Assembly: GCA_013289795.1 (NCBI GenBank)
Contig: JABCZH010000001.1
Coordinates: 124,001 to 188,000, forward strand
Reading direction: 5' to 3'
Source: Acidobacteriota bacterium
Lineage (GTDB): Bacteria; Acidobacteriota; Terriglobia; Terriglobales; Acidobacteriaceae
DNA: 64,000 nt
The position numbers and the translations under genes were made by a program. The notes under the pieces are model-generated. The model did no database searches, had not been told where the DNA came from, and saw only the letters and a list, made by a program, of their open reading frames with translations. This document shows positions 1 to 64,000 of the stretch, one piece after another (the first letter of the stretch is position 1; every line of letters begins with the position of its first letter).

Positions 1-1
1 C

Positions 2-1372
2 GAACTGGAATATCTCTATCGGGCTCCGCTGCTTGGTGGCACTCCGGAAAAGCTGGTCACCGACATCGATTCCAACATTACTTTTTCGCCAGACGGAAAG
101 AGATTCGCCTTTCTGCGCTACAACAATCCCGAGGCCGGCAAGTATCGCCTCCTGGTTCAGCCCGTGGATGGCGGGGAGGAAAAGATTCTGAACAGTGGAT
201 CCACCACCGGCGGCCTGTATGACCCAGCCTGGTCGCCGGACGGCAAGACCATCGTCTGCATGGTGCTTCAGCCGGGCACGGCCTTCAGCGGGCTGGTCGG
301 GCTTGACGTTGCCAGCGGGAAACAACAGCTGTTCTTTACCTCCGACGATCGCATTGTGCAGCGCCCGGTCTGGATGCCGGACGGCAAAGGGCTGGTTGCG
401 TTGACCCAATTCGGGGGCAATCAGATTATTTTCATTTCTTATCCAGAAGGGAAGTCGCACCCGGTCACACGCGACACCAACAACTATTCGGACCCCAGCG
501 TTGCCGGCGACGGGCGCAACGTGGCAACGGTCCTGAGCGAAGGACACTGGAACCTGTTCGTTTTGCCCGCCGGTGCTGCTGCCGCTCAGGTTCACCAGGT
601 CACATCTGGCGCTCCCGTCTATCAGTTCAGTTGGACCCAGGGGGGGCGACTGATCCGGAACGCACGCGCCGGACTGGGCATTGTGGATCCAGCGTCCGGC
701 AACACTACATCGCTCAGCGTGCCTGAGGGGACACTTCCGGATACGCCTTCCGCCTGTCCTGACGGCCGCTTCGTGATTTTCACCAGCGTCTTCAGCAAAG
801 GCAATCGGGTACTGAATATTTGGCGGATGGACGCCGCCGGCGGCAACCTGAAGCAGCTTTCCGATGGCAAACTGGATCAATACCCCGTTTGTTCATCGAA
901 CGGATCGGTGCTCTATCTAGATAATATCCACAGCAACCGCCTGATGAAGATACCGCTCGAAGGAGGCCAGGCCACAAAAGTCTCCGACGAACTCGCTGCC
1001 GACTTCGATGTGTCGCCCGACGGTAAGACTGCTGGCATCGCCACGTTTGGCCATCTTGCCGAGCACATCGAGAAGCTCACGGTTGTGGCCATCGACTCTG
1101 GTGAGGTTCTGAAGAGCTTTGACTTCCAGCATCCGCGCAGCGGCCATATTCGCTTTTCACCAGACCTCAAAGCGATCGTCTATTCCGTACGCACCGCTGG
1201 AGTGGACAATCTTTGGGCGCAACCCCTGGACGGCTCTCCCGGAAAGCAGATTTCGGACTTCGCAGGCGAACACATCCTCGATTTTCATTGGTCGTTCGAC
1301 GGCAAGCAGCTCGGCCTCATCCGCGGCCACACTGACTCCGATGTGGTTTTGATCCGCGACATGCAGCAGTAG
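2..1372 (+). CDS. TolB/WD40-like beta-propeller protein, 5' end outside window
   Basis: The frame is open from the second base of the window, so this is the C-terminal part (about 456 residues) of a larger protein. It consists of repeated PD40/TolB-type propeller blades with recurring motifs such as FSPDGKR, WSPDGKT, WMPDGKG, VSPDGKT, FSPDLKA and WSFDGKQ, each followed by a hydrophobic strand. Propellers of this kind are protein-interaction or ligand-binding modules. In acidobacteria they commonly form the C-terminal half of membrane-anchored Ser/Thr kinases or winged-helix regulators, but the N-terminal part that would decide is not visible. The gene ends 28 bases before the convergent end of the permease gene, with no clear terminator between. 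Confidence 0.8.
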   Translation, partial: ELEYLYRAPLLGGTPEKLVTDIDSNITFSPDGKRFAFLRYNNPEAGKYRLLVQPVDGGEEKILNSGSTTGGLYDPAWSPDGKTIVCMVLQPGTAFSGLVGLDVASGKQQLFFTSDDRIVQRPVWMPDGKGLVALTQFGGNQIIFISYPEGKSHPVTRDTNNYSDPSVAGDGRNVATVLSEGHWNLFVLPAGAAAAQVHQVTSGAPVYQFSWTQGGRLIRNARAGLGIVDPASGNTTSLSVPEGTLPDTPSACPDGRFVIFTSVFSKGNRVLNIWRMDAAGGNLKQLSDGKLDQYPVCSSNGSVLYLDNIHSNRLMKIPLEGGQATKVSDELAADFDVSPDGKTAGIATFGHLAEHIEKLTVVAIDSGEVLKSFDFQHPRSGHIRFSPDLKAIVYSVRTAGVDNLWAQPLDGSPGKQISDFAGEHILDFHWSFDGKQLGLIRGHTDSDVVLIRDMQQ

Positions 1373-1400
1373 CTGTGCAGGTGTGGGAACGGGCGAAATC

Positions 1401-4058
1401 CTACTCCGCCCTGAGCGCCTCCAGCGGATTGACCGACGCCGCGCGATGCGCCGGCACATAGCTGGCCAGCAGGGCTGATGCCGCCAGCACCATAACTACT
1501 GCGGCTAACGTCGATACATCCCAGGCATGAACTCCGAACAAAAGCTTGCCCATAAGCGATGCCGCAACCAGGGAGCAACCCAAGCCGATGGTGATTCCAC
1601 CGGCGGTCAACCATCCCGCCTCGGTCAAAATGAGCCGGTACACCGACCCGCGCTGCGCGCCTAGCGCCATACGCACTCCGATCTCGCGCGTTCTCTGGCT
1701 GACCGAGTAGGCAATTACTCCGTAGAGTCCGACTGCGCCCAGCAACAGCGCGAGGGAAGCGAAGCCTCCCACCAGCCATGCGGAAGAGCGGTGCAAATAA
1801 GCGGTTTGCGAATCATTGATTCTCTGGGTCATGGTGGCTTCGTCAGACGTACCGATGTTGGGGTCGATCTGGTGAATGGTGCTGACCAAGGTTGGCAGTA
1901 TCGACTGCTCAGCCTGCGAAGTGCGCACCACCAGGGTGAAGTAGGGGGTGGGAGCCTGGTTCAGCGGGTAATAGACGGCAGGCCAGATCTCTGAATCGAG
2001 TGGGCCTTCTTTAATATCATCAACGATGCCAATAATCTCCCGCATCGACTTCGGGTCCAGGTCATAGTGGACAATCTTCTTGCCGAGGGGATCCTGCCCT
2101 GGGAAGTACTGTCTGGCCAGTGTCTGGTTAATAACCACTACTCCTGGCTTCGACGCATCTTCCGCGTCGGCAAAGTAACGGCCGCGCAACAGTCTCGCCT
2201 TGATAGTCGTGAAGTATTCGGAGCTCACATCGCGTTCGTTCACTTCGTTGTGCTCGCCGTGGTACGGGCGATCGGGAAACCTGATCCAGGTGGTGTTGCC
2301 GTTGAAGCTCACCGGCAGCACGCTGCCGAGGGCAACCGACTGCACGCCCGGCAGGCTGGAGATGCGGCTTATCACTTGCCGCGCGAGAGCCACTGCCTGG
2401 TCGTCTTTGGCATAGGTGGAATCCGGTGCCGCGATCTGCAACGTCGCCAGGTGATCCGGCTGGAACCCGAGATCGATATGCAACAAGCGGTAGAAGCTCT
2501 TGCTGAGCAGCCCAGCACCGGCCAACAACACCACAGCGATGGCCAGTTCCACCACGACGAGGTTGGCCCCAAACCGGCGCCACAGAGTCCCGGCAGAACC
2601 GCGTCCGCCTTCCGCAAGACCTTCCCGCATTTCGGTCATAGCCAAGCGCAAGGCGGGAGTGATTGAAAACAGGGCCGCCGCCAGCAGCGCGATCGCGCCA
2701 GCAAAGGCCATCACGTGGAGATTTATGCCGGAATCCTGGAGATAGGGCATCTCAGCTAGCATGTCGGCCGGAATCAGCCGTGCGAGAAGTTGCATGGCCC
2801 ACTCGGCAAACGCCATGCCGAGCACGGTCCCTCCCGCAATCAGCACCAAACCCTCGGTAACAAACTGAAGAATGAGCCGCCCGCGCGATGCCCCCAGCGC
2901 ACTGCGGACTGCCATCTCGCGTTTCCTGCTTTCCGAGCGAACCAGCAATAGACTTGCAACGTTGAGGCAGGCGATCAACAGCAACAGACCGGCTCCGCCC
3001 AGCAGCACCAGCAGTATTGGGCGAACACCACCGACGATCATTTCAGAAAGTAGCATCACGCTCGCGCCCTGGCCCTGGTTGGTGTCGGGATATTGCAGTT
3101 CCAGTTGCCGCGCAATGGTCGTCGCCTCGGCCAATGCGGCTTGGACAGACGCGCCCTCCTTCAGCCGTCCTATGCCGTCCAGATTGTGACAGCTTCGCCT
3201 CCCTTCACAGGATGACGAAGTAGCGGAAGCATGCAACGGCGCCCAGAACTCCGCACCCCCAGTGGGAGCGAACTGAAAATTCTGCGGCAGCACGCCGATG
3301 ATGGTGTTTGCGGCTTGATTCAGCGTGACCGTCTGCCCGATCACTTCGCGGTTTCCGCCGAATCGTTTCTGCCAGGTAGCGTAACTCAGCATCACCGTCG
3401 GAGGAGCGCCCGGCGAATCCTCTCCCGCGTAGAAGTCACGGCCCAGCATCGGAGTAACGCCCAGCGTGCGAAAGAATCCATCGCTCACCCTCGTGCCGGC
3501 CACCAACTGTGTCCCAGTAGGCGTACTCAACGCCAGTCCGTCCCCGGTGAACACATCCATTGAGCTGAAAACGGTGTTGAGCTTCCTCCAGTCGAGATAG
3601 TCCAGATAAGAGAGTCTGGCCCGCGGAATCATCGCAATCCTCTCAGTCACGTTGACCAGCCTGGACGGCTCCCTATAGGGCAGCGGCTTGAGTAGCGCGG
3701 CATCTACAAAACCGAAGATTGCCACACTTATACCCAGGCCAAGCGCCAGCATCAGGATCGCTGTGCAGGTGAATCCCGGATTCTTGGCGTGCTGCCGGAT
3801 CGCGAAGCGGAGATCCTGCAAGAAAGTCTCGAGGTAAGGGAGGGTGCTTCGCTCGCGGTACGCTTGCTTCGCCGACTCCACGCCACCCAGCTTGAGAATC
3901 GCATCCCGCCGCGCCTGCTCGGGAGTCATCCCGGAGCGAAGATTGTCCTCGGTGTGCATCTGCACATGACTCTCAATCTCGTCCGCGATCTCCTGGTGTC
4001 GCTGTGGGTTAGGAAATAGGCCGGTCAGTCTCAACATCCATGCGCGAAGGCGTTTCAT
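1401..4058 (-). CDS. ADOP-family (MacB/FtsX-like) ABC transporter permease
   Basis: An 885-residue permease. The first ~70 residues (LTGLFPNPQRHQEIADEIES, then EQARRDAILKLGG) match the permease prefix domain of acidobacterial duplicated orphan permeases. A membrane helix near residue 100, a MacB-type periplasmic core, a three-helix FtsX domain around residues 350-470, a second periplasmic core and a second FtsX domain at the C-terminus (GVIAYSVSQRTREIGVRMALGA) follow. The family has MacB-like topology but usually no adjacent ATPase gene, and none is seen here. It overlaps the upstream padR gene by four bases (ATGA), so the two are translationally coupled and probably repressed by the PadR protein. 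The substrate is unknown; lipids or peptides are possible by analogy with MacB. Confidence 0.92.
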   Translation of the reverse strand: MKRLRAWMLRLTGLFPNPQRHQEIADEIESHVQMHTEDNLRSGMTPEQARRDAILKLGGVESAKQAYRERSTLPYLETFLQDLRFAIRQHAKNPGFTCTAILMLALGLGISVAIFGFVDAALLKPLPYREPSRLVNVTERIAMIPRARLSYLDYLDWRKLNTVFSSMDVFTGDGLALSTPTGTQLVAGTRVSDGFFRTLGVTPMLGRDFYAGEDSPGAPPTVMLSYATWQKRFGGNREVIGQTVTLNQAANTIIGVLPQNFQFAPTGGAEFWAPLHASATSSSCEGRRSCHNLDGIGRLKEGASVQAALAEATTIARQLELQYPDTNQGQGASVMLLSEMIVGGVRPILLVLLGGAGLLLLIACLNVASLLLVRSESRKREMAVRSALGASRGRLILQFVTEGLVLIAGGTVLGMAFAEWAMQLLARLIPADMLAEMPYLQDSGINLHVMAFAGAIALLAAALFSITPALRLAMTEMREGLAEGGRGSAGTLWRRFGANLVVVELAIAVVLLAGAGLLSKSFYRLLHIDLGFQPDHLATLQIAAPDSTYAKDDQAVALARQVISRISSLPGVQSVALGSVLPVSFNGNTTWIRFPDRPYHGEHNEVNERDVSSEYFTTIKARLLRGRYFADAEDASKPGVVVINQTLARQYFPGQDPLGKKIVHYDLDPKSMREIIGIVDDIKEGPLDSEIWPAVYYPLNQAPTPYFTLVVRTSQAEQSILPTLVSTIHQIDPNIGTSDEATMTQRINDSQTAYLHRSSAWLVGGFASLALLLGAVGLYGVIAYSVSQRTREIGVRMALGAQRGSVYRLILTEAGWLTAGGITIGLGCSLVAASLMGKLLFGVHAWDVSTLAAVVMVLAASALLASYVPAHRAASVNPLEALRAE

Positions 4059-4399
4059 GCAGGATCCTCCGTGGGAGAGAGAAACCGCGCCAGGATCGCA
4101 GTTGTCTGCTCCCAGTCCTGGGCTTCCTGGTGAAGTTGTTTTCGCCCGCTACGCGTGAGCCGGTAAAACTTGGCCTTGCGATTGTTCTCCGACACTCCCC
4201 ATTCGGAAGCGATCGACCCCTCCTGCTCCAGTTTGAGCAGCGCAGGATAGAGGGTTCCATAGTTCAGGGAGATAAGATTTCCGCTGGTTTGCTCGATGCG
4301 GCGGGCAATCCCGTATCCGTGGAGCGGCCCCATGGTTTCGATGGTTTTGAGAATCATCAAGGCCAGAGTGCCTTGCCAGACGTCGGTTTTATCGCGCAT
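4055..4399 (-). CDS. PadR-family transcriptional regulator
   Basis: A 114-residue winged-helix repressor of the PadR family. It starts MRDKTDVWQGTLALMILKTI and has the family signature GPLHGYGIARRIEQ followed by LNYGTLYPALLKLEQEGSIA and a C-terminal dimerisation helix. The start has a good ribosome binding site (AGGAGATATCCC) directly upstream. The stop overlaps the start of the ADOP permease by four bases, a pairing that is standard in acidobacteria. A perfect inverted repeat at 4412-4426 lies just upstream and is a candidate operator for autoregulation. The inducer is unknown. Confidence 0.94.
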   Translation of the reverse strand: MRDKTDVWQGTLALMILKTIETMGPLHGYGIARRIEQTSGNLISLNYGTLYPALLKLEQEGSIASEWGVSENNRKAKFYRLTRSGRKQLHQEAQDWEQTTAILARFLSPTEDPA

Positions 4400-4411
4400 T
4401 GGGATATCTCC

Positions 4412-4426
4412 TATGGCTTCGCCATA
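4412..4426. promoter_or_regulatory. Candidate PadR operator (inverted repeat)
   Basis: TATGGC-TTC-GCCATA is a perfect 6+6 inverted repeat with a three-base centre. It sits 13 bases upstream of the padR start codon, in the only promoter-sized gap of the padR-permease operon. PadR proteins bind inverted repeats in their own promoters. Assignment to this repeat is inferred from position only. Confidence 0.4.
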
Positions 4427-4489
4427 TGGATAATTTCAGGTTTTCTATGGGAAAGCAATAGGAAAGTCAATCATGACAGGGCGTCTTGT

Positions 4490-6394
4490 CTACATGCGAT
4501 ACCCGAAGAGATTCCAGTAAATGCAGAACGGAACAAAGACAAAAGCCGCGAGAACCACGGCGCTGAAGTAGAGACGGAAACCCAGCCCCCACATTCGTTG
4601 TCTCCAGGCCCGGAACAGCGAAATGGGCAGAGGCAAGGCCGCGACACAGTCCGCAGTGTAAAACACCGGTAGCACTTTGAGCATTGCGGGAACACCGACG
4701 ATTAACGAAGCATTGGGAATCGTGAATCCCAGGAGCACAAACGAAAGGGAGCCCGCGAGAGCGAGAAGCGCGACGATGGTCACGTTCCAAAGCGGGCCCC
4801 TGGAAATGCCGCTTTGAAGAAACCAAGCCTCTCTCAGCCTGCGAATGAAATAGGCCAACAGAATCGAAAGGAGCCAAGCTCCGAAAAGAAACAGAACAGC
4901 AAGATGCATCACTAATTGAGGAACCTGCGACCAGAACAACGGAATCTTGCGAAAGCTGTATTGGCCGAGCGTTCCCGCGCTGATGAACATGTTGGTGGGC
5001 GAAGGGGCCTGCCGGAAGATCATCTTGATTCCGAAGTCAGCGTCCTGACTCTCGAAGAGCAAGCCATCGCGATGCACCAGATCGATGACCTTGTCCGAAC
5101 TGGGGGGATGGAACTGAAGTACGCCGCGGACCTTGTCGAAAGTGACACGCGCATCTCCGTCCCCGAACATCAGGCCTTCAACGAACTTCTCAAGTGATGA
5201 GTTGGGGACCGCATTGTCTCTGTACATTCCAACCATGTTTGAAGGATCAAACGCAACCTTCGCAGATCTTGTCGGCGGTGCGATGCCAGTCTGTGGGAAG
5301 AAGGTTCTGAAGAAGTCGTTCGCGAAGGAGGTCAGCAACGGATCGTGCAGTTCGCCCTGCAAACTCATCACAAGAAAGAAACCCGCCTTGCGCTCTGGAG
5401 AAATACAGAGGACGGAGATGTGCCGGTAGTCTCCGGTGTGCATCCACACCAGATTACCGCTCAGGTTCGCTTCAAAGAATCCGTAGCTCATCCCAGGCAT
5501 CTCGGGATGCGGACTGAAGTGGCGTGTCAGCATCAGTTGGAGGGTTTCCGGCTTAAGGATCTGATTCGCTCCATACGCACCGCCATGCAACAGCGCCATC
5601 AGAAAATGGGACATATCGTCGACGGTTGACGCCATTCCGCCTTCCGGGTACTTGATGAGAGGAGGTACGTTCAGCATCTCCGCGCGGTAACGCTTGAGAA
5701 CATCCGGCAGTGGCTGACGAAAACTTGACTGTTGCATTGCGAGTGGTGCATAGATGTGGTTCTCGGCGTACTGGAAAAATGGCTCACCGGAGATCGCCTC
5801 CACGACATGGGCTGCCAGCGTTACTCCGTTGCCGGAGTAGTTCATCTGCTCGCCGGGAGGGTACGAGACCACCGGCGGGAAACGCTCGAAGAACTCGCCG
5901 AGAGTCATCAGGGGCTGGTCAAACGGCTGCGTTCGACCCAGTTTCCTGTCCTCGACTCCGCTAGTGTGAGTAAGCAACTGCGCCGTGGTGACGGGTAGGG
6001 CGAAGCAGTTCTTTATGGCCAGGCCAGGCACATAGTTCCTGATGTCGGCCCGCAGGTCCAGCTTGCCCTGTTCATAGAGCTGCATTGCCGCGAGGGCGAC
6101 AAACAGCTTCGAATTCGATCCGATCTGGTAAACGGTCTGGTGCGGATCAGCCAATATCCTGTTGGCAGGGCTGGCGTACCCCAGCGACTTCTCCAGCAGG
6201 ACACCGTTTGCATCGACAAAGACGACGGAGGCGCTGCCCACCGTCTCACCAATGTGCTTGCGGAGATGATCCTCCACGAATTGGTCCAGGTTTTCGCGCG
6301 TGAGTGGCTGCTGCCCCTGGCACAATGTACCCAGGCAGAGGGCGGCGAGCAGCAGAAATCGTCCACTCATGCTAGCGATCACCTTTGACGGCAT
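4490..6394 (-). CDS. Serine hydrolase, class C beta-lactamase fold, with C-terminal membrane helices
   Basis: A 634-residue exported protein. It has an N-terminal signal peptide (MSGRFLLLAALCLGTLCQGQ, about residues 9-28). The penicillin-binding/beta-lactamase catalytic motifs are SNSK (SxxK, in QIGSNSKLFVA), YSG in MNYSGNG, and HTG in WMHTGDY. A lipocalin-like segment follows, and the last ~150 residues hold about four hydrophobic helices, which anchor the enzyme in the cytoplasmic membrane with the hydrolase outside. Enzymes of this group act as D-peptidases, esterases or peptidases; true antibiotic resistance is not implied. The gene is last in a leftward cluster with a small membrane protein and an ECF sigma factor, and its start overlaps the upstream gene by 23 bases. 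Confidence 0.88.
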   Translation of the reverse strand: MPSKVIASMSGRFLLLAALCLGTLCQGQQPLTRENLDQFVEDHLRKHIGETVGSASVVFVDANGVLLEKSLGYASPANRILADPHQTVYQIGSNSKLFVALAAMQLYEQGKLDLRADIRNYVPGLAIKNCFALPVTTAQLLTHTSGVEDRKLGRTQPFDQPLMTLGEFFERFPPVVSYPPGEQMNYSGNGVTLAAHVVEAISGEPFFQYAENHIYAPLAMQQSSFRQPLPDVLKRYRAEMLNVPPLIKYPEGGMASTVDDMSHFLMALLHGGAYGANQILKPETLQLMLTRHFSPHPEMPGMSYGFFEANLSGNLVWMHTGDYRHISVLCISPERKAGFFLVMSLQGELHDPLLTSFANDFFRTFFPQTGIAPPTRSAKVAFDPSNMVGMYRDNAVPNSSLEKFVEGLMFGDGDARVTFDKVRGVLQFHPPSSDKVIDLVHRDGLLFESQDADFGIKMIFRQAPSPTNMFISAGTLGQYSFRKIPLFWSQVPQLVMHLAVLFLFGAWLLSILLAYFIRRLREAWFLQSGISRGPLWNVTIVALLALAGSLSFVLLGFTIPNASLIVGVPAMLKVLPVFYTADCVAALPLPISLFRAWRQRMWGLGFRLYFSAVVLAAFVFVPFCIYWNLFGYRM

Positions 6395-6833
6395 ACAGAA
6401 AGATCACGGCGACGATCATTCCGCTCAAACCAACAACGATCCAGTTCCACCAACGCCGCTTCATCGCCACTGTGACTACGAACTCATCGCGCCCGGGCGT
6501 CATGCTGAAGTGGGTGACGGACAGCAGGTTAACTACGAACGCGATCAAAGGCAGGACGAACAGCAGCAGGGGCTCGACCCATCTAGCACTCGAATGGCGG
6601 ATCGGTGCGAATATAAAGCGCTCCAAGGGATCGAAAAACGGTCCCACACCGAGACCGTATTGCAGAAATACAGCCGTTAAGAAGAGCGCCGGCAGAGCGA
6701 TCAGGACTGTACCCCACCAGGCAGATCTCCGGGCGTCCAACAGAGCCAGCTTCAGCCGCATCTTGTGGACCTCGTTGGTAACCTGCGGTATCGCGATCTT
6801 GCTAAGCCGTTGTGCGATCGGATCTGGTTTCAC
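6372..6833 (-). CDS. Small membrane protein of unknown function, sigma-factor associated
   Basis: A 153-residue protein without a recognised family. The N-terminal ~35 residues (KPDPIAQRLSKIAIPQVTN) are cytoplasmic and polar. Three hydrophobic stretches follow, around residues 40-62, 85-107 and 128-150. It lies 39 bases downstream of an ECF sigma factor gene and overlaps the following serine hydrolase gene by 23 bases, so the three are very likely co-transcribed. By position, a cytoplasmic N-terminus plus membrane helices could make it a membrane-bound regulator of the sigma factor, but no zinc-binding HxxxCxxC anti-sigma motif is visible, so this is only a guess. Confidence 0.75.
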   Translation of the reverse strand: MKPDPIAQRLSKIAIPQVTNEVHKMRLKLALLDARRSAWWGTVLIALPALFLTAVFLQYGLGVGPFFDPLERFIFAPIRHSSARWVEPLLLFVLPLIAFVVNLLSVTHFSMTPGRDEFVVTVAMKRRWWNWIVVGLSGMIVAVIFLYAVKGDR

Positions 6834-6872
6834 GATTGCCTTCCATCGTCTGAAATGAAAATGACGGAAGCC

Positions 6873-7454
6873 TCATTCGGTTGCATCCAGAGGCAACTTT
6901 TTTCTTATTTTTTCCAGCCCCCGGGACAGCAGGCTCTTGATGGTTCCTTTACTTTTTCCCAGGATCTCCGCGATTTCGCGGATACTCTTGCCTTCGAAGT
7001 AGCGAAGTGCGATCACGTCCTGGTATTTGGCGGGCAAGGCTCTCACCTGCGCCTGAACCAAAATGAAATCTTGAGATCGCTGCAACTCTCGCTCGGCATT
7101 GGCCTTTTCGCTCTCCGTTGTTCTCGCGTCGGGCGCGTCGAACCCTTCCGTGTCGAGTAGCTCTGTCAACGAGACATCGCGCTTGAATTTGCCGACGCGA
7201 AAGTACATGTTTACTTCATTCGTTGCAATGCGGTAGAACCATGCACCGATCGGGATGGAACTCCAGCGGAATCTCCAGAAATTCTTGTAGGCCTTGAAGA
7301 AGACCTCGGCTGCAATATCCTGTGCGGTTTCCCAATGGAGAATGCGACGATAAACGTAGCCAAAGATCTGCGAGTAATGCTGCTCGTAAAGAGAGCCAAA
7401 TGCTTGAGGGGTATTCGAGCGAGCCGACGTGTACGGTGGTTCGTCGTTGGCCAT
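6873..7454 (-). CDS. RNA polymerase sigma factor, sigma-70/ECF family
   Basis: A 193-residue sigma factor with region 2 at about residues 20-90 (FGSLYEQHYSQIFGYVYRRI, then AQDIAAEVFFKAY and WFYRIATNEV) and region 4 at about 130-185 (LPAKYQDVIALRYFEGKSIR, EIAEILGKSKGTIKSLLSRG). There is no sigma region 1 or 3, as expected for the ECF group. The region between domains 2 and 4 is a polar linker of about 40 residues. It heads a leftward cluster with a small membrane protein and a membrane-anchored serine hydrolase, which suggests a cell-envelope stress regulon. No adjacent canonical anti-sigma factor is seen. Confidence 0.93.
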   Translation of the reverse strand: MANDEPPYTSARSNTPQAFGSLYEQHYSQIFGYVYRRILHWETAQDIAAEVFFKAYKNFWRFRWSSIPIGAWFYRIATNEVNMYFRVGKFKRDVSLTELLDTEGFDAPDARTTESEKANAERELQRSQDFILVQAQVRALPAKYQDVIALRYFEGKSIREIAEILGKSKGTIKSLLSRGLEKIRKKLPLDATE

Positions 7455-7634
7455 GAGTCGCCAGAGGCACTACCTTCCATAATGCAGCTGGCCAGGAACG
7501 TTGCGCCATGAATTGTCGCAGAACCTCGAACATTCAATCCCCGCATTGTTCCGCTTCGCCCTCATTTGGCTTTTTACCTACCTCGCACTCATAATCAATC
7601 CGGTTCATAAAAGTACCAAACCGATCGGAGCCGC

Positions 7635-8507
7635 ATGGATGTGCATTTGATTGACGGGACCTATGAATTATTCCGGCACTTCTTCGCCGTACCGGCTGCG
7701 GCAGATGTGAATGGCCGGGAAATCGGAGCAGTGCGTGGTGTCGTGACTTCCGTTTTGTCCATGATCGAGCGCGGGGCCACCCACCTTGGCGTCGCAACCG
7801 ATCACGTCGTGGAGTCCTTTCGGAACGATCTTTATCCCGGATACAAGACCAGTGAAGGCGTAGCTCCAGAGTTGCTCTCGCAGTTCCCCATTCTTGAGGA
7901 AGCGCTGGAGGCAATGGGAGTCGTGGTGTGGCCGATGGTTTACTACGAGGCGGATGACGCCCTCGCTTCTGCCGCCAGCAAGGCAGCCAAGGGCGACGGA
8001 GTGAAGCAGGTGCTCATTTGTACGCCGGACAAGGATCTCAGTCAGTGTGTGGTAGGAACACGAGTGGTGCAGCTGGACCGCAGGCGCGATATCACACGCG
8101 ATGAAGCTGGCGTTATCGCCAAGTTCGGAGTGAAGCCCGAATCGATCCCGGACTACCTGGCGGTGGTCGGCGACAGTGCGGATGGCTTTCCAGGCGTGAA
8201 GGGATGGGGCGAGAAGGCCGCGGGGCTTACTTTATCTCAATACCCCCACCTTGAAGACATTCCAAAGGATTGGCGGGAATGGCATCCCTCCATCCGCAGA
8301 GCCCGCCCGTTGTCCGAGTCGCTGTTCAGCGCTTGGGACGACGCCCTGCTGTTTCGCACACTTGCAACTCTGCGGCTGGATGTGCCGGTTTTTGACACCG
8401 TTGAGGATCTTCGTTGGAAGGGACCGCACAAGGGTTTTGAGGAATACACTCAGCGAATGAAGTCCCCGGATCTGCTTCGACGGGTTACGGCAGCGGCAAA
8501 CCGATAA
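7635..8507 (+). CDS. 5'-3' exonuclease (PolI N-terminal / FEN-like)
   Basis: A 290-residue stand-alone flap endonuclease/5'-3' exonuclease of the type fused to the N-terminus of DNA polymerase I. Metal-binding motifs are present: DGTYELFRHFF at the start, YYEADDALASAA around 105, CTPDKDLSQCV around 133, and the helix-hairpin-helix GDSADGFPGVKGWGEKAA around 180, which matches GDxxDNIPGVxGxGxKTA. It would trim 5' flaps or RNA primers, or act in repair. The start is chosen at ATG 7635 with GGAG nine bases upstream. The gene is convergent with the peroxiredoxin gene and stands alone; polA itself is not in the window. Confidence 0.92.
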   Translation: MDVHLIDGTYELFRHFFAVPAAADVNGREIGAVRGVVTSVLSMIERGATHLGVATDHVVESFRNDLYPGYKTSEGVAPELLSQFPILEEALEAMGVVVWPMVYYEADDALASAASKAAKGDGVKQVLICTPDKDLSQCVVGTRVVQLDRRRDITRDEAGVIAKFGVKPESIPDYLAVVGDSADGFPGVKGWGEKAAGLTLSQYPHLEDIPKDWREWHPSIRRARPLSESLFSAWDDALLFRTLATLRLDVPVFDTVEDLRWKGPHKGFEEYTQRMKSPDLLRRVTAAANR

Positions 8508-8542
8508 CCGCCTCGCGCGATCTGTGGGCTGTGCTGCGCCGG

Positions 8543-9031
8543 CTATCCGTTCACCTTCGCCAACGCCTCCAGCAAATCTTCACTCTTCGGTGCCTGGTCC
8601 AGGGGATACACCTTGGCGAAAACAATCTTCCCGCTCTTGTCCACGATAAACACCGCCCGCTCGCTGATCCCTACTAACGGCGGTCCCTGGCGCATGATGC
8701 CGAATGCCTTGGTCACTTCCCCGTGAGGAAAGAAATCCGAGCACATGGGCAGCTGTATGCTGCCGATCTCGTACTTTTGCCACGCTTTGTGGCTGAAAAT
8801 TGAATCTACGCTAATGTCCAGAACCTGGGCATCGAGTGCGGCGAACTTCTCCCGGTCGGAGTTGAGCGCCGGCACCTGCTCCCCTCAAGTCGGGGTCCAG
8901 TTCAGGGGATGAAAGGTCACCACCACGTTCTTCTTTCCGCGAAAATCACTCAGCCGGATCTTGACTTGCCGTCCGTCTTCGACTGCGGGCAGTTCAAAAT
9001 CCGGCGCTGTGTCGCCAACCTGCAAAGCCAT
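8543..9031 (-). CDS. Peroxiredoxin with in-frame TGA at the catalytic position (probable selenoprotein)
   Basis: Read from ATG 9031 (ribosome binding site GGAGGT eight bases upstream), the frame encodes a complete 162-residue AhpC/TSA-type peroxiredoxin interrupted only by TGA at codon 49 (8885-8887). The local sequence is [19 protein letters not shown]. It fits the universal peroxiredoxin motif PxxxTxxC exactly, with TGA in place of the peroxidatic cysteine. Everything downstream is well conserved ([22 protein letters not shown] with Cys97, [15 protein letters not shown]). Selenocysteine at this position is established in some bacterial peroxiredoxins, such as PrxU of Eubacterium acidaminophilum. 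A hairpin 3' of the TGA could be a bacterial SECIS. Conventional gene calling would see only the 110-residue C-terminal piece from 8875. A sequencing error or a nonsense mutation cannot be excluded from one sequence. The enzyme would reduce peroxides in the cytoplasm. Confidence 0.85.
8840..8870 (-). promoter_or_regulatory. Candidate bacterial SECIS hairpin for the peroxiredoxin TGA
   Basis: On the minus strand, starting 15 bases after the TGA, the RNA can fold as GGCG (lower stem, paired with CGCC), a 5x5 internal loop, then CUCC-GACCG-GGAG as a 4-bp apical stem. The apical loop has five bases and begins with G. It lies about 27 bases after the TGA, within the 16-37 spacing reported for bacterial SECIS elements. 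The stem is short, so the call rests mainly on its location. Confidence 0.4.
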
Positions 9032-9068
9032 CGCTACCTCCGTCGTTGCATTCTACGACAAACATAAA

Positions 9069-9090
9069 GGGCGGCTCTCTCGAGCCGCCC
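9069..9090 (-). terminator. Rho-independent terminator of csp
   Basis: A perfect 9-bp stem (GGGCGGCTC / GAGCCGCCC) with a four-base loop, followed on the minus strand by TTTATGTT. It lies 23 bases after the csp stop and before the peroxiredoxin start. It therefore separates the two minus-strand transcripts. Confidence 0.75.
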
Positions 9091-9112
9091 AGTGCGCGAA
9101 TTTTCTCGTGGT

Positions 9113-9313
9113 TTACGCCGGTTTTACGTTCTCGGCTTGCCAGCCCTTGGGCCCCTTGACCACATCGAACTGCACTTGCTGGCCTTCCTGCAAGCTGCGG
9201 AATCCGCTGGCCTGAATTGCCGAGAAGTGCACGAATACGTCCTCGCCACTCTGGCGGCTGATAAAACCATAACCTTTGGCGTCGTTAAACCACTTTACTG
9301 TTCCTGTTTCCAT
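9113..9313 (-). CDS. csp: Cold-shock domain protein
   Basis: A 66-residue single cold-shock domain starting [20 protein letters not shown]. It has both RNA-binding motifs: RNP1 (KGYGFI) and RNP2 (VFVHFSAI). Length and sequence are those of the CspA/CspC family of single-stranded nucleic-acid chaperones, which melt mRNA structure. It is monocistronic, with its own terminator at 9069-9090 and a predicted leader of about 124 bases, as is usual for csp mRNAs. A CIRCE-like repeat overlaps its candidate promoter. Confidence 0.97.
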
Positions 9314-9443
9314 GGTGTTGCTTGCTTCCTTTTTCTGTTAGATTGTGCGCTGATTTACTCGCCGGACTTCTGCAGGCAGGTCACGCCGGTTAGCGGGAAG
9401 TACTGGAAACTGCATAGTGCCTTACAAGCTCAAACGCAACCCT

Positions 9444-9473
9444 ATTTTAACCCACCACCCTCAAGAGTGCTAA
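9444..9473 (-). promoter_or_regulatory. Candidate csp promoter with CIRCE-like operator
   Basis: On the minus strand a -35-like TTAGCA (9468-9473) and -10-like TAAAAT (9444-9449) are 18 bases apart, giving a start near 9437. The segment 9447-9473 is TTAACCCAC-N9-GAGTGCTAA. It matches the HrcA operator CIRCE (TTAGCACTC-N9-GAGTGCTAA) at 15 of 18 positions, with the right arm perfect. The left arm is degenerate, so HrcA binding is uncertain. Confidence 0.4.
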
Positions 9474-9603
9474 CATTATTGAAGTAACGGGTTCATAAGT
9501 GTCTGAGGTGCAATGGTTTGCCTAGCATAAAGAGCCTACCGAAGGTGCGCACATTTTACAAAAGTCGCGAAACTTTAACCCGCCTGCGAGCGTCCATAAG
9601 CAG

Positions 9604-10515
9604 ATGACGGTCCGACGTATTGCTATCTTGCTCTTTCTCTCTTCGTTTTGTTTCGCCGATCTCACGACCGACGTGCGAACCGTCCTCGCGCAAGGCAATT
9701 TTGCTGCTGCGACCACCCAACTGGAAAACTACCGGACGGCTCACGGCGTCGATCCCGATTATCTCGAAGCGCTTTCCTGGATGGCTCGCGGCTCACTCTC
9801 TGCCCAACAGTTTGATCAGGCCGCAAACTATGCCAAGCAGGTTGAAACCCTAGCGCACGAGCAACTCCAGCATCGTGCTCTTGACGCCGAACCTCGCCTG
9901 CCTCTGGCCCTGGGCGCTGCCATAGAGGTGCAGGCCCAAGTGCTTACTGCTCGGGGCCAGCAAACACAGGCAGTCGCGCTGCTCCGTCACAACCTGGCAC
10001 TCTATGGCAATACTTCGCTGCATGCCCGGCTGCAAAAGAACCTGAACCTGCTCGGCCTGGCGGGGCAAGTCGCCCCGCCGTTACGCCTTGGCGAATACCT
10101 TGGATCAAGCCCCAAATCGCCTCCGCAGCTGAAAGGATCTCCGGTGCTGCTGTTTTTCTGGGCGCACTGGTGCATCGACTGCAAACACGAAGGCCCGGTC
10201 ATCACCCAACTAAGCTCTGAGTTTGCTTCCCGAGGATTGACCGTGCTCGCTCCCACGCAGCTCTACGGATATGCGGCCCGCGGGGAAGATGCGAAACCGA
10301 AAGATGAGTTGGCCTACGCTGAGCAGGTGTGGAAGCAGTTTTATCCCGGACTACAAGCCGTCCCGGTTCCCGTCAGCAAAGCCAATTTCGACCGCTACGG
10401 CGCCAGCACTACGCCGACGCTGGTTTTGATCGACCGCAAAGGCCACGTCGCGCTCTACCACCCCGGGGTGATGTCGTATGACGATCTGCGGGCGGCCATT
10501 GAAAAGGCGATGTAG
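9604..10515 (+). CDS. TlpA-like thioredoxin-domain protein with N-terminal helical repeats
   Basis: A 303-residue exported protein. A signal peptide (ILLFLSSFCFADL, about residues 8-20) is followed by ~130 residues of TPR-like helices (FAAATTQLENYRTAH, FDQAANYAKQVETLA). A thioredoxin fold occupies about 160-300, with the active site WAHWCIDCKHEGP (CxxC, around 190-195) and the cis-proline region TTPTLVLIDRKG. This places it among TlpA/ResA-type periplasmic thiol-disulfide reductases, although an intact DsbD partner is not nearby. It is divergent from csp across a 290-base gap containing the csp promoter. Confidence 0.88.
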   Translation: MTVRRIAILLFLSSFCFADLTTDVRTVLAQGNFAAATTQLENYRTAHGVDPDYLEALSWMARGSLSAQQFDQAANYAKQVETLAHEQLQHRALDAEPRLPLALGAAIEVQAQVLTARGQQTQAVALLRHNLALYGNTSLHARLQKNLNLLGLAGQVAPPLRLGEYLGSSPKSPPQLKGSPVLLFFWAHWCIDCKHEGPVITQLSSEFASRGLTVLAPTQLYGYAARGEDAKPKDELAYAEQVWKQFYPGLQAVPVPVSKANFDRYGASTTPTLVLIDRKGHVALYHPGVMSYDDLRAAIEKAM

Positions 10516-10595
10516 GCGGTCTTTGCGGTAGGTTTTCCTGACGATCCGTGGTGGGCTGTGAAAATTCATGGCAGGGTTTCCCTGCGGCGAGGATC

Positions 10596-10997
10596 TTACC
10601 GCTTCCGGAAAACTTCGAACACCAGATTAAACAACTGCACCAGCGTGATTCCGATGGTCACGTAAACCGCAATCTCCAGCCGCCGCGAGGCGTCCTTTGC
10701 GCTCCTCATCTGCGCTGCGATTTCGCTGGTGGTGTGGTAAAGCGTGTCCGCTAGTTGCTCGAAGTGTTCGGTCGAGGCCCTCAGCCGTTCCAACACGCGC
10801 GAGGTCGCCGAGAGCGCGGCCGCCATCTGCTCCCCATTGCGGATATCGAGCTCGGTCTTGCACGCCGACCACCAGGCGCTTCCCGGAGGATTGTCGTACA
10901 TCCGCTGGCGGATCTCTTCGTAGGAACGCGTTCGCAATAACTGCACCAGGGCCTGAACGGTCTCGTTTTCGCGAGCCTCTTCGCTGAGGAGGGGCAT
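10596..10997 (-). CDS. Hypothetical protein with C-terminal membrane anchor
   Basis: A 133-residue protein of no family I recognise. Residues 1-100 are polar and mostly helical (ERLRASTEHFEQLADTLYHT, coiled-coil-like). A single hydrophobic helix (VYVTIGITLVQLFNLVFEVF, about 111-130) ends the protein, followed by RKR. This is the layout of a tail-anchored protein with a cytoplasmic coiled-coil domain. It lies 168 bases downstream of the sialidase-like gene on the same strand but need not be in its operon. Confidence 0.7.
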   Translation of the reverse strand: MPLLSEEARENETVQALVQLLRTRSYEEIRQRMYDNPPGSAWWSACKTELDIRNGEQMAAALSATSRVLERLRASTEHFEQLADTLYHTTSEIAAQMRSAKDASRRLEIAVYVTIGITLVQLFNLVFEVFRKR

Positions 10998-11165
10998 GAA
11001 CGGCAGTCTAGCAGCCGCCCATTGCCCCGCTCAGATGCCCGAAGGCCAACCCGATCCCCACCTTTTCAGCCATGCCCAAAGCGGTGGTTACCCGGTTACC
11101 CCCTCGCAATCGCCCGTATTTCCAGGGGCTTGCGCTGGAGTTGTTGCCGCCCGCGCGAATCGCGA

Positions 11166-12632
11166 TTAGCGGAACTTGACTCCTCCCGCTTCATCTTGCG
11201 AGACATTCGTGCGCATGTCCATCCAGACGGCGTACATGGTTGCTCCATTGAAAACGTGGCACCGGTAATCACCCATGAAGCTTCCGCCAAAACCATCATT
11301 ATCGGGGTTGGACATGGTGGTCGACAGCGGGTGGGTAGCGCTGAAGCTCGCGCCACCGTTGGTCGAAATTGCCACCATCGGTTGATATTGCAGGTTATTT
11401 GGATCATTGCGGCGGTCCAGCCAGGTCACCGCGATACTTCCGTTTTGAGCTGGATTGATCCACTGGAAGAATTGGTCTCCCTTGTTGGAGTTGGAAACCC
11501 GTACCGGTGCGCCGAACGTATTTCCACCGTCATTCGAAGTGGCCACCTCCACCTGCATTTGCGATCCACTCCAGTTGTAGATACAGAGATATACCTTGGC
11601 AGTCGCACCACTGCCGAAGACGGCATTGGCCGCGATGTTGCTCACGCGCTCACCGGTGTTGGGCAAACAACCGTAGAACGCGCCGCAGGTATCAGGGACC
11701 AGCGTGGGAGTAGCAACCGTCACCGGAGCGCTCCAGGTAGCGCCCCCGTCGGTCGACTTTGAAAGCAGCATGGCTGCTACCGTTCCGCCACAGTCGCCAT
11801 TCGGACCGGTCGCCGGGCAGCGTTGCCAGCTTACGTACACCGTGCCGTCGGCACCAACTGCGAGATCGCTAAATTGATCCACTTCGTTGGGATAGATCTG
11901 CTTGGTATCGACAGCTACGGTCGCCCAGGTCTTGCCCCCATCCTTGGAGCGGGAGACAGAGATTTCGCTGTCACTGTTGCCATCAAACTGCGTGATCGAA
12001 ACATACATGTTATTGACGAATGGGCTGCTGGCATTGGTATCTATTTCCAGCCAGGGTTTATCCGCCAACGAACCTAGCAGCGGCGTGCTGACGATGACCG
12101 GCGTGCCCCAGGTTTGGCCATTGTTGGTCGAAGAAGACAGAACGACGTCGCCGTTTTGAATGCCACCGGCAAAGGCGACATTCTTCAGGTTGTAGCCGAC
12201 GATTGGATCACCCTCACCCCCGGAGCCCGGAAGACAGGTGCGGGTCCAGGTGGAACCGCCATCATTGCTGGCATAGAAGCCCTGAATGGTTGGGCAGTTG
12301 TAGTCGTTGCCACCGGTGAGGACTTGCTTCGGGTTCTTCAAATTCACGGCTACGGGGTCTTCGTTCACCGGCTGTCCGCCTCCCGATGCCTGTGAATTGG
12401 GAAGAATACAAGGGGCGGGACTGCAGGTGAGCGGTCTGCCCGAAGCCGGCGTATTGGTGGACATCGGTTTGAGCAGGCCGGCGCGGTATGCCCGCGCTGC
12501 CAGCACGCCGCCGGAGATTGGACTCTTCTCCAGCACTTGCGCGTTCAGCGCAGCCGTAAGAACGAGCGACAAGGAAAGAAATGACGTGACTACTGCAATC
12601 AGACGAAGAGTGTTCTTCAAGATTTCCTCCAA
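11166..12632 (-). CDS. Secreted BNR-repeat (sialidase-like) protein
   Basis: A 488-residue exported protein with a clear signal peptide (LIAVVTSFLSLSLVLTAALN, about residues 12-31). It has repeated Asp-box/BNR motifs typical of six-bladed sialidase-fold propellers: SNDGGSTWTRT, SSTNNGQTWGTP, SKDGGKTWAT, STDGGATWSAP, SNDGGNTFGAP and STNGGASF. Exo-alpha-sialidases contain such boxes, but so do many non-enzymatic propellers, and the catalytic Arg triad and Tyr/Glu pair could not be assigned by eye. A glycan-acting or glycan-binding secreted protein is the reasonable reading. Confidence 0.85.
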   Translation of the reverse strand: MEEILKNTLRLIAVVTSFLSLSLVLTAALNAQVLEKSPISGGVLAARAYRAGLLKPMSTNTPASGRPLTCSPAPCILPNSQASGGGQPVNEDPVAVNLKNPKQVLTGGNDYNCPTIQGFYASNDGGSTWTRTCLPGSGGEGDPIVGYNLKNVAFAGGIQNGDVVLSSSTNNGQTWGTPVIVSTPLLGSLADKPWLEIDTNASSPFVNNMYVSITQFDGNSDSEISVSRSKDGGKTWATVAVDTKQIYPNEVDQFSDLAVGADGTVYVSWQRCPATGPNGDCGGTVAAMLLSKSTDGGATWSAPVTVATPTLVPDTCGAFYGCLPNTGERVSNIAANAVFGSGATAKVYLCIYNWSGSQMQVEVATSNDGGNTFGAPVRVSNSNKGDQFFQWINPAQNGSIAVTWLDRRNDPNNLQYQPMVAISTNGGASFSATHPLSTTMSNPDNDGFGGSFMGDYRCHVFNGATMYAVWMDMRTNVSQDEAGGVKFR

Positions 12633-13037
12633 GCTAGATGATTGTTTCCCGGGTTTAGACTAAGGAGCCACGCAGAGAGCTACACTTCGTCCGACTATAG
12701 ATGCCAGGAATGGCTAGCCTCGCGGACTTTAAGGCATCCAACCCGGTATCGTCAATCCAAAAAAGAAAGAGTGGGGCCGTTAGTCTCTAGGACACACATT
12801 GCCGATCAGGTACCTGAGGGCCACGCGGGCCCTGCGATCAGCCCGCAGGGCGTTAGTCACGCTCACGATTCGTGCGACATTTCTCGCGTTCTTTGCCAAG
12901 CAGGGCATCGTCCGTGCCGACAAATCCTTTTACAGCCCCGTGACAATCTTTTGACAAACTCCCGCCCTCCCAGGTGATAACCTCCGTGCTCGGTGCCCAA
13001 CCTTTCGCAGACAATTCGATTCAGTAAGGAGAAAACG
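12633..13037. other. Intergenic region between divergent secreted-protein genes
   Basis: No credible coding region. A hairpin-prone stretch lies at 12825-12850 with two competing 6-bp stems (GCGGGC/GCCCGC and CCCTGC/GCAGGG). A perfect -35 hexamer TTGACA at 12951-12956 is followed by a poor -10 near 12975, a possible promoter for the delta-60 repeat gene. Confidence 0.5.
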
Positions 13038-14312
13038 ATGGACTCCAGCACAGCATGGCATCGCGCATGGTTGTTAATTTTCTCTCTCCTGCTCATCGCC
13101 TCCGCCCAGGCCGCAGCCCAGGCCGGCCAACTCGATCCCAGCTTTGGCCAGGGAGGCATCGTAACCACAGACTTCGGGAACCAAATCAACAGCGACATTG
13201 CCACCGCGAACGCTGTCACCATTCAGACGGACGGAAAGATCGTGGTTTGCGGCGGCGCTCCGGGTAGCAACGGCTTTCCCAACGCTGCAGTGGTTCGTTA
13301 CAACACAGACGGCAGCCTGGACAAGAGGTTTGGAAATGCCGGCGTCAACGTCGTTCTGGGGCAGTTCGAGATCCTTACGGCTATCGCTCTACAAACCGAC
13401 GGCAAGATTGTAACCGCAGGCTCGGCTGGCGAGGACATAGACATAATCCGGTTCAACTCGAACGGGCAGCTTGATTCTACGTTTGGGACCAATGGGATAG
13501 TTTCATTCTCCGCCATAGGTGCACTGACCAGCGGTATCGTCGTGCAGCCGGACGGCAACATTCTCGTCGGCAACGGTCATCTGCTGATCCGCTTCTTGCC
13601 AAGCGGCCAGCTTGACCTCACCTTTGGCAGCGGAGGCTCGGCCAAGGTTGCCGGCTACAACCCTACTGCGATCGCTCTCCTTTCCAATGGAAAGATACTG
13701 GTCGCGTCTGCCCTAGTCAGCAGCGGCTTTGAAAACCCCGGTTTCGTTACCCGCTATAACGGGGATGGCAGTCTGGACGCGAGTTTCGGAATCAACGGCC
13801 AGTTGTCCGTTCCCGGCCCCGCCAATGCCCTGGTTCTCCTAAACGCGGGGAGGTTCGCTGGAGAATTCGTCATCGCCGGAAACCTTACCAGCAGCGTTAG
13901 CGGACCGGTCAGCGGATTCGCGGTGTCCGGCTATAAGGGCGTCGGCACCGTGGATGCAAGGTTCGGCACCAACGGCGGAGATGTCACTTCTGTGCCCAAT
14001 TTTTCCACGATTGCAACTTCGGGCCTAGGGCTTCAGTCGAGCGGCGACTTTGTAACCTCGGGCACCGCGTCAACAAGCTCTTTCTCGACCGTGTTTGCGC
14101 TTGCACGCTACACGCCAGCCGGTCGACTTGATGTTACATTCGGCACTAACGGCATCGTCACCACATCTTTCCCCAACACCAATGAGGTCACTGCTAACGG
14201 TCTCGCAATTCAGTCGGATGACAAGATTGTAGCCGTTGGGAATTTCATTACCTCAGAGCTTCACGGTCAGTTCGACACCGGCTTTAAGCTGGCCCGCTAC
14301 CTAGGTCACTAG
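13038..14312 (+). CDS. Secreted delta-60 repeat beta-propeller protein
   Basis: 424 residues from ATG 13038, chosen because AAGGAG lies six bases upstream and a signal peptide (WLLIFSLLLIASAQAAAQA) follows directly. The mature part is made of delta-60 repeats of about 50-60 residues, each with the signature LDPSFG or LDxxFGxxG, then I.LQxDGKI: LDPSFGQGGIVTTDFG, LDKRFGNAGVNV, LDSTFGTNGIVSFS, LDLTFGSGGSAKV, LDASFGINGQLSV, VDARFGTNGGDV and LDVTFGTNGIVTTSF. These repeats form propellers in secreted or surface proteins of unknown role. A strong hairpin at 14325-14355 follows the stop. Confidence 0.88.
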   Translation: MDSSTAWHRAWLLIFSLLLIASAQAAAQAGQLDPSFGQGGIVTTDFGNQINSDIATANAVTIQTDGKIVVCGGAPGSNGFPNAAVVRYNTDGSLDKRFGNAGVNVVLGQFEILTAIALQTDGKIVTAGSAGEDIDIIRFNSNGQLDSTFGTNGIVSFSAIGALTSGIVVQPDGNILVGNGHLLIRFLPSGQLDLTFGSGGSAKVAGYNPTAIALLSNGKILVASALVSSGFENPGFVTRYNGDGSLDASFGINGQLSVPGPANALVLLNAGRFAGEFVIAGNLTSSVSGPVSGFAVSGYKGVGTVDARFGTNGGDVTSVPNFSTIATSGLGLQSSGDFVTSGTASTSSFSTVFALARYTPAGRLDVTFGTNGIVTTSFPNTNEVTANGLAIQSDDKIVAVGNFITSELHGQFDTGFKLARYLGH

Positions 14313-14324
14313 AGCTTCAACTTT

Positions 14325-14355
14325 CCCTGTCTCTCTTGTTTCCGGAGAGACAGGG
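14325..14355 (+). terminator. Strong hairpin after the delta-60 repeat gene
   Basis: A perfect 11-bp stem (CCCTGTCTCTC / GAGAGACAGGG) with a nine-base loop, 12 bases after the stop. No T-tract follows on the plus strand, so it may be a 3' stabilising hairpin rather than an intrinsic terminator. Confidence 0.45.
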
Positions 14356-14452
14356 CGGGAATATTCTTTGCGATCATCTTAGCCATGTCTGCTTGATGAA
14401 GTAGCCACAGCTCGCACCCGGGTCGTACAATCCCACCGAACCGTCTTCGAAG

Positions 14453-16336
14453 ATGATCGCGACTCCCTATCGGCTTGATGATCTGGTGGCGTTCCCGCCT
14501 GGACCCTCACGGGAGAGGGCAACCTGGGTGTATAGCGCCTTACGATTCTTTCTCGACATGCCTCCGGCCTCTCGCACCGAATGGCTCCTCCAATTCACTG
14601 CCGAGATCGATGCCCATCCCCGGTGTTATGAGATTCGCGCCATCCTCTACGATTTCTGGTCTCATCATTCTTATATCCGGGTCATCTCCGAGGCCGGCCT
14701 GCCCAATGAAGCGTTTCTGCTGGGCGAATTGCTGGACCGCGCCCTGCGTCACCTGGTCCCGGTCGATGAAGTGCAGGGCGATCTCTATGTCCTGCTCGAT
14801 TCCCTCAATCTGTGCGAGGCCGACGCTCAGTGGGTAGCATCTCTTCCCGATTCCCTGGTCGCCGAGTGGGCCGGTATCTTCACTCCTTCCCACGCTTCAG
14901 TGCTGGTTTCCAGTAAACTCCTGGCGTTACGCGTCGCCAATGTCGCCTTGGCCCGAGACTTCCTGGCCTTATCGGACGAGGAGAGTGTCGCGAAGTCCAG
15001 CTTCTTCAGCCTTCCGGCTCTGGTGGAACACGTGGCCCGCAACCCTGACGATTTTCCGCAATGGGAAGCCCGGCGAGACGCTTGCGAAGCGCAGTTGCGC
15101 GAGATCACGCAACTAATCGAAGAAAGAGGCTCCTCTGCCAACATGATCTTCCGGATTCGCCTGCTGCGATCGCTGCTCTGGCGAATTCAGCAAGTGCTCA
15201 ATCTTGAGCGCAAGGATTCTGAGTCGCGGAAGTTCGCAGTCTCTATTGTTCATGGTTTTGCCACACAACGAAAAATCGCCAGCGTGGTCAGCGCCAGTAC
15301 CCGCAGGCTGGCACGCAGCGTAGTCGAGAAAACCGGACGCGTCGGCAAACATTACATCGCGAAGAACCACGCCGAATGGAAGACCATGGGTTGGGGAGCA
15401 ATTCTGGCCGGCGTCATTACCTGCTTCACGGCTCTTTTCAAATATTCGATTTCCTCGCTGATCCACGCGCCTCTGCTAGTCGCCTTCGGCCATTCGATGA
15501 ATTACACCGTGAGTTTTCTGTTGATGCAGGCCGGCGGCTTCTTGCTGGCGTCGAAGATGCCGGCGGCCACAGCCGCCACTCTAGTCGACGCCATGGAAGA
15601 TCCCGAAAAAGATCAGATGGCTAGTTTGCAGGCCATTTCCCAGACCCAAACCCTGGTCACGATCGGGAATCTTGCCGGCGCAATCCTGGCTTCCATCGCC
15701 GTCGACAGAATCTGGAACGCCGTCGCCGGGCATCCCTTTCTTACGGCAGAGGAAGCCGAACACGGCATCCACATGCTCTTTCCGCTGACTTCGCCGACCA
15801 TACCTTTCGCCATCGTCACCGGCATTCTTCTGTGGCTTTCATCGCTGGCGACCGGATGGACGGCGAACTACGTCGCGCTCACGCGCATGGAGTCGGCTAT
15901 TGCTCACAGTCTGCGCATTCGACGACGCCTTGGGCCAGAGCGCGCCAACGCCATCGCTCACTGGCTGAAGCATCACGCCGCCGGCTCCGCTGGATACATC
16001 GTTCTTGGATTCCTGCTCGGTTCCGTGCCTATTCTGGTTGGGTTGTTTGGAATCCCGCTTGAGGTGCGTCACGTAACTCTCGGAGCAGCCGGCCTCGCCT
16101 ATGCGTGGGACGCGGCCCGCCTGACCGGCGAACTCCGAGGCTCCGACGTATTCTGGTCGTTCGTGGGCGTCGTCCTCGTGGGACTGTGCAACATCTTGAC
16201 TTCGTTCGTCCTCAGTTTCCTGTTGGCCGTCCGGGCTCGCGACATCGGCGAAGCCAAAGCGCGCCGCTTCCTGAAGGACGTCGGGCGCAAGCTGGTGTCT
16301 CATCCGGTTACGTTCCTGCTGCCCGGATTCGACTGA
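14453..16336 (+). CDS. Gcr-type 'site-specific recombinase' family membrane protein (COG4389)
   Basis: A 627-residue protein. The N-terminal ~300 residues are helical and soluble. From about 305 there are several membrane helices, with the family motif GHSMNYTVSFLLMQAGGFLL followed by ASKMPAATAAT, then ATGWTANYVALTRMESAIAH and another group of helices near the C-terminus. These match COG4389, annotated as a site-specific recombinase after gonococcal Gcr. The sequence is that of a polytopic membrane protein and shows no recombinase catalytic motif, so the inherited name is doubtful. It is monocistronic here. Confidence 0.75.
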   Translation: MIATPYRLDDLVAFPPGPSRERATWVYSALRFFLDMPPASRTEWLLQFTAEIDAHPRCYEIRAILYDFWSHHSYIRVISEAGLPNEAFLLGELLDRALRHLVPVDEVQGDLYVLLDSLNLCEADAQWVASLPDSLVAEWAGIFTPSHASVLVSSKLLALRVANVALARDFLALSDEESVAKSSFFSLPALVEHVARNPDDFPQWEARRDACEAQLREITQLIEERGSSANMIFRIRLLRSLLWRIQQVLNLERKDSESRKFAVSIVHGFATQRKIASVVSASTRRLARSVVEKTGRVGKHYIAKNHAEWKTMGWGAILAGVITCFTALFKYSISSLIHAPLLVAFGHSMNYTVSFLLMQAGGFLLASKMPAATAATLVDAMEDPEKDQMASLQAISQTQTLVTIGNLAGAILASIAVDRIWNAVAGHPFLTAEEAEHGIHMLFPLTSPTIPFAIVTGILLWLSSLATGWTANYVALTRMESAIAHSLRIRRRLGPERANAIAHWLKHHAAGSAGYIVLGFLLGSVPILVGLFGIPLEVRHVTLGAAGLAYAWDAARLTGELRGSDVFWSFVGVVLVGLCNILTSFVLSFLLAVRARDIGEAKARRFLKDVGRKLVSHPVTFLLPGFD

Positions 16337-16361
16337 ACGTGGGGCAGGTCTGGCCCGCCCT

Positions 16362-16661
16362 TCACGCTTTTACGAGGGTGTGGATGAGGGCAGTGGGCTG
16401 TTGTGAAATCAATGTGGTTCGTCGTCCGTATTCGCGGCGGTAGAGTCGACACAAGACAAGAAACACGATTATCGAGACAAGAAGATAAACAGACCACAGT
16501 TCAAAATTTCGTGGGATAGCTGGATTGTATGGTGTCCGAAGTACCAAGGCACCAACAGAGCCGTCCATGGCCCATGCCGCATATGCCAGAAAAAACCCAT
16601 AGGCAGCACGAAAGATCACGAGAACGGAGATTGTCAAAAGCGTCTTGACTAGGTATCTCAT
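16362..16661 (-). CDS. Small hypothetical membrane protein
   Basis: 99 residues from ATG 16661, with GGCGGG upstream. There are two hydrophobic segments (LLTISVLVIFRAAYGFFLAY, about 7-26, and VYLLVSIIVFLVLCRLY, about 58-74) and a short basic tail. No family is recognised. A longer upstream start at 16715 is possible but has no better signal. It converges on the COG4389 gene with 25 bases between stops. Confidence 0.5.
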   Translation of the reverse strand: MRYLVKTLLTISVLVIFRAAYGFFLAYAAWAMDGSVGALVLRTPYNPAIPRNFELWSVYLLVSIIVFLVLCRLYRREYGRRTTLISQQPTALIHTLVKA

Positions 16662-16735
16662 CCCGCCGCAATCGCTTTCGTCTCCAATAATCCCACCAAT
16701 TCCTCCAAATTCCAAATGTGGTCAAAACAGCCAAC
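16658..16735 (-). pseudogene. Possible C-terminal remnant of a transposase
   Basis: The minus-strand reading FDHIWNLEELVGLLE followed by TKAIAAG resembles the conserved C-terminal end of a family of integrase-like transposases (typically a Pro-rich segment, then DHVW, LEE and a hydrophobic VxLL). Only about 25 residues are recognisable and no inverted terminal repeats were found. This is a resemblance from memory and could be chance. Confidence 0.25.
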
Positions 16736-16754
16736 TACCGGAGGAAGGGCCAGC

Positions 16755-16782
16755 TTGACAATCGCCCTCAGACCCGTATAAT
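16755..16782 (+). promoter_or_regulatory. Sigma-70-type promoter of the methionine operon
   Basis: Perfect -35 TTGACA (16755-16760) and perfect -10 TATAAT (16777-16782) with a 16-base spacer. Transcription would start near 16789 and give a leader of about 209 bases before the first gene, enough to hold the structured element at 16886-16995. Confidence 0.7.
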
Positions 16783-16885
16783 TAAAAAACTCACTTGAGA
16801 TTGTGAGCACTTCATTTATGCATTTGCTGCATAGATCCCGAATGTATATGGCCATGTGCACCCTAGGCGGTGCCTTGCCTGCGTC

Positions 16886-16995
16886 GGGAGTCTGAGCCGA
16901 AACTAAAATCTCCCTTCACTGAGCGGCCGCCTGGGGAACAACCCGGCGGCGATTCTGTTTTTGGGCTCAATTTGTTCACTCTGAAGGGAGAGTTT
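16886..16995 (+). promoter_or_regulatory. Structured, pseudoknotted 5' leader (riboswitch candidate)
   Basis: The leader can fold into a compact RNA. P1 is TCTCCCTTCA (16909-16918) with TGAAGGGAGA (16982-16991), extended by AAA/TTT across one bulge. P2 is TGAGC (16920-16924) with GCTCA (16965-16969). P3 is GCCGCC (16926-16931) with GGCGGC (16945-16950), extended by GGG/CCC. The P3 loop GAACAA (16936-16941) is perfectly complementary to TTGTTC (16972-16977), forming a pseudoknot. The 3' strand of P1 contains the ribosome binding site GGGAG (16986-16990) of the start at 16998. A second GGGAG at 16886-16890 can compete for CTCCC (16910-16914) and free it. I could not match it to SAM-I, SAM-II, SAM-III, SAM-IV or SAH consensus sequences. 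Given the downstream genes, SAM, methionine or a related metabolite is the likely ligand. Confidence 0.65.
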
Positions 16996-16997
16996 CC

Positions 16998-18203
16998 ATG
17001 TCATCCGATTTTGCTGTGCGCAACGCTACCATCGCCATTCATGGCGGTCTGGCTCCTGATCCGGCCACCGGCGCCATTCTCACGCCCATTTATCAATCCA
17101 CAACTTACGTCCAACAAGAAGTAGGAGTTCACAAGGGCTTTACTTATTCGCGAGCAGCGAATCCCACCGTCGATGCGCTTGAACGCGCCCTGGGAGCTGT
17201 GGAGAAAACTCCGCCTGCGGTCTGCTTTGCCACCGGAATGGCGGCGATCAGCACTTTGTTTCTGTCGCTACTCAAGAAGGGCGATCACGCCGTGATTTCC
17301 GATGTGGTGTACGGCGGCACCGTGCGCCTGTTCCAGCAATTGCTCGGTGGTCTGGGCATTGCATACAGCTTTGTCGATGCGTCGCGTCCCGAACTTGTCG
17401 AGCGAGCCATCACCTCCAACACAAAGATCATCTTCGTCGAGACGCCCGGGAATCCCACGCTGAAGCTTTGCGACATCGCTGCGATTGCCGAAATTGCGCA
17501 TCGCCACGGAATCAAACTGGCCGTGGATAACACTTTCCTCACGCCCATTCTTCAGCCGGTTCTTGATTTGGGTGCTGACATCAGCGTGCTCTCAACCACC
17601 AAGTACATCGAAGGCCACAATTCGACGGTTGGCGGTTCGCTGGCTACGCGGGATGAAAGTCTGCTGGAACGTTTCCGCCTGATTCGCAAGACCACCGGTT
17701 GTATCCAATCGCCGCAGGAAGCCTGGCTAACGCTGCGCGGATTGAAGACGCTACCGGCGCGAATGAAGCTGCACTGCGAAAACGCCACCACTGTCGCTCA
17801 ATGGCTGGAGCGGCATCCGGCAGTGGAGCGCGTGAATTATCCCGGACTGGCATCGTTCCCGCAGCATGCCCTTGCTGAGCGGCAGCACGCTGCACACGGG
17901 GGAATGCTGTCGTTTGAGATCAAAGCTGACAGCCAAGCCGCCATCACCCTCATGAACTCAGTGAAACTGTGCTCACTGGCGGAAAATCTGGGCGCGGTCG
18001 AAACCCTCATCACGCACCCGGTTTCGATGACTCACGGCGACGTGCCCGCGGAAAAGCGGCGGGAAGTCGGGATCACTGATGGCCTCATCCGGCTTTCGGT
18101 CGGGCTCGAAGCGCCGGAAGATATCATCGCCGACCTCGATCAGGCGCTGGCTGAGGCCACTAAGTTCAGATTTGGGAGGACGTTATGCGCAGCTATCCTC
18201 TAA
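16998..18203 (+). CDS. metB: Cystathionine gamma-synthase-type PLP enzyme
   Basis: A 401-residue member of the Cys/Met-metabolism PLP family. Signatures are TPIYQSTTYVQQE, FTYSRAANPT, CFATGMAAISTLF and VVYGGTVRLF. The PLP-binding lysine lies in LSTTKYIEGHNSTVGG, and LITHPVSMTH is near the C-terminus. It would condense activated homoserine with cysteine to give cystathionine. Gamma-lyase or O-acylhomoserine sulfhydrylase activity cannot be excluded by eye. It is the first gene of a three-gene operon and overlaps the kinase-dehydrogenase gene by 19 bases. Translation is probably controlled by the leader RNA at 16886-16995. Confidence 0.88.
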   Translation: MSSDFAVRNATIAIHGGLAPDPATGAILTPIYQSTTYVQQEVGVHKGFTYSRAANPTVDALERALGAVEKTPPAVCFATGMAAISTLFLSLLKKGDHAVISDVVYGGTVRLFQQLLGGLGIAYSFVDASRPELVERAITSNTKIIFVETPGNPTLKLCDIAAIAEIAHRHGIKLAVDNTFLTPILQPVLDLGADISVLSTTKYIEGHNSTVGGSLATRDESLLERFRLIRKTTGCIQSPQEAWLTLRGLKTLPARMKLHCENATTVAQWLERHPAVERVNYPGLASFPQHALAERQHAAHGGMLSFEIKADSQAAITLMNSVKLCSLAENLGAVETLITHPVSMTHGDVPAEKRREVGITDGLIRLSVGLEAPEDIIADLDQALAEATKFRFGRTLCAAIL

Positions 18204-19918
18204 CTGTTCTTAAGTTCGGCAGTTCGGTTTTGCGAAGTGAGGCTGATTTACCTGCGGCGGTTCACGAGATTTACCGTTGGGTCCGCAACGGGCACCGGGT
18301 GATTGCCGTAGTCTCCGCCATCGGAAATAGCACCGAAGAACTGCTGGCGCGTGCCCACGCTTTCGGGCAGGGCGTAAGTGAACACGCGGTTGCGACGCTG
18401 TTGGCGACCGGTGAGTCGACATCGGCTGCACTGCTCTCTTTGGCGCTCGATCGTGCGGGCATTCCCGGCGTGATTCTTGACGAAGTTCGCCTCGGCCTGC
18501 GGACCCGGGGACCGGTTCTAAATTCTGAGCCCTGTGGGATCGATGTGTCGGCTGTGGAGCGCGCGCTGGAGACCTTATCGGTCGTGGTCGTGCCTGGTTT
18601 CGTTGGCCGGCAGGACGATGGAACCGTTTCTCTTCTGGGGCGCGGCGGCACCGATCTCACTGCCGTCTTCGTTGCCCATCAGCTTGGAGCAGATTGCTGC
18701 CGCTTGATCAAGGATGTCGATGGAATCTTCGAATACGATCCGGCTTCGTCGGAAAGGCAGCCTCGGCGATACCGGATCCTGACCTGGGCTGACGCCGATC
18801 GATTGAGCGGAGGCATTGTGCAGTCGAAGGCCATCCACTTGGCTGAGCGAAACAACTTTGCCTTCGAGGTTGCCGCGTTGAATTCCGATCAGCCGTCGCT
18901 GATTTGCGGGCAACCGGCCGAGTTTTATGAACAACAGCCAGACAGCAAACCATTGCGCGTCGGTCTGCTGGGCGCAGGAACGGTGGGCCTCGGCGTATAT
19001 CGCTATCTGGCTGCTCATCCGGAACGGTTTCACATCACCGGCATCGGAGTGCGCCACCGGGAACGTGCAGACGGCACGCCGAGAGAACTGCTGACGCTGA
19101 ATCCGTGGGAGGTCGTCGATTCCGATTGTGAACTGGTGGTGGAAGTGATCGGTGGACTTTGGCCGGCGAAGGAATTGATCGAAGCTGCGTTGAAAGCCGG
19201 CAAGCATGTCATCACGGCCAACAAGCTGGTGATTTCACACTGGGGACACGAGCTTCGTGCACTGGCTGCGCGAAACGGAGTGCAGTTGCTTTATTCGGGT
19301 GCGGTAGGTGGAGCGGCGCCCATGCTCGAGCAGGTGCGGCGGATCGCAGAGACGCGCGGCATTCGTGCTCTGAGTGGCGTCGTCAACGGCACTACCAACT
19401 TCATTCTTGATCGCCTGGCGGACGGAATGCCGCGCGATGAGGCGTTGCGCGAAGCGCAGCGCCTCGGCTTCGCGGAACTGGACCCCACCACCGATCTCGA
19501 TGGCAGCGATGCCGCCCACAAGCTTGCGCTGCTGGCGCACGTGGCGTGTGGCGGCGGTTTGCATCCCAATCAGATTGAACGCACCGGCATCGAACATTTC
19601 GATGCTGAAGCAGTGCATGAGGCCGCCAGGGCGGGCTTGTCGGTTCGCCTGTTGGCGACGCTCGCAAATGGAAGCGACGGCGTGAGGGCTTGCGTCGGGC
19701 CGCAGTTTGTTGATCGAGACCACGTCTTTGCGCAAACTCGCAACGAAGAAAACTGCCTGGAGATTCATACCCAGACGGGAGAAGTCGTTTACGTCCGCGG
19801 AAAAGGTGCGGGCCGATGGCCCACGGCAGAAGCCGTGATGGCCGACGTCTTCGATGTATGCCGCAGCGCACGCACCGAAGTCGCTGAAGACTATCTAACC
19901 GCCGGGAGAGTGCTATGA
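18185..19918 (+). CDS. Bifunctional aspartokinase-homoserine dehydrogenase lacking ACT domains
   Basis: A 577-residue fusion. Residues 1 to about 250 are an aspartokinase catalytic domain (KFGSS at 10-14, GRGGTD at 152-157, KDVDGI at 176-181). Residues about 257-577 are a complete homoserine dehydrogenase: Rossmann GLLGAGTVG at 260-268, VITANKLV at 342-349, NGTTNFIL at 401-408, and AELDPTTDLDGSDAAHKLA at 430-448. ThrA/MetL-type fusions are about 810-820 residues because they carry two regulatory ACT domains between the catalytic parts. Those are missing here, so allosteric feedback by Thr, Lys or Met through ACT is not expected. It makes homoserine for the flanking transsulfuration genes. Ribosome binding site GGAGG lies inside the end of metB, and the stop overlaps metC by four bases. 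Confidence 0.9.
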   Translation: MRSYPLTVLKFGSSVLRSEADLPAAVHEIYRWVRNGHRVIAVVSAIGNSTEELLARAHAFGQGVSEHAVATLLATGESTSAALLSLALDRAGIPGVILDEVRLGLRTRGPVLNSEPCGIDVSAVERALETLSVVVVPGFVGRQDDGTVSLLGRGGTDLTAVFVAHQLGADCCRLIKDVDGIFEYDPASSERQPRRYRILTWADADRLSGGIVQSKAIHLAERNNFAFEVAALNSDQPSLICGQPAEFYEQQPDSKPLRVGLLGAGTVGLGVYRYLAAHPERFHITGIGVRHRERADGTPRELLTLNPWEVVDSDCELVVEVIGGLWPAKELIEAALKAGKHVITANKLVISHWGHELRALAARNGVQLLYSGAVGGAAPMLEQVRRIAETRGIRALSGVVNGTTNFILDRLADGMPRDEALREAQRLGFAELDPTTDLDGSDAAHKLALLAHVACGGGLHPNQIERTGIEHFDAEAVHEAARAGLSVRLLATLANGSDGVRACVGPQFVDRDHVFAQTRNEENCLEIHTQTGEVVYVRGKGAGRWPTAEAVMADVFDVCRSARTEVAEDYLTAGRVL

Positions 19919-21105
19919 AATTCGCCAGCCAACTTGTCAACTTCAATGCTTGTCCGTCCGACCCTTTCAGGCCGGTCGCAACCCCGATTTACCAGACCGC
20001 AACGTTTGAACAGGAGCATGCCGATCAATTCGGCCAGTACGACTATTCCCGCAGTGGCAATCCCACGCGGACCGTTCTGGAAGAACAATTGGCACGACTG
20101 GAAAATGCCGACCGCGCATTCGCCTTTGCCAGCGGGCTCGCGGCCATCAGTTCGGTTACGCGCCTGCTTTCCGCAGGCGACGAAATTCTTGCCTGCGACG
20201 ATCTGTATGGCGGAACTTACCGGCTTTTCTCGAAAATACTGCACCGAACCGGCGTGCAGGTACGTTATGCCGACGCCTGCGACCTGGAGCGATTCGCGGC
20301 GGCCATCACTCCCGAGACGCGGTTGCTTTATACCGAGACTCCGACCAATCCGCTCCTGCGCATTTGCGACATTCGCGCCCTGGCCGACCTGGCTCACGGT
20401 CACGGCGCGCTGCTCTGTGTCGATAACAGCGCTATGTCGCCCTACTTGCAGAACCCTTTGGATCTGGGCGCCGATATTGTGGTTCACTCGGCGACCAAAT
20501 ATCTTTGCGGTCACAGCGATGTCACTGCCGGAGTTGTGGCAGTGCGGAGTCCCGAGCTCGCCGAACAAATTTATTTCCTCCAGAACGGCGAGGGTTCGGC
20601 GCTTGGCCCTTTTGATTCCTATCTGCTGTTGCGCAGCCTCAAAACCCTCAAGCTGCGTCTGGATTGCCAGCAGTCGAGCGCTCGCAAGATTGCCGAGCAC
20701 CTGAACACGCGCCCTGCGGTGCAGCGGGTTTACTACCCCGGACTGGCGGGACACCCCGGACACGATTTGCACGCGCAGCAGGCACGTGGCGCGGGCGCAG
20801 TCATCAGTTTTGCGACTGGCTCGTTCGAGCTGTCAAAGCGAATTGCGGAAGCGGCCCGGATTTTCCGCATCAGCGTGAGCTTCGGCAGCGTGAATTCGTC
20901 GATCAGCCTGCCCGGATCCATGTCGCATGCCAGCATCCCCGCTGAGGTACGGAGAGGCCGTGCGTTTGGAGCGGATTTGGTTCGGTTGTCGATTGGGATC
21001 GAAGACGCAGGAGATTTGATTGACGATCTGACTCAAGCCTTCGAGCGAGCATGGGCGAAGGAATCGACTATTGGGGGGTGGTCCACCTATGCAGTCCCAA
21101 AGTAA
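19915..21105 (+). CDS. metC: Cystathionine beta-lyase-type PLP enzyme
   Basis: A 396-residue Cys/Met-metabolism PLP enzyme. Signatures are TPIYQTATFEQEH, YDYSRSGNPTRTVLE, FASGLAAISSVTRLL, CDDLYGGTYRLF, and the PLP-lysine region SATKYLCGHSDVTAGVV. The last motif and the SVSFGSVNSSISLPGSMSH segment favour a cystathionine beta-lyase, giving homocysteine, over a gamma-synthase. It starts at an ATGA overlap with the kinase-dehydrogenase gene, with GGGAG upstream. With metB it completes a transsulfuration route from homoserine and cysteine to homocysteine. Confidence 0.85.
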   Translation: MKFASQLVNFNACPSDPFRPVATPIYQTATFEQEHADQFGQYDYSRSGNPTRTVLEEQLARLENADRAFAFASGLAAISSVTRLLSAGDEILACDDLYGGTYRLFSKILHRTGVQVRYADACDLERFAAAITPETRLLYTETPTNPLLRICDIRALADLAHGHGALLCVDNSAMSPYLQNPLDLGADIVVHSATKYLCGHSDVTAGVVAVRSPELAEQIYFLQNGEGSALGPFDSYLLLRSLKTLKLRLDCQQSSARKIAEHLNTRPAVQRVYYPGLAGHPGHDLHAQQARGAGAVISFATGSFELSKRIAEAARIFRISVSFGSVNSSISLPGSMSHASIPAEVRRGRAFGADLVRLSIGIEDAGDLIDDLTQAFERAWAKESTIGGWSTYAVPK

Positions 21106-21194
21106 TTGCGTGGTTAAGGCCACGTTTTCAAGCCTGTTTCGACGCGGCAGAAGCCGCGCCCTTTCAACGCTGCTGACCCCCGCCTGCTTCGTGC

Positions 21195-21200
21195 TAATAT
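21195..21200 (+). promoter_or_regulatory. Extended -10 element of ruvB, probably leaderless
   Basis: TGC-TAATAT forms an extended -10 with its last base only seven bases before the GTG start at 21208. Transcription would begin at or next to the start codon. No ribosome binding site precedes the GTG. Confidence 0.4.
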
Positions 21201-21207
21201 CGCGCCA

Positions 21208-22260
21208 GTGGCTACGCTCAGAAACATTCCCAAGCTTCCGGAGGAACGCGAACGCATCGTCTCAGCGGCGCCGGTGGAGGACGATTCGTCGTTTGAGTTG
21301 AAGCTGCGGCCGCAGCGGCTGGCGGAGTTCATCGGACAAGCCAAGGTCAAAGAGATTCTTGCGGTGGCGATTGAGGCTACGCGCTCGCGCGGCGAGGCTT
21401 TGGATCACGTGCTGCTCTACGGGCCACCGGGATTAGGGAAAACAACGCTGGCGACGATCATCGCCAATGAACTGGGGGTGGTGTTCCAGCAGACTTCAGG
21501 GCCGACGCTGCAGATCAAGGGTGACCTGACGGCGATTCTGACCAACGTGCGCGAAAAGCAGGTGTTATTCATCGACGAAGTTCACCGTTTGCAGCCCGCG
21601 CTGGAGGAAATCCTCTACTCGGCACTCGAGGATTACAAGCTGGACATTATGATCGGCCAGGGGCCGGCGGCGCGCACCCATACCATGGATGTGAAGCCGT
21701 TTACTTTCATTGGCGCGACTACGCGAGCGGGGCTGCTATCGTCGCCGCTGCGATCAAGGTTTGGCATCGTCTTGCGGCTGGAGTTCTACAGTCACGACGA
21801 TTTGCGGATCATAGTGGAACGCTCGGCCGACATCCTGGGCGTGGAGGTCGACAAAGCTGGGGCGCAGGAGATTGCCAGCCGGTCGCGAGGCACCCCCCGA
21901 ATTGCCAACCGGTTGCTGCGTCGGGTGCGGGACTATGCGCAGGTAAGGGGCGGCGGCAAGATTGATCTGCCGACGGCGCAGGCGGCCTTGCAGATGCTGG
22001 AAGTGGATCGCTACGGGTTTGATGAAGTCGATCGCAAGTTGCTGTTAACCATTATTGAGAAGTACCAAGGCGGCCCGGTCGGCGTGAATACACTGGCTGC
22101 AGCGCTGGCAGAGGAAGCGGACGCGATTGAAGAAATCTACGAGCCGTTTCTGATTCAGATTGGGTTCCTGAACCGCACGCCGCGAGGGCGAGTGGCGACG
22201 CAGCTGGCGTATGAACATTTCGGGATCACTCCGAATCGCCGGCAGAGTTCGTTGTTCTAG
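21208..22260 (+). CDS. ruvB: Holliday junction branch migration ATPase RuvB
   Basis: A 350-residue AAA+ helicase. Walker A is [11 protein letters not shown] (around 73-83). The RuvB-specific sequence [11 protein letters not shown] is near residue 35. Walker B is [10 protein letters not shown]. Sensor 1 and the arginine finger lie in [18 protein letters not shown]. The C-terminal winged helix ends in [17 protein letters not shown]. RuvB hexamers drive branch migration on Holliday junctions with RuvA. The start is GTG 21208; there is no alternative Met nearby. RuvA is encoded ~470 bases downstream, after an intervening hicBA pair. Confidence 0.98.
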
Positions 22261-22278
22261 AATGTCTTAAGGAGACCT

Positions 22279-22506
22279 ATGAAGAGTGTGCAGCAGCTTA
22301 CGGCCATTATTGAGCGCGAAGGCAACGGCTACGTCGGATTGTGCCCCGAGTTCGATATTGCCAGCCAAGGCGACACGATCGAGGCTGCCCGCAAGAACCT
22401 TCAGGAAGCGGTTGAGTTGTTCTTGGAGACCGCCGATGAGACCGAAATCCAACGCCGACGGCACGGAGAAGTTTTTGTCACGCGACTCGAGGTAGAGGTT
22501 GGGTAG
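22279..22506 (+). CDS. hicB: HicB-family antitoxin
   Basis: A 75-residue protein with the HicB partial RNase H-like fold: LTAIIEREGNGYVGLCPEFD, then IASQGDTIEAARKNLQEAVE and LFLETADE. It lacks the long C-terminal DNA-binding domain of some HicB proteins, so it is the short type. The ribosome binding site AAGGAG lies six bases upstream. It is followed by hicA, which begins inside its last codons. It neutralises the HicA RNase toxin and may autoregulate the pair. Confidence 0.9.
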   Translation: MKSVQQLTAIIEREGNGYVGLCPEFDIASQGDTIEAARKNLQEAVELFLETADETEIQRRRHGEVFVTRLEVEVG

Positions 22507-22720
22507 GCTGCAAGTTCTCTCGGGTCAGCAAATGTGCGCCATTCTCTCGCGCCACGGATTCTTGGAAGTGCGGCGGAAAGGCAGCCACATCGTCATGCAG
22601 AAGAAAACAGAGAACAGCACCATTACAGTCCCCCTTCCGGACCATTCGGAGCTTCGGATTGGAACGCTCATGTCTATCATCCGGCAATCCCAGTTGCCAC
22701 GATCTCTTTTCGAAGCCTAG
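22499..22720 (+). CDS. hicA: HicA-family mRNA interferase toxin
   Basis: A 73-residue HicA/YcfA-type double-stranded RNA-binding-fold toxin. Its core is GQQMCAILSRHGFLEVRRKG followed by SHIVMQKK, where the catalytic histidine of the family is in the GSH motif. The C-terminus is the usual HSELRIGTLMSIIRQSQL. The start is probably TTG 22499, preceded by GAGGTAGAGG and overlapping the hicB stop by eight bases. It would cleave mRNA when unneutralised. The pair sits between ruvB and ruvA, eight bases before the ruvA start. Confidence 0.9.
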   Translation: MGRLQVLSGQQMCAILSRHGFLEVRRKGSHIVMQKKTENSTITVPLPDHSELRIGTLMSIIRQSQLPRSLFEA

Positions 22721-22727
22721 ATACTTC

Positions 22728-23306
22728 ATGATTGCCCACCTACGCGGACGGTTGCTGGCCAAGCATCCCAATCAAGTTATTGTTGAGACTGGCGGCGTCG
22801 GTTACGACGTCACCATCAGCGTGCCGACCTTTTCGGATTTGCCCGGCGTGGGAAACGAAGTGGCTTTGCACATCCATACTCACGTTCGCGAAGACGTGAT
22901 CGCCCTGTATGGATTTCTGCGGGTGGGAGAGAAACAGCTCTTTGAAAAGTTGCTTGCGGTGAGCGGGATTGGGCCGAAGTTGGCAATCACAATTCTGAGT
23001 GGGATGGCGGCGGAGGAAATGATCGCAGCGATTCGAGGGAATGACCTGGCTCGTCTGACGCGCATTCCGGGGATCGGGAAGAAGACAGCGGAGAGACTGG
23101 TGCTGGAGCTGCGCGACAAGTTGCCGGTTAGCGGGCCAGAGGTTTCGGTGGTTTCCGGGCGGAACGCGGTGGAAGAGGATGTGCTTTCGGCGTTGATGAA
23201 TCTGGGTTATCAGCGGGCGGCGGCAGAGAAGGCGGTAGCGGCAGCCGCAAAGAATGGGACGTTTGAATTGACGTTCCGGGAAGCGCTGGGGGTGCTGTCG
23301 AAGTAG
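22728..23306 (+). CDS. ruvA: Holliday junction branch migration protein RuvA
   Basis: 192 residues from ATG 22728 (MIAHLRGRLL), the canonical RuvA start. Domain I is an OB fold (VETGGVGYDVTISVPTF). Domain II has paired helix-hairpin-helix motifs (LLAVSGIGPKLAITILSGM and LTRIPGIGKKTAERLVLELR). The small domain III at the C-terminus contacts RuvB (VLSALMNLGYQRAAAEKAV). RuvA recognises the four-way junction. It follows hicA by seven bases and may share a transcript with ruvB and hicBA. Confidence 0.97.
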   Translation: MIAHLRGRLLAKHPNQVIVETGGVGYDVTISVPTFSDLPGVGNEVALHIHTHVREDVIALYGFLRVGEKQLFEKLLAVSGIGPKLAITILSGMAAEEMIAAIRGNDLARLTRIPGIGKKTAERLVLELRDKLPVSGPEVSVVSGRNAVEEDVLSALMNLGYQRAAAEKAVAAAAKNGTFELTFREALGVLSK

Positions 23307-23344
23307 GCGAGCCCCGATCTCTGGCCTCAATCCTAGAGCTTTAC

Positions 23345-23350
23345 TATAAT
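23345..23350 (+). promoter_or_regulatory. -10 hexamer upstream of the efflux operon
   Basis: A perfect TATAAT at 23345-23350 lies 38 bases after ruvA. No good -35 is visible. Transcription would start near 23357, which supports translation from ATG 23452 rather than ATG 23359. Confidence 0.4.
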
Positions 23351-23451
23351 CTCCTCCCATGATTGTCGCTTCCCAGCCTGACACTCATTTGTGTCGCCGT
23401 GGGGGTCGCTGCCACTGGAATCAGGTGCAGCGCGGCTGTATTACTTTCGGG

Positions 23452-24879
23452 ATGAGGCGCGTGTTCTGGATGGCCGCGGCATGGCTAGCGGGCGTGGCCT
23501 TATCAGTTGCACAAACCGGCAGCACTTCCATTCCCAACGCGCCGACGCCGTCGGCCCCAGTCGCGCAGAATCCTTTCGCGGGGAGCGTCGCATCCGAGGC
23601 GATTCCCGGCGTGGTGCGACTTTCGTTGCAGGACGCGATCGACCGCGGGTTGAAGCAGAATCTCGGAGTGTTGCTTTCAAACACAGACATTCGATCGTCA
23701 CGCGGACAACGTTGGGAACAATTGAGCGCGCTCCTGCCGCATGTGACGGCGGGCCCCTCCATCAACGTCTCGAAAATCAATCTGGCTGAGGTGGGAATCA
23801 CGCTTCATATCCCCGGGATCACTTTCCCGACGTCGGTCGGCCCTTTTTCTTACTTTGATGCGCGTGCCAATGTGAGCCAGACGCTGTTTGACTGGAAGTC
23901 GATCAGCAATGTGCGCGCCGCCGGGCAGAGCCTGAAATCGACAGAATATACATACAAAGATGCGCGCGATCTGGTAGTGCAGGCCGTCGGCTTCACCTAC
24001 CTGCAGGCCATCGCCGATGAAGCCCGTGTCGAAACCGCGCAAGCGCAAGTCGACACAGCGAAGGCGGTGTATAGCCAAGCTTCAGACCAGGTGAAGGCTG
24101 GCACTTCTCCGGAGATCGATGGGCTGCGGGCAAAGGTGGAGATGCAGACACGGCAGCAGCAGCTGATTCAGGCGAGAAATGACTTCGCCATTCAGAAGCT
24201 GACCGTGGCGCGGGTAATCGGACTGGCCCCGGGGCAGGAATTCGAGCTGACGGACAAGTCGCTGTACCAGCCCTTCGAGACGTTGACCGCAGATGAAGCT
24301 CTGAGGCGCGCTTATGCGTCGCGTTCGGATTATCAGGCGGCGATAGCGGAAGTGCGGGCGGCAGAGTTCTCGCGAAAGGCGGCCTTTGCCGGCTATTTCC
24401 CGTCGCTTTCGTTCAATGCGGATTACGGAACGGGAGGGTCCCATCCTTCGACGTCAACCGAGGTGTTCGATGTGAAGGGAACGCTGTCCATCCCGATCTT
24501 TCAAGGCGGCAGCGTTCATGGCGATGTTTTGCAGGCGGACGCGAGACTGACGCAGAGCCGGGAACGTCTGGCCAATCTGCGGGGGCAGATCGACTCCGAC
24601 GTTCGCACCGCACTGCTGAACCTGGAGTCGTCGGCCGAACTGGTCGAAGTAGCTCGCAGCAATATTGATTTGGCGGAGGCCACTCTGACGCAGTCGCGCG
24701 ACCGCTTTGGCGCGGGGGTAACGGACACGGTGGAAGTGGTGCAGTCTCAGCAAACCGTTGCCAGCGCCCACGAGCAGTACATCTCAAGCCTCTACAACTA
24801 TAATTACGCGAAAATTTCCCTGGCCCGCGCCCTGGGCACGGCTGAAGCAGGGGTCAAAGAATACTTCAAAGGAAAATGA
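23452..24879 (+). CDS. TolC-like outer-membrane efflux protein
   Basis: 475 residues from ATG 23452, chosen because a signal peptide (FWMAAAWLAGVALSVAQ) follows at once; an in-frame ATG at 23359 would put 31 polar residues before it. It has the duplicated outer-membrane-factor layout: long helices rich in Ala, Gln and Glu (VETAQAQVDTAKAVYSQASD, RSNIDLAEATLTQSRDRFGA) with two beta-hairpin regions. It forms the outer-membrane channel of a tripartite pump. It is the first gene of a three-gene operon and overlaps the adaptor gene by ATGA. Confidence 0.93.
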   Translation: MRRVFWMAAAWLAGVALSVAQTGSTSIPNAPTPSAPVAQNPFAGSVASEAIPGVVRLSLQDAIDRGLKQNLGVLLSNTDIRSSRGQRWEQLSALLPHVTAGPSINVSKINLAEVGITLHIPGITFPTSVGPFSYFDARANVSQTLFDWKSISNVRAAGQSLKSTEYTYKDARDLVVQAVGFTYLQAIADEARVETAQAQVDTAKAVYSQASDQVKAGTSPEIDGLRAKVEMQTRQQQLIQARNDFAIQKLTVARVIGLAPGQEFELTDKSLYQPFETLTADEALRRAYASRSDYQAAIAEVRAAEFSRKAAFAGYFPSLSFNADYGTGGSHPSTSTEVFDVKGTLSIPIFQGGSVHGDVLQADARLTQSRERLANLRGQIDSDVRTALLNLESSAELVEVARSNIDLAEATLTQSRDRFGAGVTDTVEVVQSQQTVASAHEQYISSLYNYNYAKISLARALGTAEAGVKEYFKGK

Positions 24880-26141
24880 CCATGGCAGAAGAGAACCCAG
24901 CAAGCGGTCCGCCAGCAGGTAAAGACCCGCCAGCTTCACCGGGCACAGAATCTGTCCTCCGAGGGCCGCGTGTATCCACACGGGCCAGGAATCGCAAGAA
25001 CACGGTGATTGCCGTAGCTATCGTGGTGCTGGTTGTGGGCGGAGTGTTTTTGTGGCGTTATCTGGGCAGCTATGAATCTACCGATGACGCCCAGGTGGAT
25101 GTTCACCTTTCTCCGGTCAGCGCGCGGATTTCCGGCTACGTGATCGCGGTCAACGTGGGCGACAACCAGTGGGTGCAGAAGGGCGACGTGCTGGTGGAGA
25201 TTGACCCGAAAGACTACGAGGTTGCGGTTGAGCAGGCGCAAGCGAACCTTGCCAACGCCGAAGCAACCGCGGAGTCGCTGAATATTACAGTTCCGATTAC
25301 CTCGGTGAGTACGTCGAGCCAATTGAGTTTCAGCACCTCGGACGTCTCAAATGCCAGTGCCGGAATCAGCGCGGCGGACGCACAGCTCACCTCGGCTCAT
25401 GCCCAGTTGCAACAAGCTGAGGCGAACGACGTGAAGGCGCAAGACGACCTCGTCCGCTACAAGGCGCTGGTGGATAAGCGCGAGGTTTCCGAGCAAATTT
25501 ACGACCAGGCATTGGCCGCCGCCAAAGCCAGTACGGCATCGGTGGCCGCCGGACATGCCAATGAGGCCGCCGCTGAACAGGCCGTGAAGCAGGCCCACGA
25601 CCGGCTGGCCCAAGCCGAAGCAAACCGGCGATCGGCGGAAACGGCGCCGCAGCAGGTGTCGTCAAGCCAAGCACGCGCGCGGGCGGCCGTCGCCGATGTG
25701 CAACAGAAGCGCGCTCTACTTGAACAGGCACAGCTCAATCTCAGCTACACCAAGATTGTGGCCCCGGTCACTGGTGAAGTGAATAAGACCGTGGTGGTCG
25801 GGCTGAATGTCCAACCCGGGCAGCAGTTGCTTACGGTTGTCCCACTCGATGAAGTATGGATCACCGCTAATTTCAAAGAGACGCAACTCAAGCACATGCG
25901 AGTCGGACAAAAAGCAGATATCAGTGTGGATTCGAACGGCCGAAGTTTCAAAGGTCACGTGGACAGCATTGCCGGGGCCACGGGGCCGCTGTTCAGTTTG
26001 CTTCCGCCGGAAAACGCCACTGGTAACTACGTCAAGATCGTGCAGCGGATTCCGGTAAAGATTGTCCTTGAACCCGAAGAAAACCGTGACCACCAGCTCC
26101 GGCCGGGCATGAACGTGGTGCCGGATGTTTACCTGAGATGA
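24876..26141 (+). CDS. HlyD/EmrA-type membrane-fusion protein
   Basis: A 421-residue adaptor. A polar, proline-rich cytoplasmic N-terminus is followed by one membrane helix (VIAVAIVVLVVGGVFLW, about 44-60). A lipoyl-like half-domain follows (GYVIAVNVGDNQWVQKGDVL), then an alpha-hairpin of about 150 residues and the second half (IVAPVTGEVNKTVVVGLNVQ). The beta-barrel segment is PLDEVWITANFKETQLKHMR. It links the TolC-like channel to the inner-membrane exporter. The start overlaps the tolC stop with AAAGGAAA upstream; its stop overlaps the exporter start by ATGA. Confidence 0.94.
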   Translation: MTMAEENPASGPPAGKDPPASPGTESVLRGPRVSTRARNRKNTVIAVAIVVLVVGGVFLWRYLGSYESTDDAQVDVHLSPVSARISGYVIAVNVGDNQWVQKGDVLVEIDPKDYEVAVEQAQANLANAEATAESLNITVPITSVSTSSQLSFSTSDVSNASAGISAADAQLTSAHAQLQQAEANDVKAQDDLVRYKALVDKREVSEQIYDQALAAAKASTASVAAGHANEAAAEQAVKQAHDRLAQAEANRRSAETAPQQVSSSQARARAAVADVQQKRALLEQAQLNLSYTKIVAPVTGEVNKTVVVGLNVQPGQQLLTVVPLDEVWITANFKETQLKHMRVGQKADISVDSNGRSFKGHVDSIAGATGPLFSLLPPENATGNYVKIVQRIPVKIVLEPEENRDHQLRPGMNVVPDVYLR

Positions 26142-27736
26142 GTTCCGCCACTGCAATCTCGCTCGACCAGGACGTCTGGCGTCCTAAGTACAACCCGTGG
26201 CTGATTGCGGTGGTTGTCGCCATGGCGGCGTTCATGGAGGTGCTCGACACCAGCATCGCCAATGTGGCTCTGCCATACATTGCGGGAAATTTGGGGGCGA
26301 GCAACGATCAGAGTACTTGGGTTCTGACCTCGTATTTGGTGTCGAACGCGATTGTCCTGCCGATAAGTGGCTGGCTCGCCGGCGCGATCGGACGTAAGCG
26401 CTTTTTCATGGCCTGCCTGGGTGTCTTCACGGTGAGTTCCTTGCTCTGTGCGGTTGCGCCGAGTCTCGGCCTTCTGCTTTTCTTTCGGGTGCTGCAAGGC
26501 GCGGGCGGCGGCGGATTGCAGCCGATGGCCCAGGCCATTCTGGCCGATACTTTCCCTCCGCAACAGCGTGGACTCGCGTTTGCGCTGTACGGCATTACCG
26601 CCATCATGGCGCCTACGATCGGGCCAACGCTCGGTGGGTGGATCACTTTCAACTATTCCTGGCGGTGGATTTTTTTCATCAATCTTCCCGTCGGGATCCT
26701 GACATGGCTTCTGGTACGGCGGTTTGTCGAGGACCCTCCTTATCTCGCCAGGCTCAAGGCGGCTGGGGTCAAGCTGGATTACATCGGCATCGCCCTTCTG
26801 ACGCTCGGCATCGGGGCATTACAGGTGCTGCTCGATAGGGGCCAGGAGGATGATTGGTTCGGTTCGCACTTCATCACAACGTTGGTCGTCATGGCGGCTG
26901 TTTCCCTGATCTCGCTGGTCATCTGGGAGTGGTTTCAAAAAGCGCCGATCATCGACGTCCGCATGTTCAAGAACTTTAACTTTGCGGGCGCGAGCCTGAT
27001 GATGTTTATGCTGGGAATCATGCTGTTCAGCAGCCTGGTGCTGATGCCGCAGTTCCTCCAGACCCTATTAGGGTATACGTCCGAGCTGGCTGGGCTTGCG
27101 CTATCGGCGGGGGGGCTGGTTTTGCTGATCGAGATGCCGATTATGGGGCAGCTGACGACCAAGATCCAGGCGCGGCGGCTGATTGCCTTCGGCTGGTTGT
27201 CTTTGTCGATCGCCATGTACTATTCGACCCAGCGGATTGATTTGCAGATCAGCTTCAGCGCCGCCACTTGGTTGCGCATCGCCCAGGTGATTGGGCTGGG
27301 GTTCCTGTTCGTCCCAATTACGCTGGCGGCTTACGTCGGAATTGCGGCGGAGAAGAACAATGCGGTCGCCGGAATCATCAATTTCATGCGCAACATGGGC
27401 AGCAGTGTCGGGACTTCAATGGTCACCACGCTGATCGCGCGGCGCTCACAGTTCCATCAGGCACGGCTGATTGAGTTCACTCGGGAGGGGAATCCGAATT
27501 TCCAAAACTCGGTGAACGGCCTCGCCCAGCGCCTGGGTCACGCAGGGATGAGCCCTCCTGACGCACAGATGGGAGCTTATGCAAGGATCTATCAGTCCAT
27601 TCAGGCGCAGGCCGGCACGTTGGCCTACATTGATACGTTCATGGTGCTCTGTGTGGGAGCGGGGATTATGTTCTTTCTGTCTTTTCTTCTGAAGAAAAAC
27701 GAGCCGGGCGGCGGGGGCGAGCTGGCGGCGGGCTGA
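26138..27736 (+). CDS. emrB: DHA2-family drug:H+ antiporter (EmrB/QacA type)
   Basis: A 532-residue major-facilitator protein with about 14 membrane helices. Motif D1 is FMEVLDTSIANVALPYIAG in helix 1. Motif A is SGWLAGAIGRKRFF. Motif C is YGITAIMAPTIGPTLGGWI (G-x8-G-x3-GPxxGG). These place it in the EmrB/QacA subfamily. With the adaptor and TolC-like channel it would expel hydrophobic drugs or metabolites across both membranes. No adjacent MarR/TetR regulator is seen, so its control is unknown. Confidence 0.95.
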   Translation: MSSATAISLDQDVWRPKYNPWLIAVVVAMAAFMEVLDTSIANVALPYIAGNLGASNDQSTWVLTSYLVSNAIVLPISGWLAGAIGRKRFFMACLGVFTVSSLLCAVAPSLGLLLFFRVLQGAGGGGLQPMAQAILADTFPPQQRGLAFALYGITAIMAPTIGPTLGGWITFNYSWRWIFFINLPVGILTWLLVRRFVEDPPYLARLKAAGVKLDYIGIALLTLGIGALQVLLDRGQEDDWFGSHFITTLVVMAAVSLISLVIWEWFQKAPIIDVRMFKNFNFAGASLMMFMLGIMLFSSLVLMPQFLQTLLGYTSELAGLALSAGGLVLLIEMPIMGQLTTKIQARRLIAFGWLSLSIAMYYSTQRIDLQISFSAATWLRIAQVIGLGFLFVPITLAAYVGIAAEKNNAVAGIINFMRNMGSSVGTSMVTTLIARRSQFHQARLIEFTREGNPNFQNSVNGLAQRLGHAGMSPPDAQMGAYARIYQSIQAQAGTLAYIDTFMVLCVGAGIMFFLSFLLKKNEPGGGGELAAG

Positions 27737-27772
27737 GCGCAGTAGAATAAGCGTAGTGAGCTGGGAACTCGA

Positions 27773-28408
27773 ATGATCAAAATCGTCACCATTGAGCGGG
27801 AATACGGTTGCGGCGGCGGCGAAATCGCCCAGCAGCTTGCGCAACACCTGGGATGGAAGCTTTGGGACCAGTTGCTGACGGAGGAGATCGCCCGCCTGGC
27901 AAATTGCCCCAAGGCGGAAGTGGAGTGCCGGGAGGAGCGGAACGATCCGCTTTACTACCGGCTGTTCAAGTCGTTTTTGCGGGGAAGTTATGAGGGAAGT
28001 ATCAATGCGCACAAGCTGAAGCTGGTTGACAGCGAATGCATTATTAAGTTTACGGAGCGGGTGGTTCTGCAGGCGGCGGAAAGCGGAAACTGCGTGATGG
28101 TAGGAAGGGGATCCCAGCATTTTCTTAGAGACCGCCGAAACACCTTGCGTGTGTTTCTTTATGCTCCTAGAGAAGACAAGATACGGCGGCTGCTGGCTCG
28201 CGGCAAGAGTGAGAGCGAGGCCGAGGAACTGGTGGATACGGTCGATCGCGAACGGATCGATTTCATCGCGAAGTATTTTGGCGTGGAGTGGCCGAACCTG
28301 CCGCTGTATCACGCGATGATTAATACCTCGATTGGCGATGAAACCGTAGTGCAGATGATTGTGAGTTTCTTGAAGACATTGGATTCCCAATTGACTGCAG
28401 TTGGTTGA
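27773..28408 (+). CDS. Cytidylate-kinase-like protein
   Basis: A 211-residue P-loop kinase-like protein. It starts MIKIVTIEREYGCGGGEIAQ QLAQHLGWKLWDQ, which is the altered Walker A of the cytidylate-kinase-like family (GxGGGEIA in place of GPxGSGKS). Later segments are VVLQAAESGNCVMVGRGSQH and the lid-like LRVFLYAPREDKIRRLLA. These proteins occur alone or fused to other domains in several phyla and have no established substrate. True CMP kinase activity should not be assumed. It lies 36 bases after emrB on the same strand. Confidence 0.85.
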   Translation: MIKIVTIEREYGCGGGEIAQQLAQHLGWKLWDQLLTEEIARLANCPKAEVECREERNDPLYYRLFKSFLRGSYEGSINAHKLKLVDSECIIKFTERVVLQAAESGNCVMVGRGSQHFLRDRRNTLRVFLYAPREDKIRRLLARGKSESEAEELVDTVDRERIDFIAKYFGVEWPNLPLYHAMINTSIGDETVVQMIVSFLKTLDSQLTAVG

Positions 28409-28448
28409 GATCCCGCCACAATTTGTCCGTCTCCGCGCCTGGAGCATC

Positions 28449-29795
28449 TTATTTCCCAATACAGAATGTGCTGAAGATCAGGTTGAGGATGTCGTCGGTG
28501 GTGGTGGCTCCGGTGATTTCGTCGAGCGGGCGCAGGGCATTGTAGAGATCAAGCAGCAGCATTTCATGGGGAATGCGCTTGCCGACCGCCGACGCGGCAG
28601 CGCTGAGGCCGACAAGCGACTCTTGAACAAGATTCTGATGGCGAAGGTTGGTGAGGAATCCAGCTTCGGCCTGGGCACCGTGGTCTCCGCCGACGTGACG
28701 CAGGATCTCCTGGCGTAGTTCGGGGATGCCGGCGCCGGTGAGGGCGGAGGTGCGAACGCCCGTCCCTTCGTGGGATGGAACAAGGTCACATTTGTTGTGG
28801 ACTACGATCGCGGGGCGTCCGGCGACTTGTTGTAGCAGTTCGGCATCTTCCGGAACAGTTGCTTGAGAAGCATCCACTACCACCAGCACCAGATCGGCAT
28901 CGGCGAGGGCTTCGTGGGATTTGCGGATGCCAATGCTTTCAGCTTCGTCGAGGGCGCGGCGGATGCCGGCGGTATCCACTAGCTTCACAGGAATTCCACC
29001 GATGGCGACAGTTTCGCTTACCAGATCGCGAGTAGTGCCCGGAGCGGCGGTCACGATGGCCCGCTCTCGCTCGACCAGACAATTAAACAGACTGGACTTG
29101 CCGACGTTGGGGCGGCCGACGATGGCGAGCGTCAGGCCCTCGTGCACCAGCTTGCCGTACGCGAAGGTCGAGGCCAGTTGGTCGAGGGGAAGCCGAAGCG
29201 CGGCTATGTGGTGAAGTATCTGGTCTGCGGGTAAAACGGAGACGTCGTCTTCGGCGAAATCAACACCGGCCTCCAGGGTAGCGATCAGCTTGACCAGCTC
29301 TTGCTTGATGGGCTGCAAGCGACGGGAGAGAGCGCCATCCAATTGCTGGGCGGCGACTTTGGCCTGGTAGAGGGTCTGCGAGTCGATGAGGTCACGGACG
29401 GCCTCAGCCTGGGTGAGATCGATGCGGCCGTTGAGAAACGCGCGCATGGTGAACTCACCGGGCTCGGCGAGGCGGGCGCCGCGGGCGAGAGCGAGCTCGA
29501 CCACATGGCGGAGAACCACGGGTGAGCCGTGGGCAGAAATTTCGATGATGTCGTCGGTGGTGTAGGAATGGGGTTTGGCGAAGTAGGTGACTACGACTTC
29601 GTCGATGCGCTGCGGATCCCCCGCGCCCGGCTCCGCCAGTTCGCCGAAGATGGCGCGGCCGGGATCGAGATCGTGTTTCATGCTAAGCATCGGTAGGGCT
29701 ATTTTCCTGGCTTCGGGGCCGGCGAGGCGCACGACGCCGATGCCGCCGCGTCCGGGTGGCGTGGCTATGGCGACTATGGTGTCGTCTAGATTCAC
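28449..29795 (-). CDS. mnmE: tRNA modification GTPase MnmE
   Basis: A 448-residue protein. The N-terminal tetrahydrofolate-binding domain starts DDTIVAIATPPGRGGIGVVR. The helical domain holds an inserted G domain with P-loop GRPNVGKSSLFN (around 220-232), DTAGIRRALDEAESIG, and NKCD. The C-terminal CIGK supplies the conserved cysteine. With MnmG it adds the carboxymethylaminomethyl group to U34 of certain tRNAs. MnmG is not in the window. It is the last gene of the leftward rpmH cluster, 150 bases after jag. Confidence 0.98.
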   Translation of the reverse strand: MNLDDTIVAIATPPGRGGIGVVRLAGPEARKIALPMLSMKHDLDPGRAIFGELAEPGAGDPQRIDEVVVTYFAKPHSYTTDDIIEISAHGSPVVLRHVVELALARGARLAEPGEFTMRAFLNGRIDLTQAEAVRDLIDSQTLYQAKVAAQQLDGALSRRLQPIKQELVKLIATLEAGVDFAEDDVSVLPADQILHHIAALRLPLDQLASTFAYGKLVHEGLTLAIVGRPNVGKSSLFNCLVERERAIVTAAPGTTRDLVSETVAIGGIPVKLVDTAGIRRALDEAESIGIRKSHEALADADLVLVVVDASQATVPEDAELLQQVAGRPAIVVHNKCDLVPSHEGTGVRTSALTGAGIPELRQEILRHVGGDHGAQAEAGFLTNLRHQNLVQESLVGLSAAASAVGKRIPHEMLLLDLYNALRPLDEITGATTTDDILNLIFSTFCIGK

Positions 29796-29945
29796 ATCCA
29801 GATTGTAGCGGGTGGAAGATCAAAGCCTTTAACGCAGAGATCGCGGAGGACTTCCGTCGAGGACGCAGAGAGAACGTCAAACCCAAGAAAATCTTAACCG
29901 CAAAGGGCGCTAAGTAACCCCGCAAAGAGCGCGAAAGAAGCCAAG

Positions 29946-30482
29946 CTACGGAATTGTCTTCCGCATTGGCCTACCCGCGGGCTTGTAGTCCTTGGGATAG
30001 ACCACCAGGCAGCGGCGGCCGCCTTCACCTTGACTCTCGGTGTGCAGGTCGGCTTGGTCGCGCAAAGCCAGGTGGACGATGCGGCGCTCGCGGGAAGACA
30101 TGGGCGCGAATTCGTAGGGCGATCCTGTCTGGCGCACGCGCTCGGCGGCCACAGTGGCAGCCATGCGCAGTTCTTCCAGCCGCAGCTTGCGCTGATTCAT
30201 GCAGTCGAAACAGATTTTCTCGTGCTCGTTTCCGGGAAGCCGGAGCATCTCGATGGCCAGCAACTCGACGGCGCGCAGCAATTCGCCACCGCGCTCCAGC
30301 AGCAAAGTAGAATCGGGACCGGCAAACTCCACCAAAATCTCAGGACGCTCCCAATCACGCTCATCAGGCAGTGGCGGATCGACCGTGATGCGGTACTTGA
30401 GGTGAAGACCTCCCTGGGTGACCACCCCACGGAGGAAGTCGTTGATCTTGTTGGCGGCGGCGATTTTGTCGGGAATTGGCAT
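29946..30482 (-). CDS. jag: Jag/KhpB-like R3H-domain RNA-binding protein
   Basis: A 178-residue protein between yidC and mnmE, the usual place of jag (khpB/eloR). The C-terminal R3H domain is clear (SPYEFAPMSSRERRIVHLAL, including the Arg and His that name it). The middle resembles a degenerate KH domain (ILVEFAGPDSTLLLERGGEL LRAVELLA). The N-terminal Jag_N domain is absent, making it shorter than the ~205-residue or longer homologues. It probably binds RNA. Confidence 0.88.
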   Translation of the reverse strand: MPIPDKIAAANKINDFLRGVVTQGGLHLKYRITVDPPLPDERDWERPEILVEFAGPDSTLLLERGGELLRAVELLAIEMLRLPGNEHEKICFDCMNQRKLRLEELRMAATVAAERVRQTGSPYEFAPMSSRERRIVHLALRDQADLHTESQGEGGRRCLVVYPKDYKPAGRPMRKTIP

Positions 30483-30504
30483 AAAGCTTTCAGCTCTCAG
30501 CTCT

Positions 30505-30552
30505 CAGCTATCAGCTCAGGCACCTCGCTGATAGCTGACGGCTGATAGCTGG
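30505..30552 (-). repeat. AGCT-rich inverted and direct repeat between yidC and jag
   Basis: CAGCTATCAGC (30505-30515) pairs perfectly with GCTGATAGCTG (30527-30537), and a second copy of GCTGATAGCTGG follows at 30541-30552. Upstream the unit CAGCTCT is repeated in tandem. The hairpin has no T-tract on the minus strand, so it is not an obvious terminator. Confidence 0.6.
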
Positions 30553-30555
30553 TTT

Positions 30556-32301
30556 TCACTTCTTCTCTTTCTTCCGGGCCCGCTTCAACGCAATCTCTCG
30601 CATTTCGCGGCCCAGGCTGGTGCGGTTCATGATGGCCTGCTGCACGATGGCGATGATGCTTCCCTCCACCCAATAGAGACACAAGCCCGCAGCGAGTCTG
30701 TAGCTGATGAAGCCGAACATTACCGGCATCATCACGTTCAGCATTTTCTGCTGCGAGGGATCCATGCCGGCCTGCGGGGTCATACGCTGCGTGGCCAACC
30801 CCGTAATGATAATCAGAACGGGAAGAATCAGGTATGGATCTGCAGACGATAAATCCTTAATCCACAGCCACGATGCCTGGCGCAAGTCGAGGGCGGAACC
30901 CAGCATGGCGTAGTACGCAAACAGGAAGGGCATCTGGATCAGCATGGGCAAACAACCGCCCACCGGGCTGACGCCCTGGGTTTTCATCAGCGCGCCGATT
31001 TCGGTGTTCATTTCCTGGCGCCGCGGATCGCGCATACCGTACTTCTTGTATTTCTCCTTGATGGCGTTCATCTGCGGCTGAATTTTCTGCATCTTCAGCG
31101 CCGACTTCATGCTGGTGATGCGCAGCGGCAACAGCGCCAGATTGATGATCAGGGTCTGAATGACGATCGCCCAGCCCCAATTGCCGACGTATTTGAAGGT
31201 CCACTGAAGCCAGAGAAACAGCGGCCTCGCAATCACGCCAAAAAAGCCGAAGTTGACCAAGCCGCGCAGATCGGGAGGGGCGTCTGCGATGGTGGGAACG
31301 ACTACGGTTTCAAGCGTATGCAGCTGCTTGGGGCCAACGTATAGGCGCTCCAAAGTTGGGCTTTGGGGATTTCCCACCGCCGCGCCCAGCACGTCAGCCT
31401 TGGTGGTCTCTGGCGTGTTGGACTTTGCGTCCTTCGGAATATCGATGGAGTTGCGCAACGTGACGGCCACCGCGGTCGCAGGATCGTCGGGAATGAACAC
31501 CGCCGCGAAGTACTGATCGACCGCACCGGCCCAGTTAAAGGGCCCCGGCACAGTGTTGCCACCGCTGACGGACTTAATTGCAAGACGCTTGATGTCGCGA
31601 TTGATCTGATAATCGAGGCGGCTGGTGGCGTAACCCGCGGGACTGATCTCATCTCCGAACCCGGCGGGCCAGGCAGGGAAGGCTGGGATGGCGCCGCCTT
31701 TGGACGTTACGGACGTCTCCACCTGAACTACGTAAGTATGGTCAAAGCGCAAGACTTTGTGGACGGAGATGTCCGGAGCGGCGTATTCGAAAGTGAGTTC
31801 CGCCGGGGCCGTTAATGTGCCCGAAGATGAAGTCACGTAAAGCGCCGAGCTCAGTTGGTTGCGAAGACTCTCGTCGTAGGTCCACAAGCTGAGCGGGTAG
31901 CCGTACCGTTCCGCTGCGGTTTTGTTGACCAGTTCCAGCGGCGAGCCCTTGTCGTCTTTGAACTTCTTGAGGATCCACGACTTAACCTGACCACCGCGGT
32001 TGGTAAAAGTGACGCGATAGAGGTCGTTCTCGACTACGGTTTCGGATTCGGTGGAGGCCTGTTTCGTGGCTACGGCCGCATATCCCGGGCTTTTGGGTCG
32101 TTCGACTTCAGCGGTGTTGGCGGCGGGCAAAGCCGGCGCCTGGGTTTGAGCCTGTGGCTGCGTCTGCGTCGCAGGCGGCTGGGGATAGTACTTCTTTAGC
32201 AGAGGCTGGAAGAGGACAATCACCAGAAAAGTGAGGGCAAAGACCAGGAGCAGACGGCGCTCCATGCCGGGCTCTTGCTGCGGATTCTGAAATTCTGCCA
32301 A
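30556..32301 (-). CDS. yidC: Membrane protein insertase YidC
   Basis: A 581-residue Gram-negative-type YidC. It has an N-terminal helix (LLLVFALTFLVIVLFQPLL, about 16-34), a proline/glutamine-rich linker, a large periplasmic P1 domain (about 75-370), and the conserved insertase core in the last 230 residues (WGWAIVIQTLIINLALLPLR, KMQKIQPQMNAIKEKYKKYG, PVGGCLPMLIQMPFLFAYYA, with the final helices and a basic tail RKKEKK). The long P1 domain shows a diderm envelope. It inserts membrane proteins alone or with SecYEG. It is 11 bases downstream of yidD. Confidence 0.98.
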   Translation of the reverse strand: MAEFQNPQQEPGMERRLLLVFALTFLVIVLFQPLLKKYYPQPPATQTQPQAQTQAPALPAANTAEVERPKSPGYAAVATKQASTESETVVENDLYRVTFTNRGGQVKSWILKKFKDDKGSPLELVNKTAAERYGYPLSLWTYDESLRNQLSSALYVTSSSGTLTAPAELTFEYAAPDISVHKVLRFDHTYVVQVETSVTSKGGAIPAFPAWPAGFGDEISPAGYATSRLDYQINRDIKRLAIKSVSGGNTVPGPFNWAGAVDQYFAAVFIPDDPATAVAVTLRNSIDIPKDAKSNTPETTKADVLGAAVGNPQSPTLERLYVGPKQLHTLETVVVPTIADAPPDLRGLVNFGFFGVIARPLFLWLQWTFKYVGNWGWAIVIQTLIINLALLPLRITSMKSALKMQKIQPQMNAIKEKYKKYGMRDPRRQEMNTEIGALMKTQGVSPVGGCLPMLIQMPFLFAYYAMLGSALDLRQASWLWIKDLSSADPYLILPVLIIITGLATQRMTPQAGMDPSQQKMLNVMMPVMFGFISYRLAAGLCLYWVEGSIIAIVQQAIMNRTSLGREMREIALKRARKKEKK

Positions 32302-32312
32302 TGGCTTCTTTC

Positions 32313-32552
32313 TCAGTGACTACAGGAACTCTTCATTACGGGATCAACGCCGCCCCGGGTAAAGGGATGACACCGGAGCACGCGCCATACCGCCATCAGC
32401 GAACCCCTTAAAGCCCCACAACGTTCCACCGCTTCCATGGCGTACTCAGAACAAGTTGGCACATAGCGGCACGCGGGTGGAAGCATGGGCGACACAGCCC
32501 AGCGATAGGCTCGCAGCAAGCCCAGCACGACGTTTTGTGCGATCCTATTCAT
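32313..32552 (-). CDS. yidD: Membrane protein insertion efficiency factor YidD
   Basis: 79 residues from ATG 32552 ([18 protein letters not shown]), the canonical start. The family signature is [16 protein letters not shown] and [14 protein letters not shown] with three conserved cysteines. The start overlaps the rnpA stop by eight bases (ATGAATAG). It lies at the membrane near YidC and improves insertion efficiency in E. coli. Confidence 0.96.
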
Positions 32553-32973
32553 TCGGATCCTGAGCATTCTGCTTTCCGGAAAACTTCCGGACCACCGCAA
32601 ACATTTGGCCGATCTCCTTGGTCAAGTCAGAGAAATCAACTGTCAGCAGAGATTTCTTCGGATTGATCACAATGTCGACAGGCGATTGAAACTCCGGCCA
32701 ATTGAGTCGGACCGCTTCCCGCAGGCGGCGGCGCATACGATTGCGTTGCACCGCGCCGCCGAGCATCTTACTGACAGTGAAGCCGATGCGCAGCGTGTTT
32801 CCTTCCTCGCGCCGCCGGTAGAACGCCGTCAGGTGAGGGGCGAAGTGGCGCCGTCCCTGTTTGTAAACCCGCTCGAAGTCGGCGTGCCGAAGCAGGCGGA
32901 CATCGCGGGGAAACTTCCTGCGTTTACCGGAACCAGACACGCTGGGGCTGCTCCTGGGAGCGGCACCGCTCAC
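32545..32973 (-). CDS. rnpA: Ribonuclease P protein component
   Basis: A 142-residue protein with the RNase P protein fold: [19 protein letters not shown], then [20 protein letters not shown] and RRRLREAVR. The basic RNR motif ([12 protein letters not shown]) contacts the RNA subunit. About 20 extra N-terminal residues ([17 protein letters not shown]) precede the family start; translation could begin later. It cleaves 5' leaders from pre-tRNA with the RnpB RNA. It lies between rpmH and yidD as in most bacteria. Confidence 0.96.
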
Positions 32974-33030
32974 GCTTCGCGATCCAGACTCTAGTTGCAG
33001 AATTCCCGCCCATTCCGGAAAGAAGAAACG

Positions 33031-33186
33031 CTACTCACGGAAACCGGGCTTTACCGACACTCGCTTGCGCCCCTTGGCGCGCCGGCGCGAAATCACCGCC
33101 TGCCCCGCCTTGGTCTTCATACGCGTGCGAAAGCCGTGCGTCTTCGAGCGGTGACGGCGGTTAGGTTGGAACGTGCGCTTGGGCAT
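33031..33186 (-). CDS. rpmH: 50S ribosomal protein L34
   Basis: A 51-residue protein read directly from the sequence: [20 protein letters not shown] at the start, then [20 protein letters not shown] and a tail [11 protein letters not shown]. It is the canonical L34, a few residues longer than the E. coli protein. It heads the leftward cluster rpmH-rnpA-yidD-yidC-jag-mnmE. A promoter lies at 33245-33274. Confidence 0.97.
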
Positions 33187-33244
33187 GAAACTTGGCTGCT
33201 CCTGACTGGATTCGTAGATGCTATGAACGCTGAGTGAAACTAAG

Positions 33245-33274
33245 AGTATAAATGAGGCGTGGCGAGACGGGCAA
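33245..33274 (-). promoter_or_regulatory. Promoter of the rpmH cluster
   Basis: On the minus strand TTGCCC (33269-33274) and TATACT (33245-33250) are separated by 18 bases. Transcription would start near 33238, about 52 bases before the rpmH start. Confidence 0.55.
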
Positions 33275-33336
33275 ACGGCGCGGCCGAGTCCGGGCCTGGC
33301 ACTGCACCACGAGCGCGGCAGTTATAAAGTCGGCAC

Positions 33337-33404
33337 TTGACAGAAATTTCGTTTAGCAGTTGGAATCCTCTATCCAGAAAAAACTCCGGCGAATGATTTC
33401 CACA
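33337..33404 (+). promoter_or_regulatory. dnaA promoter region with a DnaA-box-like site
   Basis: A perfect -35 TTGACA (33337-33342) is followed after 18 bases by the -10-like TGGAAT (33361-33366). ATTTCCACA at 33396-33404 matches the DnaA box TTWTNCACA at eight of nine positions, consistent with autoregulation or with an origin subregion. The rest of the 350-base gap between rpmH and dnaA (33187-33536) shows no gene. Confidence 0.45.
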
Positions 33405-33536
33405 AAGCGGGAAAAATTGTGCTACTATGCCGCCTGTTCCTGCTCATGGATATTTTTCTGGCTCCAGCGAAACCGCCTACCGTCCGGCGGTCTGAGCGGG
33501 GGATTTCCGGCACTCATATTTGAATAGCGGGCGCTG

Positions 33537-34943
33537 ATGACGGCAAGGCTCCCGGCAGAACTTGATATGTCAGTTCCGACTCCCACTCTCGCTCCCAATC
33601 CGTGGCTGCGCATCCTTGAGGCGCTCGAGAAGAAGATCAACCGGCATTCCTACGATACCTGGTTGAAGCCGACCCGCTATAGCCACTCCAGCGGAGGAAT
33701 TCTTTTCGTGCGCGTCCCGACAGTGGAGTTCCGCCATGTCGGCGATAAATACAACGACTTGATCCAGGAAGCGCTGGATAATCTAGGCTTGGAATACCAG
33801 GACGTACAGTTCGTGACCCCGGAAGACGATCCCGCGGCGACGCCGGTGCGTCACGATGGCGGGCTCACGGCGCACGTTGCGCCGGTCGCGCATCCTTCGC
33901 AGGCTAGGTTTGATTGGGACGGCGCGGCACAACTCAATCCGCGATACACGTTCGACGCCTTCGTGATTGGCAGTGGCAATCAGTTCGCCCACGCGGCTTG
34001 CCAGGCGGTGGCGGAGCGCCCTTCGAAGGCCTACAACCCGCTCTTCCTTTATGGCGGCGTCGGAATGGGCAAGACCCACCTGATGCAGGCTATTGGCCAT
34101 GAGATCGCCAAGCGCATGCCGCAGTGTGCCATCTGTTACGTCTCCAGCGAGAAGTTCACCAACGAGATGATCAACTCGCTGCGTTACGACAAGATGACCA
34201 GCTTCCGCGACAAGTTCCGTAACGTCGATGTGCTGCTGGTGGACGACATCCAGTTCCTGGCGCAGAAAGAGCGAACGCAGGAGGAGTTCTTCCATACCTT
34301 CAACGCGCTGCATGAATCGATGAAGCAGATCGTGATTGCCAGTGATCGTCCGCCGAAGGAGTTGGCTGAGGTGGAAGATCGTCTGCGCAGCCGTTTCGAG
34401 TGGGGATTGATTGCTGACATTCAGCCGCCGGATCTTGAGACCAAGGTCGCCATCCTTCAGAAGAAGTCAGAGCAGGAGAAAGTCACGCTGCCAACGGATG
34501 TGGCGCTGTACATCGCATCGAACATCCGTTCAAACGTTCGCGAGTTGGAAGGTGCGTTGATCCGGTTGGTAGCGCATTCGTCGCTGATCGGCGCCGAAAT
34601 TACTCTCCCCTACACCCAGCAGGTATTGAAGAATTTCATCGACTCGCAGGCCCGCAAGGTCACGATTGAGTCCATTCAGAAAGCCGTGGCGGAGCAATTC
34701 GGCTTGCGCCTGGTTGAAATCAAGGCCAAAAACAACTCGCGGGCCATTGTTTATCCTCGGCAGATTGCCATGTATCTGGCTAAACATATGACGGAAGCGT
34801 CGTTACCAGAAATCGGCAGGCAGTTTGGTGGCAAGCACCACACTACGGTCCTGCACTCAGTTGAGAAGATCGACCAGGCACGCAAGACTGACAAGGATTT
34901 GAACAGGCTGCTCAATAAGCTGACTGAACAGTTGGGCGGATGA
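33537..34943 (+). CDS. dnaA: Chromosomal replication initiator DnaA
   Basis: A 468-residue initiator with all four domains. Domain I is WLRILEALEKKINRHSYDTW. A short variable domain II follows. Domain III (AAA+) begins YTFDAFVIGSGNQFAHAA with Walker A GGVGMGKTHLMQ and Walker B VLLVDDIQFLA. Domain IV ends with the box-binding motif IGRQFGGKHHTTVLHSVEKI, the family form of GGRDHTTVLHAxxKI. An in-frame ATG at 33567 (MSVPTPT) is an alternative start. It binds DnaA boxes and opens oriC. Confidence 0.98.
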   Translation: MTARLPAELDMSVPTPTLAPNPWLRILEALEKKINRHSYDTWLKPTRYSHSSGGILFVRVPTVEFRHVGDKYNDLIQEALDNLGLEYQDVQFVTPEDDPAATPVRHDGGLTAHVAPVAHPSQARFDWDGAAQLNPRYTFDAFVIGSGNQFAHAACQAVAERPSKAYNPLFLYGGVGMGKTHLMQAIGHEIAKRMPQCAICYVSSEKFTNEMINSLRYDKMTSFRDKFRNVDVLLVDDIQFLAQKERTQEEFFHTFNALHESMKQIVIASDRPPKELAEVEDRLRSRFEWGLIADIQPPDLETKVAILQKKSEQEKVTLPTDVALYIASNIRSNVRELEGALIRLVAHSSLIGAEITLPYTQQVLKNFIDSQARKVTIESIQKAVAEQFGLRLVEIKAKNNSRAIVYPRQIAMYLAKHMTEASLPEIGRQFGGKHHTTVLHSVEKIDQARKTDKDLNRLLNKLTEQLGG

Positions 34944-35247
34944 ATCGCGGTTTTCGCATCGATTTCCACTTCTCGCAGGTGTCTTCTCCAGCCAACCCTG
35001 TGAACTTGGTGTGGAAGCTGTGTATGAACCAGGACTAGCATTTTCCCAGACCGGGATTTGGTCTCCGGTGCGTCCCATCCGGTCCTAAGGTTGGACATCA
35101 CGGGAGCTGCTGGAAGGTGATAATGGGAAGGTAGTTGGACGGGATTTCCACTTTTCCCTAGCACCTACTGTTACTACTGTTTTATATTTTCTTATCTTGA
35201 TGTTAGAGAAGTATTCAAAGTAGCGCACCAACCGGGGGGTTCAGGTT
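34944..35247. other. Probable replication origin (oriC) between dnaA and dnaN
   Basis: The 304-base gap contains no gene. DnaA-box-like sequences are TTTCCACTT (about 34963), TGTGGAA (35010-35016, inverted), TGTGTATGA (35019-35027, inverted, 8/9 to the consensus) and TTTCCACTT (35145-35153). Directly after the last box lies CTACTGTTACTACTG (35165-35179), which resembles a run of DnaA-trio triplets, and then the AT-rich TTTTATATTTTCTTATC (35180-35196), a plausible unwinding element. This box-trio-AT order matches the basal origin unwinding architecture described in Bacillus subtilis. Confidence 0.6.
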
Positions 35248-36405
35248 ATGCCGGTAGAAGCTATTGCGTCCGCTGTGGGAACCACCACGATGGAGATAAC
35301 GGTCAGCAAGTTTGAATTGTTGCGTGAGCTGACGGCGACTCAGGGAGTGGTGGAGCGCAAGACCACAATTCCAATCCTGTCGAATTATCTTTTCGAAGCC
35401 GCGGGTGACAAGTTGTCGCTGACTGCGACGGATCTCGATCTGAGCCTGCGGACTTCCTGCGCTGTGAAAGTGAAGAAAGAAGGCTCCTGTACCATCCCCG
35501 CGCGCAAGCTGCATGACTACGTCAAGCTGCTGCCCGATGCCGATATCACCATCAAGCTGCTGGAAAATCATTGGGTCAGCATTCGCTGCGGACGGTCGAA
35601 TACGAAGATGGTGGGGATGGCAAAGTCGAATTTCCCCAGTTTGCCGACATTTCCGACGGCCGGAGTCATGAAGATTCCTGCCCAGGTTCTGCGCAGCATG
35701 ATCGCCAAAACCGGATTTGCCATTGCGAGTGAAGAGTCGCGCTACACCCTGAACGGCGCGCTGATGGTGCTGAAGCCGGAATCGATAACCATGGTCGCCA
35801 CGGACGGCCATCGGCTCTCGCATATCGAGCGGGCAGGGACGAAGTTTGATGGTGTCTCCGGCGAGATGAAGACACTGGTTCCGAAGAAGGCGATGGACGA
35901 ACTGAAGTCGTTGCTCGATTCAACCGATGCCGAGGAAATTGAGTTTGCGAAAGATGAATCGACGCTGTACTTCCGCATCGGCAACCGGCTGCTGACTTCG
36001 CGCCAGCTCACCGGCCAATTCCCAAACTTCGAAGCAGTGTTGCCGAAAGACAACACCAAGTCGATTGCTGTTCACGGAGACGAGCTCGGCCAGGCCATCT
36101 CGCGCGTGGCCCAATTCGCCGACGAGCGCTCACGTGCAGTAAAAATGCGCCTGGAAAAAGGCGAGTTGAAGCTTTCGGCTTCGTCCACGGAAATGGGCGA
36201 GTCGGAAGATACCATCGAGATCGACTATCAGGGAGAGTTGCTGGCCATCGGCTTCAACGCCCAATATCTGCTGGACTTCCTGAAGGCTACCGGCGGGGGA
36301 GAGATCAAACTCGAGTTCAAGGATTCGCAGTCAGCGGGGCAGATGCGGCCTGCGGAAGGCGAAGAGTATAAGTACCGCTATATTGTTATGCCGATGCGGA
36401 TCTGA
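35248..36405 (+). CDS. dnaN: DNA polymerase III beta subunit (sliding clamp)
   Basis: A 385-residue clamp. The conserved part begins MEITVSKFELLRELTATQGV at ATG 35290. The ATG at 35248, with GGGGGG eight bases upstream, adds 14 residues and is the better initiated start. Signatures include RKTTIPILSNYLFEA, ATDLDLSLRTSC, SRYTLNGALMVL, ATDGHRLSHIE, and the C-terminal YRYIVMPMRI, where the last residues form part of the peptide-binding pocket. It encircles DNA as a dimer. recF, which often follows dnaN, is not found downstream. Confidence 0.98.
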   Translation: MPVEAIASAVGTTTMEITVSKFELLRELTATQGVVERKTTIPILSNYLFEAAGDKLSLTATDLDLSLRTSCAVKVKKEGSCTIPARKLHDYVKLLPDADITIKLLENHWVSIRCGRSNTKMVGMAKSNFPSLPTFPTAGVMKIPAQVLRSMIAKTGFAIASEESRYTLNGALMVLKPESITMVATDGHRLSHIERAGTKFDGVSGEMKTLVPKKAMDELKSLLDSTDAEEIEFAKDESTLYFRIGNRLLTSRQLTGQFPNFEAVLPKDNTKSIAVHGDELGQAISRVAQFADERSRAVKMRLEKGELKLSASSTEMGESEDTIEIDYQGELLAIGFNAQYLLDFLKATGGGEIKLEFKDSQSAGQMRPAEGEEYKYRYIVMPMRI

Positions 36406-36423
36406 GATCGTCAGGCTGTCAGC

Positions 36424-37305
36424 ATGCCGATACTTAAGCTTGGCGCCTTCGTAATTCTTCTGTCTTGTGCTGTTGTGGTTGTGTCCCAAGAGCCTTCCCA
36501 GCCTACAAATTCGTCTTCACCCGTCGTTTCTACGCTTCTGATATCCGCGAGAGCGAAGGACCGGCCCGTCGTACTCACAGCGGCCGATCTTGAGATCAAA
36601 GAAGACGGTAAACCTGTACAAATCCAGCAAGTGCTCAAGACAGACCTACCGATACGTTATTGCGTGCTTTTCGATGTCAGCGGCTCCGAACACGATCAGT
36701 TCAAGCGACAGCAAAACACCGCGATCCACGTGCTGAGACAAGTGATCCGGCCAAAGACCGACCTAGGGTGGTTCAGCCTGTTCTCTGCTGACAGCATAGA
36801 GGGTGAAGAAACGGACAATCCGGATGACAGTATCAATGCGATCGCTGCAAGTAGAGCATATGGACCGACTGCGCTGTACGACACGATCGCACAGTGCGCC
36901 GCGCGAATGGAGCGGCGTCCTCGCGACATGCGGTTGCGTGTGATGTTCTTATTCACCGACGGCGATGACAACCAAAGCCACATCACACTCGATCGTGCGA
37001 TCAACATTGCAATGGGCGCGGGTATAAGGATCTACGCGCTCAGATCGGAAGATTTCAGCCGACGTCGCGGTCCCAGCATTTTAAAGAAGCTCGCCGATTA
37101 TACTGGAGGGGAATTCTTCTCTCTGACCGGTGCCGAAGATATCAAGAAAGCCGCGGTCGAAATCGAAGAGGACTTAGGAAACATATTTGACGTTAGTTAC
37201 GAAACCCAAGCCCAGTCTGGAGGTCAGCGTAAGATAGACGTGAAGTGTTTGAAGAAAGGCACTACACTTCACGCCCCCAAGATCGTGAATTTTATGCGGC
37301 CATAA
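36424..37305 (+). CDS. VWFA-related exported protein (acidobacterial type)
   Basis: A 293-residue protein with a signal peptide (LGAFVILLSCAVVVVSQ). Next is the VTVLxxxxxPVxxLTxxDFxIxEDGxPQ-like N-terminal segment (LLISARAKDRPVVLTAADLE then IKEDGKPVQIQQV). A von Willebrand A domain follows with an intact MIDAS: DVSGS (about 83-87), the Thr in YGPTALYDTI, and FLFTDGDDNQS. This combination defines the VWFA-related acidobacterial family, found in large numbers in these genomes. A metal-dependent adhesion or protein-interaction role outside the cytoplasm is likely. It follows dnaN by 18 bases and may be read from its transcript. Confidence 0.88.
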   Translation: MPILKLGAFVILLSCAVVVVSQEPSQPTNSSSPVVSTLLISARAKDRPVVLTAADLEIKEDGKPVQIQQVLKTDLPIRYCVLFDVSGSEHDQFKRQQNTAIHVLRQVIRPKTDLGWFSLFSADSIEGEETDNPDDSINAIAASRAYGPTALYDTIAQCAARMERRPRDMRLRVMFLFTDGDDNQSHITLDRAINIAMGAGIRIYALRSEDFSRRRGPSILKKLADYTGGEFFSLTGAEDIKKAAVEIEEDLGNIFDVSYETQAQSGGQRKIDVKCLKKGTTLHAPKIVNFMRP

Positions 37306-37408
37306 CCAGGTGGCCGTCGAAAGGGGCAGACATAGGCCGCTCCCCGTCCCTCCTTGACCTCCCTGCCCTCCCCGCCGTACATTGGCCTGCAACTCAGGAG
37401 GTTCTCCC

Positions 37409-37825
37409 ATGCTCAGCGGATTCAAGCAATTCGTGCTTCGCGGCAATGTGGTGGATTTGGCGGTGGGCGTCGTGATCGGCGCGGCGTTTGGAGCGGTGGT
37501 GACGGCGTTGACCAAAGACCTGCTGACGCCGCTGATTGCGGCCCTGGTGGGCAAGCCGGACTTTTCCGCCATAAAGTTCACCATTAACGGGTCGGTCTTC
37601 CCGGTGGGTGACTTCATCAACGCGGTGATTTCGTTCCTGCTGATTGCCGCGGCCGTGTATTTCTTTGTAGTGACGCCCCTCAATCACCTGATCGCGCGCA
37701 TGCGCAAAGCGCCGGCCCCGGCCGATCCGACGACCAAGAAGTGTCCCGAATGCCTGAGCGAGATTCCGCTGGATGCCAAGCGCTGCGCCTTTTGTGCACA
37801 GCCGGTGCTGGGCAAGGCGGCGTGA
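37409..37825 (+). CDS. mscL: Large-conductance mechanosensitive channel with zinc-ribbon tail
   Basis: 138 residues from ATG 37409, preceded by a near-perfect AGGAGG site. The MscL family sequence is FKQFVLRGNVVDLAVGVVIG in TM1 (with pore-lining residues), a periplasmic loop (KPDFSAIKFTINGSVFPVGD), and FINAVISFLLIAAAVYFFVV in TM2. After the usual cytoplasmic helix the protein continues into a zinc-ribbon-like motif, CPECLSEIPLDAKRCAFC (two CxxC pairs 12 residues apart), not part of standard MscL. It is a tension-gated emergency channel. Its stop overlaps the next start (GTGA). Confidence 0.95.
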   Translation: MLSGFKQFVLRGNVVDLAVGVVIGAAFGAVVTALTKDLLTPLIAALVGKPDFSAIKFTINGSVFPVGDFINAVISFLLIAAAVYFFVVTPLNHLIARMRKAPAPADPTTKKCPECLSEIPLDAKRCAFCAQPVLGKAA

Positions 37826-38244
37826 GGGCAGCCCGCAAACTCCTTCTCGCGGCGTTCATGCTTTGCATATGCGCGAGCATATACGCCCAGGAACAGAAGG
37901 ACGAACCCCCGCAGCCCCAGCCACCTCCGCCGACAGCCGAGCAAGGACAGCCAACACAAAGGATCCATGTCGGGCAGGGAGTAACGCAGGGGGTTTTGAT
38001 CAAGAGGGTGCAGCCCGAATATCCGAGCAAAGCGCGCAAGCGGGGTGTGCAGGGGGCGGTGGTCCTGCGAGTTGTTATCACCAAGACAGGGGACGTTGAA
38101 GACGTAGAGGTGATTAGCGGCGACGAACTGCTGGTGCCCGCCACAGTCAAAGCGGTCAAGAAGTGGAAGTATAAGCCCTATCTCTTGAAGGGTGAACCGG
38201 TCGCAATCAAGACGACCATCACGTTCAACTTTCAGCGGCCTTAG
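37822..38244 (+). CDS. TonB C-terminal-domain protein (energy transducer family)
   Basis: 140 residues from GTG 37822, chosen because it gives a signal-like N-terminus (RKLLLAAFMLCICASIYAQ) and a four-base overlap with mscL. A proline-rich stretch (EPPQPQPPPPTAEQGQ) leads to a TonB C-terminal domain (VLIKRVQPEYPSKARKRGVQ, GAVVLRVVITKTGDVEDVEV, VKAVKKWKYKPYLLKGEPVA). It is much shorter than TonB and probably secreted rather than membrane-anchored if the signal is cleaved. Such short TonB-domain proteins are common in acidobacteria and of unknown role. Confidence 0.82.
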   Translation: MRAARKLLLAAFMLCICASIYAQEQKDEPPQPQPPPPTAEQGQPTQRIHVGQGVTQGVLIKRVQPEYPSKARKRGVQGAVVLRVVITKTGDVEDVEVISGDELLVPATVKAVKKWKYKPYLLKGEPVAIKTTITFNFQRP

Positions 38245-38282
38245 CTGCTATGGGCGAGCGTCGTTCTTGCTAAGATGGCCGA

Positions 38283-38897
38283 ATGAACCGCGCAACCACT
38301 GCCCTTGCCTTCGCTGTGCTCTTGACCAGCCCTTTTGCCGCGCAGACAGCGCAACTGCCTTCGGCGCCGAAGGCGGCCGCGCCTGAGCCAGGCGAGATCG
38401 CGGGCAACATCTATCGCAACAATTCCTTCGGATTCAGCTACAGGCTGCCCTATGGCTGGGTGGATCGCACGCCCGAGATGCGTGAGGCTGCGACTGATCC
38501 GGCGAAAGAGACGGTCTTGTTGGGAGTATTCGAGCGGCCTCCGGAAGCTAACGGCGAGGGTGTGAATTCGGGGGTGGTGATTGCGGCGGAGACTGTTGCC
38601 GCCTACCCTGGCCTCAAGAGCGCCGCTCAGTATTTTGGCCCGCTGGGAGAAATCACGACTGCCAAGGGGTTGACGGCGACCAACGAACCCTACGAGTTTC
38701 CGGTGGATGCGAAGCCGATCGTGCGGCGCGACTTCATCAAGAAGTTTGGCGGCGGCGCGAGCATGCACCAGAGCACACTGGCCTGGCTGGCGAGGGGCTA
38801 TGTGGTGTCATTCACGTTTATCGGTAGCAGCGACGACGAGGTGTTGCAACTGGTGGAAGGGCTGACTTTCGGCAAGAAACCAGCAGCGCGCAAGTAG
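38283..38897 (+). CDS. Exported hypothetical protein
   Basis: A 204-residue protein with a signal peptide (ALAFAVLLTSPFAAQTAQ, about 7-24) and a single alpha/beta domain starting YRNNSFGFSYRLPYGWVDRT. This opening pattern, N..FGFSY..P.GW, resembles PsbP/MOG1-like secreted domains that begin with a similar strand. No catalytic motif is visible. It is 38 bases after the TonB-domain gene and might share its transcript. Confidence 0.75.
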   Translation: MNRATTALAFAVLLTSPFAAQTAQLPSAPKAAAPEPGEIAGNIYRNNSFGFSYRLPYGWVDRTPEMREAATDPAKETVLLGVFERPPEANGEGVNSGVVIAAETVAAYPGLKSAAQYFGPLGEITTAKGLTATNEPYEFPVDAKPIVRRDFIKKFGGGASMHQSTLAWLARGYVVSFTFIGSSDDEVLQLVEGLTFGKKPAARK

Positions 38898-41795
<2,898 letters not shown>

Positions 41796-41830
41796 TCGGT
41801 TCGCCGCAGATGTGCATTAACGCAAGGGCG

Positions 41831-42457
41831 ATGAATGGCATTCTGACCCGCGGAAGCCGGCAGCTGATTGCGCTATCGTGCATGTTTCTATGGGCTCGTG
41901 CGTCGCAAGCACAGAGCCTTCCTCCCAACGATCTTGAACAACGAATCTCTGTCCGAATCTCCACTGAGCGTGTACGTTTTCAACCGGGAGAAGACATCCG
42001 GCTACATGTCGAAATTAGGAACGAAGACAAACGGGACCTGTTCGTTTCTAAGACCATTGAGGCTGGTTTTTCCAACGCGCTCGCTACAATCGATTTCACC
42101 GTGTCCTACGGGAACCATGTTGATCGACCAACTACGGTGGTCTTTTCGGATTCGTTTAGTAGTGAACGTTCGAGTTATCCGCCATTGGCTAGTGAACTGC
42201 CCAGATACTGGATTGCTCTTCCGCCCCAACATTTCTATGGCGGAGACGTGGTCGTGAGCGCATCTTCTTTTAGGAACTTGGGCGTTCCCGGAAGATACCG
42301 AATACAAGGAAAGTACAAGTCTCGCGGCTTCTTGGCCCAAGATATCAATAATCCATTAGCGCACTATGCTCAGGAGCTGAAACAATTGCCTTTTGAAGTG
42401 TGGGTGGGTGAGGTCGAAACGAATTCGGTTTGGATTGAAATCGTAAGTAGGCCTTAA
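41831..42457 (+). CDS. Exported hypothetical protein
   Basis: 208 residues from ATG 41831 (AAGGGCG upstream). The frame is open further upstream but that part overlaps gyrB. A signal peptide (LIALSCMFLWARASQAQS, about 12-29) is followed by an immunoglobulin-like beta segment: RISVRISTERVRFQPGEDIR, LHVEIRNEDKRDLFVSKTIE, then LGVPGRYRIQGKYKSRG. This pattern, with 'F.PGEDI.L.V.I.N', is typical of secreted Ig-fold domains. No enzymatic motif is seen. Lower GC than its neighbours suggests a different history. Confidence 0.65.
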   Translation: MNGILTRGSRQLIALSCMFLWARASQAQSLPPNDLEQRISVRISTERVRFQPGEDIRLHVEIRNEDKRDLFVSKTIEAGFSNALATIDFTVSYGNHVDRPTTVVFSDSFSSERSSYPPLASELPRYWIALPPQHFYGGDVVVSASSFRNLGVPGRYRIQGKYKSRGFLAQDINNPLAHYAQELKQLPFEVWVGEVETNSVWIEIVSRP

Positions 42458-42520
42458 AGAGTCGATTCGAGCCTGAAACTCAAACGTCGCGCGGGCCGAC
42501 ACCGTCCGTTCACTCGCCAA

Positions 42521-43378
42521 ATGACCCTCATCCTCCTTGCCACCTGCGAATCCCTCCCCAACCTGACCCAAGACGATCAGTCTCTCATCCCTCTCCTTGC
42601 CAAGCGCGGCGTCGAAGCCCGGCCGGCAGTATGGAGCGACCCCAGCGTGCGGTGGAGTGAAGCCGACGCCGTCCTCATCCGCTCCTGCTGGGACTATCAC
42701 CTGTGCTTAAGAGAATTTCTCGCCTGGATCAATGCCATCGAGCAAGCCAAAGTGCGAATCTGGAACCCGCCGCCCATGCTGCGCTGGAATACAAAAAAGA
42801 TCTATCTCCGCGAACTCGAAGAAAGAGGCGTACCCATCGTTCCCACGCTCTGGCCCGAGCCAGGATTTGATCTGAAACAAGAACTCCAACGGCGAAAATG
42901 GAAGCAAGCCGTGGTGAAGCCGCGAGTTTCCGCCACCGCCTACCGCACAACGTTAACCAGCCCCGAGAATACCGATGCCGCACAGACGCTGGTCAACGAT
43001 CTCATGCGCGGCCCGGGCGCCATGGTGCAAGAGTTTCTCGAAGAAGTGCAGTCACAGGGCGAATGGTCGCTGATTTTCTTCTCCGGTCAGTTCAGCCACG
43101 CTGTAATCAAAACTCCTAAAGCCGGAGATTTCCGTGTGCAGCATGACTTTGGCGGCGCTGAGCGTCTAGCCGATGCTCCGGGCACGGTGATCCAGGCAGC
43201 CACCCGGGTAATCGCCGCAGTTGAAAACACTCCGCTGTACGCCCGCGTGGACGGCGTAGAGAGCGGCGGCCGGTTTCTGCTAATGGAGTTGGAGTTGATC
43301 GAGCCGGCGTTGTTCTTGAAGTTATCGGACGGCGCGGCGGAAAGATTCGCAGAGGCAATCGCAGCCCGCTGTTCGTAG
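42521..43378 (+). CDS. ATP-grasp-domain protein
   Basis: A 285-residue protein of the RimK/glutathione-synthase-like ATP-grasp group. The pre-grasp domain (LVILLATCESLPNLTQDDQS-like start, then AVLIRSCWDYHLCLREFLAW) is followed by the nucleotide-binding region (KQAVVKPRVSATAYRT), the acidic strand GAMVQEFLEEVQSQGEWSLI, FSHAVIKTPKAGDFRVQHDF and the metal site LMELELIEPALFL. The substrate is unknown; members ligate a carboxylate to an amine or thiol. It is monocistronic. Confidence 0.85.
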   Translation: MTLILLATCESLPNLTQDDQSLIPLLAKRGVEARPAVWSDPSVRWSEADAVLIRSCWDYHLCLREFLAWINAIEQAKVRIWNPPPMLRWNTKKIYLRELEERGVPIVPTLWPEPGFDLKQELQRRKWKQAVVKPRVSATAYRTTLTSPENTDAAQTLVNDLMRGPGAMVQEFLEEVQSQGEWSLIFFSGQFSHAVIKTPKAGDFRVQHDFGGAERLADAPGTVIQAATRVIAAVENTPLYARVDGVESGGRFLLMELELIEPALFLKLSDGAAERFAEAIAARCS

Positions 43379-43402
43379 ACGCACCGGGTTACTCCTGGTT
43401 AC

Positions 43403-43434
43403 TTCTGTGCCACTCTGTGTCCTCTGTGGTTGAG
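43403..43434. repeat. Dispersed CACAGAG-type repeat
   Basis: CACTCTGTGTCCTCTGTGG is the inverted copy of the CCACAGAGG-ACACAGAG unit also found at 57779-57846, 58918-58947 and 63383-63455. Confidence 0.65.
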
Positions 43435-43524
43435 CCTTCCTTGCAAGTTCCTCTGAGGTTCCCGTTCTCTGACTAAGGCCGGAAGTTCTCCCTCGTTCCG
43501 GCCGCAACGATAAAGGGGGATTTT

Positions 43525-45042
43525 ATGAAGAACAAGAAACTGATCGGCAGTATTCGGACAGTAGTCATGATGCTGTTTCTCTGCACCATCGGGGCCGCGG
43601 CGCAGAGCGCGCCAGACGAAGCTCCCGCACTTACCATCTACAACCAGAATTTCTTTGTGGCCCGCGAGCATCTGCCGCTCGATCTCAAGGCCGGCGTGAA
43701 TCACGTGGACTACACCGGGGTTGCGGCCCATCTGGAGCCGGACTCGGTCATCTTGCGCGATCCGGGCGGGCGCGCTTTGCAGATCCTGGAGCAGAACTAC
43801 CGCAACGATCCCATTTCGCAGGAATTGCTGCTCTCGTTTTACGAAGGCAAGACCATCGACTTCGTCGTGGGCCGCAATGTGGACAAAGAAAATATTGTTC
43901 GGGGAAAGATCGTGCGCAGCGGCTACATCCCCAGCAGCTACTACGCGCAGAACTATCAGCAACCGGTTTCCACGCAACCGCTGATCGAAGTCGACGGCGT
44001 CCTCCGCTTCGGGCTGCCGGGCCAGCCGCTATTCCCGGCGCTGACTGCCGATTCCATTCTGAAGCCGACTTTGAGCTGGGAAATCCAGACCAATGATCCC
44101 GGCAAATTCGAGGGCGAGATTTCCTACGTCAGCGGCGGCATGAGCTGGCAGGCGGACTACAACCTGGTGGTCTCTGACAAGCCGGGCAGCAAGTTCGACC
44201 TGCTCGATATGGTGGGCTGGGTCACTATGCGCAACCAGAGTGGCAAGACTTTTGAAAATGCGACCATCAAGCTGCTGGCCGGAGACGTGAACAAGATTCA
44301 GGAAGGCGGCGTCGGAGGGCGGGTTTACGCCGCCGCCAAGATGGCGGACGAAGCGGCAAACATGGCCCCAGTCGTCCGCGAGAAATCGTTTGACGAGTTT
44401 CATCTTTACACCCTGCAGCGGCCCACCACTTTGCGTGATCAGCAAACCAAGCAAGTGGAATTCGTGCGCGCCACCAGCATTCACGGGCAGCGGATTTATG
44501 TGTACGACGGCGCTAAGACTGATCAATACGGCTATTACAACGCGGAGCAGGTTCGCAACGAACCCAACTACGGGACGCTGTCTAACCCCAAAGTGTGGGT
44601 GATGGAAGAATTCAAGAACGCGGACACGAACCACCTCGGCATTCCTCTGCCTAAGGGCAAACTGCGGTTCTACCGCCGCGACGCTGACGGACAGCTGGAG
44701 TTCGTCGGAGAAAATACTATTGACCACACCCCGAAAGATGAAACCATTCGCGTCTATACGGGCAACGCATTCGATGTGGTGGGTGAACGCAAGCGCACCA
44801 ACTTCCATGTGGAATCGAGCCAGAAGTGGATGGAGGAGTCATTTGAGATCCGGGTGCGCAATCACAAGAAGGAGCCGGTGAATGTGCGCGTGGTCGAGCA
44901 CTTGTATCGCTGGACGAATTGGAAGCTGATTGAACAATCGCAGGCATCACGGAAGAGCGACGCGCAGACGGCGGAATTCCCCATCACCATCGCGCCGGAC
45001 GGAGAAGAGGTGGTGACGTATACGGTGCATTATTCGTGGTAG
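43525..45042 (+). CDS. Exported DUF4139-type protein
   Basis: A 505-residue protein with a signal peptide (TVVMMLFLCTIGAAAQS, about 12-28). It begins LTIYNQNFFVAREHLPLDLK and continues with GVNHVDYTGVAAHLEPDSVI. The C-terminal DUF4139-like beta region is PKGKLRFYRRDADGQLEFVG, ENTIDHTPKDETIRVYTGNA and FEIRVRNHKKEPVNVRVVEH. Such proteins are widespread and uncharacterised, some annotated as mucoidy-inhibitor-like. An AAGGGGGA site precedes the start. Confidence 0.8.
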   Translation: MKNKKLIGSIRTVVMMLFLCTIGAAAQSAPDEAPALTIYNQNFFVAREHLPLDLKAGVNHVDYTGVAAHLEPDSVILRDPGGRALQILEQNYRNDPISQELLLSFYEGKTIDFVVGRNVDKENIVRGKIVRSGYIPSSYYAQNYQQPVSTQPLIEVDGVLRFGLPGQPLFPALTADSILKPTLSWEIQTNDPGKFEGEISYVSGGMSWQADYNLVVSDKPGSKFDLLDMVGWVTMRNQSGKTFENATIKLLAGDVNKIQEGGVGGRVYAAAKMADEAANMAPVVREKSFDEFHLYTLQRPTTLRDQQTKQVEFVRATSIHGQRIYVYDGAKTDQYGYYNAEQVRNEPNYGTLSNPKVWVMEEFKNADTNHLGIPLPKGKLRFYRRDADGQLEFVGENTIDHTPKDETIRVYTGNAFDVVGERKRTNFHVESSQKWMEESFEIRVRNHKKEPVNVRVVEHLYRWTNWKLIEQSQASRKSDAQTAEFPITIAPDGEEVVTYTVHYSW

Positions 45043-45087
45043 GCGCGAACTGCGTGAGCTCTGCCTGCACTGGCGGGACGCCCGCGC

Positions 45088-46038
45088 CTACATCGGCTGG
45101 GAACGGGGATACACGCGGTCAAACACCACCCACATCATGGCGATTACCACAAACACCAGGACGCTGCCTTCGGGGCCAACGGAGCCTCCGGTCAACCAGC
45201 GGGCTCCGTGGAATGACGAATTGAGCAGATGGCCGGTGACCATGCCACCGCTGTCCGGAACCGAATACAGATAACTTTCGCCCCAGTCCCAGGAAGCATG
45301 CATGCCGACTGCGAACCAGAGGCTGCCGGTGCGGCGAAGAGCGAAGCAGAAAAACAAACCGATCAGCCCTGCGCAGAGTGCGCCAACCCAGGCCTCGCCT
45401 GGATTCTGCAAGTGAATGGCCCCAAAAATAAACGACAGTATCAACGCCGCCGGCCAGAATCCAATTCTCCGGGCGAGGGTGAACTGGGTGTAGCCACGAA
45501 AGGTGAATTCCTCGAAGAAACCCACCAGTAGGAAGAACGCTCCCCAGAACGCAGCGAACTTGAGCGCGCGTGTGCCGTGCAGGGCCAAATCGCCGAAGGA
45601 AAACGCCCCGGCTAGGCGCATTAGAAGCATCAAGACGGAAAGCGCGACGATGCCCCAGGCCAATCCCAGCCAAAACAGTTTGCTGAAAACGCCGCGCCAG
45701 GGGAGTCCGTAAACTCCAAAGGGCCTTTTTTCAACCGCGGCCAGGACGCGGGTGGGCAGAAGTGAGGAGATCACCAGCACGATGTAAATGGAGAAGCTCT
45801 GCCACAAGGCGCCGGCGCCACCCGACGGAATGAAACGGACGACACTCGATAGCAGGAAGAAAACAACCGCTCCCATCCCGAGATACAGAAACAGGCTCCA
45901 GCCTGGGCGCAGGCCCTCGGGGCCGAGGAAGAAGTCGTGCATGCCATCGACGGAAGGTGTGGTCAGAGACGGCAACCATGGCGGGACCGCAGGGGGTTCC
46001 TGCACTGGAGCATCGGTGTTGCCTTCGATTTCGCCCAT
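45088..46038 (-). CDS. CPBP-family intramembrane metalloprotease
   Basis: 316 residues from ATG 46038 (MGEIEGNTDAP); the longer frame from 46203 would overlap the divergent membrane-protein gene. It has about eight hydrophobic helices and the three CPBP/Rce1-like motifs: EEFTFRGYTQF (glutamate pair, around 190), SFIFGAIHLQN (His) and MHASWDWGES (His/Asp region). Members cleave prenylated substrates in eukaryotes; bacterial ones process bacteriocins or envelope proteins, with the substrate unknown here. It is divergent from the GT-C-like gene. Confidence 0.88.
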   Translation of the reverse strand: MGEIEGNTDAPVQEPPAVPPWLPSLTTPSVDGMHDFFLGPEGLRPGWSLFLYLGMGAVVFFLLSSVVRFIPSGGAGALWQSFSIYIVLVISSLLPTRVLAAVEKRPFGVYGLPWRGVFSKLFWLGLAWGIVALSVLMLLMRLAGAFSFGDLALHGTRALKFAAFWGAFFLLVGFFEEFTFRGYTQFTLARRIGFWPAALILSFIFGAIHLQNPGEAWVGALCAGLIGLFFCFALRRTGSLWFAVGMHASWDWGESYLYSVPDSGGMVTGHLLNSSFHGARWLTGGSVGPEGSVLVFVVIAMMWVVFDRVYPRSQPM

Positions 46039-46092
46039 GGCGGAAGTTTCCTTAATCGTCCCTGGACATGGTAAAACACTCGCCTGCCCGGT

Positions 46093-47325
46093 ATGAGGGA
46101 GTTTTTCACGCACGAACGCTTCGGGCGGCCGCAGGTGCTGGCCGCGTTTCTGCTCCTGGCATTCATGGGGCAATGTTTCTGGCTGCTGCTGGGACACGCG
46201 CAACGCGAGACCGTGGATTCAGCTCAGCTCTTTCGGGTTGAGGAGGGCTTACTGCAATGGCGGGGAGAATCGATCGCAGGAACGGCTTCGACGAATCGCA
46301 TCGAGTCAGGAACCTTTCCTCCGTCGGAAATCGAGCAGAATGAGGGCTACGATCCCAACCATTCGCCGCTCTGGTACCTGCTGGCGTCGGCTCCGCTGCT
46401 GGGATGGCACCCGCCCGACGTGAACACTCCGCTGTACTGGGGGTGGTTGGAGCGTCTGCCCTATATTGTCTTCGGAGTCCTGCTCGGAGCTTCGGTGTGG
46501 TACGTGGCTCGCAGGCTGTACGGAAACGCCGGCGGCTACATTGCGCTGACGCTCTATTGCTTTTCTCCGGCCATTCTCCGCGGCAGCACACTATGGGCTA
46601 CAGAGCCAGAGATGGCAGCCGCCTGGGGAACTTTCGGCGCGATTTTCACCGCGATTGCCGTGGCGCACACTTTGTATGCGCCGCGCGAGGTGGTGGTATG
46701 GAACTGGCGGCGTATCCTGCTGCTTGGATTGTCGCTGGCACTGGCGGTTGGGTGCCAGTTCTCGCTGATCGTCATGGTGCCTCTGGCGCTGGCCTTCATG
46801 TTGTACGTTGCACCCACCCGGAGGAAGGCCGCCGTCGTCATTTGGCTGGCCGCTTGCATAGTGGCGCTACTGTTACTCTTTGCCGCGTATGGGTTCAGCT
46901 TCGAATGGTTCTGGCAGGGAATCAGGCACGCCCACTTTTTCCAGATAACCCGGCAGGCATTCGCAGCCAAGTGGTCGTATCAACGGATGCTCGGTCAGAT
47001 CGGACAGGCTGGTCCGGTGCTGCTGATCACGCTTCCAGCGGCGTTGATCGTGTATTTCGGGTGGCAGCGTTCACGATATTTTGGCAACACCGGACCGCTC
47101 ATGGTGGCTGTGTTGTTCTTGATCCTGGGGTTGGGGATGCCGCACTATCCGGGGGCAGGGTTTCTGCTGATGGCGGTGCCGTTCTTGTTTGTATTCGTGG
47201 CCGGCATCGCAGCTGACTTGCTGGAAACGCGGCAGCGGGGGGCGGTTATGGCGTGCATTTGGGGATTGCTGATGGCCAACGCTTTGTGGAATCTGATGGA
47301 ACTGGCTCGAGTGGGGAGGGGATGA
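46093..47325 (+). CDS. Polytopic membrane protein, GT39/GT-C glycosyltransferase-like
   Basis: A 410-residue protein with about ten hydrophobic helices. The first long external loop contains RETVDSAQLFRVEEGLLQW and YDPNHSPLWYLLASAPLLGW, the placement typical of the catalytic loop of GT-C glycosyltransferases of the PMT/ArnT group. The middle helices are AALLLYCFSP-like with WATEPEMAAAWGTFGAIFTA. It probably transfers a lipid-linked sugar outside the cytoplasmic membrane. The acidic residue of the canonical DD/DE motif is only partly matched, so a non-glycosyltransferase role is possible. Confidence 0.7.
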   Translation: MREFFTHERFGRPQVLAAFLLLAFMGQCFWLLLGHAQRETVDSAQLFRVEEGLLQWRGESIAGTASTNRIESGTFPPSEIEQNEGYDPNHSPLWYLLASAPLLGWHPPDVNTPLYWGWLERLPYIVFGVLLGASVWYVARRLYGNAGGYIALTLYCFSPAILRGSTLWATEPEMAAAWGTFGAIFTAIAVAHTLYAPREVVVWNWRRILLLGLSLALAVGCQFSLIVMVPLALAFMLYVAPTRRKAAVVIWLAACIVALLLLFAAYGFSFEWFWQGIRHAHFFQITRQAFAAKWSYQRMLGQIGQAGPVLLITLPAALIVYFGWQRSRYFGNTGPLMVAVLFLILGLGMPHYPGAGFLLMAVPFLFVFVAGIAADLLETRQRGAVMACIWGLLMANALWNLMELARVGRG

Positions 47326-47424
47326 TCTTGCCGTTAGTATGGGGTCGGCCCTGATGGGTTGTAACATTTTCCTCGCAACCTTTGCCGTTCGGTGAGGTTC
47401 TAATTGAACAAGGGAAGGTGCGCC

Positions 47425-48144
47425 ATGACGCCGCGACGGGAGTATGATGGGATTGTGAATGGTTGGAATCGAGCTATGGGGGCCGCATTTGGCCTGGTGC
47501 TAGTTGGGTTGCTGACCACGGTCACGGCCCAGGCACAAATTCATGCCGCGCCGCCCTCGGTCACATCGATGGGATTTGGCGGACGTGCCATCAACGGCAC
47601 GCCACCAAGCGTCACCTCCCTTGGCCCTCGCGGATACAGTCCGGGCTTCAATCCGGCATTTCCCAACAGCAGACCCATCTTCGGAACGAGTTCAGGGTTT
47701 GTCGGTCACGGCCCCCATCACCGCCCGCGACATCCGCAGGGTTTTGTCGGCTACTACGGATTTCCGTATTACGGCTACTACGACAATGGCTACTACGACA
47801 ACGGACCCGACGCGCAAAATTACGCGCCTGAACAAGAGAACGTAGGTCCCACGGTCTACGACCGGCGAGGCGGATACATCGCGCCTCCGCCAGCGGATGA
47901 AGCAAGGCCTTCCGCTGCGCCCCCGGAGACAGCAGACGATTCGCCGCCCACCGTGCTGGTGTTCAAAGACGGCCACCAGCTCGAAGTGGGAAACTATGCC
48001 ATTGTCGGAACTACGCTCTACGACCTGACCGAGGGGCACCGCCGCAAAGTCGCGCTTTCGGACCTCGATCTGACTGCGACCTCGAAGCAGAACGACGACC
48101 GCGGAATTGACTTCCACCTTCCGGCGGGAGCTGAAGCCAACTAA
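47425..48144 (+). CDS. Exported hypothetical protein, first of a paralogous pair
   Basis: 239 residues from ATG 47425. A signal-anchor-like helix (AMGAAFGLVLVGLLTTVTAQ, about 17-36) is followed by a low-complexity Gly/Pro/Tyr-rich region (GYYGFPYYGYYDNGYYDNG, then PPPADEARPSAAPPE). A compact C-terminal domain ends the protein: PPTVLVFKDGHQLEVGNYAI, then GTTLYDLTEGHRRKVALSDL and DLTATSKQNDDRGIDFHLP. The same domain recurs in the next gene. The family is unknown; the low-complexity stretch suggests an envelope or surface location. Confidence 0.75.
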   Translation: MTPRREYDGIVNGWNRAMGAAFGLVLVGLLTTVTAQAQIHAAPPSVTSMGFGGRAINGTPPSVTSLGPRGYSPGFNPAFPNSRPIFGTSSGFVGHGPHHRPRHPQGFVGYYGFPYYGYYDNGYYDNGPDAQNYAPEQENVGPTVYDRRGGYIAPPPADEARPSAAPPETADDSPPTVLVFKDGHQLEVGNYAIVGTTLYDLTEGHRRKVALSDLDLTATSKQNDDRGIDFHLPAGAEAN

Positions 48145-48147
48145 GAG

Positions 48148-48747
48148 ATGGCCAAGTTTTCGATCATCGTGCTGCTGGCGGCTGTGCTCTCGCCGATGGC
48201 TGCGGCACAGATGCGGGGTGGGCCCCGCACTTTAATCGGCGGAACCGGCTTCAGGCATTTCCGCAGCGGCGGCTTCGGTTATCCATTCCTCTATTCAGAC
48301 TTCGGTCCAGAGTCGGCAGCGATGCCTCCCGCGCCGCCGGTTGTCGTCGAGAAGAGAGTCTTCCAACCCGAGCGCCCAGCCGAACCTCTATTGATTGAGT
48401 GGCATGGCGACCGCTTTGTGCGGTACGGCGGAACGCAAACCGGAGTGCAGTCTCCAGATTATGCGGAGGTAACGCCCGCGGCGAGGGGTGGAATAACTTC
48501 TGGAAGTAGCCACGAAGTTCCGCCAGCGGTGCTGGTCTATCGCGACGGCCATCGCGAAGAAGTCAGCGATTACGTGATCACCCGCGGAGTTCTCTACGCC
48601 CGCAGCAATTATCCACGCAATGGATCATGGATGCGGAATATCCAACTGTCCTCGCTCGACTTGTCGGCCACTTTAAAAACCAACCAGGATAGTGGAGTAA
48701 GATTCGTCCTCCCGGTAGGCCCCAATGAAGTCGTAACCCGGCCCTGA
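48148..48747 (+). CDS. Exported hypothetical protein, second of a paralogous pair
   Basis: A 199-residue protein with a signal peptide (FSIIVLLAAVLSPMAAAQ, about 4-21), a Gly/Phe/Arg-rich middle (TGFRHFRSGGFGYPFLYSDF), and a C-terminal domain PPAVLVYRDGHREEVSDYVI, then TRGVLYARSNYPRNGSWMRN and LSSLDLSATLKTNQDSGVRF. The C-terminal domain aligns with that of the preceding gene (VLVxxDGHxxEVxxYxI...LxDLDLxAT), so the two are tandem paralogues, three bases apart and co-transcribed. No function is assigned. Confidence 0.75.
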   Translation: MAKFSIIVLLAAVLSPMAAAQMRGGPRTLIGGTGFRHFRSGGFGYPFLYSDFGPESAAMPPAPPVVVEKRVFQPERPAEPLLIEWHGDRFVRYGGTQTGVQSPDYAEVTPAARGGITSGSSHEVPPAVLVYRDGHREEVSDYVITRGVLYARSNYPRNGSWMRNIQLSSLDLSATLKTNQDSGVRFVLPVGPNEVVTRP

Positions 48748-48830
48748 CCCCCAGCTCTTCCTCGCCAAGACGTGCCACAGTTGACATCCCCAACCGTCGT
48801 TTTTCCGAGCCTCCCAAGTGCCCATTTTCA

Positions 48831-48839
48831 TGGTATAAT
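48831..48839 (+). promoter_or_regulatory. Extended -10 promoter of gyrA
   Basis: TGG-TATAAT is a perfect extended -10 (48831-48839) without a matching -35. Transcription would begin near 48846 and give a leader of about 98 bases that includes the palindrome at 48870-48887. Confidence 0.6.
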
Positions 48840-48869
48840 TCAGCATACGCAAAGCGCACTTAACATCCT

Positions 48870-48887
48870 GTAAATGCAAGCATTTAC
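48870..48887. promoter_or_regulatory. Perfect palindrome in the gyrA leader
   Basis: GTAAATGC-AA-GCATTTAC is a perfect 8+8 inverted repeat centred about 33 bases after the predicted transcription start. It could be a protein operator or an RNA hairpin; its position downstream of the -10 suggests repression. Confidence 0.5.
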
Positions 48888-48943
48888 GATGATTTGACAG
48901 CGGCGAGAAGCCAAGAGCCAATAGCTAGGAGCCAAAAGCTTTT

Positions 48944-51586
48944 ATGGCAGACGATCAGAACCCCGAACTTCCTTTAACTCCTCCGCCTGGCGGAGATGGC
49001 ACTGGTGTCCCCGGCGCCGCCAACATTCAGCCTGTCAACATTGAAGACGAGATGCGGCGTTCGTATCTCGACTACTCGATGTCGGTCATCATTGGCCGCG
49101 CGCTGCCCGATGTCCGCGACGGATTGAAGCCGGTTCACCGCCGAATTCTGTACGCCATGTACGACATGAACTTGCTGCACAACCGCAAGCACAGCAAGTG
49201 CGCCGGCGTGGTTGGAGAGTTATTGAAGAAGTATCATCCCCACGGTGACAGCGCAGTATACGACGCGCTCGTGCGTCTGGCGCAGCCCTGGAGCTTGCGC
49301 TATCCGCTCATCGACGGCCAGGGAAATTTCGGTTCAGTCGACGGCGACCCTGCCGCAGCCTATCGATACACCGAGTGCCGCCTGACCCGCATCGCCGAAG
49401 AAATGCTCGCCGACATCGATAAAGACGCGGTCGATTTCGTGCCAAACTTTGACGAACAGACGAGTGAGCCAACCGTTCTGCCCACCCGCATTCCTAATCT
49501 GCTGATCAATGGCTCGAACGGCATCGCCGTCGGCATGGCAACCAACATCCCTCCACACAATCTGACGGAAATCGTCGACGCCACCATCATGTTGGTGAAC
49601 AATCCCCACGCGACGCTACCTGAGGTTCTGAAATTCGTGCAGGGCCCCGACTTCCCTACCGCAGGAATCATTCACGGCAAGAGCGGAATTCTGGAAGCTT
49701 ACAAGACCGGGCGCGGCCGCTTCATGATGCGCGCCAAGGCGGCGATTGAGAACATCACCAAAGAACGGCAAGCCATCGTCGTAACCGAAATTCCTTATCA
49801 GGTGAATAAGGCGAAGCTGATCGAGCGCATCGCGGAACTCGTCAACAACAAGATCATTGACGACGTCGCCGATGTAAACGATTACAGCGACCGCGACGGC
49901 ATGCGCATTGTTGTGGAACTGAAGCGCGGCGGCGAGCCGCAGCTCGTTCTCAACCAGCTCTTCAAACACACCTCCATGCAGGAAGGTTTCAGCATGATCT
50001 TCCTCGCCGTGGTGAACGGACAGCCCAAGGAAATGGGGCTAGTTGCAGCTATCCAGCACTTCATCGACCACCGCGTCGACGTGGTCCGCCGCCGCACTGC
50101 ATTCCTGCTGATGAAGGCGAAAGAGCGCGAGCATGTCCTGGAAGGCTACATCACTGCGCTCGACCACTTGGACAACGTGATCACCATTATCCGCGCCAGC
50201 GCTAACCGCGGAGACGCGCGCGAGAACTTGGTCGCCTACTTTGCCGGGAAGAAAATCGAGATCAACGTCACCGTCCGCGCCCCAAAGCCGGATCCCGAAA
50301 AGCCGTTTACCGCCATCCAGGCGGAAGCGATTCTGGAATTGCAGTTACACCGCCTTACCAAGCTCTCCATCGACGAAATCACAAAAGAGCTGAATCTGAC
50401 CCGCGAAAACATCGCAGAATTCGAATCCATTCTGGGCTCGGAAAAAAAGCTGCGCGGCGTCATCATCAAAGAGCTGGAAGAAGTCAAAAAACTCTACGGC
50501 GACGAACGCCGCACCCGCATTGAAGACGAAGCTGCGGAAATCGAGCTAGAAGACTTGATAGCCGACGAGCAGGTTGCGGTCACGGTGAGCCATGGCGGCT
50601 ACCTTAAGCGTACGCCGATTTCCACGTATCGCATGCAGCGCCGCGGCGGGCAGGGACGCACCGGCATGAAGACGCGCGACGAGGATTTCGTTGAGCATCT
50701 GTTTATCGCTTCGACCCATGCCTACATTCTGATTTTCACCAACACCGGACGGGTTTACTGGCTGAAGGTATATGAGATTCCTGACGTCAGCGCTGCCGGT
50801 AAAGGCAAGCACGTTGGCAACCTGGTGGCGTTACAGCCGGGCGAAACCGTGCGCACTATGCTGGTGGTGCGTCATCTGGAGGAGGAGGGACGCTACATTT
50901 TCTTCGCCACGCGAAACGGCACGGTGAAGAAGACCGAACTCAAAGACTTCTCGCACGTCATGTCACGCGGAATCATCGCCATCGGCATTGAGAAGGAAGA
51001 CGAACTGGTGGGCGTCACTTTGACCGACGGCAATCAGATCATCTTCTTGGCTTCGCACGATGGCCAGGCCATTCGCTTCGAAGAAGAAGACGTGCGCTCC
51101 ATGGGACGGCCCGCATATGGCGTTCGTGGCATGAACCTTGACAAGGGTGATTACATCGTCGGAATGGCGGTGACGACCAAGCCGGGCGTGGCGCCGGTGA
51201 AGAAGGCGGGAGCCGCGGAAGGGGAAGACCTGATCCCAGAAAAAGGCTCGCTGATTCTTTCGGTGACCGAGGGCGGCTACGGCAAACGCACTCCGGCTGA
51301 CGAATATCGCCTGCAAGGCCGCGGCGGCTCCGGTGTGATCAACGTCAAGACCACCGAACGCAACGGAAAAGTCGTAGGCATTGCCCAGGTCACCGAGAAC
51401 TCCGAAGTGATGTTGATCAGTCACTACGGCAAGATCATCCGCATGGACTCAAGCACCATCCGCGAATCCGGCCGCGCCGCACAGGGTGTGCGGCTATTGC
51501 AGCTTGAGCCGGGTGACCGGGTGGCGGCAGCGGTGGTGATCCCGCCAGATGAGGCGCCGGCGAATGGCGGGACGCTGATTCAGTAG
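48944..51586 (+). CDS. gyrA: DNA gyrase subunit A
   Basis: An 880-residue subunit. The breakage-reunion domain begins [20 protein letters not shown] and [20 protein letters not shown], with [17 protein letters not shown]. The active-site tyrosine is in [19 protein letters not shown]. The C-terminal beta-pinwheel carries the GyrA box [11 protein letters not shown] (around 563), which marks gyrase rather than topoisomerase IV, and repeats of FxNTGRVY and GxxVRxxxxxxR type. It wraps DNA and with GyrB introduces negative supercoils. gyrB and gyrA are 7 kb apart with unrelated genes between. Confidence 0.98.
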
Positions 51587-51593
51587 GATCAAA

Positions 51594-51630
51594 GTCTGGC
51601 CACGGATTCGCACGGATCATCACGGATAAC
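51594..51630. repeat. Dispersed CCACGGAT-type repeat
   Basis: GGCCACGGATTCGCACGGATCATCACGGAT-type unit (three CACGGAT steps) after gyrA; related copies are at 54061-54124 and 56620-56694. Confidence 0.6.
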
Positions 51631-51717
51631 CTGCGAGCCCGCTAACGTCGCCCTTCGCCCAACGTCTATACTCCGTCGCCAGCTCCCGGTGTCTAACATC
51701 TCTTGATGGAGGACTCG

Positions 51718-53286
51718 ATGAACCCCCAACCGTCCAGAAGCGTCGTTTTGATCTCCGCTCTCGTCGTTTCGCTAATGGCTTCAGGCGCCGCTCTTCCCAA
51801 ACCACAACCCGAGAGCCCGGACCCGCAACTAGCTGCCCGCATCCAGCGCGTCGAGAACGGCATTTCTCCTATCTCACTCGGCGAAAATGAACCGCCACTC
51901 CGGCTCAACCTGCAAGAGCTGATGAAAATCTACAAAGTCCCTGGCTTGAGCGTGGCTGTGATCGACAATTTCAAGATTGCCTGGGCCAAGGGCTACGGAG
52001 TAATCGAAACAGGCTCGGCTACGCCGGTCACTGTGCACACGCTTTTTCAGGCTGCGTCCATCAGCAAGCCGGTCAGCGCAACCGGTGCGCTGTATCTGGT
52101 GGAGCATGGGAAGTTGTCACTCGACGAAAATGTAAACCTGAAGCTGAAGAGCTGGCAGGTGCCGGAGAACGACTTCACCAAAGACCAGAAAGTCACGCTG
52201 CGGCGCATCGTGAGTCATAGTGCGGGCCTGACCGTACACGGGTTCCCTGGCTATGAAGTCGGTTCGCCGAGTCCGACTGTGCCTCAGATTCTCAATGGTG
52301 CGCCTCCTGCGAACACCGCCCCGGTGCGTGTGGATACCGTGCCCGGAACGAAATTCAACTATTCCGGCGGGGGAGTGACCATTGAGCAGCAGCTGATCAT
52401 CGACGTGACCGGAAAGCCGTTTCCGCAATTCATGCGTGAAACTGTCCTCGACAAGATCGGAATGACCGACAGCACCTATGAACAACCGCTTCCACCGGCC
52501 CGAGCAGCGATGGCCGCGAGCGCCACGCATCCCGATGGCATGGTGGTTCCGGGTAAATGGCACATCTATCCCGAGATGGCGGCGGCTGGCTTATGGACCA
52601 CTCCCACAGATCTCGGCAAGTTCGGCATTGAGATCGCATTGTCGAAGCAGGGCAAAGCCAACCATGTACTGTCTGAAACCATGACTCGCGAAATGCTTAC
52701 GGTGCAGAAGGAACCAGTAGGGCTCGGCCTATTTCTCGGAGAGTATAAGAACCCAGAAGAGTTTGGGCACAACGGTTCGAATGAAGGCTTCCGCTCGTGG
52801 CTGATCATGTTTGCGGATTCAGGCAAGGGTGTCGCTGTCATGGCCAATTCCGACAACGGGGTCGCCGTGGAGAATTACGTGATCCAAAGCGTGGCCCGGG
52901 AATATGGATGGAACTACACGCCGGATCAACCGTCCGCCTCCGATCTACTCATGTTGATCGCAGATGCCAAGGGAGCGCCGGCAGCGATTGCGAAATATGC
53001 GGAACTGAAAAAGTCGGGTTCTTCGACGTACATGTTGGACGAAAATACGCTGATCAATTTGGGATATCACTTCCTTACGTCCGGGCAGACCGAGACTTCG
53101 ATCCAGGTCTTCAAGTTGGAAGTGCAGGATTATCCGAAGTATTGGAACGCGTATGACAGTCTCGGCGAAGCCTGCATGAAGGCCAGCCAAAAAGACCAGG
53201 CAATCGCGAACTACGAAAAATCCATCGAGCTGAAACCCGACAATCAGAACGGCATCGACATGCTGAAGAAGCTGAGACAGCAATAA
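51718..53286 (+). CDS. Exported serine hydrolase (class C beta-lactamase fold) with TPR-like C-terminus
   Basis: 522 residues from ATG 51718, chosen for the GGAGG site six bases upstream. A signal peptide (SVVLISALVVSLMASGAAL) precedes the hydrolase domain: SISK (SxxK, in AASISKPVSATG), YSG in KFNYSGGGVTI, and GHNGSNEGFRS as the third (HxG) motif. The last ~120 residues are TPR-like (IQVFKLEVQDYPKYWNAYDS, AYDSLGEACMKASQKDQAIA), a common fusion in acidobacterial and Bacteroidetes hydrolases. It probably acts on D-amino-acid peptides or esters in the periplasm. It is preceded by repeat DNA and is monocistronic. Confidence 0.9.
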   Translation: MNPQPSRSVVLISALVVSLMASGAALPKPQPESPDPQLAARIQRVENGISPISLGENEPPLRLNLQELMKIYKVPGLSVAVIDNFKIAWAKGYGVIETGSATPVTVHTLFQAASISKPVSATGALYLVEHGKLSLDENVNLKLKSWQVPENDFTKDQKVTLRRIVSHSAGLTVHGFPGYEVGSPSPTVPQILNGAPPANTAPVRVDTVPGTKFNYSGGGVTIEQQLIIDVTGKPFPQFMRETVLDKIGMTDSTYEQPLPPARAAMAASATHPDGMVVPGKWHIYPEMAAAGLWTTPTDLGKFGIEIALSKQGKANHVLSETMTREMLTVQKEPVGLGLFLGEYKNPEEFGHNGSNEGFRSWLIMFADSGKGVAVMANSDNGVAVENYVIQSVAREYGWNYTPDQPSASDLLMLIADAKGAPAAIAKYAELKKSGSSTYMLDENTLINLGYHFLTSGQTETSIQVFKLEVQDYPKYWNAYDSLGEACMKASQKDQAIANYEKSIELKPDNQNGIDMLKKLRQQ

Positions 53287-53381
53287 TTGTAAATCTAGCC
53301 CCCATTACCTTCGTAAGCTTACGTCCCCGGGCGGAGTTTGCTGCAATTATCGAATCGCAGACTTTCGCTTGGGGGTTTGTC

Positions 53382-54056
53382 ATGAACATTTTCGCTTTGG
53401 GTCCGGTCGTATTGCTTCTGGTGGCTTATGTGTTGGTCAAGGTGCTGCCGAGGCTCCTTGTGCGTGAAGTGAGCCGTGCGGTTCTTGGGGAAGTCGGCAA
53501 GCACGCCATGGCCAAAGTGCCGGAGCAGATCCAACTGGCTCGCGTGGCTTCTCCGCAATGGAAAGATGAGGCGACCGTGCAGCAGCAGGCGGCTCCGCTG
53601 GTGCGGGCCGGCTTCAATGACCTCGGCACGTATAGTGTGGACAAGATGCCGGGCGTGCTTCTCCGCGTCCTGTTCCAGCCGCAGACCTATGTGTCCGTTC
53701 AGGTTTGTGAGCATCCGAAGGCCGGCGGCTGGATAGAGTTTGCCACGCGCTACGCCGACGGTAGCAGCGACTTTCTGACCACTCTGCCGGACCAAGGCAT
53801 CGCTCAGCCTCCGTTCGTGCGAACCAATCGCGCTGCCAGGGGCACGCCGACCGACGGCCTCTACCAGCAGCATCTGAAACAGCGTCAGTCGAGCGGAATC
53901 AAGCCGGTGAGCCCGAGTGAAGTGATCCGCGAGTTCGAAGTCGCGTACATGCGCTACATGATCTGGAAAAACAACAAAGGCCTGACCCCGGAGGAAGTGG
54001 CACAGGCCACGCTCAAGTGGGTGAAAGCGAAAGAGCAGGCAGCCGGGCAGTCTTAA
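53382..54056 (+). CDS. Hypothetical protein with N-terminal membrane helix
   Basis: A 224-residue protein. The N-terminal helix (LGPVVLLLVAYVLVKVLPRL, about 5-24) lacks a clear cleavage site and is probably an anchor. The rest is a soluble alpha/beta domain with no family I recognise (LGTYSVDKMPGVLLRVLFQP, VSVQVCEHPKAGGWIEFATR). It ends before a strong terminator at 54075-54129. Confidence 0.7.
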   Translation: MNIFALGPVVLLLVAYVLVKVLPRLLVREVSRAVLGEVGKHAMAKVPEQIQLARVASPQWKDEATVQQQAAPLVRAGFNDLGTYSVDKMPGVLLRVLFQPQTYVSVQVCEHPKAGGWIEFATRYADGSSDFLTTLPDQGIAQPPFVRTNRAARGTPTDGLYQQHLKQRQSSGIKPVSPSEVIREFEVAYMRYMIWKNNKGLTPEEVAQATLKWVKAKEQAAGQS

Positions 54057-54074
54057 ACGTCGGCCACGGATCTG

Positions 54075-54129
54075 CACGGATTCTCACGCTAAAGCTTCGT
54101 CTCGATCCGTGAGAATCCGTGGCTTTTTT
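54075..54129 (+). terminator. Intrinsic terminator formed from a CCACGGAT repeat
   Basis: A perfect 13-bp stem CACGGATTCTCAC (54075-54087) / GTGAGAATCCGTG (54109-54121), followed by GCTTTTTTG. It lies between convergent genes and incorporates a CCACGGAT repeat unit (54064-54080). Confidence 0.8.
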
Positions 54130-54132
54130 GTT

Positions 54133-54579
54133 CTACTGCAGTGGCGCGGATACGTGCTCATGCACGATCAGCCACTTCCTGTCTTCCTTTTGCCAGATCA
54201 CGGTCCAGCGGAAGTCGCCCATTGCGTGCTTGCCTGACTTTTCGGTCATGTCGTACTTAACTATGGCGGTGCCCCAGACAATCTCGCCGGCGTTGTGGAT
54301 CTGGGCATCGTCGTTGACGGTAAACGTGGCTGCCTTGTAGCCGGCCTCAAGCGCGGTCGACCCTTTCTGGTATTCGTCCCAACTGGCGTACTTGAGCGGA
54401 GCGATGTCGAAGAAAGTATGGTCGCCTTTGGCGTAGAAGTGGGCGGCGTTGCTGGGGTTGAGAGTTGCCCAGGCGTCCCATATCTTCTGCATGAGAGCCT
54501 TGTCGGGGACGGGGCTCGCGAAAGCTGAAAAAGTGAGAGCGAGAATGCAGAGGGAAAGCGTAAGACTGCGTTTAATCAT
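54133..54579 (-). CDS. Exported SnoaL/DUF4440-like protein
   Basis: 148 residues from ATG 54579, chosen because a signal peptide (RSLTLSLCILALTFSAFAS) follows immediately. The mature part has the NTF2/SnoaL-like cone fold pattern: WDAWATLNPSNAAHFYAKGD, then SWDEYQKGSTALEAGYKAAT and FRWTVIWQKEDRKWLIVHEH. Members include DUF4440 ketosteroid-isomerase-like proteins with varied roles; no catalytic residues can be assigned. Confidence 0.8.
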   Translation of the reverse strand: MIKRSLTLSLCILALTFSAFASPVPDKALMQKIWDAWATLNPSNAAHFYAKGDHTFFDIAPLKYASWDEYQKGSTALEAGYKAATFTVNDDAQIHNAGEIVWGTAIVKYDMTEKSGKHAMGDFRWTVIWQKEDRKWLIVHEHVSAPLQ

Positions 54580-54733
54580 GGAAGGCGCCTCCAAGCGGCG
54601 AGAATTCTCGCACAGGGAACGAGAAACTGCAAAATATGCCAACGGCCAGCTCCGCGTTTTCATCACAGTTGCGCCTGCCAATGCTCTCCGCTAAGCTCAC
54701 TGTCTCCTGAGTTTTGATCGAGGAAATCGCTTT

Positions 54734-56608
54734 ATGCGCCGTTTCTTGTTCGTCGCAAGCTTCGCCGTTTCGTTTTTCTCTTCGTTTGTGGGCGCTCAGT
54801 CCATGCAAGTGGTCGTTGATTTGAGCGACGCGCCTCGCAACATTTATCACTCGCAGATGACGATTCCGGTGAAGCCTGGCCCGTTGACGCTGGTCTATCC
54901 GAAGTGGATCCCCGGCAATCATCGTCCTTCTGGACCCATTGCCAATGTCACAGGTGTAAAGATGGAGGCCGGCGGTCAGACCCTGGCTTGGCAGCGCGAT
55001 CCCGTGGATATGTACGCCTTTCACGTTGATGTGCCGGCGGGAGCGAATGAGCTACACGTCTCGCTGGACACCATCACCAACGACGGCAGCGCAGGCGGAG
55101 GCGGACCCGCGGCCACGGCGAACGTTCTCGATTTGAACTGGAACCAGGTTGTGCTTTATCCGCTGGGCGCAAGTTCGGATGAGGCGCAAGTAGAGGCGCA
55201 ACTCACTCCGCCACAAGGCTGGAAATTCGGGACAGCGTTGCCGGTTGCTACTGTCACAAAGGGCGGTACCAATGAGTTCATTAGATTTAAGCCTGTCTCG
55301 CTCACCACGCTGATTGACTCACCCCTGATCGCGGGTGCTCACTATCGCCAAATCGAGCTGACGAAGCCCGGTGAAACGCCGGTGCATGTGATCGACATGG
55401 TCAGCGAGAGCGAATCCGGCCTGGCAATGACGCCTGCGGACGAAGCTGCTTATCGAAAGCTGGTCGCCGAAACCGGAGCTCTGTTCGGCGCACGTCATTA
55501 TCTGGAATATCACTTCCTCTTGACGCTCAGCGACGATGCCGGTCACCACGGCCTGGAGCATCACCAGTCCAGCGACAACAGCACGGAAGAGCGCACGCTC
55601 CTGGACTCCGATCTTCACATGCTGGAGGCAGATCTGCTGCCGCACGAGTTTACGCATTCGTGGAATGGCAAGTACCGGCGGCCGGCCGGATTGGTCACAC
55701 GAAACTATCAAGACCCAATGGTGGGCGACCTGCTCTGGGTGTACGAGGGATTGACCGAGTATCTCGGGCGGGTCCTGGCGGCGCGCTCCGGGCTATGGTC
55801 GCCAGAGCAATATCGCGAAGCCCTGGCGGCGACCGCGGCAATGCTCGACCGTCGCGCGGGACGAACCTGGCGTCCGCTGGAGGACACGGCACGGTCGGTG
55901 CAGATTCTGCGCACGCTGGGGCCGGAGTGGCAAAGCTGGCGGCGCGGCCTCGACTACTATCCGGAAGGAGAACTGATTTGGCTGGAGGTCGATACCCTCA
56001 TCCGGCAGCAGAGCAACGGCCAGAAGTCGCTAAACGATTTCTGCCGTCTTTTTCATGGTGGAGAAAGCGGTCCTCCCAAAGTTGTGCCTTACACGTTTGA
56101 CGATGTGGTGCGCGCCTTGAATCAAGTGACGCCGTACGACTGGGCGGGACTCTTGCACCAGCGAGTGAATGCGGTGAAGGCAGGAGCGCCGCTCGGCGGC
56201 ATCGAACGTGGCGGATGGCGGTTGGTTTATAACGATCAACCGAATGTGTTCATCCATGCGGGAGAAAAGCTCGACAAGTATGTGGATGCCTCTTACTCTC
56301 TGGGTTTCGTAGTGAAGGAAGACGGGGAATTCCAAGACGTAATTTATGGATCACCAGCCTACCTTGCCGGGGTCGGTCCGGGAATGAAGCTGGTCGCGGT
56401 GAACGGTCGCGCCTGGTCGAAGGATGTGCTGCAAGACGCGCTGCGGGCTTCAAGAGACAGCAAGCAGACTATTGATTTGTTGGTGGAGAATGCGAAGTTC
56501 TTCAAGACCTACTCGGTGGATTACCACGACGGAGTCAGAAACCCACATCTGGAGCGGAGTGGAAAATCGGACGTTCTGGGAGAGATATTGAAGCCGTTGA
56601 GCAGGTGA
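54734..56608 (+). CDS. M61-family metallopeptidase (glycyl aminopeptidase type) with PDZ domain
   Basis: A 624-residue exported protein with a signal peptide (RFLFVASFAVSFFSSFVGAQ). The N-terminal beta-rich domain of M61 peptidases precedes the catalytic domain, in which HEFTHSWNGKYRRP holds the HExxH zinc site and VYEGLTEYLG gives the downstream glutamate ligand. A C-terminal PDZ-like domain follows (LGFVVKEDGEFQDVIYGSPA, AGVGPGMKLVAVNGRAW). Family members cleave N-terminal glycine or alanine from peptides. It is monocistronic, and repeat DNA follows. Confidence 0.92.
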   Translation: MRRFLFVASFAVSFFSSFVGAQSMQVVVDLSDAPRNIYHSQMTIPVKPGPLTLVYPKWIPGNHRPSGPIANVTGVKMEAGGQTLAWQRDPVDMYAFHVDVPAGANELHVSLDTITNDGSAGGGGPAATANVLDLNWNQVVLYPLGASSDEAQVEAQLTPPQGWKFGTALPVATVTKGGTNEFIRFKPVSLTTLIDSPLIAGAHYRQIELTKPGETPVHVIDMVSESESGLAMTPADEAAYRKLVAETGALFGARHYLEYHFLLTLSDDAGHHGLEHHQSSDNSTEERTLLDSDLHMLEADLLPHEFTHSWNGKYRRPAGLVTRNYQDPMVGDLLWVYEGLTEYLGRVLAARSGLWSPEQYREALAATAAMLDRRAGRTWRPLEDTARSVQILRTLGPEWQSWRRGLDYYPEGELIWLEVDTLIRQQSNGQKSLNDFCRLFHGGESGPPKVVPYTFDDVVRALNQVTPYDWAGLLHQRVNAVKAGAPLGGIERGGWRLVYNDQPNVFIHAGEKLDKYVDASYSLGFVVKEDGEFQDVIYGSPAYLAGVGPGMKLVAVNGRAWSKDVLQDALRASRDSKQTIDLLVENAKFFKTYSVDYHDGVRNPHLERSGKSDVLGEILKPLSR

Positions 56609-56619
56609 GACGACCAAAG

Positions 56620-56694
56620 TCTCGGCCACGGATTTGCAAAGGTCATCACGAATAAACGCAAGATCTTGATCTGTGAAGAAATCCGTGTAGATCC
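56620..56694. repeat. Dispersed CCACGGAT-type repeat with inverted arm
   Basis: GGCCACGGATTTGCAAAGG begins the element and AAATCCGTGTAGATCC ends it in inverted orientation, a diverged relative of the element at 54061-54124 that lacks the T-tract. Confidence 0.55.
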
Positions 56695-56716
56695 ATCGCC
56701 GGGTTCTAGCTGCGGT

Positions 56717-56746
56717 TTGACCCTTTCCTACGCCACAAGCTAGAAT
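56717..56746 (+). promoter_or_regulatory. Promoter of the rplU-rpmA operon
   Basis: TTGACC (56717-56722), 18-base spacer, TAGAAT (56741-56746). Transcription would start near 56753, leaving a GC-rich leader of about 145 bases before rplU. An L21-type autoregulatory leader is possible but no conserved form was recognised. Confidence 0.6.
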
Positions 56747-56897
56747 AGTTGAGTTTGCCTGTACTTGCGGCTCCGTTCTGGGGCCGTCCGCACGTTCGCG
56801 AGAAGCGCCGACGCGGAAAGCAGCAAGCAAAGGAAATCCAGCAGATTCCACGCCTTGCACCAGGGTGTGAGGACACGTTGTTGACGGAGGCATAAGT

Positions 56898-57383
56898 ATG
56901 TACGCGGTCATCCGCGCCGGTGGCAAGCAGTACCGGGTGGCGCCCGGCGATGTAATTCGAGTGGAGAGCCAGGGCACCGGCACCAACGGAAAGATTGAAT
57001 TCAGCGACGTGCTGGCGGTCTCAGCCGAAGCGGGCCAGATCGGCGTGCCTAAGTCGGGTGCGCAGGTGACTGGGGAAATCGTGGAGCAGGGGCGCGAGAA
57101 AAAGATCTTGGTCTTCCATTACAAACGCAAGAAGCAGTACAAGAAGCTGCGCGGACATCGGCAAAACTACACCGCAGTGCGGATCGTCGAAATCGCATTT
57201 GACGGGCAGAAGTTCAAAGCTCCCGAACTGGAGAAGAAGCAGCCGAAGGTGAAGAAGGCGGCTCCGGTCGAAACGGAAGAACTAAAAACGGGGAGAACTC
57301 CGGCGGCGCACAAGAAGGCTGCGGCGGCGAAACCGGCCCATAAAAAGGCACACAAGAAGGTTGCACCGAAGAAAAAGAAGTAG
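56898..57383 (+). CDS. rplU: 50S ribosomal protein L21 with long basic tail
   Basis: A 161-residue protein. The first ~103 residues are canonical L21 (MYAVIRAGGKQYRVAPGDVI, KILVFHYKRKKQYKKLRGHR, QNYTAVRIVEI). The last ~55 residues are a low-complexity Lys/Ala/Pro/His tail (AAHKKAAAAKPAHKKAHKKV) like histone H1 or AKP-repeat proteins. This tail is absent from most L21 proteins. The ribosome binding site ACGGAGGC is upstream. It is co-transcribed with rpmA and ends 55 bases before it. Confidence 0.97.
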   Translation: MYAVIRAGGKQYRVAPGDVIRVESQGTGTNGKIEFSDVLAVSAEAGQIGVPKSGAQVTGEIVEQGREKKILVFHYKRKKQYKKLRGHRQNYTAVRIVEIAFDGQKFKAPELEKKQPKVKKAAPVETEELKTGRTPAAHKKAAAAKPAHKKAHKKVAPKKKK

Positions 57384-57389
57384 TTGAGG

Positions 57390-57434
57390 TTTCCAACCAG
57401 AAACTGGAAACCGGAAACTGGAAACTGGAAACTA
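57390..57434 (+). repeat. Short tandem repeat AACTGGA between rplU and rpmA
   Basis: The heptamer GAAACTG occurs four or five times in a row (AGAAACTGGAAACCGGAAACT and following), ending seven bases before the rpmA start. It leaves no normal ribosome binding site except the purines of the repeat itself. Confidence 0.6.
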
Positions 57435-57438
57435 GCAT

Positions 57439-57702
57439 ATGGCACATAAAAAAGGGCAGGGAACATCACGCAATGGCCGCGATTCGAATTCGCAGCGGCT
57501 GGGATTCAAGGCTTTCGGCGGACAACTGGTTCCCGGCGGGACCATCATCGTGCGGCAGCGGGGCACGCGGGTGAAGCCGGGCCTGAACGTCGGCCGCGGC
57601 AAGGACGACACTTTGTTCGCGAAGATCACCGGCCGCATCAAGTTCCTGGACCGGGGTCAGATGGGCAAGTTTGTCATAGTCGAGCCGGTGGAAGCGAAGT
57701 AA
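57439..57702 (+). CDS. rpmA: 50S ribosomal protein L27
   Basis: An 87-residue canonical L27: [60 protein letters not shown]. The N-terminus reaches the peptidyl transferase centre. It starts directly with MAHKKG without the cleavable extension seen in some Firmicutes. The terminator at 57734-57761 ends the operon. Confidence 0.98.
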
Positions 57703-57733
57703 GGCGGGCGGACAGGAGTGTCCGCGCCACACG

Positions 57734-57761
57734 GCCTGCGTAGAGCCTCGCCATGCGAGGC
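57734..57761 (+). terminator. Rho-independent terminator of rplU-rpmA
   Basis: AGCCTCGC-CAT-GCGAGGCT, an 8-bp stem with a three-base loop, followed by TTTGTTTTT. Confidence 0.85.
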
Positions 57762-57778
57762 TTTTGTTTTTGGAGTTT

Positions 57779-57846
57779 CTGTGTTCCCCTGTGACCTCTG
57801 TGGTTCGAAGCTTTTTTAACCACAGGGATCACAGAGCATGACAGAG
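57779..57846. repeat. Dispersed CACAGAG-type repeat, paired arms
   Basis: CTGTGTTCCCCTGTGACCTC faces AACCACAGGGATCACAGAGC across a short T-rich centre, giving a long imperfect hairpin. It belongs to the family at 43403-43434, 58918-58947 and 63383-63455. An AGCTAGAAGCTAAGAACTG low-complexity stretch follows up to the obgE start. Confidence 0.7.
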
Positions 57847-57884
57847 TCTTAAGCTAGAAGCTAAGAACTGAAAGCTAGAAGCCG

Positions 57885-58949
57885 ATGTTCATCGATGAAG
57901 CCACAATTCGAGTAAAGGCAGGCGACGGCGGCAACGGCTGCATGGCGTTCCGGCGGGAGAAGTTTGTCCCTCGTGGAGGGCCCTCGGGCGGCGATGGCGG
58001 CAATGGCGGCGACATCATCATGGAATCGAGCGAGCGGCACAACACGCTGGTGCACTTCCGCTTTAATCCCGAGTACAAGGCGCAGCGTGGGCGGCACGGA
58101 GAAGGCTCCAATAAGACCGGGAAGGAAGGCCAAGACGTGCTGCTGAAAGTTCCGGTGGGCACGATTGTCTACGACGCCGACACCGGGGACAAAGTCCACG
58201 ATTTCTCTCACGCCGATGAGCGCATGGTGATTGCGCGCGGCGGGCGGGGTGGACGCGGCAATGCACGATTTGCAACTTCCACCCACCAGGCGCCGCGTGA
58301 GCACGAAGACGGCCGCCCGGGAGAAGAGCGCACCTTCCGGCTGGAGTTGAAGCTGCTGGCGGATATTGGTTTGGTCGGGTATCCGAACGTGGGCAAGTCG
58401 ACGTTGATTTCGCGGATTTCGGCGGCACGGCCGAAGATCGCCGATTATCCGTTTACCACGCTGCAACCGAATCTGGGAGTGGTGGCTGTGGGCGACATCG
58501 CCGGAGAGCGCAGCTTTGTGGTGGCTGACATTCCGGGATTGATCGAGGGCGCACACACCGGAGCAGGGCTCGGCACTCAGTTTCTAAGGCACATTGAGCG
58601 TACGCGATTGCTGGTGCATATGGTCGACGTGTCGGACGCCAGCGGCCGGCCTGATCCGGCGAAGGATGTGGAAGTGATCAATGGCGAGCTGAAGAGCTTT
58701 GGGGCTGGGCTCGGAGAAAAGCCGATGTTGATGGTGGCGTCGAAGATCGACGTGGCCAACAAAGATAAGTTGGCCAAGTTGAAAGCGTACTGCAAGAAAA
58801 AGAAGCTTGAGCTGTTCCCCGTCTCTGCCGTCACCGGGAAAGGGATCGAAGAACTGAAGTTCGCTATGGCGGACAAGGTGGACGAAGCCAGGGCGCAAGG
58901 CTCCGAGACAGAAACCTTAACCACAGAGGACACAGAGGTCACAGAGTAG
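57885..58949 (+). CDS. obgE: GTPase Obg (ribosome assembly)
   Basis: A 354-residue Obg protein. The glycine-rich N-terminal Obg fold is [20 protein letters not shown] and [14 protein letters not shown]. The G domain has P-loop [12 protein letters not shown] (around 165), switch region [20 protein letters not shown], and specificity motif in [13 protein letters not shown]. The third Obg domain is absent, as in many short Obg proteins. The last residues [11 protein letters not shown] are encoded by a copy of the CACAGAG repeat and are unlikely to be functional. It acts in 50S assembly and stress control. Confidence 0.97.
58918..58947. repeat. CACAGAG-type repeat forming the 3' end of obgE
   Basis: AACCACAGAGGACACAGAGG and GTCACAGAG, the same unit as in the other copies, read in frame as the last 11 codons of obgE. 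Confidence 0.75.
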
Positions 58950-58953
58950 CCCG

Positions 58954-61239
58954 CTACGCTTGCGGCATCTGGCCGCCGTGATGGAAGTGATATTGCAAGA
59001 TCTTCGTCGCGAGCGCCGGGCTCACCGAAGGCGTCTCGCCTGCGACCGAACGCACCACCTCGCCGCGGCATACCACCTCGGCGGGCGCCAACCCGGCAAT
59101 CTCAGGCGGCAACACCAGGTTGATCTCTACCTGTACATTGGGTGAAATCGCTTCCTCTCCACGGAACAGCATTCCCGAGCGGCTGATATTTTCCGTAGTT
59201 CCCGCACGCCAATCCGGCTCTCCCAGGGGCCGATACTTCAAGGGCAGATGAAGATTGAAGCGTTGGGCGCGGAACGGGGACAACCTTCCGCGCCCGGCGG
59301 ACTTCTGAGCGGAACGAACTGACATGGCAACCTCCGAAATTGGGGTATCCAACACCTCGCGCACTTTTGTCTTGAGGGCAGGGAGGGTGAAAGGCTTCTG
59401 CAACAAGTTGACGTTGACGTCAAGCGTGCCGTTGTGGCCGATGACGTTCTCGGTGTAGCCCGACATGTAAAGCACCCGGGTCTCCGGACGCGCCGAGGAG
59501 ATGGCCTGGGCCAGTTGGCGGCCGTTCATCCCGGGCATGACCACATCGGTGAACAGCAGGTGAATTGGACCGGCATGAGAGTTTGAAATCTGGATGGCGG
59601 TGGCTGGGTCGGCGGCTTCCAGCACGGTGTATCCCTGCCCCTGCAAGTAATGGCGGGTCAGCTGGCGCACATTGGTTTCGTCCTCCACCAGCAGGATGGT
59701 TTCGCGACCCGGCGAGACTTCAGCGATTGGGACCGTAGGCTGGGGAGCAATGAATTCTCCGCTTGCCGTCACTCGCGGCAGATAGACCTTGAAAGAAGTT
59801 CCACGGCCGGGTTCGCTGTAGACCCAGATATAGCCGCCACTCTGTTTGACGATGCCGTAGACCGTCGAGAGACCGAGGCCGGTGCCCTTGATTCCCTTGG
59901 TGGTGAAGAATGGCTCGAAAACGTGGCTCTGGGTTTCGACGTCCATGCCCATGCCGGTGTCGGTGATTGCCAGCATGATGTACTCTCCCGGTTCGGCCGG
60001 GGCGTGCAGGCGGGCATAGCTTTCGTCGAGCGAAACATTGGCGGTCTCAAGGGTCAGCTTGCCGCCTTGAGGCATGGCGTCGCGGGCGTTGACCGCCAGA
60101 TTCATGATGACCTGTTCGAGCTGGCTGGGATCAGCGCGTACCGCGCCCAAATCGGCGCCCGGGATCATTACCAGGTCGATGTCTTCGCCAATCAGGCGGG
60201 TCAGCAGTTTGAGGTTTTCCGTCACGATGCCGTTCAGATCGAGAACTTTGGGAGCGAGCATTTGCTTGCGGCTAAAGGCCAGAAGCTGACGGGTGAGGGC
60301 GGTTGCCCGATTGGCGGCGTTGGCGATTTCCTGGGCAGGTCCGCGGACGGTGGGCTCCATACCGATGCGATCGAGCAAGAACTCGGCATAGCCGGAGATG
60401 ACCATCAACAAATTATTGAAGTCGTGGGCAATGCCGCCGGCGAGGCGTCCGACGGCTTCCATCTTTTGCGCCTGACGGAATTGCTGCTCGAGGGTGCGAT
60501 GCTCGCTCACGTCTTCGGCAAAAAGCTCAAAGAACACGCTGTTGTCTTCATCCCGGATGGTGCGTCCGGACAGGCGCACGGTAACGGTGCTACGGTTCTT
60601 GCGGACCCAGTCCGAAAGCAACCCGTGAAAATTGCGGGCGGCGCGAAAGTGGTCGGAGATGATAAACCACTGGTGCGGGTCGGCGTGCAAGGTCACCAGG
60701 TTGCGTCCCACCAGCTCAGCGACGCCGGCATACCCCAGCAGGCTGACCAGGGCAGGATTGGCGCTGAGTAATACGCCCGCTGCGTCGCAACGGCAGATGC
60801 CATAGGGTGCATTGGTCACTAGAGAGCGGAAGTTGACTTCGGAGCGGCGCAAGCCTTCCTGCGCAGAGCGTAGCGCGGCATTGAATGAACAGATCAGCAG
60901 CGCCACGAAAACAAACAACATGAGATGTATGATGGCCTTGCGATATTCCGACGGGGATTGTCCCTGGGCCAGTGAGAAATACGCGCTTACGGTGAGGGCA
61001 AACGAGGTCGCAACCAGGCCGGGTTTCCAGCCGCCGTACCAGGCGCTGACCATAATGGCGACAGCGAAAACCACCAGGCGGCTTTCGACCACGTCGGAGA
61101 GCATCAAGGCCGGTATTAACGCAAGAGTAATACTGAGGACGGCGACGCCGTATCGGAGGATGGGCGCCCGTGCCGGGGGTATGTAGCGCGCGCGGAGAAG
61201 GGGGAGCTTCAGTCGCATGCAATCCAAATCTAGTTCCAA
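58954..61239 (-). CDS. Hybrid histidine kinase / response regulator with PilZ domain
   Basis: A 761-residue protein. Several N-terminal hydrophobic segments resemble a DUF4118 sensor (GVAVLSITLALIPALMLSDV, ALLICSFNAALRSAQ). A PAS domain follows (LVTNAPYGICRCDAAGVLLS), then HisKA with phospho-acceptor His in GGIAHDFNNLLMVISGYAEF, and HATPase with DTGMGMD, FFTTKGIKGTGLGLSTVYGI. A receiver domain follows with phospho-acceptor Asp in LLFTDVVMPGMNGRQLA and the Lys in LLQKPF. A C-terminal PilZ-like domain follows (FNLHLPLKYRPLGEPDWRAG and ENISRSGMLF). PilZ suggests a link with c-di-GMP, though the RxxxR motif is imperfect. It is convergent with obgE and divergent from nadD. Confidence 0.9.
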   Translation of the reverse strand: MELDLDCMRLKLPLLRARYIPPARAPILRYGVAVLSITLALIPALMLSDVVESRLVVFAVAIMVSAWYGGWKPGLVATSFALTVSAYFSLAQGQSPSEYRKAIIHLMLFVFVALLICSFNAALRSAQEGLRRSEVNFRSLVTNAPYGICRCDAAGVLLSANPALVSLLGYAGVAELVGRNLVTLHADPHQWFIISDHFRAARNFHGLLSDWVRKNRSTVTVRLSGRTIRDEDNSVFFELFAEDVSEHRTLEQQFRQAQKMEAVGRLAGGIAHDFNNLLMVISGYAEFLLDRIGMEPTVRGPAQEIANAANRATALTRQLLAFSRKQMLAPKVLDLNGIVTENLKLLTRLIGEDIDLVMIPGADLGAVRADPSQLEQVIMNLAVNARDAMPQGGKLTLETANVSLDESYARLHAPAEPGEYIMLAITDTGMGMDVETQSHVFEPFFTTKGIKGTGLGLSTVYGIVKQSGGYIWVYSEPGRGTSFKVYLPRVTASGEFIAPQPTVPIAEVSPGRETILLVEDETNVRQLTRHYLQGQGYTVLEAADPATAIQISNSHAGPIHLLFTDVVMPGMNGRQLAQAISSARPETRVLYMSGYTENVIGHNGTLDVNVNLLQKPFTLPALKTKVREVLDTPISEVAMSVRSAQKSAGRGRLSPFRAQRFNLHLPLKYRPLGEPDWRAGTTENISRSGMLFRGEEAISPNVQVEINLVLPPEIAGLAPAEVVCRGEVVRSVAGETPSVSPALATKILQYHFHHGGQMPQA

Positions 61240-61326
61240 AACGGGAACTGGGCGAGTTACGGGAGTACACGGTTTAGACGAAGTGGGGCTAAAGAGATGT
61301 TGGCCAAGAGGACACAGTTAGCATAT

Positions 61327-62034
61327 ATGAACATCGGACTTTTCAGCGGGACATTTGACCCAATCCATCGTGGCCACTTGGCCCTGGCACTGGCGGCGAA
61401 GGAACGATTCTCCTTGGGCAGGATCTATTTTGTGCCGACGGGGAATCCGCCGCACAAGCAAAAGCAGCCGCTGGCCGCGTTTGCTGATCGCTACGCCATG
61501 GTGGCGTTGGCGACCATGGGGGAAAAAACTTTCTTACCTTCGCTTCTCGAGGCACCGGGAACGCCCGCAGCGGTGGTCGGCGGAAAGAAGGGTCCAGCGA
61601 CGCCGGAGGTGAATTACAGCATCGACACAGTCCAGCGCTTGAAGCAGATGTTGAAGAAGGCCGACCGCTTGTTTTTCCTCATCGGCATTGACGCCTTTAA
61701 CGACATTGCCAAGTGGCACCAGGCAGAAGCGCTGTTTCGAGAATGTCCATTCATTGTGGCTAGCCGGCCCGGATATTCCCTGGCCGATGTCGCCAATGCG
61801 CTGCCGGAGCGGCTCCGTCCGAAGGCGGCGGTGACCAAGCCATTTGCCAAACAGCCCGCGACCGGAGACCTGGTGTTGCCCGGGGCCACGATTCACTTGC
61901 TGGACGGAGTGCGGCAAAACGTATCAGCCACGGCGATCCGAGAGGCAGTCAGCAGCAAACGCTCGCTGGCTAAGTTTGTGGATGCAGCGGTCGGGGAGTA
62001 CATCAGGAAAATGGGTTTGTACGGAGGTCATTAG
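61327..62034 (+). CDS. nadD: Nicotinate-nucleotide adenylyltransferase
   Basis: 235 residues from ATG 61327 (MNIGLFSGTFDPIHRGHLAL), the canonical NadD start; a longer frame from 61297 is possible. Motifs are GTFDPIHRGH (the nucleotidyltransferase HxGH), GNPPHKQ, FLIGIDAFNDIAKWH and the C-terminal ISAT-like NVSATAIREAV. It makes deamido-NAD from nicotinate mononucleotide. The insert APGTPAAVVGGKKGP (about 78-92) is unusual in NadD. It is followed by rsfS, the common pairing. Confidence 0.95.
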   Translation: MNIGLFSGTFDPIHRGHLALALAAKERFSLGRIYFVPTGNPPHKQKQPLAAFADRYAMVALATMGEKTFLPSLLEAPGTPAAVVGGKKGPATPEVNYSIDTVQRLKQMLKKADRLFFLIGIDAFNDIAKWHQAEALFRECPFIVASRPGYSLADVANALPERLRPKAAVTKPFAKQPATGDLVLPGATIHLLDGVRQNVSATAIREAVSSKRSLAKFVDAAVGEYIRKMGLYGGH

Positions 62035-62115
62035 CCGGCGGCCTGGAACCGGGGCGGGAGCCGGCTCTCAGGTAGAATGGTAGTAGATAGTAGAGCCAGC
62101 CTAGCCCATGACCGC

Positions 62116-62532
62116 ATGAAGAAAAACGACCTGAAACGCCAAGTCGCCGAAGCCATTACCGCCTGCCAGGACAAGAAGGCGGACGAAATCACAATTTTGG
62201 AACTGGAAAAGGGATCGGGAGCGTTCACCGACTATTTCGTCGTGTGTAACGGCAGCAATCCGCGCCAAGTCCAGGCGATTGCCGACGAAGTGGAACTCCG
62301 GCTAAAGAAGGCGGGAATGCACCCCACCAATGTTGAAGGCTACAAACTCGCCGAATGGGTGCTGATCGATTACTTTGATTTCGTGGTGCACGTGTTCTCG
62401 GAGAAGTCGCGCCGGTTCTATGACCTGGAGCGGCTGTGGAAGTCGGCCAAGAAGTTGGAGCCCGCGGAGCTGATGGGGCGCACAAGAAGTAAACGCGCAC
62501 CCGCGCGAAGTCTGGCTCGTAAGGGAGCCTAG
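62116..62532 (+). CDS. rsfS: Ribosomal silencing factor RsfS
   Basis: 138 residues from ATG 62116 (MKKNDLKRQVAEAI). The conserved domain has TDYFVVCNGSNPRQVQAIAD, AGMHPTNVEGYKLAEWVLID and YFDFVVHVFSEKSRRFYDLE. These are hallmarks of the RsfS/Iojap/YbeB family, which binds L14 to block subunit joining when nutrients are short. A basic C-terminal tail follows (RTRSKRAPARSLARKGA). nadD-rsfS-rlmH order with a methyltransferase inserted is seen here. Confidence 0.96.
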   Translation: MKKNDLKRQVAEAITACQDKKADEITILELEKGSGAFTDYFVVCNGSNPRQVQAIADEVELRLKKAGMHPTNVEGYKLAEWVLIDYFDFVVHVFSEKSRRFYDLERLWKSAKKLEPAELMGRTRSKRAPARSLARKGA

Positions 62533-62558
62533 ATCAAAAGCAGTTTTTGATCGTTCCT

Positions 62559-63386
62559 ATGAATGCTTCTACCAAACTGGACTGGGGTTCTTCATATCGG
62601 CTGATTGCCGCAGATAAATGGAAGGCCAAGTCTGCTGCGATGGGGCGGGATGTCACTGAAGCGCTGGTAGAATACGCGCAGCCCCGCGCAGGCATGAAGA
62701 TATTGGATTTGGCTAGCGGTACCGGCGAGCCAGCCATTAGCCTGGCTTCGCGGGTTGAGCCGGGCGGACAGGTCACGGCATTGGATCTCAGCGCCGAGCT
62801 TCTGGAGATTGCCGCAGAGCGGGCGCGCGAGCGAAAGCTGGCAAATCTCACAATCAAGCAAGCTGATGCACGCAAGATTCCTTTTCCAGATGACAGCTTT
62901 GATCTGGTGACATCGCGATTCGGAGTTATGTTCTTTCAGACGAAGGCGCTCCAGGAAGCGCGTCGAGTGCTGAAACCCGGTGCGCGGGCCTGCTTCGTTG
63001 CGTGGGGACCGTTTGAGCAGCCGTTCTGGCTGAGCATGATGGGAGTTGTGCACGAGTACGCGGGCGGAGAGCGGACGGCTCCAGGGCAAGACCCTTGCCG
63101 GTACGGACAGCCCGGCAGCCTCTCGGGAGCACTCCGTGAAGCTGGATTTCAGCAGATTGAGGAAGCCACCAAGACCCTACCCTGGACATGGCCCGGTCCA
63201 GCGGAAGAAGTTTGGGAGCAGGCGCAGGCTATGTCGACGCCCTTCTTGCCGATGATTAAGCGGGTTCCGGTGGAGAAGTGGGAGGAGCTGAACCGCGAAG
63301 TGCTGGAGTCGGTGGGACAATACGCCGATGGCGGGAGCATCAAGTTCGGTGCTGTCGTGGTGTTGGCGTCGGGCACCAAAACCTAA
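62559..63386 (+). CDS. Class I SAM-dependent methyltransferase
   Basis: 275 residues from ATG 62559; an upstream TTG at 62547 is an alternative. Motif I is ILDLASGTGEPAISLA (around 45). VTALDLSAELLEIA follows as motif II, and the KIPFPDDSFDLVTSRFGVMFFQ segment with RVLKPGARACFVAW is typical of UbiE/COQ5-like small-molecule methyltransferases. The acceptor is unknown. It lies between rsfS and rlmH, and ends in repeat DNA. Confidence 0.88.
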   Translation: MNASTKLDWGSSYRLIAADKWKAKSAAMGRDVTEALVEYAQPRAGMKILDLASGTGEPAISLASRVEPGGQVTALDLSAELLEIAAERARERKLANLTIKQADARKIPFPDDSFDLVTSRFGVMFFQTKALQEARRVLKPGARACFVAWGPFEQPFWLSMMGVVHEYAGGERTAPGQDPCRYGQPGSLSGALREAGFQQIEEATKTLPWTWPGPAEEVWEQAQAMSTPFLPMIKRVPVEKWEELNREVLESVGQYADGGSIKFGAVVVLASGTKT

Positions 63387-63455
63387 CCACAGAGGTCACA
63401 GGGGAACACAGAGGAAGCCGAAAACTCTGTGTTCACCTGTGTGCTCTGTGGTTAA
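63383..63455. repeat. Dispersed CACAGAG-type repeat, paired arms
   Basis: CTAACCACAGAGGTCACAGG and AACACAGAGG on the left face CTCTGTGTTCACCTGTGTGC and TCTGTGGTTAA on the right, forming a long stem across the gap between the methyltransferase and rlmH. It may act as a terminator-like or mRNA-stabilising structure. Confidence 0.7.
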
Positions 63456-63461
63456 ATCCTC

Positions 63462-63908
63462 GTGGTGAAAATCAAGATTGCATGGATCGGTAAAACCAAA
63501 GCAACAGCGATCCAAACCCTCACCGACGAATACCTGAAACGACTAAAGCACTATGCCGAGGTTGAAGGCGTTTCGGTAAGGGATGAGGCCAGCCTGCTGA
63601 AGTTGTGTGAACCGCGCGCGCGTCCGGCGAGGCATGCCCTAGTGCTGCTGGATAGCCGCGGAAAACAGCTCTCCTCCGAAGAGTTCGCCAAGTGGCTGGG
63701 CGACCATCAAGACCGCACTTCGTCGCCGCTTTTGCTCGCCATCGGCTCAGCGGATGGCTTCAGCGACGAAGCCCGGCGGGCTGCGACTCTTGTTCTCTCG
63801 CTGGGCAAAATGACCTTGGCGCATGAGTTGGCGCGGGTGGTTTTGCTCGAGCAGCTCTACCGCGCATTCACCATTCTGAAGGGGCATCCCTACCACCTGG
63901 GGCACTGA
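63462..63908 (+). CDS. rlmH: 23S rRNA (pseudouridine-1915-N3) methyltransferase RlmH
   Basis: A 148-residue SPOUT methyltransferase. It has the family opening VKIKIAWIGKTK, the SPOUT knot region LLLAIGSADGFSDEARRAAT, and the C-terminal signature LAHELARVVLLEQLYRAFTI followed by LKGHPYHLGH. The start is GTG 63462 or the adjacent GTG 63465. It methylates the pseudouridine at position 1915 of 23S rRNA. It is preceded by the CACAGAG repeat with no clear ribosome binding site. Confidence 0.96.
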   Translation: MVKIKIAWIGKTKATAIQTLTDEYLKRLKHYAEVEGVSVRDEASLLKLCEPRARPARHALVLLDSRGKQLSSEEFAKWLGDHQDRTSSPLLLAIGSADGFSDEARRAATLVLSLGKMTLAHELARVVLLEQLYRAFTILKGHPYHLGH

Positions 63909-63945
63909 CCGTCCCGCGAACAGGTACAATCAAGATTCACCTACA

Positions 63946-64000
63946 ATGACAGACGTTCGCCGTGGTTTGATCATCGTCAATACCGGTCCCGGCAAGGGCA
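63946..64000 (+). CDS. Start of a CobO-like corrinoid adenosyltransferase (3' end outside window)
   Basis: Only 18 codons are visible: MTDVRRGLIIVNTGPGKG. This is the P-loop start of the CobO/BtuR family of cob(I)yrinic acid a,c-diamide adenosyltransferases, whose members read GLxIVxTGNGKGKTTAALG. The Pro at the fifteenth residue differs from the usual Asn. It suggests that cobalamin-related genes follow to the right. Confidence 0.65.
   Translation, partial: MTDVRRGLIIVNTGPGKG

Follow-up and report, generated by a model that had tools for sequence, protein, structure and literature searches.

The window, by which we mean the whole 64,000-nucleotide stretch of DNA that was analysed, carries on its minus strand a frame (9031-8543) that translates into 162 residues with a terminal stop and a sole in-frame TGA at 8887-8885. 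The earlier note had described it as a complete peroxiredoxin frame with a single TGA, at codon 49, and both the coordinates and the description proved correct on translation. The DNA before the codon 49 stop is CTGAACTGGACCCCGACT-TGA. When the TGA is read as a residue, the product matches Pfam AhpC-TSA at 4e-32 over residues 5-138, and the PF00578 score of the peroxiredoxin is 111 bits, compared with a curated cut-off of 26. Without read-through, the plain list of open reading frames gives only a 110-residue fragment with a GTG start (8875-8543), as that note had said gene callers would report. The ribosome binding site that it placed at the start was likewise found, with GGAGG at 9041-9037. 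The features at the start of the gene and at the TGA are as follows.

8543..9031, minus strand: predicted selenocysteine (Sec) peroxiredoxin gene of 162 codons and a stop, with TGA as codon 49
8885..8887, minus strand: TGA codon 49, predicted Sec at the peroxidatic position (PLNWTPTU), based on the sequence and on the codon in homologs
9037..9041, minus strand: GGAGG ribosome binding site, 5 nt 5' of the ATG
9069..9090, minus strand: terminator-like stem-loop separating the peroxiredoxin gene from the cold-shock gene upstream

The terminator scan returned one stem-loop compared with a mean of 1.5 in shuffles, and is by itself no evidence. The cold-shock protein gene (9313-9113, minus) precedes the peroxiredoxin gene on the same strand. 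Such a gene is also upstream in 10 of the 29 other loci (L091-L119), namely L091, L094, L096, L097, L099, L101, L103, L104, L106 and L109, and is downstream in L116. On the plus strand, 9604-10515 encodes a secreted-looking protein with a thioredoxin-like domain (WCIDC); the peroxiredoxin gene starts about 570 bases away.

Codon 49 in relatives and the selenocysteine machinery

The codon was compared across a set of 200 genomes of the same family, including the window's own, using a match threshold of E <= 1e-30. This gave 105 peroxiredoxin matches in 81 of the 200 genomes. An alignment with acidobacterial relatives had been proposed in the earlier note. Of all 105 matches, 64 have TGA at codon 49, 21 have TGC or TGT and 20 have a Ser codon, with the in-frame UGA in the same column as the Cys of homologs. 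The TGA (8887-8885) falls exactly on the peroxidatic position, as had been claimed. The 64 TGA genes are spread over 61 genomes, and the closest relative (L091, 82-83% identical) also has TGA. In a draw of 297 genomes from the phylum (E <= 1e-25), 40 have a match; 16 of these 40 have one in-frame TGA, and 12 of the 16 lie outside the family. Ten of the 12 out-of-family TGA genes were inspected, and the TGA is codon 49 in 10 of 10.

TGA is one base away from TGC and TGT, and Cys orthologs exist (21 of 105), so a nonsense mutation or a sequencing error in an ordinary Cys peroxiredoxin might be considered. We reject a sequencing error or a lone nonsense mutation because 61 of 200 genomes share the TGA at the catalytic position, and it also occurs in other families of the phylum. 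Moreover, both halves of the gene, before and after the TGA, are under purifying selection, with dN/dS of 0.09-0.21 in four comparisons of the coding part 3' of the TGA. The probability left to this reading is negligible. The argument that a chance hit on this very codon is unlikely is strengthened by the recurrence of TGA at the same codon in 64 of the 105 matches.

The genome of the window (4.67 Mb, 33 contigs, 99.9% complete) was searched for selA, selB, selD and a tRNA-Sec, on whose presence the earlier note had made its reading depend, and all are present. The scores are 535 bits for selA (cut-off 268), 370 bits for selB (cut-off 242) and 364 bits for selD (cut-off 125), which has a single in-frame TGA of its own. 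The tRNA-Sec scores 66.9 bits (gathering threshold 47), is confirmed by ARAGORN with anticodon TCA, and is on a contig other than that of the window. Within the window, Rfam at the gathering threshold and ARAGORN found nothing. A second tRNA-Sec match in the search (48.2 bits, barely above threshold) is a tRNA-Gly according to ARAGORN.

Among the 200 same-family genomes, selA is above the cut-off in 117. Genomes with the TGA form have it in 59 of 61 cases, the others in 58 of 139 (Fisher p = 3e-15). In the two TGA-form genomes without selA over the cut-off (G119 and G184), selB and tRNA-Sec are above cut-off, so their selA is probably in an assembly gap. Of the 20 genomes with a match and no TGA gene, 19 retain selA.

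Some bacteria are described as having tRNA-Sec variants that insert a residue other than Sec, and a suppressor or recoded tRNA could in principle place Trp, Cys or Ser at the UGA. This is very improbable given the presence of selA, selB, selD and a tRNA-Sec with anticodon TCA, and given that homologs have Cys at residue 49 (Ser in a paralog), not Trp. Insertion of Sec is also consistent with other genes of the same genome that have TGA at catalytic positions. Besides selD, these are the following.

L192:1501-1875 (G000:C8:191082-191456): second predicted Sec peroxiredoxin, TxxU type, motif FAFTGGU
L199:1501-1902 (G000:C3:437166-437567): predicted UxxC Prx-like selenoprotein, GTWUPNC
L201:1501-1851 (G000:C1:520420-520770): predicted deiodinase-like selenoprotein, SYTUPPF
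L204 and L207 (G000:C5:176711-177982 and G000:C8:257772-259322): two formate-dehydrogenase-type molybdopterin oxidoreductases, in-frame TGA in a U-H-x-P context

Against NF038285 (cut-off 250), the 117 scanned residues of the deiodinase-like protein score 132 bits. With seven predicted selenoproteins including the peroxiredoxin of the window, found without a systematic search, the genome looks rich in selenoproteins.

The earlier note had called the gene a probable selenocysteine peroxiredoxin. Given that the Sec machinery is present and that 61 of 200 same-family genomes have TGA as the catalytic codon, we put the probability that it encodes one at roughly 0.95. Comparison shows the TGA and how widely it is conserved, the Sec machinery, the peroxiredoxin fold and a stem that the TGA genes retain. 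The actual insertion of Sec, the peroxidase activity and the one-Sec cycle described below are the parts of the explanation that we infer.

A predicted hairpin downstream of the TGA

Directly downstream of the TGA a structure of the following kind can form.

8835..8876, minus strand: SECIS-like hairpin 3' of the TGA, with an outer stem and an apical 4-bp stem

In the window the outer stem pairs +14..+18 with +42..+46 and the apical stem pairs +24..+27 with +33..+36, leaving the loop GACCG at +28..+32. In relatives the outer stem was tested as seven pairs (+12..+18 with +42..+48). The test took in 67 distinct TGA, 20 Cys and 6 Ser genes and left out L028, L030 and L067, which are distant, and identical segments (L010 and L011 match L096 and L100). 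The outer stem is paired in 82% of cells in the TGA genes, 49% in the Cys genes and 57% in the Ser genes; for the four apical pairs the values are 53%, 44% and 29%. Both sides of the stem pairs vary at synonymous sites. At +27/+33, for example, the window has C-G where close relatives have G-C (TCC with CGG versus TCG with CGC).

We compared this pairing with 2000 permutations in which synonymous codons were swapped among sequences sharing the residue, a procedure that ignores relatedness. For the TGA genes, and with relatedness so ignored, the outer stem has z = 6.7 and the apical stem z = 3.9, and 0 of 2000 permutations reach the observed values; the middle pairs show no gain (z 0.6). The corresponding values for the Cys genes are -1.4 (outer) and -1.2 (apical). 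The outer stem slid by 1 to 4 bases is 31-64% paired compared with 82% in place, and the apical stem slid by -2 is 58% paired, slightly above the 53% in place. The tested structure was drawn from folds of some of the same sequences, which favours it against the slid versions, but not against the synonymous-codon permutations. The TGA genes fold with a mean energy of -21.9 kcal/mol, compared with -18.8 when they are shuffled synonymously and -15.5 in the Cys genes.

In at least 45 of the 67 TGA genes the apical loop begins with GA, where GG or GU is usual. The generic bacterial SECIS model, in the accessible text of its description, sets constraints on loop, G, spacing and energy, and the window fits these (loop GACCG, 4 bp, spacing 27; PMC13188914). 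The model does not discriminate among the genes tested, as it is satisfied by 24 of 66 TGA and 8 of 20 Cys genes, and by 17-28 of 66 in 20 synonymous shuffles. The single-sequence fold of the window is no better than that of shuffles (z = -0.71). RNAalifold recovered the outer stem from the middle 30 TGA sequences and a different small hairpin around the TGA from the closest 20 (window included); no common structure emerged from the full set of 70 TGA sequences, from the 20 most distant or from the 20 Cys sequences. A clear signal thus appeared in the pair-by-pair permutation test and in no other. We regard the outer stem as well supported and the apical stem as likely.

The 110-residue frame (8875-8543) in the plain list of open reading frames could also be taken to mean that the locus makes two products, a peptide of 48 residues and, from the internal GTG, a protein of 110 residues. 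Such a split would run through the catalytic loop, and in Cys orthologs the fold is intact; homolog matches cross codon 49 in one frame, and the TGA is followed by a stem kept by paired changes. Two separate products are very improbable. For the Sec peroxiredoxin we propose that SelB with Sec-tRNA-Sec would decode the UGA at codon 49 by virtue of the hairpin directly downstream, and that the full 162-residue protein would be produced with Sec at the peroxidatic position.

Active site and relation to known peroxiredoxins

An AlphaFold2 model, built from 24 rows with Cys in place of Sec, has a pLDDT of 95.5, and the best Foldseek matches to it are peroxiredoxins with TM of about 0.9. In the 24 chosen rows Pro42, residue 49 and Arg125 are invariant and Thr46 is present in at least 90%. 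Among the PDB entries closest in sequence are a plant 2-Cys peroxiredoxin and, at 4.8e-23, AhpE of Mycobacterium tuberculosis (5c04, 1xvw, 4x0x), which is similar in size and about 35% identical. The two proteins share the aligned Thr, catalytic residue and Arg, and PHG after SDF, whereas AhpE has Cys (Cys45) in place of Sec and Leu at the position of Cys97. Thr46 and Arg125 align with Thr42 and Arg116 of AhpE, which, in the part of the AhpE study available, bind the Cys45 thiolate (PMC4965862). The plant and animal 2-Cys peroxiredoxins (5zte, 4mh2) are the best Foldseek matches, but the protein of the window does not have their C-terminal resolving Cys.

The peroxiredoxin most likely reduces peroxides through a selenolate. 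The selenolate would be held by Thr46 and Arg125 and would attack the peroxide, giving a selenenic acid. The sole Cys of the protein, Cys97 (PMCSDF), could then resolve the selenenic acid in a Sec-Cys cycle. Cys97 is present in 35 of the 71 TGA proteins examined (including 7 from named records) and in 17 of 20 Ser paralogs, but the other 36 of the 71 have Ala, Leu, Val or Gly there, so Cys97 is not needed in general. With such variation across the clade, an obligatory resolving role for it is unlikely, and resolution through Cys97 is a minority possibility for this protein. The limited occurrence of Cys97 therefore favours, with fair probability, an AhpE-like one-Sec cycle in which the selenenic acid would be reduced by an external thiol partner.

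A Sec-containing peroxiredoxin of the TxxU type was reportedly described from Eubacterium acidaminophilum by Sohling in 2001. The statement in the earlier note that Sec peroxiredoxins are known in some bacteria agrees with the literature, where the portions available treat TxxU Sec peroxiredoxins as an established family (PMC13188914, PMC1794560, PMC1088965, PMC9312934). Bacterial TxxU proteins likewise have a PF00578 domain, PxxxTxxU with Sec at the peroxidatic place, and Cys homologs, but the protein of the window belongs to a different subfamily, the acidobacterial clade. It scores 87.1 bits against the NCBIfam model PrxU (NF040737, cut-off 270) and 52 bits against Prx-SUH (NF045827, cut-off 298). 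The Prx-SUH thiol peroxidase is also a Sec peroxidase of the same superfamily, but its CxxU motif, listed in the accessible text of PMC13188914, is absent from the protein of the window. Because it falls far below the cut-offs of both curated Sec-peroxiredoxin models matched, the predicted protein is, by sequence, assigned to a new acidobacterial clade of a known kind of Sec peroxiredoxin.

A literature search that covered few subscription papers found no paper on a Sec peroxiredoxin in Acidobacteriota. The available parts of two papers give 4 selenoproteins of 3 families for Acidobacteria in a 2006 survey (PMC1794560) and 3 selenoproteins for one acidobacterium (PMC12013277), and these counts may already include a peroxiredoxin of the clade. 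The gene adds a broad and apparently old clade of Sec peroxiredoxins in Acidobacteriota, and ordinary gene finding would shorten it in many related genomes.

Sec, Cys and Ser forms within the clade

A quick tree was made of 123 proteins (79 Sec, 38 Cys and 6 Ser), from which the last 15 of the 105 family matches are absent. The protein of the window is sister to that of L091, also a Sec form (SH-aLRT 96). One clade of 64 Sec, 16 Cys and 6 Ser forms takes in 86 of the 90 same-family rows in the tree, and Cys forms are scattered at several places within it. At least 13 changes of the Sec label are required, and the starred branches force 4. The nested Cys groups suggest Sec-to-Cys losses as the direction of change. 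Table 1 of the 2006 survey, in the portion available, gives no Sec-to-Cys event for peroxiredoxin (PMC1794560). The close Sec/Cys pairs in the clade provide a natural test of the benefit of selenium to a peroxidase and of how frequently Sec and Cys are exchanged.

The Ser form is a paralog present in 20 genomes (L173, L179-L183 and L237-L250), with AGC, AGT, TCA, TCG or TCC at the catalytic place. Cys97 is retained in 17 of the 20 paralogs, and all 20 genomes also carry a Sec (17) or Cys (3) form. The genome of the window has no Ser paralog at E <= 1e-30, and comparison of one Ser paralog with the 13 AhpC-TSA matches of this genome identified Sec or Cys proteins only. A speculative and rather doubtful account is that an ancient Sec peroxiredoxin was inherited by acidobacteria, that Sec and Cys were swapped several times, and that one branch was duplicated to a Ser form kept only with a Sec or Cys enzyme. 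The Ser form could then be a partner, a regulatory subunit, or a reductant through the mostly conserved Cys97. If true, a selenoenzyme would work with its own catalytically dead copy. Four neighbourhoods of Ser paralogs were viewed by eye: in three, a gene that we take to be proA-like is nearby, and two have a gene that is presumably M28-peptidase-like.
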